64,000 nt of DNA from contig NC_087074.1 in assembly GCF_026151205.1 (NCBI RefSeq), positions 11,513,182-11,577,181 on the forward strand, written 5' to 3'. Of this stretch, positions 1-64,000 are shown piece after piece (position 1 is the first letter of the stretch; the number at the start of each line of letters is the position of its first letter). The DNA comes from Bolinopsis microptera. Lineage: Eukaryota > Ctenophora > Tentaculata > Lobata > Bolinopsidae. The notes under the pieces are model-generated. The model was not told where the DNA came from. It was given only the letters and a program-made list of their open reading frames with translations, and did not search any database. Made by a program: the position numbers and the translations under genes.

Positions 1-13
1 ACAGTTGATTTAC

Positions 14-135
14 CGTATCTCGTGTAGAATAACAGGTGTGTTGAAGCTGATCATATCTATCTGAGACTCCTCCACATGTTCCGTGTGCTCAAATGTGTCG
101 TAGAACAACAGGTAGGACAGGTCACTTGCTACCAT
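14..135 (-). CDS. VIRMA: VIRMA (virilizer) first coding exon, truncated by the window edge
   Basis: The minus strand reads from an ATG at 135 to a GT donor just below position 14 (CG|GTAAAT). An acceptor CAG lies upstream at 144-145, so the ATG exon is probably preceded by a non-coding exon. The peptide begins MVASDLSYLLFYDTFEH and continues with an ESQIDMISF segment and a PVILHEIR segment. From memory this lines up with the start of virilizer proteins (LLFLDTFKH, then SHIDVVRF, then VYINEVRV). VIRMA is the large scaffold of the nuclear m6A mRNA methyltransferase complex (WTAP/METTL3). Only about 41 residues are in the window and the rest lies to the left. The match is short but covers several blocks in order. 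Confidence 0.72.
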
Positions 136-143
136 CTCACTGG

Positions 144-810
144 CTGTTAATTAATAAATTAGTTAGTGATTGAGACTATCCGAGGCTTTAAATTAACTAT
201 AAGTCACAACAAACAGTCATGGAAATTCGAAACACTTACTAGGAGGGAAAATGTATATTATAATGATGATATTTTATTATGACATCAATTTAGATAAACT
301 AATTTAGTTTTAAACTAAATACGACACTACAAATCTATTTTAAACTTATTGAGTATTATGTAACGCGCTGGAAATATTTTAAGCGGGTAATATCCTGTCC
401 AAACCCAGGAAACATAACATGAAGACTTTGTTGTAACTTTGTATGTTAAAAAAGCATTAATAAAGAAAACTCTACCAAGAAGTAATCGTTGTACATGCTT
501 ACATATAAATAAAAATCAACATCCTCTCTATAATATTATGTAGTTTATGCATTAATTCATGCATATTTATTATTAAAATGTATTATTATATCAAGACATT
601 TATAACCTTATTTAAAACGAACAAACAAAAGTAGGTTACAATAGGTTACAATAAAAATGAACCAACTCCAAAAATCAAATTAACCAAATTAAGGTATTTC
701 GTTATTAATGAATGGAATTAATGAACTTTAAAATAATTATGTACGATTTAATCTACAAACAGATTTGACTGGCTATCCGCAGGGTTCTAGCTTTAAAATA
801 CTTACTCATA
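144..810. other. AT-rich spacer between VIRMA and the 768-residue gene
   Basis: No coding signal is seen. The stretch is AT-rich and should contain the VIRMA promoter or 5' untranslated exon and the 3' untranslated region of the gene that ends at 811, both transcribed on the minus strand. Confidence 0.5.
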
Positions 811-3117
811 TTATTCTCGTTCAAGATATAAATGGATGATAAATTTATCAACATTATTTTTTATTATGGATTCATTCTGATCCCTGACAAGATCTAGTGC
901 CCAAAATACAAGACTCTTTAACAACTTTACATGCGCTTTTGAGACACAATTTTGAGCCATTTTGAACATGACGTATGTGACTTCACGAAGGGCATAAACG
1001 GAAGGACCCATAAGCCGAGGAGTAATATTTGTAGGATCCATTAAAATAGATTTTATATCCGAGGTGAGATAACAATAAAGTTTACTTGAATTGTCTTCAG
1101 CGGCCGATATTTGAACAGTGTTTGATTTAATTGTGGCTTTACATCTTTCGATAATTTCGCCTACCAAAAACTTATCAGTACATTCTCTAAAATCGACTTC
1201 AAGCTGCAAAATAGAACAGACAATTGCTTTGCTTTTGTCCATAGCAAACAACTTCCACATAAAGAGTAACTTTGTTTGGTGAATCATCGGTTCTCGGCTC
1301 GCTTCTGTACATGTGTGCAAATAGTATGACAACATCAAGTAATGAACATTTTGCCAACGTGTTGAGAAGAAATCTCCAATGAAGTCATAGAAGAGTAGGA
1401 CCAAGCGAGTTAAAGCTTCCGCAAAAAGGATGTGAATGTCACTCTGCATACCAACAAACTCGGATATGACTTCAGGCAAGTCATCATTCACGATATCTTT
1501 CAGTTTTAACCGTTCATCTTCGTTATGGGGTCTGTGATCAATTACCAATATAAAATGCTCCAAAAAGTGTTCGATTCTTTCTTTATTGCCAAATATAGTA
1601 TGATCATCATCACTCTCAACTTTCCTAACATGATCGATATCACAAACTACTGTAAGAGCCTTCATCATCAAGAGAATTGTATCCTTTGTGATACTAAAAG
1701 GGGTCGGTGCATATCCCGATAGAAGAGAAGCAGCTAGGTAGAAAAGGTATGAACAAGTTATCTTTAGATCACAGGATGGATTTATGAATACTTCCAGTTG
1801 CTCACAAATGTTCAGAAGCATCGAAAAGCAAGTTTTTATATTTTGTTGACTTGGAGAACCATTCATGATGAGGGAAACAATTTTTGCCATCGACTGGTAT
1901 GAAATGCCTGCAATTTCTTTTTTCCTTTGCTGATAATATCGATTATTTACCAGCGCTTTAATCATATTATTCAAAAATAGGTTGTCCATCAGAAATTTAG
2001 CTCCTTCAAGGGTGAGGTCTTGGACGAGAACATTAAAGATCTTTACCACAACCTGTGCTGTTTGAGAGTAGTCAACAAGAATTTGAGTTATTAGAGGGTG
2101 CCCACCTAACTTCAAAAAATTGAGAAGATTCGGAACAATCTGGTAGAAATCGTTTAATTTTGCCTCTTCTTTTAGTAGAAAAGCGATATCAATAACTCTC
2201 ATAAATCTGAGATCCAGTATTTGTACATTTGTTAACTGGTCCTTCATTACAAACTCCAAAACACATGATACTATGCCGTGTTTAGACAACAAATCTTTGA
2301 TTATTTTTCTGCTTGCAGTATCATATTTGTTCAGAATGAAGATGAGCAAGTGTCGTAGCAGCCAGAAAAATTCCTCCGTACTGTCCCGTCTTTTTAAATG
2401 ACTGACCATGTATGGGACAAGCATCATGATTACTTCAATAACCCTAAAATCAAGTCGTGGTAGCTTACCGACATCTTTTTCGATTCCATAATAGAGTATC
2501 AGCAATACGTTTTCAATAGTTTCATCGACTTCACTAGTGTATTTAAGATAGTCCCTCTGAAGACTGACCGTTATGACTGCCGCCAATATAATTTTAGTAT
2601 CAAGCAAGGAGCGTTTGACTTCATTGCTAGCAATCTGAGTGACAGAGAGAATATTTGTTAGCGCCATTCCTACTAATTTATGATCGTTCCAATAGTTATG
2701 CAAGGCGCAGCAAATCATTTCAGCAAAACCAGACTCAAGTTTATTTATCCTTTGCAACCCTTCAATTTTCTCGTGGAACATGATCATGTATATTAAAAGT
2801 TCATCACGCGAAAAGTTTGCCATAGGGAGATCCCAAGTATTTTGGAGGAGATGCTTCTTTGTCTTTTTGATCTTTGACTTAATCTCTACCGCATTAAAAG
2901 TAAAACTTAATCTTTCAACCTGTTTATTTTCCTCTCCTTCAAGTTCGTACATAAAATATGTTTTTCCATGTTTATCTTGGATATCTATATGTAGCGAATC
3001 CTTTTCGTCATTTTCGCAACTGCTACTACATTGAGGTTGTGAAGTCGTAGCTTTGTTTTGTTGGGAATAGGGACAGAAGTTTTCAAGAGCATTTTCAAGA
3101 ACGTCAAGATTGCTCAT
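811..3117 (-). CDS. Unidentified 768-residue helical protein (possibly ARM/HEAT-like)
   Basis: One uninterrupted frame runs from ATG 3117 to a stop at 811. A consensus acceptor just upstream of the ATG (about 3155) suggests a separate 5' untranslated exon. The first ~60 residues are polar and low-complexity, with a Cys/Ser patch. The remainder is a long series of amphipathic, Leu/Ile/Val-rich helices with no transmembrane segment or signal peptide, as in armadillo/HEAT-type folds. I do not recognise the family and no catalytic motif stands out. A degraded paralogue of its C-terminal third lies immediately upstream in the transcriptional sense (3961-4635), so this is a local tandem duplicate pair. 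The function is unknown, and the ARM-like fold is inferred from composition only. Confidence 0.75.
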   Translation of the reverse strand: MSNLDVLENALENFCPYSQQNKATTSQPQCSSSCENDEKDSLHIDIQDKHGKTYFMYELEGEENKQVERLSFTFNAVEIKSKIKKTKKHLLQNTWDLPMANFSRDELLIYMIMFHEKIEGLQRINKLESGFAEMICCALHNYWNDHKLVGMALTNILSVTQIASNEVKRSLLDTKIILAAVITVSLQRDYLKYTSEVDETIENVLLILYYGIEKDVGKLPRLDFRVIEVIMMLVPYMVSHLKRRDSTEEFFWLLRHLLIFILNKYDTASRKIIKDLLSKHGIVSCVLEFVMKDQLTNVQILDLRFMRVIDIAFLLKEEAKLNDFYQIVPNLLNFLKLGGHPLITQILVDYSQTAQVVVKIFNVLVQDLTLEGAKFLMDNLFLNNMIKALVNNRYYQQRKKEIAGISYQSMAKIVSLIMNGSPSQQNIKTCFSMLLNICEQLEVFINPSCDLKITCSYLFYLAASLLSGYAPTPFSITKDTILLMMKALTVVCDIDHVRKVESDDDHTIFGNKERIEHFLEHFILVIDHRPHNEDERLKLKDIVNDDLPEVISEFVGMQSDIHILFAEALTRLVLLFYDFIGDFFSTRWQNVHYLMLSYYLHTCTEASREPMIHQTKLLFMWKLFAMDKSKAIVCSILQLEVDFRECTDKFLVGEIIERCKATIKSNTVQISAAEDNSSKLYCYLTSDIKSILMDPTNITPRLMGPSVYALREVTYVMFKMAQNCVSKAHVKLLKSLVFWALDLVRDQNESIIKNNVDKFIIHLYLERE

Positions 3118-3155
3118 TGCTATCGTGCGATGAATCTTTGCTCAGATTATCAACC

Positions 3156-3960
3156 CTGAAAAATAATTGAATCAAAATTCAATAAAAATTCAATCTAACT
3201 CAAAATATAATTACAAATTGTCCCGTGGAAAAATCCCAATTATATTATAATTTAGTAATAGGTAAAGACATGATAAAAAGTGCTGAAAAATCATTAGCAA
3301 GACGATTCAATCAATATTTAGCTGCTAAATCAAATATCAGTACTTTGATGATCGGATTTACCTTTTTACCTGTAACTTTTTCTGACGAATAGTAAATCTG
3401 TGCCCATTCGTGATTCAACCCCTTCCAAACGTTCTTTTAAACAACACTACAGGAAATGGTTGAACAGTTACAAATAATTGTAGGCATCTCAGATTCATAA
3501 AAACATTTGGCTTAATACAACTGCTCAGCGAAAGAATAGATACGATTATTGAATTATTGATCAGAAAGCTTCTAACTTTTGAGAATTATGGCAATTTGAA
3601 ATATTATGAAGATTATTTAGATTTGAAACATATTAGATTTGATCAAATTGTGGTAGAGATATACAAAACGGGGTTTTAAATCGTAGAATTTTGGAAATAA
3701 GTCACCATTAGAGTAGCAGTAAACGAAAAAGATGTGAGTTAAACCGTACTTTAAAATAAGTTTACGAATCATAAAAATAGAATAAAAAAGTATCCATGCA
3801 CTTTTTAAATAAAAAATTATCATAGATCACAAATTTTATAGTTTAGTATGAAAAGTAATCATAAATCGTTCACCTAGAAAAGTAATCACATAATTAATAC
3901 ATAAAATAATCAATCATAATCTTTCAAGTAAACATATATTATGAAATTATTGACGTTCTA
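3156..3960. other. AT-rich spacer between the tandem paralogues
   Basis: There is no supported coding region. Short frames in this stretch are AT-driven. It separates the intact 768-residue gene from its partial copy and probably holds the promoter of the intact gene. Confidence 0.5.
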
Positions 3961-4635
3961 ACAATTTCATTATCTTTACAATGTTGAACAAGATCAAGAG
4001 CCCAAAAAACAAGACCTTTCAGCTGATCCTGCTGCCATTTATCTTGGATATTTTGGGCTATGGTAAACATAAGTCGGGTAATTTTATGTAATTCAGAAAC
4101 TTTATCTTCAAAAACAAAAATCGTAAAGTGCTCAGGATTACTTCAAAATAACTTAAAATCTGCAATAAGATATTTAAAATGATTCTTCTTAAGTGTCTCA
4201 TGATCAAAATCACTCTCATCAGCATCACCCAATTTCTCGTAAAACCGATCTAAAAATGTCTCCATCTCAGACTCATCATTCCCAGAGTTTTTACATGACT
4301 CCTCTAGTTGAAGAATTGACGAAACGAAGGGCTCTATCTGATCCATCTGAGCAACCTTCCACATGAACAACAAAGATGTTGAATAAATTCGCTTTCGACT
4401 GATAATCAACCCGTAAAAATATTCTCGTTCCATCACCAATGACCGAACATCTTTCCAGTTGTCAGAGAAGAAACTTTCAATTCTATCCAAAGAAACCAGG
4501 ACAAGACGAGTGATTATTTCGGAATACATGAAGCTTACACCACGCAACTGGAAACCTTTACCAGAAAATTGTGCAACAATCTCAGGAAGGTTTTCGTTGA
4601 CAATCTCTCTTTCTTCATTTTTGAAATTAACGTAA
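3961..4635 (-). pseudogene. Partial, nonsense-interrupted paralogue of the 768-residue gene
   Basis: The minus-strand translation parallels the C-terminal third of the neighbouring gene. A segment resembling ENLPEIVAQF (near 4590) matches its NDDLPEVISEF region. SLLFMWKVAQMD matches KLLFMWKLFAMD. A LKGLVFWALDLVQ segment (about 4010) matches LKSLVFWALDLVR. The frame is interrupted by a single in-frame TGA at 4143-4145, and the same frame then continues to about 3961. No N-terminal two thirds are visible upstream of ~4635. The copy is therefore truncated and carries a stop, so it is most simply a pseudogene. An unseen spliced arrangement is possible. Confidence 0.72.
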
Positions 4636-5680
4636 GGGGTTGCACCAGGGGCGGTGGTAACAGAACTTCAAGACTTTCGGAGTCTGTTGTCGATATCTAT
4701 GTATAATATATATTTATGGTATATAATTTGGGAGTCTCTCTCTCCAGCAGCAGGAGTTGGAGAATGGGGACGCGTTGTGAAAGCCACCGCAAGGAAGGCT
4801 TACAGTCGACGCCGACCAATCAAAAGAAGACTTGTAAATGGACACAATTCTGCAGCCAGAGATTTGGAATGGAAATGCTCCTGCAGTTTCATCTTTTCCA
4901 AACACAGCCTGCATAATATCAGCTCTGATCAAGTACAAAGTAGTTTAAAGGTCAAGGATGTGATGTCACAGAAGTGAGAATCACGGTCCACCCTAAAATC
5001 TGATTTCTATAACCAAATTGTGATTTTTATAACGAAATTATGGTAGCAACCGCCAATAAAGTTACAGCCCTCCATCCACTGCTTCAAAAGTCTTCTCTAG
5101 CACATATGAGACTTCAGGTAAAATATAATGATCACCACCCCCTTGGAACCCCATAATCTGAGTCGGCGGGTTTTTTATGACTGGTAAAATTTTTGACCGG
5201 GAAAAATATGGCGGAATCTTCCAAAACCCACCACTTTATCCCGGTTATAATATTCCCGAGTAAGGTATGTGGTTACTGGTTATTTATTTACGAATTCGTA
5301 CTTGGGTCTTCAATTAATATTTTTCTTTACGGTAATCAAATAAAATTCCTACTTTCTCTAGTAGTAGTACAGAGCTAGATGATAAAGAGAAATTAAACAT
5401 AACTGATTTTTAAAATTTCCTCGAACAAAGCTTTCAACTAGCGGGTTTCTAGTGTATTATAATTTGTAACTACTCGATCATCAAATTATCAAATAAAATA
5501 TATTATAATCAAGCCACAATTTTAGTGAGCAATTAACCAAAAAAGTTTGCAATATCATTCAAATATATTTTTTGGGATAACCGACAAGATTTTGGAAGCT
5601 TTCAAAATTCTGTCCCAAGTAAATTTATCAAACATACTAAGATACTATATATATTATTGTATAATGTTTTAATGTATTAA
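4636..5680. other. Spacer with no supported gene
   Basis: A few frames of 60-107 codons occur on both strands at 4650-4980, but none has a recognisable motif and they overlap one another. The rest is AT-rich. It includes the 3' flank of the zinc-finger gene. Confidence 0.4.
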
Positions 5681-5873
5681 CTAGCGAACTTCTTGTTCCT
5701 GAATCCTGAATTTCTTGTGTGTCAGTTCGTGATTAGCAAGATTGCCCGATTGATTTGATTTAAAATCACAGAAACTACAAGAATAAGGTTTCTCTGCTGT
5801 GTGTGTCCGTTTGTGAGCAGTAAGATCTCTCAATTGAATCGATTTATAATCACACAGACTGCAAAAAATAAGG
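5681..5873 (-). pseudogene. Two further zinc fingers beyond the stop, out of frame
   Basis: Directly after the stop of the zinc-finger gene, the minus strand still encodes two fingers (CSLCDYKSIQLRDLTAH and CSFCDFKSNQSGNLANH) and a short tail ending in EQEVR and a stop. They are in a different frame because a run of T has gained one base just after the nonsense codon. These are the former C-terminus of the 5874-7268 gene and are no longer translated with it. Confidence 0.75.
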
Positions 5874-7268
5874 TTATTCTCCTGTGTGTGTCCGTTTGTG
5901 ACGACCAAGATTGCTCGATCGACTCGCTTTGTAATCACACAAATTGCAAGAATAAGGTTTCTCCCCGGTGTGTGTCCGTTTGTGAGAAGCAAGACTGGAA
6001 GGGTGTTTTGATTTATAATCACACAAACTGCAAGAATAAGGTTTCTCCCCGGTGTGTGTCAGTTTGTGACGAGCAAGATCGCCAGAGTGATTTGATTTAT
6101 AATCAAACAAACTGCAAGAATAATGTTTCTCTCCTGTGTGTGTCAGTTTGTGACGAGCAAGATCGTTTGATCTATTCGATTTAAAATCACAAAAACTGCA
6201 AGAGTGGGGTTTTTCTCCTGTGTGTGTCAGTTTGTGACGAGCAAGATCGCCAGAGTGGTTTGATTTATAATCACACAAACTGCAAGAAAAAGGTTTCTCC
6301 CCAGTGTGTGTCCGTTTGTGACGAGCAAGATCGCCAGAGTGGTTTGATTTATAATCACACAAACTGCAAGAAAAAGGTTTCTCCCCGGTGTGTGTCCGTT
6401 TGTGAGAAGCAAGATTGCCAGAGTGATTTGATTTATAATCACACAAACTGCAAGAATAAGGTTTCTCCCCGGTGTGTGTCCGTTTGTGAGAAGCAAAATT
6501 ACCAGAGTGATTTGATTTATAATCACACAAACTGCAAGAATAAGGTTTCTCCCCGGTGTGTGTCTGTTTGTGAGAAGCAAGACTGGAAGGGTGATTTGAT
6601 TTATAATCACACAAACTGCAAGAATAATGTTTCTCTCCTGTGTGTGTCAGTTTGTGACGAGTAAGATCGCTCGATCGATTCGATTCATAATCACAAAAAC
6701 TGCAAGAATGGGGTTTCTCTCCTGTGTGTATCAGTTCGTGACGAGCAAGATCGCTCGATCGATTCGATTTATAATCACAAAAACTGCAAGAATAAGGTTT
6801 CTCTCCGGTGTGTGTTCGTTTGTGTTTTTTCAACTTATGTTCAGTCCCAGACAAAGAGGTTTCTCCAATAGATAGAGGTTCATCCTGAATACCACAATCA
6901 GACTCAGTAGGTATAGGAAAAGAAGAAGACTTTTCTTTCGCAGGTCTTACATTCGATGGTGTTAGCGCAAGATTACAGTTATCACACCGAAGTTCTTTAT
7001 AGTCCAAAGGTTCATCTTTAGCCGGAACATCACGGAAACTCCTGACGTCTTCAATCTTTACAACTTCACTTACTTGGTTGAAGTGTTCTGAGCTAGCTTC
7101 AAACTGATTACACAGCACGGTGTCAGCTTTCAGATTGTTACTTCTGTCGTTTTCCTCGCATTTACAATTGCATACTGACCAGGTTGAAGTTGTGTTAACT
7201 TGTTGGTCTTCTGTCATCTCTTCTTTGATATCAATCCCATCAAACCTTTCTGTTTTTTGAAGTGACAT
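5874..7268 (-). CDS. C2H2 zinc-finger protein, 11 tandem fingers, truncated C-terminus
   Basis: ATG at 7268 lies two bases inside an exon with a clean acceptor (TTTCAG|GA-ATG), so upstream exons may be non-coding. The first ~150 residues are acidic and Cys-containing without fingers. Eleven fingers of 28 residues follow, of the form CSxCDYKSNxSxxLxxHKxTH joined by TGEKPYS linkers. This architecture is typical of sequence-specific DNA-binding nuclear proteins. Finger 9 has Phe in place of the second zinc-ligand Cys (CSLFDY), so it probably cannot bind zinc. The 84-bp DNA repeats encoding the fingers are very similar, a sign of recent amplification or conversion. The frame ends inside the linker after finger 11 at a TAA where AAA (Lys) is expected. 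Confidence 0.85.
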   Translation of the reverse strand: MSLQKTERFDGIDIKEEMTEDQQVNTTSTWSVCNCKCEENDRSNNLKADTVLCNQFEASSEHFNQVSEVVKIEDVRSFRDVPAKDEPLDYKELRCDNCNLALTPSNVRPAKEKSSSFPIPTESDCGIQDEPLSIGETSLSGTEHKLKKHKRTHTGEKPYSCSFCDYKSNRSSDLARHELIHTGEKPHSCSFCDYESNRSSDLTRHKLTHTGEKHYSCSLCDYKSNHPSSLASHKQTHTGEKPYSCSLCDYKSNHSGNFASHKRTHTGEKPYSCSLCDYKSNHSGNLASHKRTHTGEKPFSCSLCDYKSNHSGDLARHKRTHTGEKPFSCSLCDYKSNHSGDLARHKLTHTGEKPHSCSFCDFKSNRSNDLARHKLTHTGEKHYSCSLFDYKSNHSGDLARHKLTHTGEKPYSCSLCDYKSKHPSSLASHKRTHTGEKPYSCNLCDYKASRSSNLGRHKRTHTGE

Positions 7269-7459
7269 TCCTGAAACAAATTGTTGTATAAATTTTATTT
7301 ACGTCTTAAGCAAACAGAATTAAATATAACAAGATTATTTACTATAATATGTAACGACTCAATCATAAAAAGTACCAAATAAATTATAATAATAAAATTG
7401 GATTTAGCATTTAACCAAAAACAGAGTACACCCTAAATTTTGCAATATCGTTCAAATAT

Positions 7460-8450
7460 TTGTTTGTGATGTGGGAAGTAATAAATGAGATTAGAGGGAA
7501 AAGAAAAAAAACCATCAAACCCCAATTTACGGTAGATGGAGTCCGTATTGTTGAAAGACGGGTGATAGCCAACAAATTTAATGAGTACTTTGCCTCTATT
7601 GCCTCAAAAATGAATGAAAATACTCATAGTGGCCTTCTTTTAGAACCTCTTCCCTCTTTCCTCGAATTCATGCCACCAAAAACTCTCGATTCAATTTACT
7701 TCCACGACTGTAATGAAAATGAAATTTCTGAGATTATAGCCAACTTGAAGAGTGGGAAAGCCAGCGACTTTCCCATAAGAGTTATTAAAAAACTATCGGG
7801 TATTCTTAGCCCAACTCTTGTTGTTCAATTTAATCGCCTAATATCTCAAGGGATATTTCCGTCAGTTCTGAAGCTTGGTAAAATAACCCCAATATACAAA
7901 AAAGATAACGAAGAACTGATTGAGAACTACAGGCCTGTTTCCACACTTCCAATTTTTGGTAAAATTTTTGAAAAGATTATATACAAACGTCTTTACAGCT
8001 TCTTGGTTAGTCAAGGAATCCTTCACGACAGCCAATTCGGATTCCGAAAGAGTCACTCAACATCGCATGCACTTAACTACTCAGTTTTTCACATCCAAAA
8101 GGCCCTAAAGCAAGGTCTTCATGTTCTAGGAATTTTTATTGATCTAAGCAAGGCCTTTGACACAATTATAGACCACACAATTTTGCTTAAGAAACTTGAA
8201 ATATATATGGGATTAGAGGAGTGCCACTTAAGTTACTGGAAAGTTACTTGTCGATCAGAGAGCAGTGTGTGTGTCTGTCCTGGGCGAAGTATAAGACAGA
8301 CTTCCCGTTCTCTATGGCGTTCCACAGGGGAGCTGCCTTGGTCCTCTCTTGTTTTTAATATACATAAAAAAATCTCAACTCGATAACACTAGCTATGTCT
8401 TATTTGCTGATGACACAAACATATTTACATGTGGTTAGGAATAACTATTA
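7460..8450 (+). mobile_element. Truncated CR1/jockey-type non-LTR retrotransposon (reverse transcriptase fragment)
   Basis: Coding sequence from 7460 shows an RT amino end: a KITPIYKKDNEELIENYRPVS segment, then FGFRKSHSTSHALNYS, then GIFIDLSKAFDT. The frame is disturbed near 8200-8390, where the VPQGS-type motif region is scrambled. A residual FADDTNIF motif (the RT catalytic block) is visible in another frame around 8400. The fragment aligns by eye with the longer element at 33.2-36.7 kb (shared IYKK.(N/E)EEL.ENYRPVSTLP and STSHALNYSV), so the two belong to the same or a closely related family. It is 5' truncated, frameshifted and presumably dead. Confidence 0.88.
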
Positions 8451-10002
8451 ATTAATTAAAAAATGAACCTATTAAACACCTACATGCTATAATAAAAGGA
8501 ACTTCCGTGAATTTCCAATTTTTTCCCTATCTGCAGATTCCACCCTAATCAAGTTGTTTTCAGACTTTCAGCAAGCATTTTTCTAAGAAGTTTACCAGTG
8601 TAATTAACTTCACTCCGTCACCAAGCAATAATAAATATCGATATCAACATAACTTTTTAAATTAGATTCAGGTCTCAGGATCGTTATCATAGAGAATTGC
8701 AATATAAATTGTTAGAGTTCACAATCACATCTGGCCAGGGAAGACACGAAATTACATTTCTATCCAGGTTAATCTGATTGACAAACATTTACTATGACAT
8801 ATTATAATTGTGAGCAAAAGTTCAATGTGTATAATTATCATTTGAATATTATGACTTTTCGATCTGCAAGGTTGGGAGCAGGTAAATTTGATATTATTTC
8901 ACAAAGTGAATAATGATATGTCTAAGATTGCTCCTTTTAACTGGAGATTTGGTGTTATCATAATATTAATGTTCATTGTACACTGTATAAAATTTACAGT
9001 ACATCCTATACCCGAATATCTGTAAAATCAGTAGTTCTCGGGGAAATAATCGGTCAAATTATTGCCATATCAATACAGTAAGACCACATAATTTGAGGTC
9101 ATGTTCAAGGAGGGCTCGCCATCACTTTCAGCTTTTTAGTATTTTCAAAGTTAAAATGCTCTGACTTCTTTTTTAATATAATAATCCAGTTCAAAAAGTT
9201 CGGAAAGACGATTTAGAAGCTTCTCCGATCAATAAAAAAGGCGAATTTTTATCGCAGGCTAACAAAAAGTACAGAGCAAAAGTACAGTCTAATTCTGTAC
9301 TGACAGTCTAGACAGAGTCTTGCTTTAATTTGGACGGTGTGAAAATGCCGGAATTTAAGTGTTGTACCGAATATAGGATGGTTCAAAGTTCGGGTGGTTA
9401 TAAATCATCTCTTAACCTTTCATTTGAAGACATTAATCATAAACTCATTGATGAAAACTCTCTTATAAAGTTATAATAATAATATGTAAAAATAAATTTT
9501 TTAGTGAATCCTACAATAATGAAAATGAAATAACTTTTCAATTTTATCAATATCCCCAGAAATTTTAAAAGAGTTCGAAGCCTTTAATTAGCTTCGATGA
9601 ATAATTTAGTTCAGCCAGATTATGAATTCAGTATTCTATTTCGTCGCTCGGTAAAAACTAAAAATGGCTGTTTATTGAAATTAATCATAACAAATTAAAT
9701 ATCTCGGTGCTTTTGCTTTGAAATCATGACTGTGCCGTTATACAAACTTTAATGACTACATTGCACTTACTGGTATTTAGTTTATATAAAATTCGGATGA
9801 AATATTATACCAAACATTCTAAAACAGTCAATAAATTAGATTAAAAAAATAAAACAACTCCTAATTTCCCAGGGTCACGTGCACACGGTCACGTGCTTAC
9901 TGATTGAAACATAAGTTTCACTGTCCACCACTGCAGCTGTCCTCTTAATCCTTAAAACAGCTTTCTGAATTCCGATGTATTCTTCAGCATCTCAACAAAG
10001 TC
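8451..10002. other. AT-rich intergenic stretch
   Basis: No gene is seen. A pair of CACGTG motifs separated by about 16 bases lies at 9875-9898, just beyond the 3' end of ANKRD40. Confidence 0.45.
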
Positions 10003-10800
10003 TCAACTTTCAGGGTTAAGTTCAACCTCAAACTCACTTCCATGCTTGATCCTCTTAACGTCTCTATCTTTGCGTATCAGAATATTTGGGAGTTTCCGTA
10101 TCTTAGCGACGGTCTCCGACTTGATGTCCAGTTCCTCCGCAAAACATGTGACCAGAGAATTGTAGGAGTCTCCGATGTCAACCAGTTCTACCTCGAAGAA
10201 ATCCTCGCTGCCAGCTAATCTCACTTTTATGGTCGCATCTGAAGATAATTATAATTAATTAAACATGAATCTCAAAGCAACCACATTTGCCATGAATCAG
10301 AAGGGCTCTAGTAAAGCCATCATATCCGTAGACAAACATCTTTATCATGGAAATTGATTAAGTCAAAAGCTTGTCCCAGATATCAAGTTAACTAGGATAA
10401 CATCAGCAATCTAGGTATTATGAGATAAGTAGATAACTAACCAGCTGAAGGACTGGAGTTAGCAGAGTTAGCTGCGGGTGATCGGACAGGACTCTCTTTA
10501 ACAGGGGTGGTCATCTCTGGGAAAATAGTTGCTGTTATTGATATCTTGATATGATACTGCAACTGATTAATCGCAAAACACAGCTTTTCACCGTAAGTTG
10601 TCGAAAATTCATAGTTTAAATTCTTTTTAAAAACCAATCTCGATTACTATCAATTGTTTGGCACGGGTAATCCCAGGCGTTATTCTCACCTTTATCCTGA
10701 GTGCTATCAGGAATGTTAACAACTTGAGGCGAGGAGGGGAGAGGAGGGTTGTGACCGGGGCTAGCAACTGGCTGTATAGACTGTGGTACCGGTACCATAC
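10003..10800 (-). CDS. ANKRD40: ANKRD40 C-terminal exons (three exons)
   Basis: Three minus-strand exons are read from splice consensus: 10800-10690, 10516-10442 and 10238-10003 (stop). All junctions are phase 1 and join in frame. The first two encode a Pro/Ser-rich linker. The last encodes the conserved ANKRD40 C-terminal domain: ATIKVRL, then DFFEVELVD, then an ETVAKIRKLPNILIRKDRDV segment. From memory human ANKRD40 has LVLKVRI...NDFIEIELDR...DQVEKIRKLPNTLLRKDKDV. With the ankyrin exons at 23.4-24.4 kb and the candidate start exon at 26.9 kb, the joined coding length is 348 codons including the stop, close to the usual ~370 residues. The preceding exon in the same phase could also be the T-box-side exon at 16.3 kb. 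Confidence 0.82.
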
Positions 10801-10899
10801 CTGAAATAGAACACTGTTAGAACTCCAATATCTGGCTGAGAATTGCATATAACTATATAATATACTTTACACTGGGGACTAGTGGGGGGGGTTTCAGGA

Positions 10900-11544
10900 C
10901 TAAAATTGTCCAGCTTGAGTATACAAGTTTGTCAGCATAGGGCAGCATTGAATACCTTTGCTGTTGCTTGTATCAGCAGATATTATAACGGACAAATATC
11001 TGTTAGAAGCAGTCATCAATTGGGGCAAGTCAAAATCCATAGATTCAGTAGCATCAGTTAGGTTCTGGTCCTCCTCATGTGTAGCGGCAGAGCCGACAAG
11101 AGCTTCATTTTCACGGATCAGCTGATCAATATACGCAAAATCTCTCCTGATCCTCTTGCGGACTGGCTTTGTAGAACTAGAAGCACCATTCTCAACCGAT
11201 TGTGCCTCGCCATTGGTTCGATCAGTGTTTGGGACTGCGTCGACTTTCAACTTTATTTGTTTTTTCTTCAGCGTCTCCGAATCTGATAGTTTTGCAAAAG
11301 CAAAAGATCTGGGATCAAAATCATCATCTGCAAAATGATCTGAGCACACCCTTGTAGTTCGTTTAACATCTTTCGGCCGCCTTCTTAGTCTTAGTCTCCA
11401 TTGCGAGAATAGATGTTTCTTTTTCTCTGGATCAGGTATTCTGTAAAACCTCACAAAATTGCGACCTGGCCATTTTGAAACGAGCTCTTTCTTTTTATGG
11501 CTGTTAGTGCAGTCTCCTTCGCCGCAGTGAACCATCGCTTTCAA
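10900..11544 (-). CDS. THAP-domain protein A
   Basis: A 214-residue frame. The N-terminal THAP zinc finger shows the expected order: paired Cys (HCGEGDC, residues 7-13), an FYRIP block, a Trp (SQWRLRLRR), then RVCSDHFADDDF, and the AVPNTD ending near residue 110. THAP domains are C2CH DNA-binding folds found in transcription regulators and in P-element-type transposases. A basic stretch (RKRIRRDFAYIDQLI) follows and is shared in position and sequence with THAP protein B (RKRVRRDAASIDAFI), so the two are tandem paralogues. No transposase domain is visible downstream. The start could be the first or the second Met (MVHCGE). The gene lies inside the long ANKRD40 gap on the same strand. Confidence 0.82.
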   Translation of the reverse strand: MKAMVHCGEGDCTNSHKKKELVSKWPGRNFVRFYRIPDPEKKKHLFSQWRLRLRRRPKDVKRTTRVCSDHFADDDFDPRSFAFAKLSDSETLKKKQIKLKVDAVPNTDRTNGEAQSVENGASSSTKPVRKRIRRDFAYIDQLIRENEALVGSAATHEEDQNLTDATESMDFDLPQLMTASNRYLSVIISADTSNSKGIQCCPMLTNLYTQAGQF

Positions 11545-12303
11545 AATGTTTACAATTGTATCACATTCAACACGGAGTCAATAAATCTGAAATGCCTGAA
11601 GTAATCAAATAAAGCAGCTATACATCAGATACACAAGCCGAAGTAACATGTAGGTTAGTAGTAGGCAGTAGAATGGGGACCCTATTACGTTGCGACCTAA
11701 TAATAGTAAGCAAGCGATATCTAGAGTAATTTTTGTGCTTGAAATTTCGTTGTTTGATGTAATTACTTGGGGGACCATTCTGAATTCAAGGGAAGATAAA
11801 TGGTATTAATATACGAAAGTCAAATCTCGCATTTACACCCCCTCTAATGGAAATTTGTGTACAGAGATGGAGATGGACATGTAAATAACACGTGTGATTA
11901 CTCATCGTTTTTTTTTTTTTTTCGTATTTTGAAGAAATAAAAACTACAACTGATATAGAGAAATTATAAATGTTCGCATTTTACTGCGAGTCAGTTGTTT
12001 CTTGATCCCTGGACTAGATAATTTCTACGATCGAGAGAAATTTATTAACACGTATTTTCATTTTGATGTCATACAAATTGTAATTAGTCACTCCAAACCA
12101 TCGTGAAAATACCTATAAGTAAATATATCACTGAACTAGTCTGAACACTGCCGCAGTTAAACATGGGGCAAAACCCGCTCAGTCGAAACTGAGACATTAT
12201 ACACGCAATAGACACTGCATCAGTCAAAGCTTTTAAACCTCTAGTTTGATTGCTAATTATGCTCACCATAACCGTGAGACGCTGATTTCAACAGGAGACG
12301 TAC

Positions 12304-12730
12304 CTTGCAGTATTTGTTCCTGCTCGAGGATAAATGCATCAATCGATGCAGCATCACGACGAACTCTCTTGCGGTCACGTTTAGATGAAGCGGGGGATTC
12401 TGTATTCTGAGCTGTTGGTTTTACCATAGTTTGTGTCTCCATGTCAGTGTTTGGTATAGCTGTGGCCGAAAGTTTGATTCGCATCCCTTCACGGTAACAT
12501 ATATTGATCTGAGTGTGATTAATAATATCTTGGTCGTTAAAATGGTCAGAGCATACAAACATCGTCGAGGTTCTAACATCCTCCGGTCTTCTTCCTATTC
12601 GGTATTTCCAGCTTTTGGCCATCTTTGGATCTTTGGGAAACTTGAAAAATCGAAGAAATTTCCTACCCTCCACTTTACTTTGAGATTTACCTTGATTATT
12701 CTTGCACCACTGTACTGCACAATATACCAT
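12304..12730 (-). CDS. THAP-domain protein B, first exon
   Basis: From ATG 12730 the frame gives a THAP domain: MVYCAVQWCKNN, then FLRFFKFP, then KSWKYRIGRRPEDV, then FVCSDHFNDQD, then AIPNTD. A basic region paralogous to THAP protein A follows. A strong donor (CAAG|GTACGT) sits at 12303, so translation probably continues into a downstream exon that I could not identify. Reading through would end at 12263. Confidence 0.78.
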
Positions 12731-12842
12731 GATATAGGCTTTTGTCTAGTTTATAATGATAAGGTTAAAAAGTAAGTTTATTTGTGATTATATTCTAAAC
12801 GTTGTACATTGATTGTAAGTTATTTACTCCTATTTAGTAATA

Positions 12843-13500
12843 ATGTCTGACAGCGATAGCGGAACAGAAAATAATGTTACAACTGATGAGGAATGGTTGC
12901 TAGAAACATTAACAGAGGTATCTGATCAAAGAGTTTTACAAGACATCAGTTTTGATCCTAAAATTCAAGTAAGCGATCATGAGGATGATGCAGAACTCAG
13001 CACCAATGGATATGCATCTTGCGACATAGATGAATATGAAGAAGTGAAAAAGGAAGAATTCAACCTTAGACTAGTCGATATAGGTTCTTGGTGCAAGTGT
13101 GGTAATTGTGCTGTATTTCTGTATTGGGCACGGAGATGTTATTGCTGCCAAGAAAGTACGCATATCAGCGAAATTATTTTGGATATTGAAAAAGTTTCAT
13201 GTGTTACAGATTGCGAACTTTTCTCAGCTGGAATCAGTAACCGAAAGATGCTACAAATGTGCTCTTTCGGTATGATGCAGAAAAGTATTCCCGTCGCGTC
13301 GACAAAGAAGGGAACATAAAACCAGAAGGACTGCGTTATGCAGCCTACAGGAACTTTTTGAACATGTGCGAACTACGGTTCATCGGGAAAAAATCGGAGA
13401 TATGTCCTTCCAGCATACATGCTGTGCTATCATGAAGATTAGATCTCTATACCCGTCAGACGACGGAAAATACAAAGCATTTGTAGCGTCGGAATTTGTT
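12843..13500 (+). pseudogene. Decayed P2X7-C-terminus-like protein copy
   Basis: On the plus strand an acidic N-terminal frame starts at ATG 12843. It leads into RLVDIGSWCKCGNCAVF and a RRCYCCQESTHI block, then CVTDCELFSAG. This matches the cysteine pattern of the P2X7 receptor C-terminal (ballast) domain, which also occurs in many stand-alone invertebrate proteins. The frame breaks near 13260. The continuation (RYDAEKYSRRVDKEGN, then LRYAAYRNFLNMC) is in a second frame. The terminal LYPSDDGKYKAF block near 13450-13480 is in yet another. At least two frameshifts point to a pseudogene. It is the only plus-strand coding remnant in the THAP cluster. Confidence 0.66.
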
Positions 13501-13955
13501 TTGAGGATTTAAGTTCTTGAATTTTGATTTGTAAATTTATTCACATATTTCCGATGTCAATATGAACGCAGAAACTAAGGCCTTAACAATGCGATGAGAT
13601 CTGCAAATGTATCGAATTCCCGCATGTCATGAACTGTCTATATAAATATAAACAACAGTATCTTTCCCCATTATCTTAAAGGTGCACACCGCGAATTTTG
13701 CAACTTTGGCTAAAACAGTAATAGGGCGTGATACAGAAACATTGTGCTATGTTTCGCAGCGTGGGTCTAATAACATCACCCTCAAATTAGCGATCAAAGT
13801 TTTCGTTTACTAGAGAGATGCAGCACACTAGGAAATCAAGGAATGTAAACAGTGTGGATTGTGGCTTGAACATTGCTAATTTTCTGACTTGTTTTGTGAA
13901 CTGCTGGTTTCCGATATTATCGGCCAAAACAAAGGCTGGAGATGGAATTAATTAA

Positions 13956-14624
13956 TTAATCAAGATCATTCAGTTCTAAGTCACCTTCTTCGGAAAATGA
14001 AGAGTTGAGATCTTCATTATATAAACCCGTGTCAAAGTCATCATCATCATCTTCCTCAATAGGTTGGCTATCTTCACTGTCAGTTTCCGAGAAGTAAAGC
14101 TCGTCGACCCCCGAAAAAGAATCAGGTTCAATGTTGGAACAGGAGTCGTTGATTGTATCCTTCTCAATATCTATATCATCAGTCGACCCTGCCGTTTGTA
14201 TTTCAACTAGTCTTTCTTTAGGGGGTGGTCGTTTTGACAATGTTTGGACTAGGGGGTTGGCGAAACTACCAGTCCTTCGATCTGTATTTGGTACACTATC
14301 GACTTTCAAGCGAATCAATGTGCGAGTTTCAGGATTGGTCCGAGCATGATATCGTTCCAAATCACCCTCTTGAAAGTCATTCAGGAAAAAGTGATCAGTA
14401 CAAACTCTTGTACTAAGGCTAGGTTGCCATGATCGTGAATCTCTATTCATCCTCACAACCCATTTTTGCTTTGAAGCTTGATCTGTGGGTAGTCTGATGT
14501 ATCTTAGAAATCTTCTTCCACTGTGATCACTTACTTTATTTCGGCCACTACGATTTGAGCAACCACCCACAGCACAAAATGATCCTCCTGGTTTCCGCTT
14601 CTTCGAAGCTGGTTGTTCAGCCAT
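13956..14624 (-). CDS. THAP-domain protein C with acidic tail
   Basis: A 222-residue frame from ATG 14624. The THAP domain has FCAVGGCSNRSG, a FLRYIRLP block, KQKWVVRMNRD, VCTDHFFLNDF and SVPNTDRR. The last ~80 residues are strongly acidic and Ser-rich, with runs of Asp/Glu (EEDDDDDFD), suggesting an activation or protein-interaction tail. It is the most divergent of the three THAP genes here. It has no visible transposase domain, so it is a THAP regulator rather than a complete transposon gene. Confidence 0.82.
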   Translation of the reverse strand: MAEQPASKKRKPGGSFCAVGGCSNRSGRNKVSDHSGRRFLRYIRLPTDQASKQKWVVRMNRDSRSWQPSLSTRVCTDHFFLNDFQEGDLERYHARTNPETRTLIRLKVDSVPNTDRRTGSFANPLVQTLSKRPPPKERLVEIQTAGSTDDIDIEKDTINDSCSNIEPDSFSGVDELYFSETDSEDSQPIEEDDDDDFDTGLYNEDLNSSFSEEGDLELNDLD

Positions 14625-14639
14625 TCAGCTACTTTATTT

Positions 14640-16247
14640 CTGTAACATCGTCGTTCGAATATTGAAGAATTGAATGTGACTAAGAATACTAAAATAACTC
14701 GTGATATTATAACTTGTAACTAGTGATAAGAGATGGCATAGTTAAATAACTAATCGTGTTAACAATAACAAACTACTAGTGCTCAGTGTTACTGGTTAAA
14801 ACGAATGTGTCTTGATTGCGTGAACAGAGAGAAAACGTGGCATTGCAAATGTAAACAATGTAATATAGTGAGGGGAGAGTTATAGATAGAGCGATAGTAT
14901 GCTGCATCTACTCGAGCGACCCTAATTTTAGTGGCCAAGTAGAGGGTGACACCCTCACTTGCGTGTCCCTAAATTTTGCGGAAGTTAATATATTCGCTTG
15001 ACTAATGACTATCAGATTGAGTTAAAAACCAAAAATGTTAAATTTTTTGTCCCTATTTCGGTGTACACCTTTAAACTAACTGTTACACTAACTGTTAATT
15101 AATTGCCTTATGTATTCAATAGAAACTATTATAATTCTTACTCAAGAAGTAAGGAAATTCGGGTGTATCAGTTGTATATATACATTTATTGGACACATTA
15201 ATTGGACACATCGTGTAACAAAAACAAAACGTGAACAAGCACTGTCCAAATAACAAATACCGATTCACACGCATTATTCTCACTGCTATAGAGTAAAGGT
15301 ATTATCTACGTCACAAGCTCGCCTCTAGGCCGTAATTAAATCAGCCCCTAACTTGGAGTGTGAGTGAGCTAGAGTGTTTTACTAAATAATACCATTTAAC
15401 GAACCGAACAACTGGTTAAAAGCTCATGGCATTCTAGGTGTTTCGTTGTGACCTTTTAAGGAGCGGGGGGGGGGGGGCTTCATTAAAATTATCTTGAAAT
15501 TGACTTTATAGTTGTTGATGAAGACCCCGGCCGCAGCCCCCGTTACCAGGGTGATGCACCGCTGATTAAAGTTAGCATCGAAGCAGTGGTCAGTGCTGCA
15601 CACCAGGAGTTTCTCTGTAAAATCAGCTGGATCTCGTCTGACTCATTCCGTCCAGGACTTCTTGAGGTGGTTATATTTAGGCAATTTGGTGAATCTGAGA
15701 AAGTCTAGAACGTCACTTCGTTTCCCACCCTTTGGCAGCCCGGCATGCCGCATGGCTAGATAGCCCATATAGGAGGTGAGTGCAAAGAGGGACAAGGTAA
15801 AAGTGCTTCATAGGAAGTGAAATAAAGGAGAAGTGATGATTGTTAGTTAGTTTGTGTGAGTGTGAGATACTTCCGGCCTCCCACCCAACCGTTAACATAA
15901 TTCATAATTATTTGGAAAATATCAAAGTTCTTGTATCAAGTTATAATTTGAACATTTTTATGATTTCATCATAGTTTGAATTTTACAAAATTTGCAGATG
16001 TAATATTATGGCAAGGCTATAAAATTGTAGAATTGGGGTGAGTTAACTTGACTTGAAAAAAAAACTTAATTTCCAGTTGTTTTATTTTGGTAATTAACTA
16101 ACAATGGCTGCACACCTAAATAGTGTTATATATAACACTATTTAGGTGTGCAGCCATTATATATAATAATAGCTACTTTATCTTTTTCAGCCAACAGCTG
16201 ATAATTGTTGATTATATACACGTCATCCAGTATGAACCACTGAAGAA
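14640..16247. other. Spacer with homopolymer G run and palindrome
   Basis: No supported gene. It contains a poly-G tract near 15465 and the 56-bp palindrome at 16103. TTTATT at 16081-16086 is an AATAAA on the minus strand, about 165 bases beyond the stop of the exon ending at 16248, and could be its polyadenylation signal. Confidence 0.45.
16103..16158. repeat. 56-bp perfect palindrome
   Basis: The sequence from AATGGCTGCACACC to GGTGTGCAGCCATT is a perfect inverted repeat with no spacer, centred between 16130 and 16131 on TATA|TATA. In the minus-strand transcript it would lie in the 3' untranslated region of the exon ending at 16248, as a 28-bp stem. Confidence 0.9.
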
Positions 16248-16566
16248 TCAGGCTAATTCAACTAAATAAAAGTATTTACCTGCGGGTAGATTGGTTTGGT
16301 AAGATTGGAGCTGTCTATGATACATCTCTTGTAGATTAGCTGGAGTGACAAGACTATCTAAACTGTAGGGACCATCGCAGTAAGGAGCTAGAGAAGTGGG
16401 AAGATGGTTGAATGGGGGAGCGCTGTGAGGAGCTTCGTAAGGAGAGCTGTAAGGAGTACCGTAAGGAGCACTGTAAGGATTAGGAGACTGGCCTGGAGTT
16501 CCGAAAGGAAGATACGGAGGGGTATCCATATCGATAACACTTGAAAGGTATCTGACATCTACTCCA
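16248..16566 (-). CDS. Pro/Tyr-rich exon, probable T-box protein C-terminus
   Basis: The acceptor is TGCAG|T at 16566 and the entering phase is 2. The exon encodes a DMDTPPYLPFGTPGQ segment, then repeated PYGTPY/SPYEAP motifs and an LQEMYHRQLQSYQ helix-like stretch. It can end in two ways. Unspliced, it stops at 16248, giving a 697-residue T-box protein with the exons at 20.9-22.4, 20.4 and 18.3 kb. Alternatively it can use a good donor at 16267 (GCAG|GTAAAT, phase 1), which would join in frame to the ANKRD40 C-terminal exons. Which is used needs transcripts. Confidence 0.6.
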
Positions 16567-16702
16567 CTGCAATACAACAACACATGAGCTGCGAACTCGG
16601 ATTATATCACAAAATTTGGAGAAACGTTTCGGTCTAAAACCTTCGATAAAATTCCGCTGTATCAGAACAAAAGCCGAGCTAAGGAGGCACTAAAAGTTTC
16701 AC

Positions 16703-16812
16703 CTGTGATCCTTCCTCCTCCGGTGCTTGTAACGACTGTTGAAGCTGATAACCTTGTTACAATGAGTACAGAGCAGACTCTTCTTCTCGGCAGCGTTGGT
16801 GGACATGTCCCA
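16703..16812 (-). CDS. Candidate exon with a single C2H2-like finger
   Basis: Between a TTTTAGTAG acceptor and an ACAG|GTGAAA donor, the phase 0 to 2 frame encodes LLCTHCNKVISFNSRY followed by KHRRRKDH. This is a C-x2-C-x11-H-x5-H pattern resembling one C2H2 zinc finger. Its outgoing phase fits the exon at 16566-16248. It could be an alternative exon or a first exon (a Met lies at its third codon). Another frame is also open, so confidence is low. Confidence 0.35.
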
Positions 16813-16917
16813 CTACTAAAACAAGTAATCAGAACAAGCACAGATCTTGAGATCTCAACAAAACTAATTCGGGGTGTTTTTAATTTTTTTGGTTTTGGTT
16901 AACCAAATTGAAATGAG

Positions 16918-17060
16918 TTAAACATGGCAAACTACAATATCCGCTAGCCAAATCTAGCTAAATATAGCAAACTACAATATCCGCTAGCCAAATCTAGCTA
17001 AATATAGCAAACTACAATATCCTATCCGCTAGCCAAATCTAGCTAAACATAGCAAACTAC
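16918..17060. repeat. 38-bp tandem repeat, about 3-4 copies
   Basis: Units resembling AAACTACAATATCCGCTAGCC plus CAAATCTAGCTAAATATAGC recur three to four times. It is a simple minisatellite in an intron or spacer. Confidence 0.85.
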
Positions 17061-17663
17061 AATATCCACAGAAGAACAGTTTCCTAACGAGCAAGGTATC
17101 CACTATCCAGTCATTGTGTGATCTCACGGTCAGGGACCAGTGTATTTCGTGATAATATAACAAGTAATACAGAAAGTGACTACTGACTGAGGTGTCAACC
17201 AAATGTAACTGATACTCCAGTTTCAAATTACGTCAGCTCTCCATTTCGACATGTAAAGAGATTAAATAAGTTTATATGAAATGGTTCCTTAATTCATAGC
17301 ACTTGCGGTTGGGAAGTTAATATTTGCCGTATCAAGGAAGAATGATGAGATGATGATACAAGTGAATATGCATGATAATGCGACGAAACAAATTGTGAAC
17401 TATGTAAATGGGAATAGAAGGTAGGTCGTGAAATATGAGAACGGATATATAGTTATATATATATTATAATAGTTTAAGGAGAAATAATGGAAATAGCATC
17501 ATACCAGGAATAACAACAATGTGCATGATAGTGATAAAAGGAGCAGCCGCCTTTAAAAGAGCTTTCCCAGTGTAATGATATAATATTTACTGTTGTTTGT
17601 GTAACCCAGCTGTATCAGCAAGCAGGGATAATTACAGCTAAGAGCAAACCCATTCTCAAACTC

Positions 17664-17832
17664 TGACGTGGTCATGATATTGTCACGTGTCATGATATTG
17701 TCACGTGGTTAATTTATGATATTGTCACGTGGTTATGATATTGTCACGTGGTCATGATATTGTCACGTGGTCTTGATATTGTCACGTGGTCTTGATATTG
17801 TCACGTGGTCTTGATATTGTCACGTGGTCTAT
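17664..17832. repeat. Tandem array of eight CACGTG-containing units
   Basis: An 18-19 bp unit (TGATATTGTCACGTGGTC) is repeated with minor changes. Eight CACGTG E-box palindromes fall in about 150 bases. It lies in the intron region of the T-box/ANKRD40 locus. Confidence 0.92.
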
Positions 17833-18302
17833 AGTAAGCAAACCCGTAGTCAATTAATGAGCGTGTCCACAAAGACCATGAAAATAGGTTTCATATCATA
17901 AGGTTTTACTGAACCCTTATAATAATTTGTAAAATATAATAACGTATCCGGCTACATTTCAGGGAACAAGCAAAGTACGACAAAACATTTAGTTTTGGAT
18001 CCAATTTTACGAAATGAAAAGTTTTTTTTAATTTCGTCAAGTTTAAGATATTTATATTACAAAGAAGAGGTTATTTCAAAAGCTAATTTGTGAGGACACC
18101 ACTAGGAAAACAGCTCAATTAACTCCTAGTCAAACGAATGAGAAGCGCTGCAGGAGTAAAATACATAAATCCATCGCAAATTTTGTGTACACTCTGAGTT
18201 TTGACATCGCTTCATGATCGCGACGAACGTTACAACAGCAGAACCCCTCCCCCCCCCCCCCCCCCCCACTCGCGCTCCACCTAACATTGCAACAACACAT
18301 AC

Positions 18303-18481
18303 CTGCTTGTGGCCGGTAGTGGGGTTGGCTGTTGTACCCCCAATGAACCAAGTTCCCAGATGGCACGCCGCTCATTTGGACGGGCACTGCTCCGGCCCCT
18401 GCTGGGGTTGCCCCGTACACCGGCCTCATTATCCTCTGTATAGGGTACTCGGACGACACTGGCATACTTGATACTGGGTAC
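18303..18481 (-). CDS. T-box gene internal exon (reading frame uncertain)
   Basis: The exon lies between a CCACAG acceptor (after 18481) and a GCAG|GTATGTG donor. Two frames are fully open. By phase (0 in, 2 out) the VPSIKYASVVR frame links the exons at 20.4 and 16.5 kb without a stop. By composition, the frame with RYPVSSMPVSSEYP and NLVHWGYNSQPHYRP looks more like the Pro/Ser/Tyr-rich tail of a T-box protein and like its neighbours. An intervening exon I did not detect would reconcile the two. A poly-C run follows at 18249-18267. Confidence 0.5.
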
Positions 18482-18517
18482 CTGTGGAGATGGGGGCTGT
18501 TAACTAAATGGGAATCT

Positions 18518-18620
18518 GCAATCTTGAATATCACGTGACTGAGAGTCAGCTTGAATATCACGTGACTGAGAGACAGCTTGAATATCACGTGACTGAGAGT
18601 CAGCTTGAATATCACGTGAA
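18518..18620. repeat. Tandem array of four CACGTG units (27 bp)
   Basis: A 27-bp unit beginning CTTGAATATCACGTGACTG is repeated four times. Its sequence is unrelated to the 18-bp array 700 bases away, apart from the shared TCACGTG core. Confidence 0.9.
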
Positions 18621-19673
18621 CTGAGATCAACTTGATCATAGTTGTTCGTGCCACTAAAGCCCTTTTAAACCGAACGCACTTTAACGCACAACATATTTTT
18701 AAATCGCACTTTTTAACAAAACAGTGCGTGGCACTGGAAAAAAAGTGGAGAAACTTGTATATAATCCACAGTAATCTGCGCCAATATCAGTGCATCTGAA
18801 AATCGACTGGTGCAGCTGCACGTGGTAGTTTCTCGTTTACACTACCTTAGTAAGATGCAGGAAGAAGAAATTTTTGTCATTTTTTAATTCGTAAACCTTC
18901 GTAATGTAATGGCAGACGCACGTGAACGCACTTTACCGCACTTAAATGCACGAAAAAAACTTCACGACTAAACGCTACTAATTCCCTGGAAAAGTAACGC
19001 ACGAACCAACTATAGGCTTGAATATGGATGAACCTACCTATCTTCATTTTAAAATTTAAAACATTAAGGTTAATCACTCCAAGCAATATCAATTACAAAA
19101 GGAAAAGATTACTACTAAATCGTGGATTAATTAATTAAATGATGTGCTAACAAATTACTCCAACTTTACCCTGCGAAAATGTAGAGGTTTTTTCTCTTTT
19201 TCTAGAGACCAACGCATGTAACGTTATAACTTCAATGCTTACTCTACATTTTACATTATAACGAGTAAGTAAACACGGTGATATTACATAGGATCCAGGA
19301 CAACATTATTATCAGAAAACAAAAGATGGTAATTTGTTTAACTAACTGCGAGATTCGTGTGAATCGCTCGTAATGTCTTACAGATCGACCCTCAAAACTA
19401 TTCGACAAAATCTTATAATTATAGACATTTCTTTTAATTCACAATTACTGTAAATAATATGACTAATCAATCCGAGACTGATAGCTGTAGTGGAATTATC
19501 AGGAACTTTATCAGCTCTTTAATATAGCATAGGTAGGTCCTATTTATACTCTCTGGAGGGAAAGTTTGTGAATGGACGAAACAAATTAGGAATTCTTTAA
19601 ATTTATTAATAACACGTTGTACCTATTTATAGGTATGAGATGTAACCCAAAACGAGGAAGTTTGAAATGTTAC

Positions 19674-19771
19674 CTGTGAGGACCGGACACCATTTGTGGG
19701 TGCCCCGGAACATGATTCATTCAACTTCATCTGGATATTCCCTCCAATCTCATTTGGTTCTGGAAGAGTGG
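19674..19771 (-). CDS. Candidate alternative exon (phase 1 to 0)
   Basis: A strong polypyrimidine acceptor (CTTCTCCTTCAG) and a CACAG|GTAACA donor bound a 98-base open frame (ATLPEPNEIGG, then CSGAPTNGVRSSQ). Its entering and leaving phases equal those of the exon at 20394-20524, so it could be mutually exclusive with it. It also follows in phase from ANKRD40 exon 23396-23743. There is no domain match. Confidence 0.4.
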
Positions 19772-20187
19772 CTGAAGGAGAAGTGGGAGATTAAGATCAG
19801 CAGAGTAGTTAATCAGTTTAATAAAATATCTTATCCAGACTATGTCTCAGCCACAAACATGTTGATTTGCTCTTGCTGTTTATCAACAGCCAAGAACACA
19901 TAGTTGATCAGAGAATGCCCCCCCACCCCCCCCCCCCAAGACAATCTCAGAATTGATCACCAGTCACCGGAAGATGAAGAGAAGCGAAATTTCACGTGAT
20001 CGACTTCCACATCTCTATATCTACTCCAAATACTTAACAAGCGGCTGTGATAATAGTTCAATAGGGCGGAGTTAATAGGACCATCTAAAGATTAGCAGGT
20101 CACATCAGACTAGATTAGCAGGGTCACATATTAGACTAGACCGTATCCGCAGACTAGGTTCACTAATTTGCTGGTGGAGCTGTGTTG

Positions 20188-20268
20188 GACAAAATAATGG
20201 GTAATAATGGGTAATAATGGGTAATAATGGGTAATAATGGGTAATAATGGGTAATAATGGGTAATAAA
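20188..20268. repeat. 10-bp minisatellite (GGGTAATAAT)
   Basis: About eight near-perfect copies of GGGTAATAAT in tandem. It is not the animal telomere hexamer. Confidence 0.93.
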
Positions 20269-20393
20269 TGGAACAGAGACCAAATTTGGGTGCTGCGTGT
20301 GTGTGAACTTTTTCAATACAAATAAAATGCAGATGACACATTATTCGCAAAAATGAACTGTTTACAAGCTCGGTAAATTGAAGCGTGGTTTAC

Positions 20394-20524
20394 CTGAGCA
20401 GTGATGAGAGTAGGTCTGTGACTAGAACCAGAGTAGACCCAGTTAGGGTTGGGTTTGGAGTGAGGCTGTTGGTATCTTGAACCAGGCTTTGCTGCTGATG
20501 ATAGCATTGAGGGTGCTAGACCAC
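20394..20524 (-). CDS. T-box gene second coding exon
   Basis: The acceptor (GTTTCAG|GT) and donor (CTCAG|GTAAAC) are clear. Entering phase 1 matches either donor of the T-box exon, and the other two frames contain stops. It encodes GLAPSMLSSAAKPGSRYQQ, then PNPNWVYSGSSHRPTL, a Ser/Pro/Tyr-rich sequence typical of the poorly conserved tail of T-box factors. Confidence 0.68.
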
Positions 20525-20795
20525 CTGAAACAATAGTAGAGGTTACAATGTATTTAGGTGTCTGTCGACTTTGATATTTGATATCGTTACAATAAATAAA
20601 ACGCTGTCAGGGTTAAACTAATTAAGTTTGCAAGTGTTTCCGATAAATTTGAATAAACTCAAGCACATCTAGTACAACTCATATTTATTATTTAGTTAAC
20701 AATATGTTAGCTAGTCAGGTTTAATGATTAACGATAAAACATAGATCTCAACCAGCTTCTTCAGAGACATGCATGTGAAAACTAGTCTCTGATCA

Positions 20796-20873
20796 TACTG
20801 GTAACTGGTAACTGGTAACTGGTAACTGGTAACTGGTAACTGGTAACTGGTAACTGGTAACTGGTAACTGGTA
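20796..20873. repeat. 7-bp microsatellite (GGTAACT)n
   Basis: About ten to eleven perfect head-to-tail copies of GGTAACT, starting 42 bases inside the intron that follows the main T-box exon. Each unit resembles a weak splice-donor core (GGTAAC) on the plus strand only. Confidence 0.93.
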
Positions 20874-20914
20874 ACCAGCACTTCATCACTAGGCAAGTGA
20901 GTCACTAAACTTAC

Positions 20915-22379
20915 GCCCTGTTTTAGTAGATTTCCCACATTCACCAAACTTACTTTCTGTTTTGGGAGATTTCCCGCACGCCGTGTGTTTTATAGCTCCC
21001 CCCGCAGCTAGAAAAGGCGGTGCACCATACGAGTCCAACTCTATCACAATATTCTCCGTCCCCTTAGCTTCGTGTCGGTCACCTGCTGCTTGAGTAGCAG
21101 TCCCTGGGGCCCTGAACCCTTTAGCAAAGGGGTTGTTAGCAATCTTCATCTCCGTTATATTAGTGCTCTGGTAAGTGGTGACTGCGAAGAAAGCTGTCTC
21201 AGGGAAAATGAAGGTTTTGAAGGGGCACTGAGGTACCCGGTATATATCATTACACTGTACCACATGAACACGGGGCTGGTACCGGTGCTGTGAGTTCAGT
21301 ACCGTGTGCCCGCTGTACTCCTCGTAGAAGTTGCTGGTCTGTACTTTGAGTTTGTGGAAGCTAATCTCCCCGTCCATCCAGTGTTCTCCTGTCTGTGGGG
21401 AGGCTGGGTGGATGTACACTTGTTTAGGAGGGTCATGTCGGGCGTGACCTGCTCCAACCCACTTCTCCTGCTGGCTGCAGTACCTGTATCTCCTGTTATC
21501 CGCTGGTACTATGTCCACTAATAGCACGTACTGTGCGGAGGGTTTTAGTCCGGTTACAGAGCAGGAGAGTTTGGGGAAGAGCCGTCTACCGGATCTAGTT
21601 ATGATCATCTCGTTACCTACTAAGTGGAACTTCTCCCATAGCTCTTTGTTAGATAGATCCATTTTTATCTCCCGCGTCTCGTTGAGGTGTTTTGCACGTG
21701 CAAGTGTCATGCAGATGTTACGAAACGATTCAGCAGCAAGTTGTATCCGGCTAGGATCAAAGTTCTCAGAGTTCATCATTGATGTCGGGGATAGCTCGTC
21801 AGGACTGAATAATTCTTGCTTGATCTTCATCATGCTCGCTGTACTATCACCGTTATCAGATGCGATGAGTTTCTGTAGGTCCTGCTGTAGATCAGTAAGA
21901 GCACCAAAGTGTTGTTCAGTCACCCCAGTTAGGGACGACAGGTTAGTAATGTTGTTACTCGATACTTCCTTGTCAGTCTCCTGTAGCTGTCTCTTCTCTG
22001 TTTCAGCAGTACAGGTGGTGTCCTCCTGCTCTCTCGCAATATCATGGTCTATACCCGAATCTTCCTCTAACAAATCAACTTCAGAATCAGACTCATGTTC
22101 GTTAATAATCTGAATCTGCTCGTCTTTTTCGGAATCATTTTCGTGAACAATATGCTCCTCTTTTTTAAACTTGTGTTCGTTAACAATCTGCTCTTCTTTT
22201 TCAGACTCATTTTCGTTCTGCTCCTCTTCATTTTCTTCTTCTAATGAAGTCACTTCAATACTAGTTTCCAGTTCAGATTGCAGGTCATTGTTGGAGAATT
22301 GGGGGTGTTCAGTATCGGAGGAATTGCTAAGTTTCCTACGTTTAGCAGAGGTCTCCTCGCATAACCCATCCTCGCTCAT
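20915..22379 (-). CDS. T-box transcription factor, main exon with the whole DNA-binding domain
   Basis: The likely start is MSEDGLCEE at 22379 (an upstream Met at 22412 is in frame). Residues 1-200 are acidic with degenerate EKEEQIVNEH-type repeats. Residues ~235-430 are a T-box: KELWEKFHLVGNEMIITRSG, then GRRLFP, a YVLLVDIVPADNRRYRY block, a YIHPASPQTGEHWM block, NSQHRYQPRVHVV, FPETAFFAVTTYQ and NNPFAKGFR. T-box proteins bind palindromic TCACACCT-type sites and regulate development. The sequence is divergent and I cannot assign it to a subfamily. The whole T-box is in one exon. The exon ends at one of two tandem donors 39 bases apart (below 20915 or below 20954), both phase 1. Downstream exons are at 20394, 18303 and 16248. 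Confidence 0.93.
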
Positions 22380-22412
22380 CACACACTCAGCCCAAAATAT
22401 TACACCGCACAC

Positions 22413-23395
22413 AAACGAAACGTGAGATCAGGAAAACTAACGGAGCTGTGCAATAAAAAACACTAAAACAAACAATCTAACAAGCTATATCTCTCGATAC
22501 AGATCAGGGGGACTAATGCACTATATTATCTAGCACAAACAAGTCCTTAACAAGAACACAAGGTGCTGGAACACCCAATCAGCTTCCTGTTTCCCGCGCC
22601 AAATATGGCATTTTATTTCATTAATTACATGATTATTGGATTTTGTAGCTTGCTACGGAACGACAAAACAAGGTTTAACGTCTAACACCGCGATATCCTA
22701 GTTGCTTATAATATTTACAAGTCATAGCGGAATGGTAATAAAATGATTGATTTAGCTATAGACGTAACCCTCCTTATGAATTATGATATTAACATTCTTC
22801 ACAGCAATTAGAACCGGGGTAAAAGGGAGAATTTCTCGCCGGTTAATTGCATCTAAAATCGGGTGCAGCACACACAGAATAGCTCGATACACGCGACATG
22901 TTATAAGCACAACAAGATATTATTCGCTAGACGATACCAACACACCATCCCTAGTCATATCGGTTCAAAACACAGATCAATAATTATAATAGTTTTGCTG
23001 GGTGCAGTTTCGCTGCAGTTTCCGTAGAGTTCCACTGCAATTGACTGCTAATTAAGAGTAAAGCGCTATTCCGCTCTGAGAGCAGTCAACACGAGACTGT
23101 CTCTTTTGAGGAGGAGTAGTGCGACCCAGGTCTGATTCACCCGTCTCCATTTCATATTGTTATAATCTTCATCTTGTGTTTTGGCACGAGGGTCGTCTAA
23201 TATTATGGGATTTACAACTCGTCATTTTCACTAAAATCAGAATCTAGCGCCAGGAGATATTATTCACATGATGCTTAATTCGATCTTTACTCGCAACTGT
23301 ATCCCGGACATCATGACCTTAAACTACTTTGTACAGCTTGTGAGATAATAAATAGTATTATACAAGATAATAAGAAGGAAATCCAGCTCATATAC
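22413..23395. other. Candidate T-box promoter region and ANKRD40 intron
   Basis: No coding sequence is supported. The interval immediately 5' of the T-box ATG on the minus strand should hold its promoter if that gene has its own start. It is at the same time intron sequence of ANKRD40 if the exons on both sides are joined. Confidence 0.45.
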
Positions 23396-24414
23396 CTTGT
23401 TTACTGTCTGCCTCCACCTCCTGCTGCTCCTGTTTAGAGGGTTTGCTTGCGGAGGGTAGTTGAGGACTAGCACTGTTACTCCTCCCTCCAGTGCCCTGGG
23501 GTGGGGGTACCTGCACCAACACGGGTCTGGGAGGTTGGGGTACTGGAGCTGGAAGGACCGAGGGAGCTCCTTTAGGTAGGCCCGGGGGAGGGTGAGAGGT
23601 GACTGGTACTGGGGTCATCATGCTGTGGGTGTCTTTTTTGGTGTTGTAAGGGAACATGGGGTTCCTGATGTAGTTGGGCATGATGGGGAGGGAGCTGAGA
23701 GTTTCTTGTTGAGTGGGCAGAGGGTACTGCTTTCCTTCTTCAACTGGAATGGTGAGATTTGTATTATATAATGGTATTTATTTTTGGGAGTATTCATTTT
23801 GTTCGACATTGTTTTGTTCAACATTTTCCATTTCTAAAACCCTAAAATACATAGCTCAGGTAAACCTTCATTTCCCTCGAGTAGATCCAGGCTGTAATTA
23901 GCAAGCAGCGACATTACAGTCTCTCCTTTAACGTTCTGAACAGTGGGGTCAGCTCCCTTGTTCAGCAGGAACATTACCAGACCCCTGGGAGAGAAATGGT
24001 ACATAAACAATCAACAAAATATAGCAAAATATAGCAAAATATAGCAAAATATAGCAAAAATATAGCAAAATATAGCAAAATATAGCAAAAAATAGCTCTT
24101 TAAAGAAAAACAGATAACGCATCAATAGTAACATTGACGTCAAGGATTTTAAGACGTAAAATCTTGAAAGGGTTTAAATTTTCAAATTTTAACGTTCGCT
24201 TTCTTTGAGAATTCTTGATAATTTTGATTAGAAAGTCTGGAAGATAAAGTATTGGACAATATACCTGTGACCCCGATAAGCTGCCCAATGAAGAGCAGTC
24301 CATCCGTTAACCTTGTTACTAGAGTTAACATTAGCTCCCTGCCCGATCAATATCTGCGCTTTAGCTTCATCTCCGGTAGCACAAGCTTCTCTCAGCTCCT
24401 CGTCAATTATACGT
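23396..24414 (-). CDS. ANKRD40: ANKRD40 N-terminal ankyrin exons (three exons)
   Basis: Exons 24414-24265, 23984-23866 and 23743-23396 join in phase (2, 1, 1). They encode IIDEELREACATGDEAKA, an ANVNSSNKVNGWTALHWAA ankyrin repeat, a second repeat (LVMFLLNKGADPTVQN), and then a LPIMPNYIRNPMFPY motif with a long Pro-rich tract ending in DSKQ. From memory human ANKRD40 has LREAAALGD, VNSQNEVNGWTCLHWA and LVPNYLANPAFPF in the same order. The biochemical role of ANKRD40 is poorly known. The last donor (CAAG|GTATAT, phase 1) matches the acceptor at 10800, with a 12.6-kb gap containing the T-box and THAP genes. Confidence 0.85.
24017..24092. repeat. 10-bp minisatellite (ATAGCAAAAT)
   Basis: About seven to eight copies of ATAGCAAAAT within the short ANKRD40 intron between its ankyrin exons. 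Confidence 0.9.
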
Positions 24415-25790
24415 CTGAAAGAGCATGGTTAGTAGTTCTGAGATGACCTGGCGCGAGCCGGTATTCAGGAGCAGGTATTCATGCACAATTTGAAAATATC
24501 GCAACATTCGCTACCTTTTGTAGGCGCAGTCAATATTATAATTACATCTGTAATATTATTTTAAAGTTTGTAACTTGTACAGAGTATAGTTGTGGCTATC
24601 CGTGTAGCTAGAAACAAACAACAAACCTCAACAAGGCTCACTCAACCTCCATCCAAAATTAAATTACGATTATACATGCGACATACGACTTGATCAGTTA
24701 TATTAGGTCTGTGAGAAGTTCCCATAATATTAGTTGAAAAGGTGACGAAACCTATGAAAGTTTTTCCAACCCCAGGTCAAGATTCATGTGAGATTGCGAG
24801 ACAGGCTCATCGCAAAAAATCTTAAAATAAACATAGAAAAAAATTAACAAAAGAATGTGTGAGAAAATAGAAAAATGTAATTTAAAAGATTTAAGCGACA
24901 CAAAAATTTGCTTAAGACATTGTAAATTCGGAACTTAGTGCGGTGTGAGATCACGTGGTTAAAGTATAACAACTTTGCCGCGCGCAATTAGTGCGAGATT
25001 TTGACGAGTTTAGTATAAATCTCACCCCAATATCGCGAGTTTAACCACGAGATTTCGGCACCCTCTTTCAGCACTACATATCCGGTCGCGCGCTTACATT
25101 TTCATAATAATATTCCTCATCTTGCTGGTCCCTTCGTCTTTATCATCAAGCCGACTTTTTATGGTCATTGTCCTTTTGGTATTGATTGTTTTGAATTATT
25201 ACTGGTTGTGTTACTCTGACGGCTTACTTTTCTGTACTGTCTAAGTCTTAAAGGATACTAGTTGTTGTCGATATTAATCGGTTTATAAGATCAAGATTAA
25301 CAGTGGTTACTATAGTTACCATGGTTACCATTAAAGGAGGTCTGGTAATGGTCGAAATCTCAAGGTACTGTTCCTGGCTAAAGTCGAATCAATCTTTCTC
25401 AGAGTATTCTTAATACTGCCATAGGCAATGCCTATTAGGCATAGTGAATATTTCTTCATTAAAAGTTTGAAAAAGGGTATTTTTAACTGTAGAACTGACT
25501 TATTAATCCTAACAGGTAATTAACTCTGGATCCTCATCACATTGATTCCATTCTAAATTCTAGCCTTAAAACAAAACAAACATTACCAGATAAATCCGTT
25601 TACCATAATTTGACAATTGACATGTTCTAGTGCGAACATGTTCTACCCCGAACGAGGCCTTCCCCGGACAAATCCTTAAATGCCAGTCTTCTCTAGCTGA
25701 AGTACGAACAGTATAATTTATCGGATAAAGTATATTACAAGGTGCTCTGATGATAATTTTAGTAAAATAATTAATAATTGCCAAAAAAAT

Positions 25791-25862
25791 GACCGTCGAC
25801 GAGGTTCGAACCGGAGTCAACTGCTAAGCGATCGCGCTCTAAACCATTGTGCTACAATGGGC
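25791..25862 (-). pseudogene. tRNA-Ala(AGC)-like sequence
   Basis: The minus strand contains an A-box-like TAGCACAATGG, the string AGAGCGCGATCGCTTAGCAG, which resembles the D-arm to anticodon loop of tRNA-Ala(AGC), and a perfect B-box GGTTCGAACC. A T7 run follows the 3' end. The acceptor stem pairs only partly (about 5 of 7 with wobble) and the anticodon stem is mismatched. It is therefore most likely a tRNA pseudogene or SINE head rather than a working tRNA. Confidence 0.6.
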
Positions 25863-26689
25863 ATATCAGATTTTCAATGTGTAACTCTATATACTTCATA
25901 AAAATACGCACGTAAATTTTCGAGCGACATAAAGCGACATATTTACAATTTCGCTCACAAAGGGACTCGCGAAATCTGAAATCTTTTTAAATAGAGAATA
26001 ATTGGTGGGTCAAGAAATCTTGTAGGGGGGGGGGGGGTGGGGGAAGTACATTTCGCCACTGCACGTGACACGTGAAAATCGCACTTTTAGTCTCAAAATC
26101 CAATCTCATCGCACTTATTTTAGAATCTTGATAGGGGTTTCCAACTAACAGCAAACGCATCCTCCCCGAATTGATACAGCATCTGAATACCGACTCAAAT
26201 TGCGCGGCACCATACAAATTTTTGAGAATTTTTGAGAACAAATTCTCGCCCCACTAAAACTAGATGAAGTGGCTGACAACCTAATATTAACGAGTACGTC
26301 AACTACAGTATTAATGATTGATGATAATGAGAGCACATGGAATATTTGACTCTAATTTGGATCAATAAATTGAGCTAGTAGTATGGAGACTTACTGTATA
26401 CAAACTTCATGCAGACTTAGCCAATTGAGCCCTAAGTGGCGCACATAACAAGTGTAATTTTGAAATAGGCTCCTGTTTTGACTCCATGGTCACGAAACTG
26501 AGTAAACCTTTTCAATCTTAAATAGTAAATTATCTTTAGAGGTAAAGTGAGCTTTGCAGTTAAATGTGGTTTGTTTCTAGTTACACGTATAGCCAGAAAG
26601 TTGCTTTACACGTTACATACCCTAAAGTATTAAAATATAACAAGTATTATAATTACCACGCCTAAAAACAGTGCAGTGGATAAAGTTTA

Positions 26690-26930
26690 TCTGATGAGAG
26701 TGAGTGTCTGTGAGTGTGTGAGTGTGAGAGTGAGAGTGAGAGTGAAAGTGAGTGTCTATGAGTATGTGTGTGTGTGTGTGTGAGAGTGAGAGTGAGAGTG
26801 AGAGTGAGTGTCTGTGAGTGTGAATATCTGTGAGTATGTGTGAGTGTGTGTGTGTGTGTGAGAGTGAGTGTGAGTGTCCGTGAGTATGTGTAAGTGTGTG
26901 TGAGTGTGTGTGTGTGTGTGTGTGTGTCTT
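26690..26930. repeat. GAGT/GTGT/GAGA microsatellite
   Basis: About 240 bases of interleaved GTGT, GAGAGT and GTGTCTGTGAGTGT units. It lies immediately downstream (minus sense) of the candidate ANKRD40 start exon. Confidence 0.93.
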
Positions 26931-26936
26931 ACTTAC

Positions 26937-26971
26937 ATCATAACAAGATGATCTTCTTCAGAACATTCAAT
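26937..26971 (-). CDS. ANKRD40: Candidate ANKRD40 start exon
   Basis: A 35-base segment is bounded by TTTTAG and a strong GTAAGT donor. It ends ATG-AT, which would join the ankyrin exon to give MIRIIDEELREA. The human protein starts about ten residues before the matching LREA. The donor and phase fit, but the exon is very short and the start is inferred. Confidence 0.4.
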
Positions 26972-27532
26972 CTAAAATGGTAAGGTTAAGTGGTTAAAGT
27001 TAACATCATATCATTACAATACTGCACATAGCTGAGCAATAAACACCATACATAGGTTGAGAGGTTAAGACTAGAGCTACAAACCTAGAAATACGCTTCA
27101 ATTTTTCAGAGTTTTTCCAATAAGTACAGTTTTGCATGTTGTTATTTCAACTACACTTATAGTTTACCACTTGTTTCTTACTATACAGCTTTTGAGTTAA
27201 AATTAAATATCATCTAAGGAGACAGTATTGCAATAAAACGGCAATATGGTCAATAACTTAGCGATTTATTAAATAGCGTTACAAAACAATCAAAACTAAA
27301 AACATGCAGCTAGGTAAGATAAATATAGTAAAACAACTTTAAAAGTTTTAGTTGTTAAATAATTCTGCCGTTCTACGGTACATAATATTTTTGATCATTA
27401 AAAGTAGGAGTGATAAAATCTGCTTTTACATATTAAAAAGAATAGATGATACAATTAATTTCCATACAATAAACCGGGTATTTTTCACAACACTTCACTA
27501 AACTCGATTTTCAGCCTTCAAATTGTTCTCTC
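26972..27532. other. Spacer between ANKRD40 and PARP2-like gene
   Basis: AT-rich, no gene seen. It should contain the 3' untranslated region of the PARP2-like gene and the ANKRD40 promoter. Confidence 0.4.
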
Positions 27533-29389
27533 CTATCGCTTGTAATTGAACTTCACTCTCAAAGCATACTTCATCTTTACCTGAGCGACATCATACACAA
27601 TAAACTCATTGTACTGCAAGGTGTAACCACCAGGATTGGTTACCCCTGTGTTGACTCCAGTTCCCAGAGGAACCTTCACATCACCTAGAGACTTGGTCTG
27701 GGCGGGATCTGGCGCGTTCAGTCCAACACCCTTAGTGGAGTGTTTCCCGGCAGGAAGTTTATCCGCATGATAATCCGAGCCTAACAGCTCACGTTCCTCA
27801 CCAAGAGACACCTCAGCTAGAAGGAGAATACCAGTGGGTTGGTTGTGGGAGGTGAAGCAGTAGTTTGCGCTCTTAGAGGCCATGTCAGCAAAGTACACAC
27901 CTTTACCAAACATGTATCCTGTAACCGGGGCCTCAGGAGGGGCAATCCTCAGACCCTGACTGAATATACCGCCCCAATTAGCTAGTCTGGACCCGTGCCA
28001 AAGTAGCTGCTTGTTTCCCAGGTCTTTGTACCGTTCCTCCTCTCCCTCCTTGTTTAGCTCGAAAATATCCTCTACTTCCATTGTGTAGTGAAGATGGGTT
28101 TTACCATGGGTATTGTGGAGATATGTGGATAACATCTGGAACAGATCACTATCCCTCTCAAGAGGTTTCATCTCTATCTTCAAGTTCTGGTAGAAGGAAT
28201 CTGTCTTGTGAACAGTGTCCTTTGTGCCCTCCTTGATAGCCTTAACTGCAGCCTCTATATCGATTAGTGTATCCAGAAGCTCGATTTTAATCTTTACTTC
28301 CTCGAGAGTCCGTATCAGAGGAGGAGTGGTAAAGCCGAAATTGTGAGGTATTCTGGTGTAGAACATACTGCATGCATCCTTTGCTTTCTTACTGCTCGAC
28401 TGATCTGCTTTAATACACTCCTCAATAATGGTCAAAGCTTCGTATCCTGATTTAATCTGTTCCTTTGAAAGTTTACCTAGAGGTGACTTTTTGACGTCAT
28501 AGTTCATCTCCATGACTGCCTGTTCCATCGCCTTGACATTGGAGATGAGTTCCATCATGGACAAGAGTCGGGGGTCTAACTTGCTCTCAACTGGCTCTTG
28601 TTTAACAGGGGCACCGTCAACTTCAACCTCCTCTTCCTTTACAGCATAGTCGAGCTTAATCAGATCATACTTGTTAGGGTACTTCTCAAAGTCTTCAAAC
28701 TCACAGGGCCAAACATTTTTCGTCTTATCCGAAAATTTTTTCATGAAATCACTCTTGGCAGCTTCAAGATTGCTAAACGAAGTGAGTTTATTCTGATGGC
28801 CATTGCTGTAACCAATCCTGCCCCATCGGAACCAAGTATTGTATGAATTTTGGTGGGTATTTTTCAATAACTGAAGTAAATAATATTTGTTATTGTTCGA
28901 ACCAACATTCGTCTGGTTGAGCATAGCATCCCAAGGACCATCAGAGTCACAAAAAACTGTAGATACTGAGCTCCTTGGGCACTGTGAGTCAACTGGAACG
29001 ATAATTTTTCCACCTTTCTCCTCTTTTATCTTTGTGTCTATTTTTTCTTCAATCTTCTTTTTCTTGGTTTCCATCTCCTCGTCTTCAGGAATGGGGGTTG
29101 GAGCTTTGGCTTTCCTCTTTCCACGAGTAGGCTTGACTGGTTTGGTATCGTCGTCATCACTGTCATTAGTTGTGGCTGCAGCTTTGTTGGCAGCTTTTCT
29201 GCCTCGAGGTTTCCTGGTAGGGACGGTATTACTCACATTGTTGTCGTTCTCATCGTCGTCATCATCAGCAGCTTTTGGTGCTTTTTTCCCACGGGTCTTT
29301 CTCACTGGTTTATCAGTGGTAACAGTCGGATCGTCATTGTAATCTACTTTGGGCTTATTTCTATTTCTGGCCGAGCTGCGAGTTGACAT
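27533..29389 (-). CDS. PARP2: PARP2-like poly(ADP-ribose) polymerase
   Basis: The gene uses NAD+ to add ADP-ribose to proteins at DNA breaks and acts in the nucleus. The start MSTRSSARNRNKPK at 29389 lies two bases inside an exon (ATTCAG|GTATG), so a 5' untranslated exon exists upstream. The 618-residue protein has a basic, disordered N-terminus with three KPRGRKA-type repeats, a WGR domain (WFRWGRIGY with flanking motifs, residues ~135-255), the helical regulatory domain, and the catalytic domain. The H-Y-E triad is visible in LLWHGSR, GKGVYFADMASKSANYC and LQYNEFIVYD. There are no zinc fingers or BRCT, as in PARP2/PARP3. The presence of the catalytic Glu predicts polymer synthesis. All coding sequence is in one exon. 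Confidence 0.93.
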   Translation of the reverse strand: MSTRSSARNRNKPKVDYNDDPTVTTDKPVRKTRGKKAPKAADDDDDENDNNVSNTVPTRKPRGRKAANKAAATTNDSDDDDTKPVKPTRGKRKAKAPTPIPEDEEMETKKKKIEEKIDTKIKEEKGGKIIVPVDSQCPRSSVSTVFCDSDGPWDAMLNQTNVGSNNNKYYLLQLLKNTHQNSYNTWFRWGRIGYSNGHQNKLTSFSNLEAAKSDFMKKFSDKTKNVWPCEFEDFEKYPNKYDLIKLDYAVKEEEVEVDGAPVKQEPVESKLDPRLLSMMELISNVKAMEQAVMEMNYDVKKSPLGKLSKEQIKSGYEALTIIEECIKADQSSSKKAKDACSMFYTRIPHNFGFTTPPLIRTLEEVKIKIELLDTLIDIEAAVKAIKEGTKDTVHKTDSFYQNLKIEMKPLERDSDLFQMLSTYLHNTHGKTHLHYTMEVEDIFELNKEGEEERYKDLGNKQLLWHGSRLANWGGIFSQGLRIAPPEAPVTGYMFGKGVYFADMASKSANYCFTSHNQPTGILLLAEVSLGEERELLGSDYHADKLPAGKHSTKGVGLNAPDPAQTKSLGDVKVPLGTGVNTGVTNPGGYTLQYNEFIVYDVAQVKMKYALRVKFNYKR

Positions 29390-29753
29390 ACCTGAATACA
29401 AAATACATTGTTTAAACATACGATATGACAAAATTTTAAAGCGATGCTGAAGGCAAAATGAAGGCAAGACGCATTAAAATTAATTTAGTTCTCGATGGAA
29501 ACAATTGAATGGAGTTAAGAATCTGTATGGAATACATTTTCCACACTTTTGAAAATCAATAAGTTGATGAACTATTCAATGAATTAGTATCAAGTGATCA
29601 AATTGAATAACATTCTACGCTTTGTTGTGACGATGTCATTGATAAAATAATAAATTAAATCACAATACCAAACATTTTTAGTCCCTGTTCAACGTTTTCG
29701 ATGAAATATGAAATTTGGATGAAAATCAGTAATAGTATGAAAATAATCATTGA

Positions 29754-30887
29754 TCATGAGTACACTTCTTTTTCATTTGACTTATGTACAAATACATACT
29801 TGAAAGGCTCCAAAACATTTCGCACAGCTACTACATTCCTCTGTTCTAAAGCTGAAATAGGCATGACAGGATACTTAGGAAAAGCCCTGGCTAACTGAAC
29901 AATAGTTTGGGGTCCTTGTAAGAGGTCTATTTTATTGGCAACGATACCAACTATGTTCTCAGTCATCCCAGGTTTGTATGCTTCAAGTTCCTTTTCTAAT
30001 ACTCTGATCGTTTCAATGGGTTCACACTCCATATTTGACATATCGACTACATAAAGCAAACTCTTGCAACGCTCTATGTGTCTTAAAAAGGAATAGCCCA
30101 GTCCACGCCCCAAGCTGCTTCCCTCGATTAGACCAGGAATGTCAGCCATCCTAACCCGATAGTAACCATCATAATGAATTACTCCAACATGTGGTCTTAA
30201 CGTAGTAAAAGGGTATGATGCAATCTTCGGTTGAGCCCCAGAAATAGATCTGAGAAGAGAAGACTTTCCTGCATTTGGAAGACCAACCAGTCCAATATCG
30301 GCGATTGTTTTCATTTCTAAATAAATTGAAGATAATTGTCCCTCTTCTCCCTCTTCCTTCTCTTTGCAGCCATACCTATCTCGGCCGAAAGACAACTGAC
30401 CAGAAATTGATAGATTCCCCCGACCTCCCTTGCCACCTCTAGCAGCCAAAAACAATTCCTCTTCCGAATCAAGTTCAACCAAAGGCTTCTGTGATAGCTG
30501 GCAACCAACTATGGAACCAACAGGAATGGTAACGATAAGTTCACTACCCCTCACCCCTGTCTTATTTTTCCCTACTCCTGCTCCTCCAGAACGGCCAACA
30601 ATTTCTGATGGGATGTGACTGAAATCTAATCTACTTTTAGATGTTCTGAAAAGAACCGAACCTCCATCTCCCCCATCAGCTCCATCTGGTTTTTGTTTAT
30701 TCCTTTGTATTTTCTGGATACTGGCACATCCCCCACCACCCCTACCACCTCTGACTTCTAACTCGAGATAGTCAATGAGAGAAGTTTCCGCTCTTTGGGC
30801 ACTTCTGGAGGTATTGTATCGAAGTAGTTGTTTGATGAACGTCTCAGTGTTCCTGAAACAGCAGTTTCTGAGATAGCGGCCCAACAT
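29754..30887 (-). CDS. MTG2: MTG2/GTPBP5, mitochondrial Obg-family GTPase
   Basis: A single-exon 377-residue protein. The Arg/Cys/Ser-rich start (MLGRYLRNCCFRNTETF) looks like a mitochondrial targeting peptide. An Obg fold follows, with its glycine-rich strands (EVRGGRGGGGCAS, KPDGADGGDGGSV, AARGGKGGRGN). The G domain shows GLPNAGKSS (G1), a TTLRPHVG block (G2), DIPGLIEG (G3), NKID (G4) and ISALE (G5). MTG2 is a GTPase in late assembly of the mitochondrial large ribosomal subunit. Length and domain order fit the family (human about 406). Confidence 0.93.
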   Translation of the reverse strand: MLGRYLRNCCFRNTETFIKQLLRYNTSRSAQRAETSLIDYLELEVRGGRGGGGCASIQKIQRNKQKPDGADGGDGGSVLFRTSKSRLDFSHIPSEIVGRSGGAGVGKNKTGVRGSELIVTIPVGSIVGCQLSQKPLVELDSEEELFLAARGGKGGRGNLSISGQLSFGRDRYGCKEKEEGEEGQLSSIYLEMKTIADIGLVGLPNAGKSSLLRSISGAQPKIASYPFTTLRPHVGVIHYDGYYRVRMADIPGLIEGSSLGRGLGYSFLRHIERCKSLLYVVDMSNMECEPIETIRVLEKELEAYKPGMTENIVGIVANKIDLLQGPQTIVQLARAFPKYPVMPISALEQRNVVAVRNVLEPFKYVFVHKSNEKEVYS

Positions 30888-30899
30888 ACATTCACCTTT

Positions 30900-31468
30900 C
30901 TTATTACAATTAGGACTTTCCTGGTAGTGATGAAAGAATTAGGAATCTTTTAAATTTGTCAACTATAGTTTATTTAGAATTTCAAATCATGTTTTCAATG
31001 ATATAACAAAACCTATTTGTAAGTTTGAGCAGATTATCGAGCTTCGATACATTGAATGATTTACATTGATATTTTATACAACATTTTAGTATTTGACAGA
31101 TCAAAGCAGTAAAAAGTGAATTTAGCAATGAAATCAAAGCTAATGTTCCCAATGTTTATTGTTTAACTGATCAAAGATTGACATTTCCGTTTTATTTTAC
31201 TCACCTGTGAACGAAACTTTAAAGCATAATAATATTCATAATAAAAATCAGTATTTTAAGCAATACTGGTACTGTGAAGTGTGGAAATGTAATAATAACG
31301 CACTATGACAGGATAATGATTGCCACAGGTTAAAATTGTACCATTTCAATACCCTATTTGTTGCTGTTAAGTAAAATCAATACATTAAAATGATGGTCCT
31401 GAGTATTTCCAGGATGTTTTAAATGTATCCCATATTTATATTGGAATTGGTAACATACAACTTGTTTT
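30900..31468. other. Spacer between MTG2 and RFWD3
   Basis: AT-rich without coding signal. It holds the MTG2 promoter and the RFWD3 3' untranslated region, both on the minus strand. Confidence 0.45.
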
Positions 31469-34400
31469 TCATGTCGAAAATGCTTGTGATGCCTCTGAAA
31501 AGTGAGACTTAGAGTAAAGCCACTTGTACTGATTCAATCGCTGATTGGTCAAAGCACAGATGAAGTTGACTCCAGCTGCTCGGTGAGGACCCATTGCAAT
31601 TATAGGCCCGTCTTCTTTTCTGCAATCCCAACTTTGCAGCTGCTGCATGTCCGTAGTGCTCCAGATTCTCACAGTGTTGGTAGATTGATCCCCTGCACAA
31701 ACAAGCAGATGATTGTCATTATCAGGGCATTTTATCAAGCAAGACCGTGATCTCAGGTGCTGATTGGTCCCTCCTTCAAATGTACTAACTACATTTGCTA
31801 CTGTTTTCTCCTCAAAACTGAGGTTCATCAGTATATGACGTTCTTTAGGATACTTTGTATTTGGTTTATAAGATGCTAAGATCTGAGACCTGTCATGTTC
31901 AAAGGAGACAGAGGAGAGAGCACCTGTTGGAGTCTCCAGGAGATCACCAACAAACTTGTTTTTTGTGTCCCTTTTATAATATGTTATACACTGTAAGGTG
32001 GAAACCAAAAGACCCTCTTTACCGTTTTCAGCTGGTGATGGAATAGAGACAACCGATACAATGGGACACTTTTGGGGACCATTCGTAGGGCATATGCTTT
32101 CAATGACCTCCTTTGTATTTCTTATATCAAACATCATCACTTCACCGTTTTGAAGTCCACAGTAAATATGGTAACTATTAGCAAGGCTCCAGCTACAACT
32201 CCAGCAGTCCTTGGTAGCCTGATATGTTATTACTGTATTGTTTGATTTCATACAAGTGAGTTTAATATCTTTGTTCTTACTACAGGATAGCAATGTGGTG
32301 TTCCCATGAGGATCAAAAGCAACATCCCTTATCTGATTCAAATGAAGACCAACAAATTCATGATGACAAGAATCGATAGAGCTAATCTTTAACACACCAT
32401 ATTGATTCAAAGTATCTTCAAATTTTTTTGACACAGCAATCAAGCCAGAAAAAGGATCGGAATGAAAAATATGTGCTTTCTTCTCAGCTGAGGCGAATAC
32501 AGATTTGGAGAATGAGTAGCAGCCATGTCCAGATATAGCTGAGATAGTTGAACGCATGTGCTCACTTGCCTGTGGAAAATCATGTATCAAAGTGTTATCA
32601 ACTTGAAACAATTCATTATCGAAATACAAAATGGATAAAGCCGTGACAATCATTCATTGTGGAGAAACTTTGAATTGGTATGAAACAAAATTTTAAAGTG
32701 ACAAATAATACACTCACTTTTAATCTGTTTTCCAATTCCATAATCGTTTTCTTCATGAAGGAATTTTCTGACGCAAACATTTGGCACTGCATGCTTGTTT
32801 TCAAATGGAGCTTTTCCAGATGATTTCTTTTAGTTTTCTCAGTCTGAAATATAGTTTAGAAGTGTGTGATAAATGCATCTAAATCATTATTACTGTTGAA
32901 TGCACAAATTGAACAAGTCATTTTTTTTTTTTTATCTAGACACTTATTTTACTTCGGTGTATTCCAACAGCCACAATGTTACACAAGTGCAACCAGCCAA
33001 TTACAGGAAGCCGAAGGATCTTTTTGGCCAGTGACGGTTAAGGTAGTGTGTACCATACTTTCTTCGTCCGAGACTTTGCTGCAATGTGCAGCTCCTCATT
33101 TAACCCTCACACCCGATTTCTCGAGTATTCGGCTGAGTAGACCGGGGGGCTGCATAGACCACTCATGATCCTTAGCTGAACGTCGACGACGCTCACCCCA
33201 CGACCAGGCAGTCAGTGGGTTTCGAACTGATGGTCGTCAGGTATGATCAACAAAATTTTGAGAGAAAACTGTAACCATTGCCTGAAAAACGTTTACATAG
33301 GTCAGCCGATGTTTGAGTGCAGTAGATGTAATTGTATTGCCCACTCAAAGTGTTTTTCGCAATCAAAAGCACAAATTATTAATGACAACTTCTACTGCTT
33401 TTCGTGCAAAGATAAAATAGTACACAAGTATAATCCCTTCAAACACTTTGTAGATGACACAACCTCACCAGATGCACATGACGAAACATATAAAATATCC
33501 TCAATCTTAGACAAATGCCAAGCTTATTCTGCTAATGAAATCAACTCATCGCATGGAGAAAATCTTAAAAAGTTTTCCAGCTCCTACTTTCTTAACATTG
33601 ATGGCAATAAAAGCAATTTTGATAGTCTATTAACTGAACTGCACCGCATTAACCAAAACTTCACCGTAATAGGTTTATCAGAAACTAACATAGGTCCTGA
33701 TGAAAGCACCGTGTATTCAATTCCTAACTACAATAGTTTTTACCAGAATACTGTAGGTAATAAATCCAAAGGAACTGGTGTAGCATTATATGTTCAAGAT
33801 AGACTTAGCAGTATTGTGAACGAACTTGCGTCAGACGTTACCGAGAATTTAGAATCACTATTCGTAACTAGTCGTAAAAACTCAGAAGAAGTAACTTTTG
33901 GGGTTATTTACCGACCACCCAGCGGTAATTTTGCAAGCTTCCTGACAGAACTATCTAGAATACTCCAGATATTGCCTAAAAAATCTGCGTATATAATGGG
34001 AGATTTTAACGTCAACCTCCATGTTAATAGTAAAGAAGTTAGCAATCTCGAGGAGATAATGTTTAGTGCCGGTTTCTCGCCTCTTATATCAACACACACG
34101 CACGAGAAGCCGGATGTAATCAAACGTGTATTGACAACATTTACACAAATGATATAAACAAGGTTGTTGCCTCAGGTACAGTATCTGACAGAATCTCGCA
34201 TCATCTGCCAGTTTTTCATATTTTTGAAGACCTAGCTGTAACTAACTCTGAACCTCAAGTTAAACATACCCAATATTATGATTACAGTGAATCCAACGTT
34301 CGAGTCCTTGTTTCATCCTTAAACCAACATTTCTCTGAGCACCCACCAAAAAACTTTATTGAATTTCACGACACATTCAAAACGAATCTAGACAAATCAT

Positions 34401-37400
34401 GTAAACTCAGTAAACCTAAAGTCTCCAAAAGAACGCCAATGACAAATCCGTGGATAACAGGAGGATTAATCGAGTCTATAAATAAAAAACATGAGCTGCA
34501 CGACCACTGGCATAAAGCGAAGAGAGAAAAATGTTTGCATAATCCAGGTAAACTTTGTCGTGAGATCAAGGAAGCCTGTCACTGCAATCCTTGTAATGAT
34601 GCCAGGGAAAAGCATGCTAATTTTACTGACAAACGTAGGAGAGTTAAACACGTAATAAGACTAGCTCAACGCCTCTACACGTGCAACAAAATTGAGGAGT
34701 GTCAGGGTGACAGTAAAAAAACCTGGCAGTTAATTAATAAAGTGCGAGGAAAGCAAAATAAGCAAATGAAACCGTCATTCATGATAAACAATGAGCGTGT
34801 TATTTGTCGACGAGTTATTGCTCATGAATTTAACAAGTACTTTGTGTCAATCGCCTCCAATCTGAACGAGGTCTATGAGAGGAGGATTGATGAAGATCCT
34901 ATAATTGCTAAATCATTCACTGACTACTTGCCACAGTCCTGTCCGTCAAGTATTTATCTTACTGAATGTACAAGCTCTGAAATAATACAAATTATAAGTG
35001 AATTTAATAACGGTAAAGCTAGCGACATACCGGCACATGTAATGAAGCAGTGTAGTCAAACTATATCAGAACATCTTGCCAGAATTTATAACAACTGCAT
35101 GAATGAAGGTGTCTTCCCTGATCAACTGAAAACGGGTAAGATAACCCCGATATATAAAAAAGAAGATGAGGAATTACTAGAGAATTACAGGCCAGTATCA
35201 ACATTACCAGTATTTGGTAAAATATTTGAAAAAAATTATTTACAGTAGATTATACAACTTTTTCTTATCTCGAGGAATAATATTCGAAAATCAGTTCGGC
35301 TTTAGAAAAAACCACTCGACAAGTCATGCTCTTAACTACTCCGTAAATCACGTCGAAGAAAAACGGAATAATAAAAACCACGTATTAGGAATATTTATCG
35401 ATCTCTCTAAAGCATTTGATACCTTACCATTTGATATGCCACTTAAGAAACTTAGTAATTACGGAGTTAGAGGAAACGCACTAAAGCTGCTCTCCAGCTA
35501 TCTAAATAATAGATACCAGTATGTTAGTGTACTTGGTGAAGAATCAGAGCCTCTCCCAGTTAAACTAGGCGTACCTCAAGGATCCGTTTTGGGCCCCTTG
35601 CTTTTTCTTATCTATATAAATGACATCTATAGATGTAGTACATTAGGAAAATTTGTACTATTTGCAGATGACACAAACATCTTTGTAGCTGCTGAAACTA
35701 AGGAAAAAGCATACAAAATAGCGAATGAAATTCTCGACTCTGTGTGCCAATATATGCGCCATAACCTACTGCACATTAATGTTAAAAAATCTTGTTACAT
35801 GTACTTCTCGCCTACTAAACGTAAGACCATTGATAATACTGAAAATGACTTGAATCTAGAAATTGATGGGATCCCGATCAAACAGGTTACTGAAACGAAA
35901 TTTCTAGGTGTAATTATTGATGACAAACTGAGTTGGACACCTCATATCGAGAAACTAACTAAGAAATTAAACAGCATATGTGGCCGTATTTATCGAATAA
36001 AAAACTCCCTCCCCAGCCAGCTGTACAAACAGATATACCACACTCTTTTTGAATCTCATCTAGGATACGGTATAACTGTATGGGGTGGTGTATCAATTAA
36101 TAAGCTTTCACCACTATTCCTTGCACAGAAGAAATGTGTCCGAATCTTATTTGGGGACTCGGAAGCATTTAGCGACAAGTTTAAAACTTGTTCTCGTAGC
36201 AGGCCAATCCAGTGCAGTATAAACAAGAAAGGTAAAATATCCAATGAATCAACTATACCTCACATTAAACCGTGTTCTATATGTATCAGCTTGAGGAAGA
36301 CTGGTGATAAACAAGCAAGGCCACATCGCTGCCAAATACTTGGGGCAGAATTCCACTCTAGAGAATCAACAAAACCTATTTTCCAATCTAAGGAACTAAT
36401 GACAGTACATAACATATATAGATACAGATGCATTACTGAAACAATGAAGATAGTGAAGAGTCATCAGCCCATATCCATGTATTCTCTCTTTAAGAAGTCT
36501 GAGCTCAGAGATGACAGATTTGTGACACCACACTCATCTCACAATTTCGCATATAAAGGGGCAAATTTATGGAATAGGTTTCTTGAGCAGTCAAATGCAC
36601 GTGGAAAAATAGGTTCAATAGGTTCAATTAAATCCCGATTGAAGCTTTCTATCATGAAGGCTCAACACCAACCTGACAATATTAACTGGCAGGACTTAAA
36701 CTTCAACACTTTCCTATGAAAAGACCCCCATTTATATTTATATATTTTAGATTTTACACCTGTCACCCACATCATATATGCACCACAAAAGAAAAAAGAT
36801 TCATTCAATCATTACATTATACACTCACTCCACCACACATGCACACAAAACATTAAAGCAGGTTACACGCGGGTGTAACGTTCACTTTATCCGAAGGGAA
36901 AAATAATACTTTACGTAACGCACAATTTACGTCTTGGTAGCTAAATTATTCAAGTGCTATTTGTCAGAGCGACACAAATGCGCGAGCGCTTGCGCGGCTC
37001 ACCTATCCAACACTCTTGTTTACATCGTATCAGGCAATGGTTCAGTTTAATTATGGTAAGGGCACAGCCTGTCAAAAACCCTTTTCGCATGATCCGTCGA
37101 CACCGCCTGAAGGTGAATGCATAATAACGGATCATGAACGTACGGAATCAAACGTTAATAAGCTTGCAGCTTCCGATGAAAATGTATTCAACTTTGTGTC
37201 ATGCTTGAATTGGTTTTGGACCTCTTCAATGCTTTTAATTTATTTATTATTGTTATTTGGTATTATGAGCTGATATGTATATATACATACGGTATCTAAA
37301 ATTAAGCGTATAGCGAGCATATTTAACAATTTTTAAGCAATAATGTATTGCGAGCAGCTGTAACTTAAACATCGCATAAAAATCATATAACTATAACACA

Positions 37401-38154
37401 AAACTAAAATTTTATTGGAATCTAGGTTAAACTAAGATAAAATTAATATCAGCCCCTTCGCCACTCTCAGCAGTCAACCAGGGCTCATAAAAGCTTAACA
37501 GCGCCTGGGTACGTTCACCAACTGTGCTAATGTGAGTGGCGGTGTGGTAAAACCCATTTTAACAGCGTGAATATTTATCAAATATAAGCGCGCTAGCTGC
37601 TAGCATACTTGTATCATTTAATTTTTAATCAAATTTATTCGGATATATATTTATTGATTATGTATTGAATTGGTGATAAATAATAAAATAAAAAAATTGT
37701 CTTTTCTCAACTCGCAACCTAACGATTGTAAGACAGGCGTTCTAACCAACTGCGCTACCTGGCCGCATGAAAACCAAGGAACAATTAAAAAAGAAAAGGT
37801 TTAGTTAATTTAAGTTCCAACCTCTAATAGCCGTAGGGCATCATCACGCTCATCATTATCAACAGCACATATCACTTTAGCATATATAGGTCGGATATCT
37901 GATTTCTTTGAACTACCATTGCATTGTGGACAAGTATATCGAGTAGATAGCCATTTCTCTATACAAAGTTGTCCAAAGAGATGTCCACATTTGAGAGAAA
38001 CCAGTCTGTGAGTTCCAGTGGATGACCAACTGTCTAGACATATAGGACAGCTGTTAGCAGGTTCAGCTTGGGAGGAGGAAGGAGTTGCATTATCAAGTCT
38101 GGCCTTCTTTCGTTGCGGTGAACTGGAGCTGGCTAGATCTGTGCTTTCAGACAT
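31469..38154 (-). CDS. RFWD3: RFWD3, RING and WD40 E3 ubiquitin ligase (three coding exons)
   Basis: Exon 1, 38154-37822, encodes MSESTDLASSS, then a RING finger (CPICLDSW...HRLVSLKCGHLFGQLCIEKWL...CPQC) and SDIRPIYAK. Exon 2, 32843-32718, is a 42-residue coiled coil. Exon 3, 32569-31469, is the WD40 domain (QIRDVAFDPHG, SWSLANSYHIYCGLQNGEV, FDIRNTKE, LLVCAGDQSTNTVRIWS). All junctions are phase 0, giving 519 residues. In animals RFWD3 ubiquitinates RPA and RAD51 at stalled forks and helps interstrand-crosslink repair. The human protein is ~774 residues; the shorter form here lacks the long Ser/Gln-rich N-terminus. The first donor (GAG|GTTGGA) is weak. Intron 1 (about 5 kb) holds a LINE in the opposite orientation. 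Confidence 0.9.
32921..36850 (+). mobile_element. Near full-length CR1/jockey-type LINE in RFWD3 intron 1
   Basis: The coding part runs 33243-36719. The order is a Cys/His zinc module (CNHCLKNVYIGQPMFECSRC, then CIAHSKCF, then CFSCKD), an apurinic-type endonuclease (IGLSETNI, GVIYRPPSG, YIMGDFNVNLH), and a reverse transcriptase ([59 protein letters not shown]). The frame shifts near 34130 and near 35230, so the copy is defective. The 5' part from ~32921 is non-coding. No poly-A tail or target duplication was identified by eye. The boundaries are approximate. Confidence 0.9.
36851..37696. other. Remainder of RFWD3 intron 1
   Basis: No supported gene. Short frames near 37016-37273 have no recognisable motif. 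Confidence 0.4.
37698..37766 (-). pseudogene. tRNA-Val(TAC)-like sequence in RFWD3 intron 1
   Basis: The minus strand reads GGTAGCGCAGTTGGTTAGAAC (nearly canonical D-arm and A-box), then GCCTGTCTTACAATCG with a TAC anticodon in a CTTACAA loop, as in tRNA-Val. The T-arm is degraded (GGTTGCGAGTTGAG), and a T7 terminator-like run follows. It is likely a tRNA-derived pseudogene or SINE fragment. Confidence 0.6.
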
Positions 38155-38358
38155 CACGAACAATAGTGCTGTATTTCACATAATATGTCACATTGATGGA
38201 ACTAAATGGTATTCTTTTTTATCAAAAATTTGCATTTCGTCACCTCCCAAGTAAAAGGGTATATCTCTAAAAAGTTTATTTTGAGATTATCAATAAAAAC
38301 TGTTTGTTGCTTACAATCAAAGGACTAAGAAACAATTTCCTGCCGCATAAGCAAGTGT
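38155..38358. promoter_or_regulatory. Probable RFWD3 promoter / 5' region
   Basis: This is the interval directly upstream of the RFWD3 start on the minus strand, ending at the MITE insertion at 38367. No TATA or initiator can be assigned with confidence. Assignment is by position only. Confidence 0.3.
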
Positions 38359-38366
38359 CCCGGGTG

Positions 38367-38640
38367 CAGTGGCGTAACGAAGGGCCCCGTTGACCCTGCT
38401 GTGTGGGGGGCGCCATCTTGTGGGGGCGCCAAATTGTCGTTTGAATGTGGGACAATTTCGAAAACTTATCTGAAGTACTAGCAAAACTGCGCGTTTTGCT
38501 CTAGATACACACTTTTTTAGAGATTTTACCGGCATATCCTCTAAAATCACCTAATTTGTTCAATTTTAGGGAGGGGCGCCTAAGCTTAAGTGGAGGGGGC
38601 GCCAACAGGGGGGGGGGCAACAGGCAACGTTACGCCACTG
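38367..38640. mobile_element. 274-bp non-autonomous hAT element (MITE)
   Basis: Perfect 13-bp terminal inverted repeats (CAGTGGCGTAACG ... CGTTACGCCACTG) are flanked by perfect 8-bp direct repeats CCCGGGTG at 38359-38366 and 38641-38648. An 8-bp duplication and a CAGTGGCG terminus are hallmarks of the hAT superfamily. It has no coding capacity. Its interior is about 80-85% alike by eye to 40401-40678 at the left end of the large element. It sits ~210 bp upstream of the RFWD3 start. Confidence 0.95.
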
Positions 38641-38648
38641 CCCGGGTG

Positions 38649-39889
38649 AAATATTAGACAAAGTATTTATTTTCAGATACATCTCTATTATGAGTCTTAT
38701 AAATGGGATAGTAGATGAACATATACCCTTTTGAATAAACTTTCTCAAATTATACCCTTTTAAGCTGCTATAATAAAACGTGGATTTATCATAATATGGG
38801 ATATATATCAAAATATACCCTTTTATTTATTATTAATTAACAATTATTTATTATTAATTAACAAATTCTAATTGTTTAGATGAGTTCTGCAAAATCATGC
38901 AACATCAAACCAAGGCAGCTTGTAAAATCAGTATGTCACTTAATTGTGCAACACATTGTTAAATTGTTAAATTGATAATAAGGGTTCTAAAACGATTCAC
39001 TGCCAGTTTTTATAACATTCTTGAAACATACAAGTGATACAAACCTTCTGCAACATACATAATCGGTCTAAAAACGAGAAATTAGAACCCCTGCCAAAAG
39101 GAAGTAAGTCCAGTTACTTATTTCTTTCACAGATCTTTTATCTGAGAAAAGGAAGTAAGTCTGGACTTACTTCCTACTGTCAGAAATTATCAAGGCAAAA
39201 CCAAACATAATGTTTTTAAACTGGTACTTACTTCCTTGAGAATTGCATTCAACAACATTCTGATATATTAATAAATAATATGTAGCTCATATTGTAGAGA
39301 ATTTTCTACTGAAAATTTTGATACAAATATAGCCATATTTCGAAAAATTGGACTTAGTATACCGTTTTGTTGACAATTATTCTGTCAAAGGGCTCGATAT
39401 GGAGACAATTAGAAAGGTTACATTTTGTGATATACCCCTTTTACATTAGAAATTATACAAAAGTATATCTCGATCTGCAAATAGAAGGGATATATCTTGA
39501 GATGTAACCCTTTGACATTACACTTTTCAAATTTTTATAGCAGATAGAAAGGGTACACCTCAATTTATATCCTTTCTACTTCTCTATTTGATATAAAATG
39601 CTACTAAACAACGAACATTTCAATTTTATTTCATTTCTGGTTGGAGAATAGCTATTTATTACAACATGTATATATAATTTGTATCATATTTCATATACAA
39701 TATAACTTGGAGACCTTTAGAGGACGTCGCCAATCGGCCGACGCGCAGAGTGCATTATCAAGCTTGCTTTTGGCTAATTTCCTACGAGATCGTAACGGAG
39801 CTACGTGCTAGAACAAATTGGTACCCAGCAGTTTCTGAGCATGCACTCAGCTAGCACCAATTAAATTTGGAGCAGTTATATAATTACTT
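38649..39889. other. AT-rich spacer with scattered ATACCCTTT motifs
   Basis: There is no gene. The motif ATACCCTTT or its complement recurs many times between 38260 and 39600. A 12-bp-arm inverted repeat (AGGAAGTAAGTC-TG-GACTTACTTCCT) lies at 39150-39175. Confidence 0.45.
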
Positions 39890-39890
39890 G

Positions 39891-40090
39891 TATCACGTCG
39901 TGACGACCATTGTCGTTTCATTATAGCTTATTGGGCCGCGCTCAGCCTGTCATTCCGCCTAATCTCTATTCTATGTTAATGAACATGATAGGCTGAGGTC
40001 CCCAGGTAAATTATAGCGTACTGTAGAGTTTCTACGATACAGGGGTGAGGGGGAGCCGCGCACTTGTGCGCGGCGGGTCATACAACGTAT
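39891..40090 (+). repeat. Dispersed repeat R1 carrying an ~82-bp MITE insertion
   Basis: R1 begins GTATCACGTCGTGAC and ends GCGGGTCATACAACGTATGAC. Uninterrupted copies lie at about 53792-53920 and 54371-54472. In this copy an 82-bp MITE (39928-40009, TTATTGGGCCGCG ... CCCCAGGTAA) is inserted, flanked by 8-bp duplications ATTATAGC at 39920-39927 and 40010-40017. Confidence 0.85.
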
Positions 40091-40282
40091 GACAAATTAT
40101 TACAATGGCAAGGTTTAATGTAGATTTCTAAACATTTCATTAATAGTGAATAGAGCGACGTATCCTTCAATTTCATTCCTCAGAAGACGAGCTTTGAGGT
40201 CTCTTAAATTTGTTTATGTAAATTTTATAGATAATTTATTGTAGCTTTTATAATGTGTAAAATTTTACGGACGAAATGATCC

Positions 40283-40400
40283 CAGGGGGGACTACCAACC
40301 CACCGCCTCGGCGGGTAGTTGATACACCCTTCACAAGCAAGAGCCACTTTGGTCTACTTGCTGTGAGGTGTATCAGCTACATGGGTTGGGGGTCCCCCCC
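40283..40400. repeat. Inverted repeat (foldback) at the left border of the large element
   Basis: Arms GGGGGGACTACCAACCCA and TGGGTTGGGGGTCCCCCC are complementary with few mismatches. Inside them, GTTGATACACC ... TCACAAGCAAG pairs with CTTGCTGTGAGGTGTATCAGC. The outer C-rich end is the target-site sequence of the element beginning at 40401. Confidence 0.8.
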
Positions 40401-40699
40401 CAGTGGCGTAACGAAAGGCCCTGCTGACCCCGCTGTGCAGGGGGGCGCCGTCTTAGGGGGGCGCCAAATCGTCGTTTGAATGTGGGACAATTTCGAAAAC
40501 TTAACTAAAGTACTAGCAAAACTGCGCGTTTTGCTCTAGATACACACTTTTTATGAGATTTTACCGGCGTATTCTTTATAATCGCCTAATTTGTTCAATT
40601 TTAGGGAGGGGCAGCAAAAGGGAGGGGGCGCCAACAGGGGGGCGCTTTTTTCGGCAGGGGGGCGCCAACAGGCAACGTTGGGGGGGGTGTCATGTCCGT

Positions 40700-40868
40700 C
40701 TATGTCCGCCTATGTCCTGTCCTTTTTGGATTCTATGAGACAACGGACGTGTTTTTTGGGACACAGACGGACACGGACGGACATTGGCGGACATAGGCGG
40801 ACATAGGCGGACATAGAAGGACATAGGCGGACATAGAAGGACATAGAAGGACATAAAAGGACAAACAT
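40700..40868. repeat. Left subterminal array, (GGCGGACATA)n with spacer
   Basis: About ten units of GGCGGACATA/GAAGGACATA follow a CCTGTCCTTTTTGGATTC-type spacer and a few TATGTCCG units. It mirrors the right subterminal array at 52590-52790. Confidence 0.9.
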
Positions 40869-41120
40869 TTTGAGAATTTTTCGCAACTTCTATGTATTAT
40901 AATTTTGTACAAAGCAAACGACTTATTAATCACACTAAAGCTAATAATAGCTTTAACTTATATCAAATTATATACATATAATATAATTATAAATAAAACA
41001 ATAAACTCTAACATTCATTACACTCTCTAAAATTAAAATATACAGGATAAAATAAACCATAGAGACGTAGCCAAATATTGGTTCACTTTTAATCACTGAT
41101 AAAATTTAAAACGCTCAGTC

Positions 41121-44100
41121 TTAACCAGGGGTTAAAGTTGTCCTGTAAAATTGTTCGTTTACAACCTGCTTGACCCAACAAATACAACTTGTTGAAACGT
41201 GCTTGCACCAAGCATCGACAGGAAATTCCGACTTTCCTGCAACGTACGACAGGAATAATATTTTCCCCCTAGCCGTAATAACTTTGTTGCCTCTCTTGTA
41301 GGTGAATCTGAGAACCTGTCCAGGTTTTCTCATTGTGCAGACTTCACAGCTCCGGATATAGTGCACTTTCTTAAGATGGTGCAGAGTATATCGGCCCAAC
41401 CGAGAGCTGCCAGGTAACGTTGTCCGTCCGCACTGCCCGTACAAGTTCACCAATGACGCCAAATTCTTTGACGTACAGATTCCGCCGATCTTCGTCTTCA
41501 GATAGTTTTTGATTCCTTTGTCAGGTTCATGAAAACGGTCTCCTGTTATAACGGAATTATATTGCGATTTTGCATCTTTTGACGCCATGTTCATTATCTC
41601 TCCTAACTCCTCTGCAGTCAGGTCAACTAGCTCAATCTTCTTATCAGCCTCAGGAACATTGAAGCCGAGAATGCATCTTCCTCTGGAATGCGCAGGAATA
41701 GTGGCTTGCGCAGCTGATAAGGAAAGTTCAAACTTTTTGTTGAACTTTGATCCGTGCTTTACCATTTCAATAGCATCGATGTTTACTCTACGTCCTGCAT
41801 ACCTACCAACCCTGAAATTAATAATAAGTGTTACTTACATACTTATAAATGATCTTTAATGAGAAGATTGCAGTCAAGAAAATCACGAGAGTTAATAAAA
41901 CTTACATAATATATGGCCAATATAAAATAAAGATTTCACCATACCTCACTTCTGCAAAATACTGCTCGTTCTGATCAGACCCACAAAACCAAGGTACAAG
42001 TGGAACTTTACTTCCATTTATCTGGAGAACATACATAATAAATGCATCACAACAACTTTTAATGTCGGTAAAAGTCTCGCGGGTGATGAAGTGGAGAGTT
42101 TTAACAGACTGTCTCCATATTACAAACAATGACTTAACCCGCCATATCCAATAAACCCTTTGAGCTACTGTCAGTGACTGATCTAAAAATGATCTACAAA
42201 GCATAAAAATCATTTGCATATAAACAGCAGTAGCCCCATTTTCAAAGAATGTATACAGCTTAGCAATATCTGTAACGAGTACAGGATCTTGCTTATCAAT
42301 GTAAGCGATAGCAGATCTTGTTGAGTTTATTCGAAAAGTCTCGTTGTTCTCCCAGCGCTCAAGAATCCAGTCCCATCTTATGGTTACTCTTTTGATGTTA
42401 CGACTGTTTATCACGCCAGAAAATGACAGCAGTCTTGTTCTCAGATAACGAGCATTGTTTCGCATTTTCTTCATTACATGCAGCAGATCCTGACCCGAGA
42501 ATGCTCCATTGCGACTGAATTTAACACTCATCTGAATGGAAAGTAGAGTGTTGAGATGAGCAATAAAGAAGTTCTCTTTCGAAAAGATCGTGGAATTAAT
42601 CTGAAACTTTCTTAGTGGAGTATCCCCATCGCCCCACAAGGAACAGAATAGCAAATCCGATTCTTCAAAAGTCAATTCGAGGCACCTGAAATGATGATTT
42701 AAAAAATTATCTATCGTATTAAAATTTAGCCGACTGAACTTTACATATTATTACAACAAACTCTATTTTAATGTCGTTCCAACAACGTGCACACTGCACG
42801 TGTGTGTTTTTATGTGCGTTACTATGCAGCTTTCTAATTTGCACGTGTGCAGTTATACGTTCGATCAAAATAAATTTTGGGCCAGCAGTAAATTCTGCTT
42901 AACCTTATTAATTAATGCTTACAATGTTTCATATAAAAGAGAAGACTAATTTTTTTAAAACCTATTACAAACTACAGATCAATTACCTGAAAATGAAGGC
43001 AACTGTTTCATGGTTGTACTGGTACTTGGGAAAGGCTGCCAACAGATAAGGTCGCGTGAGTGGAAGAAGTGGCATAATGATCAAGGTGTGATATTCAGTT
43101 GCTCTGGTCAGTAGCTTGGCTTCGATTACTGCCTCAATGTTCTCCACTCCGTTGATCTGAACATTGTTATCCCCAGGGAATATCAACTGGGGAAGTTCCT
43201 CTTCTTTGTTGAGTGGAAACAGCGTTATCTTTGAGGAGGCCGAATGATTCAGACCGATAAGGCATATCTCGTTGCCAGCATATTCTAAATGCTTTACTCG
43301 ACCACTTACTGGTGTAGAGTCGATGGACGCTATGATTGGAATTTTGTTGAGAGGTATGTCCAGTCCATTCTGCCTCAGTAAATCATCAAGACAGCCTTTG
43401 AAATGTGACAGATGAGAGCGAAATCTTTCTTTGTTGACAAAGCAATCAATTTTAAGATTGGCATGCATATTACGAAAGATCTGGCGTCGACTTGGACCAC
43501 CGACGGACTTACTAATATTCTCTGCACTACTTGCACCATAAATGAGTGCATGTTCTGTTATAAAATTGGACAAAGCAGACACGTGTCTAGTTCTTGACGA
43601 GTCTCGAGAATTAGTTCTTTGAACAACATTCATAAATGCGTTCAATAAGAACGGAAAATCTTCTCCTATCTTGGTAAATAATTCTTTATTTACGGTCGAT
43701 AAATCAACGATATCTGCTGTTGGTTTGGTGGCTCCATCTGGTGGTACATCAGGTCGGATCGTATCCCCATTTTCTTCTAATCCAGAACTGCTTTCAGGTA
43801 CTGTTCTCAAATTATCGTGACCAGGAGTTTCTGCATTAGGCACCTGCTCTTCCCCGATGTTTTCCCTGTGAATAGTGTCCGTAGAAGATCTTTGGAGCAT
43901 TGGAATAAGTAGTCTTTGTTTGATTCCTCTGATAATAAATTCGTCGTCAACTTTTTCCACGTACCACCCGCATTTGCTTCTGTGCGATTTGTGATGATTC
44001 GTCGTAGAACAATAATGTTTACTCAAAAGTCTTAAAGCGATACTAGAAGCAACTGTTTTCTTGATAGTTTGACCTATTTGACAACCAAGGCACTCGATTC

Positions 44101-44206
44101 TGACTTCATCTTCTTTATATTCAATTGTTACTAAGTCATCTCCGGAAATACAGTGCAAAAAGTCTTGCACAATAGATGGGTAGTGTGATATAGGTAAATC
44201 AACCAT
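41121..44206 (-). CDS. Intact three-exon transposase-like gene, 883 residues
   Basis: Exons 44206-42987, 42685-41945 and 41811-41121 join through consensus GT-AG junctions, all phase 2 (AG|G), giving 884 codons with no stop. The N-terminus has a Cys/His cluster (IECLGCQIG ... KHYCSTTNHHKSHRSKC), possibly a zinc-binding DNA-recognition module. A charged linker follows. Then comes IPIIASIDSTPVSGRV, a candidate first catalytic Asp, an all-helical stretch (LTVAQRVYWIWRVKSLFVIW, FITRETFTDIKSCCDAF), and SDQNEQYFAEVRYGRYAGR. That last block resembles the Glu-containing E..F..(I/V)R region of hAT and P-type DDE transposases. The C-terminal ~200 residues have further Cys (RSCEVCTMRKPG). I cannot name the family. 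Location inside the TIRs argues that this is the element's transposase. Confidence 0.62.
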
Positions 44207-44819
44207 TCCACATGCAGAGGCCCTATCAAATCATCTAGAATAAGCTGGATTGTTAGAAATGAATTACAGTGTTACAAGTAACTGAATATTTTGTGAACTG
44301 AATTTTGTCAATTTTACGCAATATTTCGATTCAATGAGCAAACAGGGAATAGAATAAACATCGATCATTGTTCAGTGTTGAAAAATAAGATACATTGTAT
44401 TGGCAGTATAAACTTTACAGAATATAGGGAATATATAATTCCTGAAATTTGTTTCGTTGCAAAAAGTTAACAATTCGAAATATGAAATCGTTAATCGTCT
44501 TGGGTACAAATCTCATACAATAATGGTTGGTATATATACAGTATAATAAACAAATTAGATGATTCATACTTTAATATATAAAAAGAAACTGTCTTACAAT
44601 ATCTGAAATTAAACAATGATAAAGCGAGCCTGAAAAGTCGGCTAATATAAATTAGTTAATGTATGTATGTACATGTTAGATACATGTTACATCTTAGCAA
44701 GAAACCTAAATAAAAGAATAAACGAAGAGTTGTCTACAACTAACATAGTTTTGAATAATTTTTGATGTTTAGACAAACATAAATCTATTCTGAATTTCTG
44801 AACCAATACTATTTAAGTT

Positions 44820-45515
44820 TTAACTAATATCGACAACTCTTCGTTTGTACAAAAAATCGTAAACTCCCTTAAAAATTTGTTCGATTTCCTCGTCCCCATC
44901 AGAAATTCCCAAGCAGAGGAATGAATCTGATTTTATCAAAACATCTCTTAGAATACGCCTCTTCTCAGACAAATTCATTTCTGTAACAGTTACGTATTCT
45001 CCTCCAATGACAAAACTGATAATTGCATAGAGGCACAAGAGGCTACTGTCTGTTCCCCTCAATTGTAGAAGTGTCCCATGGCCATGTGGCCGGACAATCA
45101 GATCATCATCTACTGTCACTTGCACTTCTTGAACAGTTTCTCTGTTCGTACTCCCAGTTGGTCTATTAAATACATTCAACTTAGTAGTATAATCGATATC
45201 TGCATTATCTGTTTCATTTTCTGATAGTTCAGGATGAGCTTCTAGGAGCTCTGCCGAACACAACTTCATACACAATGGCAGCATTAACTGTAACATCTTT
45301 TCGGAGGGCTCTCTAGCCCCAGACTGACATTTCACTGGGAAAGTTTTTCTAATACTCTCATAACCGATATCCATGTTGAAGTTTTTGAATACCTTCTCGA
45401 TCAGTTTAGGCTTGAGTAGATCAGCTAAATGGATTTTGTTATGAACCATTATCATTCGTAGAAAAAGACGTTTTAAGGTCTGCTTGTGAGGTCTCGTCAA
45501 TTTTAACTCCTCCAT
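44820..45515 (-). CDS. 231-residue ORF upstream of the transposase-like gene
   Basis: An intact frame from ATG 45515 to a stop at 44820, ~600 bases upstream of and co-oriented with the transposase-like gene. It is helical at the N-terminus (KQTLKRLFLRMIMVHNKIH), has a conserved-looking TFPVKCQSGAREPSEKML stretch, and ends LYKRRVVDIS. No transmembrane or signal segment and no family match. It could be an accessory protein of the element, an N-terminal piece of the transposase joined by an unseen splice, or a captured host gene. Confidence 0.55.
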   Translation of the reverse strand: MEELKLTRPHKQTLKRLFLRMIMVHNKIHLADLLKPKLIEKVFKNFNMDIGYESIRKTFPVKCQSGAREPSEKMLQLMLPLCMKLCSAELLEAHPELSENETDNADIDYTTKLNVFNRPTGSTNRETVQEVQVTVDDDLIVRPHGHGTLLQLRGTDSSLLCLYAIISFVIGGEYVTVTEMNLSEKRRILRDVLIKSDSFLCLGISDGDEEIEQIFKGVYDFLYKRRVVDIS

Positions 45516-45569
45516 ATCACGTTAACTGCTAAGGCATTTTACAATTACTATAAAGTCATTATTTAGGTC

Positions 45570-48500
45570 GTTACATGCTCAAAGCGAGTAAGGTGCATCA
45601 AAACTGGTAACTTTCAGTACAGGTAGTAAACTAGGCGAGTAAGGTACATCAAAACCGGTAACTTTTGGTTAACATGGCGAGTAAGGTACATCAAAACCGG
45701 TAGCTTATGGTTAAAATAGCGAGTAAGGTACATCAAAACCGGTAGCTTTTGGTTAAAATAGCGAGTAAGGTACATCAGAAGTGGTAACTTTCAGTAAAGG
45801 TAGTAAACTAGGCGAGTAAGGTACATCAGAAGTGGTAACTTTTGGTTAACATGGCGAGTAAGGTACATCAGAAGTGGTAACTTTTGGTTAAAATAGCGAG
45901 TAAGGTACATTAAAACCGGTAACTTTTGGTTAACATGGCGAGTAAGGTACATCAAAAGTGGTAACTTTTGGTTAAAATAGCGAGTAAGGTACATCAGAAG
46001 TGGTAACTTTTGGTTAAAATAGCGAGTAAGGTACATCAAAAGTGGTAACTTTTGGTTAAAATAGCGAGTAGGGTACATCAAAAGTCCAGTAACTTTCAGT
46101 AAAGGGAGTAAACTAGGCGAGTAAGGTACATTAAAACCGGTAACTTTTGGTTAACATGGCGAGTAAGGTACATCGAAACCGGTAACTTTCAGTAAAGGTA
46201 GTAAACTTGGCGAGTAAGGTACATCAAAACCGGTAACTTTTGGTTAACATGGCGAGTAAGGTACATCGAAACCGGTAACTTTTGGTTAAAATAGCGAGTA
46301 AGGTACATCAGAAGTGGTAACTTTCAGTAAAGGTAGTAAACTAGGCGAGTAAGGTACATCAGAAGTGGTAACTTTTGGTTAACATGGCGAGTAAGGTACA
46401 TCAGAAGTGGTAACTTTTGGTTAAAATAGCGAGTAAGGTACATCAGAAGTGGTAACTTTTGGTTAAAATAGCGAGTAAGGTACATCAGAAGTGGTAACGT
46501 TTGGTTAAAATAGCGAGTAAGGTACATCAGAAGTGGTAACTTTTGGTTAAAATAGCGAGTAAGGTACATCAGAAGTGGTAACTTTTGGTTAAAATAGCGA
46601 GTAAGGTACATCAGAAGTGGTAACTTTTGATTAAAATAGCGAGTAAGGTACATCAAAAGTCCAGTAACTTTCAGTAAAGGAAGTAAACTAGGCGAGTAAG
46701 GTACATTAAAACCGGTAACTTTTGGTTAACATGGCGAGTAAGGTACATCAAAAGTGGTAACTTTTGGTTAAAATAGCGAGTAAGGTACATCAGAAGTGGT
46801 AACTTTTGGTTAAAATAGCGAGTAAGGTACATCAAAAGTGGTAACTTTTGGTTAAAATAGCGAGTAGGGTACATCAAAAGTCAAGTAACTTTCAGTAAAG
46901 GGAGTAAACTAGGCGAGTAAGGTACATTAAAACCGGTAACTTTTGGTTAACATGGCGAGTAAGGTACATCGAAACCGGTAACTTTTGGTTAAAATAGCGA
47001 GTAGGGTACATCAAAAGTGGTAACTTTCAGTAAAGGGAGTAAACTAGGCGAGTAAGGTACATTAAAACCGGTAACTTTTGGTGAAAATAGCGAGTAGGGT
47101 ACATCAAAAGTGGTAACTTTCAGTAAAGGTAGTAAACTAAGCGAGTAAGGTACATCAAAACAGGTAACTTTTGTTTAACAGGGCGAGTAAAGATTTCATC
47201 TGGATCGACCTAGGCAGGGCGAGTAAGGTACATTAAAACCGGTAACTTTTGGTTAAAATAGCGAGTAAGGTACATCAAAACCGGTAACTTTCAGTAAAGG
47301 GAGTAAACTAGGCGAGTAAGGTACATTAAAACCGGTAACATTTGGTTGACATGGCGAGTAAGGTACATCAAAACTGGTAACTTTTAGTAAAGGGAGTAAA
47401 CTAGGCGAGTAAGGTACATTAAAACCGGTAACATTTGGTTGACATGGCGAGTAAGGTACATCAAAACTGGTAACTTTCAGTAAAGGGAGTAAACTAGGCA
47501 AGTAAGGTACATCAAAACCGGTAACTTTTGGTTAACTTGGCGAGTAAGGTACATCAAAACCGGTAACTATTGGTTAAAATAGCGAGTAAGGTACATCGAA
47601 ACCGGTAACTTTTGCTTAACATGGCGAGTAAGGTACATCGAAACCGGTACAAGGTTTGGTTAAAATAGTGAGTAAGGTACATCAAAACTGGTAACTTTCA
47701 GTAAAGGTAGTAAACTTGGCGAGTAAGGTACATCAAAACCGGTAACTTTTGCTTAACATGGCGAGTAAGGTACATCGAAACCGGTAACTTTCAGTAAAGG
47801 GAGTAAACAAAGCGAGTAAGGTACATCAAAACTGGTAACTTTCAGTAAAGGGAGTAAACAAAGCGAGTAAGGTACATCAAAACCGGTAACTTTTGGTTAA
47901 AATTGCGAGTAAGGAACATCAAAAGTGGTAACTTTTGGTTAAAATAGCGAGTAGGGTACATCAAAAGTCCAGTAACTTTCAGTAAAGGGAGTAAACTAGG
48001 CGAGTAAGGTACATTAAAACCGGTAACTTTTGGTTAACATGGCGAGTAAGGTACATCGAAACCGGTAACTTTTGGTTAAAATAGCGAGTAGGGTACATCA
48101 AAAGTGGTAACTTTCAGTAAAGGGAGTAAACTAGGCGAGTAAGGTACATTAAAACCGGTAACTTTTGGTGAAAATAGCGAGTAGGGTACATCAAAAGTGG
48201 TAACTTTCAGTAAAGGTAGTAAACTAAGCGAGTAAGGTACATCAAAACAGGTAACTTTTGTTTAACAGGGCGAGTAAAGATTTCATCTGGATCGACCTAG
48301 GCAGGGCGAGTAAGGTACATTAAAACCGGTAACTTTTGGTTAAAATAGCGAGTAAGGTACATCAAAACCGGTAACTTTCAGTAAAGGGAGTAAACTAGGC
48401 GAGTAAGGTACATTAAAACCGGTAACTTTTGGTTGACATGGCGAGTAAGGTACATCAAAACTGGTAACTTTTAGTAAAGGGAGTAAACTAGGCGAGTAAG

Positions 48501-49618
48501 GTACATCAAAACCAGTAACTTTTGGTTAGAATAGCGTGTAGGGTACATCAAAAGTGGTAACTTTTGGTTAAAATAGCGAGTAAGGTACATCAAAAGTGGT
48601 AACTTTTGGTTAAAATAGCGAGTAGGGTACATCAAAAGTGGTAACTTTCAGTAAAGGGAGTAAACTAGGCAAGTAAGGTACATCAAAACCGGTAACTTTT
48701 GGTTAAAATAGCGAGTAAGGTACATCAAAAGTGGTAACTTTTGGTTAAAATAGCGAGTAGGGTACATCAAAAGTGGTAACTTTCAGTAAAGGGAGTAAAC
48801 TAGGCAAGTAAGGTACATCAAAACCGGTAACTTTTGGTTAACTTGGCGAGTAAGGTACATCGAAACCGGTAACTATTGGTTAAAATAGCGAGTAAGGTAC
48901 ATCAAAAGTGGTAACTTTTGGTTAAAATAGCGAGTAAGGAACATCAAAAGTGGTAACTTTTGGTTAAAATAGCGAGTAAGGTACATCAAAAGTGGTAACT
49001 TTTGGTTAAAATAGCGAGTAAGGAACATCAAAAGTGGTAACTTTTGGTTAAAATAGCGAGTAGGGTACATCAAAAGTGGTAACTTTCAGTAAAGGGAGTA
49101 AACTAGGCAAGTAAGGTACATCAAAACCGGTAACTTTTGGTTAACTTGGCGAGTAAGGTACATCAAAACCGGTAACTATTGGTTAAAATAGCGAGTAAGG
49201 TACATCGAAACCGGTAACTTTTGCTTAACATGGCGAGTAAGGTACATCGAAACCGGTACAAGGTTTGGTTAAAATAGTGAGTAAGGTACATCAAAACTGG
49301 TAACTTTCAGTAAAGGTAGTAAACTTGGCGAGTAAGGTACATCAAAACCGGTAACTTTTGCTTAACATGGCGAGTAAGGTACATCGAAACCGGTAACTTT
49401 CAGTAAAGGGAGTAAACAAAGCGAGTAAGGTACATCAAAACTGGTAACTTTCAGTAAAGGGAGTAAACTAGGCGAGTAAGGTATATCAAAACTGATAACT
49501 TTCAGTAAAGGGAGTAAACTATGCGAGTAAGGTACATCAAAACCGGTAACTTTTGGTTAAAATTGCGAGTAAGGAACATCAAAACTAGTAACTTCTGGTG
49601 AGCAGGGCGAGTAAAGAC
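45570..49618. repeat. 4-kb satellite of 42-bp and 51-bp units
   Basis: Roughly 90 units share GCGAGTAAGGTACATCAAAA and GGTAAC. The 42-bp form continues TTTTGGTTAAAATA. The 51-bp form continues TTTCAGTAAAGGGAGTAAACTA. Both are multiples of 3, so several long frames stay open on the minus strand (repeats like YLTRYFNQKLPLLM), but these are by-products. Higher-order copies are visible: an odd insert with GATTTCATCTGGATCGACC occurs at 47191 and 48278 (1087 bp apart), and a CCGGTACAAGGTTTGG variant at 47644 and 49253 (about 1.6 kb apart). Confidence 0.95.
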
Positions 49619-49769
49619 CATGATAGAAAAAGATTGGGATACGTGGTCAGAAGAAATAACTTCCACTACCAGATAGAACCTATGAATAAACTGACGTACG
49701 ACTCTGTGTATGGGTATTTATGGACAATGCATGCTAGCATGGAGCCCGGGAGTGAATCAGGGTGCAGAA

Positions 49770-50110
49770 TCAATATCACGTGACCACGAAAGCCAATAGG
49801 AGCGTTCTATTGATGTCACGTGACCTACAAACGAGCCAATAGGAGCGCTCTATTGATAATGATATCACGTGACCTACAAACAAGCCAATAGGAGCGCTCT
49901 ATTGATAATGATATCACGTGACCTACGAACAAGCTGAGTTGTCTGGCTTGACAGGGTTGTTGGCAAGCAGCCACTGTCTCGAGCAGTGCTAATCACCGTC
50001 TACAGCTGAGTCACGTGACTGTCTGGAACCTAGTGAGAAGTCACGTGACTGTCTAGAGTCCAGCAAAAAGTCACGTGTGTTAGCTACCCTGAACACGTGA
50101 CCTCGAAATT
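49770..50110. repeat. CACGTG/CCAAT repeat block
   Basis: Units of about 55 bp combine TCACGTGACCTAC with AGCCAATAGGAGCGCTCTATTGA (a CCAAT box next to a near-palindrome). At least three copies are followed by further CACGTG motifs up to 50100, at least eight in 330 bases. It could be a regulatory array or simply a minisatellite. Confidence 0.85.
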
Positions 50111-50760
50111 CCCTTAAATTCTCTACACTACACAGGACTATACGGCGGCGCTGAACTAACGGGGCTCTACAGCGTGAAGAAGTTATTTAATTGCCGTTTC
50201 AAATCGTAATATACTAGCCAACATGTACTTTTGGAAGAGTGGAAATTGTAATAACGACCCTGTCAGATGAGATAATCCTCACCAGTCACGACCCTAACGA
50301 GCTGCAGTTAAGCACCGGTGATTGGTATTGTTGTATACATGTATAATATTTACATCATGATCATGAACCGGGTCGTTTTTCCGCCAATTTGATTGTTTCG
50401 ATTATATAATATGCATAGGTGGACTAAAGGATAGTGGTCTGGCTACGTAAACAAAATAGCGATCATGGAACAATATTAAGTACGGATAATAAAAAGTAAA
50501 ATAATAATAATAGTTACGAGGGACAAACCTGGGCCCCTCCACGGGCCGAAGAGAATGAAGTTTCTGTTTCTTATAAATTCATCTCGAATTCTTCTTTCTT
50601 AAACTTTCTTCTGTGTATGGATTATTCTTGTGGACTTCCTGAATGAAAGTTAGTTAATTATAATTATATTAGATCTATTTTTACGAAAATAGAAAAAGTC
50701 TTCGTTGCCGCCTTAGAGTTACATTACTGTATTTTCACGCTGTAGTATCCTGTAGTCGTT
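50111..50760. other. Spacer inside the large element
   Basis: No supported gene or repeat. Confidence 0.4.
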
Positions 50761-51159
50761 TTGTACGGAGCTGCCGTAGAGTCTAACGCCGTAGAGCACG
50801 GATCCCGGGATTGCCAAATGAATGAGCAAGCGAGGACAAGTGGTGAATTAATTCAAGATCAAGCAATCAACAAGAGAAGGACAAACCCGATAAAGTTATT
50901 AACTGAACTGACGTATTACGAAAAACGTAAACTTTACGGCATGATCATGATCTGCATTAATTTGTTTGATCAAACTCCATGGGTTGCACAATGCACAGTA
51001 AGCAAAAGAAGATTTATGAATCTTGCGATGAAATTATTATCACTGAAGGTGTTATCAATTTACCCAGCTAACGAATCGAAAGCAGAACCGATTCAGCACT
51101 CAAAGATCAGAGAGAGCTTTGTGTCCAGATTTTATGTCCGAATAATACAAGAGGTCTAA
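50761..51159 (+). CDS. 132-residue plus-strand ORF, unknown
   Basis: The frame starts at an alternative codon; the first ATG is at 50818-50820 (MNEQARTSG). It is basic and helical (LTYYEKRKLYGMIMICINLF) with no recognised domain. It loosely resembles in layout the N-terminus of the 231-residue ORF on the other strand (both have a Lys-rich helix, then MIM, then a hydrophobic helix), which is weak evidence. It may be an exon or chance. Confidence 0.3.
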   Translation: MYGAAVESNAVEHGSRDCQMNEQARTSGELIQDQAINKRRTNPIKLLTELTYYEKRKLYGMIMICINLFDQTPWVAQCTVSKRRFMNLAMKLLSLKVLSIYPANESKAEPIQHSKIRESFVSRFYVRIIQEV

Positions 51160-51396
51160 AGAATAAAGATCTCACCAATATTCCCAATATTTAATTAAAT
51201 CCAGTCACTAAATCCGGTCGCTAAATCCAGATCTATTTGTGTCGTCAACATATCTTTGAAACAGTTACACAGGGTACACAGTAGGCACAGTACCTATTTA
51301 ACGAAATATAGGGAATATAACTTATTGATCACACTAAAGCTATTAATAGCTTTAACTTATTATATCAAATTATATAGGGACCCAGGAAAAGGCCCC

Positions 51397-52437
51397 AGGA
51401 GGAGGAGGACTGGGGAGGAGGAGGACTGTTGAGGACTGATGAGGAGGACTGAGGACGAGGAGGAGGAGTGAGGACTAGGAGAAGGACTGAGGAGGGGAGG
51501 AGGAAGAGGACTGGGGAGGATCAGGAAGACCCAGGAGGAGGACCCAGGAGGAGGAGGAGGAGAAGGAGGACCCAGGAGGAGGAGGAGGACTGAGGAGGAG
51601 GACTGATGATGACTGAGAAGGAGGAGGACTGAGGAGTACTAAGGAGGATGGCTGAGGAGGATGGCTGAGGAGGATGGCTGAGGAGGATGGCTGAGGAGGA
51701 TGGCTGAGGAGGATGACTGAGGAGGAGGACTGAGGAGGAGGACTGAGAGGGAGGAGGAGGACTCAGGAGGAGGACTCAGGAGGAAGAGGAGGAGGAGGAC
51801 TCAGGAGGAGGACTTAGGAGAAATGAGAAGGAGGAATGAGGAGAACTGAGGAGGAGGAGGAGGAGGACTGAATAGGAGGAGGAGAAGGAGGGAGACTGGG
51901 AGAGGACTGAGGAGGACTGATGAGAAGGATGAGGAGGAGGACTGAGGACCGAGGAGGAAGATGAAGAGGACCCAGGAGGAGGACCCAGGAGGAGGAGGAC
52001 TGAAGAGGACTGAGGAGGATGGCTGAGGAGGATGACAGAGAGGGAAGAGGAGGAGGACGGGGAGGACTCAGGAGGAGGAGGAGGAGGACTGAGGAGGACT
52101 GAGAAGGCGGAGGACTGAGCAGGAGGAGGAGGAGGAGGAGGAGGAGGAGGAGGACTGAATAGGAGGAGGAGGGGGACTGGGGGAGGACTGAGGAAGAGGA
52201 TGGAGGACTGAGGAGAAGGATGAGGAGGAGGACTGAGGAGGACTGAGGAGGACTGAGGACTGAGGAGGAAGAGGAGGATGATGAAGAGGAGGAGGAGGAC
52301 CCAGGAGGAGGACCCAGGAGGAGGACTCAGGAGGAGGAGGAGGACTGGGGAGGAGGAGGACTGTTGAGGACTGATGAGGAGGACTGAGGACTGATGAGGA
52401 GGACTGAGGACGAGGAGGAAGAGTAGGAGGAGGAAGC
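51397..52437. repeat. 1-kb GGA-rich purine tract
   Basis: The plus strand is almost entirely purine: GGAGGA runs punctuated by ACTGA and ACCCA. Its complement is TCC-rich. Open frames here give only Ser/Pro/Leu low-complexity sequence and are not genes. Blocks are duplicated internally (for example ACTGGGGAGGAGGAGGACTG at 51409 and near 52344). Confidence 0.95.
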
Positions 52438-52439
52438 AT

Positions 52440-52790
52440 CTAAATGTTATTTCCATTTATGTCCGGTTTTGTCCGTTTTTGTCCGCTCTATTTTTTGTCC
52501 GTTTTGCAATATAGGGTACCGAACGGACAAAAACATGATCCCCCCTATAACAGCAAAAATTAAACATTTCATTTAGCAATTTAGGTGTCCATTAATGTCC
52601 GCCTATGTCCGCCTATGTCCGTCTATGTCCGCCTATGTCCGCCTATGTCCGTCTATGTCCGCCTATGTCCGCCTATGTCCGCCTATGTCCGCCTATGTCC
52701 GCCTATGTCCGCCTATGTCCGTCTATGTCCGTCTATGTCCTGTCCTTTTTGGATTCTATGAGACAAGCGGACATAGACGGACGTGACACC
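52440..52790. repeat. Right subterminal array, (TATGTCCGCC)n
   Basis: About 15 units of TATGTCCGCC or TATGTCCGTC are followed by a CCTGTCCTTTTTGGATTC-type spacer and short inverted units. It is the inverted counterpart of the left subterminal array, except that the spacer has the same orientation at both ends. Confidence 0.92.
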
Positions 52791-52815
52791 CCCCCCCCCC
52801 AACGTTACGCCACTG

Positions 52816-53287
52816 GTCCCCCCTTTTTTTATTTTTTATTTTATTGTCAACAATCTTGTCTCTTCGATGCGAAGCAAGAATGCTAGTTTGCACGGCGCGT
52901 CGAGGCGGCGATGTCCTCCAAGAACCGAAGATATGACAGAATAATACGACAAAAATTAACGAATTTCGTCAAATTACGCAATTTTTACACCTACTTTTGC
53001 TCCAAAAGCTGCGCACCATCAAATATAGCACCTAGGCGAAACTCACTAATCTTTCCAAAACGGTATACAAAATTCGATATTGTGAAAATTTTCACAGTCT
53101 CTACACTCTGGAAATCAATGTGCAATGGTACACAAATTGTGAAAATCTGAGCAAGTTTATTTTATCGTGCACCCCATAACACCTAATGATTTGACAATCC
53201 AAATGTGCGGCGCTCTTTTCGATCAGCTTCTCTTATATAATATTATTATAATATTATTATATACGTGAGAGTAAAACAAAATTTTGT
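52816..53287. other. Spacer right of the large element
   Basis: No supported gene. A frame at 52911-53150 has no recognisable motif. Confidence 0.4.
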
Positions 53288-53332
53288 TTAGGCTGTACGG
53301 AATACAATTAAAGCTATTTCCGTACAGCCTAA
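53288..53332. repeat. 15-bp perfect hairpin
   Basis: TTAGGCTGTACGGAA and TTCCGTACAGCCTAA are perfectly complementary across a 15-base loop. Confidence 0.85.
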
Positions 53333-53504
53333 GTATGCTCGTTAGAAAAACTATGAACAATGAACATGCTAGCTTTCTTTATTTTTGTAAGTCGAGTCGC
53401 GGCTGACATCTTGAGTTGTACTGGATGTAACAAGTTTATTATTGGATGTCTACTTATATTTATTACGATCATTATTCATTCATGTAATGGCAATAAAATT
53501 TCAA

Positions 53505-53580
53505 TTTTGTTTTACTAAATTTTGTTTTACTAAATTTTGTTTTACTAAATTTTGTTTTACTAAATTTTGTTTTACTAATT
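53505..53580. repeat. 15-bp minisatellite, five copies
   Basis: Five copies of TTTTGTTTTACTAAA in tandem. Confidence 0.93.
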
Positions 53581-53589
53581 ATATAATTT

Positions 53590-54480
53590 TGCTGCATGCT
53601 GGGCGCGGCGGTGCTCAGTTGTCATACGTTGTATACGCGCGCCGCGCACGTATCGTACTAGTTGATCACGATACAAGTAATTTAGTGAAATGACAATGGA
53701 GGTCACATAGTGATACAAGCGCTCAGCCTGTCACTCCACCATATTTTATAGTTATGAACACAAAAGTGAAAAGCCTGAGTGCTGAGGTCGCTTGTATCAC
53801 GTCGTGACCCCGGCCCCACGGTCGTTTCACTATGGTGGGGTTATTCTACGGTAGAGTTTCTACGATACAGGGGAGCCGTGCACTCGTGCTCTGCCGCGGG
53901 TCATACAACGTATCTCAAGAGATCGCCAAGTAAATATTATTTGGGGACCTCAGGCTTCACCTTACTTAGCCATGAGTCTACTAGTACTCGTACTGTTCAC
54001 CTAACCATGTGCTTTCGCGCCACTGCGGGCGCGCTTGTTTCACAAGCCAAGAATTTGTGAAATATTGATCTCAAATCAACGAGAAATTTGTCAAACACAA
54101 ATTACTCGAAGCGGCCGCGGCTAACAAATGTGAAATGACTAAAACGACACGCACGGCGTCGGATATGAGGACAAAAGCGCGGGTAATTTTGGCACCACTA
54201 TACATGGTGGTGCCAAAATCGTTGGGTGGGTTGATGACTACCGCCGTGAGGCGGGCGCGCGCTACTGCAAGCGCAAGGGCTCTGGATAGAGCAACTCGTA
54301 CTGCATGACGCGATTGTTTCACAACAAGTCGCGCGCTACTGCAAGCGAGAGGGCTCTGGATTAAAAACCTTGTATCACGTCGTGACCCCCCACGGTCGTT
54401 TCACTATGATAGAGTTCCTACGATACAGGGGAGCCGCGCACTCGTGCGCGGCGGGTCATACAACGTATGACAACAACATA
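53590..54480. repeat. Cluster of dispersed repeat R1 copies
   Basis: Copies at about 53792-53920 and 54371-54472 share TTGTATCACGTCGTGACC, a CACGGTCGTTTCACTAT block, CTACGATACAGGGGAGCCG and GTCATACAACGTAT. The unit is GC-rich and contains several short palindromes, among them CGCGCACTCGTGCGCG. It is related to the copy at 39.9 kb. Confidence 0.8.
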
Positions 54481-54557
54481 CTATGACAAAGAAAACCTCA
54501 GGCTATCATGTTCACGTTCATAAACATAGTATATCGAATAAAGATTAGATAAACTTG

Positions 54558-54658
54558 TAGCGCGTTACTTGTTACTGGGCCGCGCTCAGCCTGTCATTCC
54601 GCCAAATCTTTATTCGTTAATGAACATAATAACCTGGGGTCCTCAGGTAAGTAGCGCG
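54558..54658 (+). mobile_element. ~85-bp MITE copy with 8-bp target duplication
   Basis: The element 54566-54650 (TTACTTGTTACTGGGCC ... TCCTCAGGTAA) is flanked by GTAGCGCG on both sides. Same family as 39928-40009. Confidence 0.85.
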
Positions 54659-54702
54659 ATGCGTTCGCGTTACTGTGCCGCGCCGCGCACTCAATGAGGC
54701 TT

Positions 54703-54798
54703 CTCACATGTTACCTGGGGACCCCAGGCTATTATGTTCATTAACAGAATAGAGATTAGGCGGAATGACAGGCTGAGCGCGGCCCAGTAACTCACAGG
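54703..54798 (-). mobile_element. 80-bp MITE copy, reverse orientation
   Basis: 54711-54790 (TTACCTGGGGACC ... GCGGCCCAGTAA) is flanked by CTCACATG and CTCACAGG (7 of 8 identical). Confidence 0.82.
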
Positions 54799-55341
54799 CT
54801 TCTCTCTAGATCGGCGAGATGCGCTACTGTGCCGCGCCGAGCTGAGATGAATTGACATCGTCCATTAAAGATAAACATACCAAATAGAAACTAGGCGGAA
54901 TGATAGGCTCAGCGCCGCTCAGTAGAGTTTAACGTGTAATACTCGTAAAATATTTGTCGACGAGTCCAACTCGGCGCGCGTCCTGGTATAGTAGGTTATA
55001 AACCTAAAAAGTAAAGTAAATACAAATTTAACATGGACTGGTTATTCCAAACAAAATATAACAAATTTAATAGTGTTAAAAAGCTCACATAACACATTTA
55101 ATTTCTTAAAAACAATGATACAAAAATTTAAAAAACCCGAGCAAGTTGAATTTGATCGTGCACCTCCTTAAGTTAAATTATACATTATCATTTACCCATT
55201 GGACAGCTGAAATGTAAATCGGAAAGCATTTAATGTGTAATGCAGTTAATATAAGGGGGCATAAGCCATACACCAAAAATGTCCAGCCCAAATGACCTCA
55301 TACTCATAGTCATAATCATAGGAAGTTCAGCAACCATTGTA

Positions 55342-55438
55342 TGTTGTACTTACTGGGCCGCGCTCAGCCTGTCATTCCGCTTAATCTCTATTATGTTTAT
55401 GAACATGATAGCCTGAGGTCCCCAGGTAAATCTTGTAC
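55342..55438 (+). mobile_element. 80-bp MITE copy
   Basis: 55350-55430 (TTACTGGGCCGCG ... CCCCAGGTAAA) is flanked by TGTTGTAC and TCTTGTAC (7 of 8 identical). Confidence 0.82.
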
Positions 55439-55964
55439 CTGCATTCTGCAAAGCCAAAAAATCACACTTTCTACCATAACTTTAAAAACTTTTGTTACGT
55501 GGGGACACGTTTTTGCTAGTTAAGTAGTTGGCGACTCTTGCGACTTCAACGGAGTCCTGGCATGGGGGCTCTATGGGGGCAAGTTTTAAAGAATTCATAA
55601 ATTTTTTAGCCTTTATCGTTTTAACTTTAAGCATCGTTAGGGCTTTCCCAAAAACCAACTCTTATCATCTTATGACAATCGTGCATTGCACAGCACTTGT
55701 TTCAGTAGCAGTGCCAGTACTAGTAGTACTACTACTAGTAGTCGCCAGTACGCCAGACTGACGTGTACGTTTCGGTTACCTGTGTGCTGTGGAAAAAGGA
55801 AATAAGATATCGAAAATCTGACATAAAACCGGTAAATAGAATTTTTTTCAGGTAAGTGTTAGGCAAGGTCTTATCTGTTTTGAGCTAAAAATGGCTTTAC
55901 AGACCTCAAAAATTTTAAAAAAAAAAAAATGTTCTCGCGACTTATAAAGAAAACTGAAAAGCAA
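55439..55964. other. Spacer with no supported gene
   Basis: Frames here (for example 55528-55761) are hydrophobic but motif-free. A TACTAGTAGTACTACTACTAGTA-like microsatellite lies near 55715-55742. Confidence 0.4.
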
Positions 55965-57048
55965 CATAAAACTTGTCCCCAACGATGAGTGAACGATCTG
56001 TGGGGCCGACAAGTTTTATGTGCGCGTATAACTATAATGTATAAGCGCAATGAATAACAATTCAACACACAGTAAATTGTCGTGATAAGGACTCCCCCTA
56101 CATTATATAACGTAATGATATGCAGTTATTACAGAGTGTATAGTGCTTATTATTATGGGGGCCCAATGGCAATGTAATTGCTCGACTTTTCATCAGGTCT
56201 CTCGAGGCCTTTTGTTTGGTTATTTGGGTGTATTGGTGTCCCCTGATTGTTATCATCGCTGTACACTTGTCAAGGCATTTTTTGGTTTCTCTAGTCCATT
56301 TTTAGAAATTCTATACAACATTGATATTGTAATAAATTCTGATGATAATAATTGAAAGATTTCAATAAAAAAAAATGATTCTTTATGATCAATAGTTTGT
56401 GAGTTCGTTGAATTCTTTAGGTAGAATTGATACGAGTGTTTATAACTTGGACATAAATCCTGGGCCAAGATAAGTATGGTTAATATAAGATTATATACTC
56501 ATTAATCATTATATATTACATAACATTAAAATATACAACACTTATTATGAAGGTAGCTGAGACATGTAGTAAAGTGTATCGATATTCTTGAAAGGAATTC
56601 AATGTATCGGTATAACTGTGATTGAAATAAGTTAACCCGACTATTGACATGTATTCCATTTCTAGGTAGTATAATTTCCGAGAGCCTTAGAATACCACAT
56701 TATTTCAGCACAAAAATTATCACCACCAAAATAAAGAGTTCCCTTGTGACACTTGCCACAAGGTGTACCTTACGAAAGTGGCACGCAATCGCGAACCCTT
56801 GACTGCCCGTTTTGTGACTTCCGATCCAAACGAGGTGCCCACTTTATTCTAAAAGTGGGCACCTCGTTTAATACTCACTATAATAAGTACTATACACTCG
56901 CTAGTAATTACATATCAATTATCATTACGTTATATAATGTAAAAGGAGTCCTTATTATCTCACGACAATTTACTGTGTGTTGAATTGTTATTCATTGCGC
57001 TTATTATAGTTATACGCGCGCATAAAACTTGTCCCCACAGATCGTTTG
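55965..57048. mobile_element. Foldback element with ~165-bp inverted arms
   Basis: The left arm, about 55991-56155, is the complement of the right arm, about 56876-57046. Shared blocks include GATCTGTGGGG, ATAAGCGCAATGAATAACAA, TTCAACACACAGTAAATTGT and CATTATATAACGTAATGAT. The right side also holds a near-perfect 18-bp hairpin at 56830-56868 (AACGAGGTGCCCACTTT and its complement). No coding region and no clear target duplication were found. Confidence 0.8.
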
Positions 57049-57307
57049 GGAAAATATGTTACATTAACGGTTTAGATATTGTCACGCTTCCACGCTGGTA
57101 ATATTGATTTGCTGATTCCTTTATTATTCTTCCTTGTTAGATAATACTGTTATCAGATAGTCATTGATGACAAGATTCTTTATGTAAGGAGATTTCTGCA
57201 TAGACACGTGGTCATCAGATTGTAGGCTTTATTGTGTTATTTGAGGCGGGTTCTACTTAGCGGTGTAATTACTCAATAATGATTCAAATCTAATCGTTTA
57301 TATATAG

Positions 57308-57350
57308 CCATACTGATGAGTCCTAATAGGACGAAACATTGTGTCTATGG
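57308..57350 (+). ncRNA. Type I hammerhead ribozyme
   Basis: All core elements are in order. Stem I 5' strand CCATA (57308-57312) pairs perfectly with TATGG (57346-57350). The conserved CTGATGA is at 57313-57319. Stem II GTCCT/AGGAC (5 bp) closes an AAT loop. GAAA is at 57333-57336. Stem III is only 3 bp (ACA/TGT) with a TTG loop. The cleavage triplet is GTC at 57343-57345, so self-cleavage is predicted after C57345. A short stem III is the pattern known for hammerheads in Penelope-like elements and animal retrozymes, which are thought to work as dimers or with tertiary stem I/II contacts. No ORF is attached. A tandem repeat begins about 60 bases downstream. Confidence 0.9.
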
Positions 57351-57404
57351 ATAAATAAAAGCCTAATGATACAGCTCTAAAACTTTAACCATTGCAATGC
57401 ACGT

Positions 57405-58045
57405 GCACGAGACGTGGAAGCCTGTGAGCGTGAAGACCGCTCTTCTATCGTTGTTTTGAGTGTCCGATCCAAGACCAAATTCTAGGGTACACGAGACGTG
57501 GAAGCTTTTGAGTGGTTAGAGTCTGTTAAGTGTTAGAGTCCTAGGGTTACACGAGACGTGGTAGCCTGTGACCGTGTTAAATCCTAGGGTTACACGAGAC
57601 GTGGTAGCCTGTGAGCCTCACAGGCTACCACGTCTTGTGTAACCCTAGGATTTAACACGCTCACAGTGTGAGCGTGTTAAATCCTGGGGGTACACGAGAC
57701 GTGGTAGTCTGTGAGCGTGTTAAATCCTGGGGTTACACGAGACGTGGTAGTCTGTGAGCGTGTTAAATCCTGGGGTTACACGAGACGTGGTAGCCTACGT
57801 GCGCGTGTAGACCACTCCTCTATCGTTGTTTTGAGTGTCCGATCCAAGATCAAATCCTAGGGTACACGAGACGTGGAAGCCTGTGAGCGTGTTAGAGTCT
57901 ATTAAGTGTTTGAGTCTTAGGGTTACACGAGACTTGGTAGCCTGTGAGCGTGTAGACCGCTCCTCTATCGTTGTTTTGTGTGTCCGATCCAAAACCAAAT
58001 CCTGGGCCGGGGTTACACGTTATGTGGGAGCCTGTGAGCCTGTTA
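57405..58045. repeat. ~43-bp satellite with an internal inversion
   Basis: Units of the form TTACACGAGACGTGGTAGCCTG plus TGAGCGTGTTAAATCCTGGGG repeat about ten times. Longer variants contain GTAGACCGCTCCTCTATCG and GTTTTGAGTGTCCGATCC. One stretch (57616-57660) is inverted. It makes a ~37-bp near-perfect stem around 57616 and a second 14-bp stem around 57667. Confidence 0.9.
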
Positions 58046-58660
58046 GTTTCCTGCGGAAGGTGTTATTTGCCTGTGGGAAAAGCGGTTATGCTGCGGTTCT
58101 AAGGTTAGTAGAGGCTATTAGAGCCTTTCCTTTGTTGTAGAGATGGCTAGTCCCTCCCTTTGCATAGGTTAGAAACACCCATGCACCTCCCGTTCGAGCC
58201 ACCCAGCCCACACCGCGTGGAGGTTCGGTGAGGTTTTTCGTGGGGCTATAATGGAGGTCACATGAACAACACCAAGCATCCATTGATATGTTATGAAATC
58301 GACACGTGTTACCCAGAAGTCCTGCATGTCAGATTGAAGGCCTCTCATTGGACAATGAACTACTTTGAAGGTGTGAAAAATCAGTTTTTCGGTATTTTCG
58401 TCCACTTAATTAACTCAAAATTTCAAATTTTTGGTCGCAAACGGTAAGTATCACCGTGATCTTGAGCCGTGCTGTAAGTAAATTATAAAACTGCTGACAA
58501 AACTCGTGCCTTCGGCACTCTTTAGGCACTCGTTAGGTTCTAAAATAATCTTTACATTGATACAACGCAAGGCGTAGTGAATTCTTGAAATGTACGTTTT
58601 GCTTTTACTCCAACTCGTTCCTAGCTTTTCTCATACAGCAGATCAATCATTGACCTCTGT
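58046..58660. other. Spacer with no supported gene
   Basis: Short overlapping frames on both strands at 58086-58447 have no recognisable motif. Confidence 0.4.
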
Positions 58661-58748
58661 TCGCACAGCATATCAACTAGTGACTGCTCCTCGCACAGCA
58701 TATCAACCAGTGACTGCTCCTCGCACAGCATATCAACCAGTGACTGCT
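58640..58748. repeat. 30-bp minisatellite, four copies
   Basis: Four copies of a unit beginning CGCACAGCATATCAACCAGT and ending GACTGCTCCT, decaying at both ends. Confidence 0.9.
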
Positions 58749-61027
58749 ATTGATGATTAGGGAATGAAATAGGTCATAGGTACCACAGTGCTCTACAAAC
58801 TTATTGTGAGTTAGAAGCTATGCGTAATGCTAAGTGGTAAATCTATACAATCCCCCATGCAGAGTGCTCAAGCTTAGTAATAGTAATCTAAACGAGCAAT
58901 AAGAGCAAATATATATAAATATTCAGGAATATTTTTAATCACCATATTATGATGAAGACTCTCGCTGCTTTCGAGTCATCATGATTAGCATAATCAACTC
59001 AAGTCTGACATTGGTGTCCAGTTTGACTTTGATCTTTAAACTGAGCGAGAGCCGTTTGACCATTGACCATTGGCATTACGTTGTTACTGTTATTGTTAAT
59101 TTTATTAGCAGAATTCCGCGGATTTAAAATAAATGCAAAATCTGAGATGGGTCGGTCATTCCAAATTTAGTTTTCACAATACAATCTCTCACAAAATCGT
59201 CCACTGATTCATTTTTCTCTTTTCGCCAGTTCTCAGGCATGCCGGCATAGGCCAGCTCTTGATTTGGTCTTTATTTGTTTCGTTAATTCGCTGATCGTCA
59301 ATCTTAGTTATACTCATATCTAAGAATTAAGGTACAAACAGGTACAAACACGAGAATTTTGTAAAACGTACGTTAAACGTATTGTTACACTTATTGGGGT
59401 TCACGATTATTATAGACTTCTCTCAGTGGTCAACAATTTGTAATCTGTAGAGGTGATAATAACAGCAAGGAGAGCTTTGTGCCAAAGTGTTGTACTTGTA
59501 GTGTATAACTATTAACTATAACTGCAGTTTTCCGTTTTTTACAGATACAATATTCGTTTAGAGAATTGTACAAAGTGCTCGACTACGAGTAGGAGCGGTA
59601 TACAGATATTGTGGTTCTTTTTCGATAGTCTAAATGCGATAGCTAGCGCTCACTATCGCTCACTATCGCTCACTATCGCTCACTATCGCTGATTGATTGC
59701 TAGTCAACACTAGCTATCGCAAACTAAAAATTTTCGATAACTATAGCCCTAACTATAAACGCAAAATATCAAAATCACGGTGGCGACAGGCATGACAACC
59801 ATCTCGCGTGAGTGTGGGTTCTAGCCTACTCAACTCTCTAATTGAAAAGGGTCTCTGGGAGAACTACAAATGAAGTCTTATTTTACATAATGTAGTGGAC
59901 CTGCCGGTTGCAACATTGTTAATTATGTTTGAGTGTCTTCATCCGCAGTGGCAATGTTTTATTATTTTGTTTTAGGTGTGTTCTTCAATCACTTACAATT
60001 GTTTTTGATTGCTGGATGATTTTGTATGCAGGCTTCAATGCGGGTTCATACTATTGCGCTTTTTCAATTGCGACCTTGGAAACTAGTCTATCTACACTAA
60101 TAATCCTAATAAATGTGTGAGTGTGTGTCTGTGGGTAATTTAACAACGGTTTATTCAAGAAAAAGGTGAGTTATGGGACTGGTTTTTTCGGTATAATGAC
60201 GAAAAAACTCTGACAAAGCCAAATGATTAAGGTTTTTATGAAATGGACATTCGAAAAGTTGTTTAATCGATGGTTTTGTATATCATTTGTGATATAATAG
60301 CTTGTAATTGTCTTGCGGCGGGTTCTATCTGATATACGAGGTCTAAATACGATCATTGTTACACTAAGTGTGTCCCTTAATTGTGGCTTTTTGTAATATA
60401 ATGTTACATATTAAAGAGAGGAAGCAATTACCAATTAGAACAATGACTGATGACATGTTTTATTCATTGCAAGCGGAGAGTTCCTGCTATGTTGTGGCAA
60501 TTAAACTCCCCGGGAACCATTGTGTAAGTCATTAGGAACGCCATGGACAATACCGAATATCCTTTGACAGAAGGTCGAGACGACCGCACCGACCTTGATA
60601 GTGAAAGAGTTTGTAATTGTCCTTTTTTTAATTTCTAGAACACACTCTACGATGAAGTCGAGCAAGGCACAGTGATTTCTTGTCATATTCTTTTTGATTT
60701 TGCTCCAACTTGTTTCTGCCTTATCCGTGTCTTAGGTGTCTCCCAAGTATGTCTACAGATTTTTCGAATTTTGTTTGCAAGGATTTGAGTCAAAATGTTT
60801 AACGAAAAATGTATCTTTCAGGATGTTAAAAATACATTTTAAAAAGAAATGTCCGGTTGAATATTCGGCCAAATTCTTGGAAACCGGAACTGGATATTAA
60901 AGCCAGATATCCGGCCGGAACGAGATTCACGGTTCGTATCGGTATACCGTACGATTATATTTCTTCCCGTAATTTTGTTCTACGAGATTACTAAAGTTGA
61001 TGAGAATCAAAGCAGGCTTCTTTTTCA
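58749..61027. other. Long stretch without supported genes
   Basis: AT-rich. A (GCTCACTATC)n microsatellite of four to five units lies at 59648-59690. Short frames carry no motif. It would include the promoter of the secreted-protein gene starting at 61028. Confidence 0.45.
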
Positions 61028-61142
61028 ATGATACGAGGCGTATCGTTATTATTATCTGCAATCTGCAGTTTAACGCTGGTCCTTAATCATGGGGTAAGAA
61101 CTGAGGACACAGCAGAAGAAGCAATTGTACAAGAGCACCAGG
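61028..61142 (+). CDS. Signal-peptide first exon of a secreted or membrane protein
   Basis: ATG 61028 opens MIRGVSLLLSAICSLTLVL, a textbook n-region plus hydrophobic core, with likely cleavage near the following GVRTED. An acidic stretch follows. The exon ends at CACCAGG|GTGAGT, a strong donor in phase 1. The phase fits the candidate exon at 63869. An extra candidate acceptor at ~61290 also fits in phase, so an intermediate exon is possible. Confidence 0.6.
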
Positions 61143-61482
61143 GTGAGTCACTTTCTAAAAGCTACTTTAACATTATGTATTATTCAATATACAGTTATTC
61201 AATATACAGTTATCTTTTCTATAGAGCCAAATATTCATTCTCAATTAAATCTTAATGACACAGCTCACCTTTTGTCCTTTATTATAACTAGCAGGAACCC
61301 GTCTAACCCTAAAGTGGTGTCACAAGACTGATGACTCAAGAGACTTAAATAATTATTACCTATTTAACTCGCGTTTTTGACACCACTTGTGGGTCCAAAT
61401 TTTGGGCACTAAAATTATTATTTCTTGGCCAATTTTTTTATTTTCAGTTTTATATCTTTTACGGTTTTTGCGGAACGTCGTG

Positions 61483-63477
61483 TTAAAGTTGATGCCTTAG
61501 TCTGTCCTGGGCACATTGCTCAAAATTCCCTACGTCAACTTGCTCTATAATAGAAACATTAATTTCCTTACTTAAAGTACTGGTAAACAACTTAGTGGTG
61601 GTACGGTCAAGATTGTGCAAAATCTCATTATCTATGAAATGGTAGGAAAATTCACAAGTCCTTCTTTGAGTTTTAATGTGGGATTTATGGTTCCTTAATC
61701 TAACTTTTAGAGAGTCTGAAGTACATCCTATATAACTTAACTTACAATTAATATCATTAACTATGTAAACAATATTTTTGGTATCACAGTCTAATCGTCC
61801 TTTGATACTGAATACTTGGTTGGTGTGGAAACTGCCGATTGTGGTTGATGGTTTCAGGAAGTTTTTGCAGAGATCACATTTCTTAGCACAAGGGAAGCAA
61901 CCTCCAGAATCAGAATCCTCAGCTGTGTCTGGAGAGGCGTGGCCTGGATCTTCTACAGCTGGCTCTTCAACAGGAGGGAGTTTGCTATGCATAAGAATCT
62001 CCTGAAATGTTTTTGTCCCTCTAAAAGAGGTGAAAATACCATCAGGGTCAATCACCTTGCAAAGCTTGAGATCTAGACGAAGGATGTGCTTGTGAGAGTT
62101 TAGAATCCGTCCTATGTTGGGGAGACCTGGGTTGAAATCTGTTACAAGGGGAATGAGTCTCCCTTTGCTACTGTCATCCTCCTTCTGTCTCCGTTGTTGA
62201 TAATAGGAGAGCCTGCTCTTGGTTTACACTTTATCAAAGGCCTGGTTAATTAAGCTTGTGCTATAGCCTCTTGACTCAAGATAGCTAATGTATTGTGTTC
62301 GTGCTTGTATATACTCATCATGCTCAGAAGTCAGTTTGAAAATTCTAAGTGCAGTGCTATAAGGTATGTTTTTTATGGTATATATAGGATGGCAAGAGGT
62401 GGGAACTAAAGAAGCCTTCAACGTGAATTTGATGCCTGGCATTCTAGAATTGAGCCATAAGTGGAATTCCTCGAGCATTTCCTGTCCATGGGTCCAATGG
62501 ACATACACATCATCGCGGTATCTGGCCCATAGGAGAGGGGGTGGCTCCAAGTTCCTTCCATAACATCTCTGTCTATCTTGTCGATGGCTGTATTCGCATT
62601 AGCACAAGCGTTCTTTGGTCCCATTGCAGTTCCTTTTTTCTGCTTGTATATGACACCTTCAAACTCTGTTAGGTTGTTGTCTAGAGTTGTCTCTAAGGCA
62701 TCTATTATACAATCTGTAGAGAGTATTGGGTCCTCTCTCTTGTCTAAATGGAGCCTACATTGTTTTAATCCCACCGCCTTTTGGATACTCGGGAACATAG
62801 CTTCTATGTCAAAGGATGCATGAATAACTGTCTTGCCCTCAAGGGATTTAGAGTTATTTAAGTCATCGAGTATTCTTAGTGTATATGATTATTATCCTGG
62901 ATGGCATATTTTAGATCAACCTTAGTAAGCTCGTATGCTGTAAGTGCAGAGAGATTCTTATCTTGATTGCTGATGCGCATCCTGTGCTAATCATACGGCC
63001 AGGGTAGTTCTTCTCTGGCTTGTGTGCTTTAGGGTTGACATAGTTGTTCCCGGGCTTACAAAAGTCATCAGGTGTAACCCATTTGTAGACCTTTTCCGTT
63101 AAACCAGGCTCTTCATGATACTTTGCTATCCAATCTGATATTGCTAGCTTTGTAGCATGCTCGGCTTCTTCTTTCTGAACAGTGTCAAAGGTTTCTGCAT
63201 CTAGGTGTTCTTTAACCCTCTTGATGTAGTCTTCTCGGTCCAAAAAGAAGTATTGTGAACCTTTGTCAGCTGGTCTGATGACAATATCTTTCCACTTTGC
63301 CATATCTGATAAGGCTTTTCTGGATTCTACTGGGATATTGTCAGGAAGCTTAGATCTGGTAGAGCTGTTTGTTTGTAACAGGTCTTTTGTTACTCTCTCT
63401 ATGTAAAGCTCTAAACAGTGGTTATTGCATACTTTTAAAGGCTTGGTTTCATCAGACTTAATGAGGGTTCTTTCCAT
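61483..63477 (-). mobile_element. Broken Penelope-like retroelement (RT plus GIY-YIG endonuclease)
   Basis: Read on the minus strand, four frame blocks appear. 63477-62911 is the RT amino part (VIRPADKGSQYFFLDREDY, then NPKAHKPEKNYPGRMISTGC). 62798-62418 has MFPSIQKAVGLKQC and the KKGTAMGPKNACANANTA motif. 62550-62224 has the catalytic WARYRDDVYVHW. 62055-61483 has a CxxC...CDLC linker and the endonuclease (VYIVND...LSYIGCTSDSLKVRLRNHKSHI), a GIY-YIG variant. This order is diagnostic of endonuclease-positive Penelope-like elements. At least three frame breaks make the copy non-functional. It lies in the first intron of the secreted-protein gene, on the opposite strand. No hammerhead is seen within the element itself. 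Confidence 0.9.
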
Positions 63478-63771
63478 ACTTTTTATCGATGCAATGGTCG
63501 GAGGTGTTGCTTTTGGCTGGGGTTGTGTGGGGTATATATATATACCTACCTAATAAATAGTTGCTGCTTGGTTTCCAAAAGAGAGTGCTCGACTGCAGTT
63601 AAGCAGGGGCATTATAATTCGAACAATTGAAACAAATCAAATTGGTGGGCAAACTATCCTTTTCATGACATGTATATAATAAAACAATACCAATCATCCG
63701 GGCATATTTATATATATCGTTTCGCTGTATATAGTAAGATTCTACGATCAATTTGTTAAATTTTACGTTTC

Positions 63772-63840
63772 TCCTTTAAGAGGGGAGGGACGCGCTTTTT
63801 TGGCGGGGGACGCCAACAGGCAACTGGGCAACATTACGAG
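63772..63840. mobile_element. Fragment of hAT MITE interior
   Basis: The GGCGGGGGACGCCAACAGG segment and GGCAAC resemble the 3' part of the MITE at 38367-38640 (GGGGGCGCCAACAGG, then GGCAACGTTACG). The terminal inverted repeat is mutated (CATTACG), and no partner end is in the window. Confidence 0.6.
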
Positions 63841-63868
63841 CCTTTGTTCTTACTGCTCACTACTTCAG

Positions 63869-64000
63869 ATTGGAAGTTCTATAAAGCATCCCTGATTCGT
63901 GAGGTTAACGGTACGGTCATTCGTACAAGAAATGAAGGTTTTCTCGTTGTGAATTTTACTAATAAGAAAAGTGGAGAAACAACAAATGGAACCGTTTGTC
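63869..64000 (+). CDS. Partial exon of the secreted-protein gene, possible SRCR domain start
   Basis: A good acceptor (CTCACTACTTCAG) precedes a fully open frame in phase 1 to the window end: WKFYKASLIREVNGTV, then RNEGFLVVNF, then ETTNGTVC. The spacing of GFLVV and NGTVC resembles the start of scavenger-receptor cysteine-rich domains (GRVEV ... WGTVC). With the signal-peptide exon at 61028, joined in phase, this suggests an SRCR-type receptor continuing to the right. The domain call rests on about 40 residues and lacks the usual Trp. Confidence 0.45.

Follow-up and report, generated by a model that had tools for sequence, protein, structure and literature searches.

Introduction

Non-LTR retrozymes of metazoans are described as multi-copy elements built of head-to-tail units of 170-400 bp, with a type I hammerhead ribozyme, no long reading frame and target duplications of more than 4 bp, in genomes that hold Penelope-like elements (PLEs) (PMC7229834). 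They accumulate as abundant small RNA circles, and PLEs have been named as a strong candidate for their reverse transcription (PMC7229834). A 2020 review states that no motif in metazoan retrozymes betrays their autonomous partner (PMC7761336). Minimal type I hammerheads are also carried by PLEs themselves, all available PLEs being said to have hammerheads (PMC6155905). In schistosomes, hammerheads reside in the SINE-like elements Sm-alpha and Sj-alpha, which have A and B boxes (PMC2770079, PMC2576457). Plant LTR retrozymes are non-autonomous and hammerhead-processed, with a proposed circular RNA intermediate, and carry type III hammerheads in LTRs, together with a PBS and a PPT (PMC7229834). 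Ctenophores go unmentioned in the consulted text of PMC7229834 and PMC7761336. No earlier report of a hammerhead retrozyme in ctenophores was found in the open-access literature, and none of the open-access papers found on ctenophore PLEs concerns retrozymes or PLE hammerheads, as judged by their titles.

Here we describe a hammerhead element of Bolinopsis microptera that is most likely an animal-type (non-LTR) retrozyme of a ctenophore. It is a new family within the known class of animal retrozymes and places a hammerhead retrozyme in ctenophores. Its 277-bp unit has a longest open stretch of 45 codons, and its GC content of 45.5% lies under the limit of 50% given in the text of PMC7229834 and not under the 45% of a legend there. 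Target duplications of more than 4 bp were found for the family and not seen for the copy that drew our attention, which has one hammerhead and no full unit. The hammerhead is minimal, with a 3-bp stem III and no evident loop contact, a kind that has been likened to the motifs of PLEs and Terminons (PMC7229834). Unlike the metazoan retrozymes described so far, the element shows (TA)n targeting and a fixed 3' end, which lies 8 nt beyond the cut. With hammerhead-bearing PLEs (PMC6155905) the element shares the minimal type I motif, and the genome holds many GIY-YIG PLEs whose TA-tract targets resemble its own; unlike such PLEs, the unit contains neither reverse transcriptase (RT) nor endonuclease, and the PLEs that we scanned lack an Rfam hammerhead. 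As in Sm-alpha and Sj-alpha, a hammerhead sits in a short non-autonomous retroelement with A/B-box-like sequences, but tRNA similarity was not detected, the target is (TA)n, and 77 pattern hits compare with about 38,500 and 5,000 hammerhead candidates in schistosomes (PMC2770079). The plant elements differ by their type III motifs in LTRs from the type I motif and tandem units seen here.

Our overall reading, to which we assign a probability of about 0.7, is that this non-LTR retrozyme is moved into (TA)n tracts by PLE enzymes from a ligated or multimeric RNA, and that the copy in the analysed locus is a stub. The interest thus lies in the family and not in that copy, as it is the junctions of the family that point to PLE enzymes and to a ligated or multimeric RNA template.

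Results and Discussion

A type I hammerhead motif in the window

The window, the whole 64-kb stretch of DNA that was analysed, corresponds to C3:11513182-11577181 of the genome (264,652,675 bases searched) and has a GC content of 38.7%. A cmscan of the entire window against Rfam returned a single Hammerhead_1 match, which covers the full model (Table 1). The core pattern occurred once in the window and in none of 100 dinucleotide shuffles. A preliminary description of the locus had claimed a complete invariant core and three paired stems, and the letters bear this out: the core CTGATGA lies at 57313-57319, GAA follows stem II, stem I is CCATA/TATGG, stem II is GTCCT(AAT)AGGAC with five pairs around AAU, and stem III is ACA(TTG)TGT with three pairs around UUG. 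The GTC triplet, also said there to be properly placed, ends at 57345, and cleavage is predicted after C57345, giving a new 5' end at 57346. By sequence, the motif is thus confirmed as a genuine type I hammerhead. Its architecture is not type III, and a genome search with the type III model RF00008 gave no hit, as was the case for the control genomes.

A covariance-model hit above threshold had been proposed as a check of the motif, and the window copy narrowly misses it. The window copy, at 33.2 bits, is slightly under the Hammerhead_1 gathering score of 34 bits, whereas 67 of the at least 69 matches listed in the genome search exceeded it (34.1-41.4 bits). The genome search scores the best candidates only; the window copy is absent from its list and present in the pattern search.

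Table 1. Features of the retrozyme stub and its surroundings, in window positions.
Feature	Position	Strand	Basis
Short TA tract, left (5') junction of the putative retrozyme stub	57299..57306		Tract list, letters
Type I hammerhead ribozyme motif	57306..57352	+	cmscan 33.2 bits, E 2.1e-4; core pattern and shuffles; predicted cut after C57345
Most likely retrozyme copy, last ~47-51 bp, hammerhead only	57307..57353	+	BLAST to the 277-bp unit, 57306-57357, 98%
TATGGATA, eight bases past the predicted cleavage site, the family's 3' end; holds the 3' strand of stem I	57346..57353	+	Junction maps
Remnant of the retrozyme body (unit positions 70-171), diverged to 79% identity and lacking the hammerhead	58775..58880	-	Comparison to unit
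Frame-broken PLE, family A, not the carrier of the hammerhead	61483..63549	-	Frames, GIY-YIG profile match

The motif belongs to a dispersed family of 277-bp units

A census of the genome with the core pattern gave 79 hits, 77 of which come from one family and two of which were judged from their letters to be chance matches; the reversed pattern, used as control, gave one hit. The family therefore comprises at least 77 genomic copies, many in head-to-tail arrays with a spacing of 277 bp, and a further hammerhead place outside the pattern census lies at C13:5797604. A DNA search with the 277-bp unit listed 104 matches. Units at several loci were 99-100% identical, indicating that the family has moved recently. 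Two or more hammerheads were present in 16 of the 48 loci (rows) whose junctions were mapped, and LTRs were not seen in any of the junction maps. The exact hammerhead core had no occurrence in IMG/VR viral contigs.

The preliminary description had taken the 3-bp stem III as a pattern of retroelement-borne animal hammerheads. Both the short stem and carriage by a retroelement stand, but the carrier is a 277-bp tandem retrozyme and not the adjoining PLE. It had also counted one copy in the window, which is right for the hammerhead and not for the element, given the hammerhead-less relic of its body listed in Table 1.

Most retrozyme insertions share a fixed 3' end and lie in TA tracts

For junction mapping, 64 of the 77 family hits were entered, inner members of some arrays being omitted, which gave 53 clusters. 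Removal of duplicates with the same flanks (L022, L043, L046, L049 and L051) left 48 rows, or about 47 insertions, since L016 and L017 are halves of one array; diverged unit matches, for example on C7, C5 and C2, were left out. The array of L016 and L017 (C1, about 12.166-12.169 Mb) has its hammerhead interrupted by an insert of ~3 kb with inverted ends (TAGTACAGACAGATCCGTC...).

In 44 of the 48 rows the 3' end mapped to unit position 275-277, reading GTC^TATGGATA, that is, 8 nt past the cleavage site. As L052 reads CTATATATA and L055 reads CTTTCGAT at this end, the strict count of fixed ends is 42 of 48. The exceptions are L016, where the array is cut by the later insert, L024, L039 and L058. 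By contrast with these fixed ends, 5' ends were variable, and insertions ranged from 48 to 1811 bp with a median of 176 bp (48 rows). A pile-up of 5' ends at the edge of the hammerhead was set aside, as copies shorter than the search pattern are invisible.

A (TA)3 or longer tract was found within 30 bp after the 3' end in 39/48 rows, around the 5' end (39-bp stretch) in 38/48, and at both ends in 30/48, compared with a background of 2.5% of 30-bp stretches of the window (227/9139). Target duplications were evaluated in 43 rows, after further omission of L016, L017, L024, L039 and L058. The mean match was 9.6, against 7.2 (highest value 8.3) in 300 shuffled pairings, and non-trivial duplications numbered 18, against a mean of 6.2 and a maximum of 14. 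Taken together, the fixed 3' ends, variable 5' ends, TA tracts and duplications are hallmarks of insertion at TA tracts by target-primed reverse transcription. Since the hammerhead is contiguous with the eight bases past the cut at these 3' ends, the copied RNA was either joined across the ribozyme cleavage site or never cleaved there.

Tandem arrays of one family with many near-identical units might also be expected of satellite DNA spread by recombination alone, with the hammerhead incidental. That reading would have to account for dispersed rows that share one 3' end in 44 of 48 cases and vary at the 5' end, for TA duplications in excess of shuffled pairings, which are marks of retroposition, and for a hammerhead conserved more than the remainder of the unit (see below); we give it a very slim chance.

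At L002, L031, L037, L050, L056 and L059, the TA tract that holds the retrozyme adjoins a different repeat (flank ...CACGACAATCTGTTGTAAAACAGGGGTT...), so that (TA)n tracts inside other repeats act as landing sites.

Penelope-like elements end at the same kind of tract

A PLE some 4 kb from the hammerhead and on the opposite strand, as the preliminary description had it, is indeed present (Table 1). Its coding sequence is split across several frames, and its GIY-YIG match (E 2.6e-4, 21.7 bits) is just below the domain cut-off; this part is up to 95% identical to other copies in the genome. The window also contains a frame-broken LINE at 33231-36719 (+), with endonuclease and RT parts and many close genomic relatives, which served as control.

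Inspection of alignment ends by eye placed (TA)n at the end of 19 of 20 PLE copies from four families, the exception being L075, and of 0 of 9 LINE copies from three families related to the window LINE, which had other sequence there (Fisher p 1e-6). The PLE sample comprised 20 of the 151 match rows obtained by searching with the GIY-YIG region of the window PLE, and the LINE sample 12 of 112, with ends mapped in nine. Two PLE loci, L080 and L081, are apparently young: each is bounded on both sides by TA tracts, carries terminal repeats (266 and 290 bp; 100% and 99.7% identical) and keeps an open frame of 1043-1044 aa. The third locus, L082, showed neither a terminal repeat nor a 5' TA tract within the stretch fetched. 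Pfam detected GIY-YIG in L080 (family C) and weak GIY-YIG and weak RT matches in L082 (family A), and found no domain in L081 (family B).

PLEs with minimal hammerheads are published (PMC6155905; PMC7229834), one PLE lies ~4 kb from the window hammerhead, and at least four hammerhead loci (C1:12165899, C4:8051350, C6:11265322 and C12:3413023) are within ~1 kb of PLE matches, all of which would suit a hammerhead that is part of a PLE terminal repeat and a window copy that is the remnant of a PLE end. Against this, Rfam reported no hammerhead in the 16 of the 20 PLE 3' ends scanned (E up to 1) or in the three longer PLE loci, which span 4.3-5 kb (E up to 5). When the core pattern was relaxed and run over 35 kb, a few matches appeared on the PLE sense strand (L080, L082 and the window PLE), none of which fits a stricter pattern with one mismatch. 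The two matches that do fit it, in L061 and L078, lie outside the PLE, past its end, and on the opposite strand. The family, moreover, forms 277-bp arrays with ends of their own, and no sequence is shared between PLE ends and the 277-bp unit. The hammerhead as a PLE component was rejected on the Rfam scans, the pattern scan and these unrelated ends, and we hold it to be very unlikely. The PLEs studied here would thus be an exception to the generality stated in PMC6155905, or they mark a limit of the motif searches: PLE hammerheads may have been missed by the Rfam model or may lie in other PLE copies.

Of the PLE connection suggested in the preliminary description, what survives is the shared target and not a shared motif: the PLE stretches scanned yielded no Rfam hammerhead, and (TA)n targets are common to PLEs and retrozyme. 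This suggests that, in this animal, the hammerhead is carried not by the PLE, itself a parasite, but by an element parasitic on it. PLE enzymes are named as the mover mainly because retrozyme and PLEs both target (TA)n, which is circumstantial, and common targeting does not prove common enzymes. TA-tract targets common to the retrozyme and four PLE families, and not shared by the LINEs tested, provide a testable clue to the enzyme that copies animal retrozymes into DNA. If hammerhead-less PLEs do move the retrozyme in trans from a ligated RNA circle, a reading taken up below, the junctions would reveal the autonomous partner that animal retrozymes have so far lacked, in a lineage among the first to branch off in animal evolution.

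At L078, on the minus strand from 160 and past the PLE end, another repeat contains a hammerhead-like core, CTGATGATATCATGG...GAAACATTTGTC, with one mismatch to the strict pattern; Rfam reports nothing at this core. A similar stretch with an altered core precedes the retrozyme at L008.

Promoter-like sequences and the SINE alternative

The unit matches the A-box consensus at position 145 and the B-box consensus at position 188, and contains no TTTT terminator. These matches and the lack of TTTT would fit transcription by RNA polymerase III. When the A/B-box part was searched alone, the best 40 scored matches were all within known retrozyme loci. ARAGORN found no tRNA in this region, and tRNA families gave no hit in L037 and L045 at E up to 5.

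The boxes could also belong to a SINE-like element moved by a LINE, with a polymerase III promoter and a hammerhead, on the model of the schistosome Sm-alpha (PMC2770079, PMC2576457), and dispersed 5'-truncated insertions are LINE-like as well. However, none of the nine LINE copies, which cover three related families, ends at a TA tract, tRNA models score nothing, and copies are often multi-unit arrays, so that we give this explanation a small chance and favour movement of the retrozyme by PLE enzymes.

Arrays, template form and conservation of the hammerhead

Differences within arrays were few in young arrays (0 in L019, 0.2% in L011) and more numerous in older ones (2.5% in L033, 3.7% in L002 and 19% in L024). 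Near-identity inside the young arrays is as would be expected from one circle copied several times; the older arrays do not show it. L033 (C6:1741787-1744008) is a mixed array whose units, typed by sub-family, read A A B B A. A single circle would not suffice for this pattern, which calls for a multimer of mixed composition as the template, or for a switch of template or a later recombination between retrozyme RNAs or arrays. Variants private to one array would have argued for a single circle behind each array; none was found, L033 is mixed, and the argument was dropped.

Across 38 full units from 20 loci, the hammerhead differed from the consensus at 1.7% of cells, compared with 5.8% elsewhere, in a set that carries some bias, as its loci were first found via the hammerhead and its units are related, and that still includes the duplicates L043 and L049. 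At the 30 hammerhead sites that were not used in finding the copies, 1.75% differed, against 5.8% outside (permutation p 2.5e-4). As low or lower a value was reached by 36 of the 277 circular blocks of hammerhead length, and among blocks that do not touch the hammerhead the minimum was 2.6%, so that the slowly changing stretch includes the hammerhead and extends somewhat past it.

Pairing of stem III between two hammerheads through the near-palindrome ACACUGUGU was computed at -7.5 kcal/mol for the family and -4.4 kcal/mol for the window variant. Cleavage by dimeric hammerheads has been described for newt and axolotl (PMC6155905; PMC7229834). A dimer-dependent ribozyme would cleave arrays and spare the monomer circle. 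A point against the cycle proposed below is that the predicted minimum-energy circle of the unit does not show the hammerhead core in its active form. RtcB exons are present in the genome.

The template may instead have been an uncleaved linear multimer transcript, with no circle at all and with arrays as partial copies of existing arrays. The mixed array L033 would follow naturally, and a TA primer that paired with the AU-rich patch, in whichever unit, could fix the 3' ends. Conservation of the hammerhead would be left unexplained, however, and published retrozymes accumulate as monomer circles (PMC7229834). We regard a linear template as unlikely on balance, with an appreciable chance of being right; circle and linear multimer are not separable by the junction data.

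Proposed cycle

On sequence grounds, we infer transcription, cleavage and circularisation of retrozyme RNA. In the cycle that we propose, arrays of the 277-bp unit would be transcribed, perhaps by RNA polymerase III from the A/B-box-like sequences. The hammerhead, weak for its 3-bp stem III and lack of an obvious loop-loop contact, would cleave best in the multimer, as paired copies held together through the near-palindrome. Monomers with 5'-OH and cyclic-phosphate ends would come free and be closed into circles by a ligase, probably RtcB. The RT/GIY-YIG endonuclease of a PLE would then nick a (TA)n tract, and the TA-rich primer would pair with the AU-rich patch that immediately follows the cleavage site (UAUGGAUAAAUAU), as the junctions suggest. 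Copying would proceed back through the hammerhead and, if processive, over several laps of the template. Copying in this way would yield 3' ends at one position, 5' ends at many, units in tandem and duplications of the TA tract, all four of which are seen in the genome, while an enzyme dissociating after about 50 nt would leave a hammerhead-only stub such as that in the window. The more specific proposition that hammerhead-less GIY-YIG PLEs move the retrozyme in trans, by multi-lap reverse transcription of a ligated circle at TA tracts, is tentative, and we put it at slightly below even odds.

The window copy

Of the shortest class, about 50 bp, the window copy begins with GCCATA beside a small TA tract and differs from the 277-bp unit by one base, within the loop of stem III. 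To its right lies AATAAAAG in place of a TA tract, and junction comparison found no clear target duplication around it, so that the copy may have been rearranged or may have arrived by another path. Most likely it is a 5'-truncated, hammerhead-only retrozyme stub that was dead on arrival. Holding one hammerhead and nothing that resembles a promoter, it should be unable to give rise to new copies, and no function is expected of it.

The left flank (57045-57271) consists of a repeat that breaks off sharply at 57271; its identity is 96% with C3:11598227-11598453 and 84% with a sequence on C12. No empty site was recovered, because both of these paralogues stop at 57271, short of the insertion point.

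Its intact core might invite comparison with amniote intronic hammerheads, that is, with a solitary host ribozyme functional at this locus. Such a role is close to negligible in our estimation and was rejected in view of the many mobile sister copies: the window copy is 98% identical to dozens of them, and no open frame of 100 codons runs over the motif, a test that an intron would escape.

A candidate HDV-like ribozyme beside the stub

On the minus strand next to the stub, a high-copy element occupies 57406-58246; a genome search for it gave 242 candidates, of which the best 40 were scored. At its 5' end, a sub-threshold match to drz-agam-1 (HDV-like) was obtained at 58245-58186 (27.5 bits, E 0.24). 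Against a ribozyme there, Rfam reported no drz-agam-1 match for the seven other copies (L104-L110). The 5' boundary of the element lies just before GCCCCAC in L104-L110 and in the window (ambiguous in L105), and the candidate P1 is GCCCCAC/GUGGGGU, with one change in the window copy. In L104, an RT frame of 763 aa is found downstream, so that the candidate would seem to be an HDV-like ribozyme heading a LINE.
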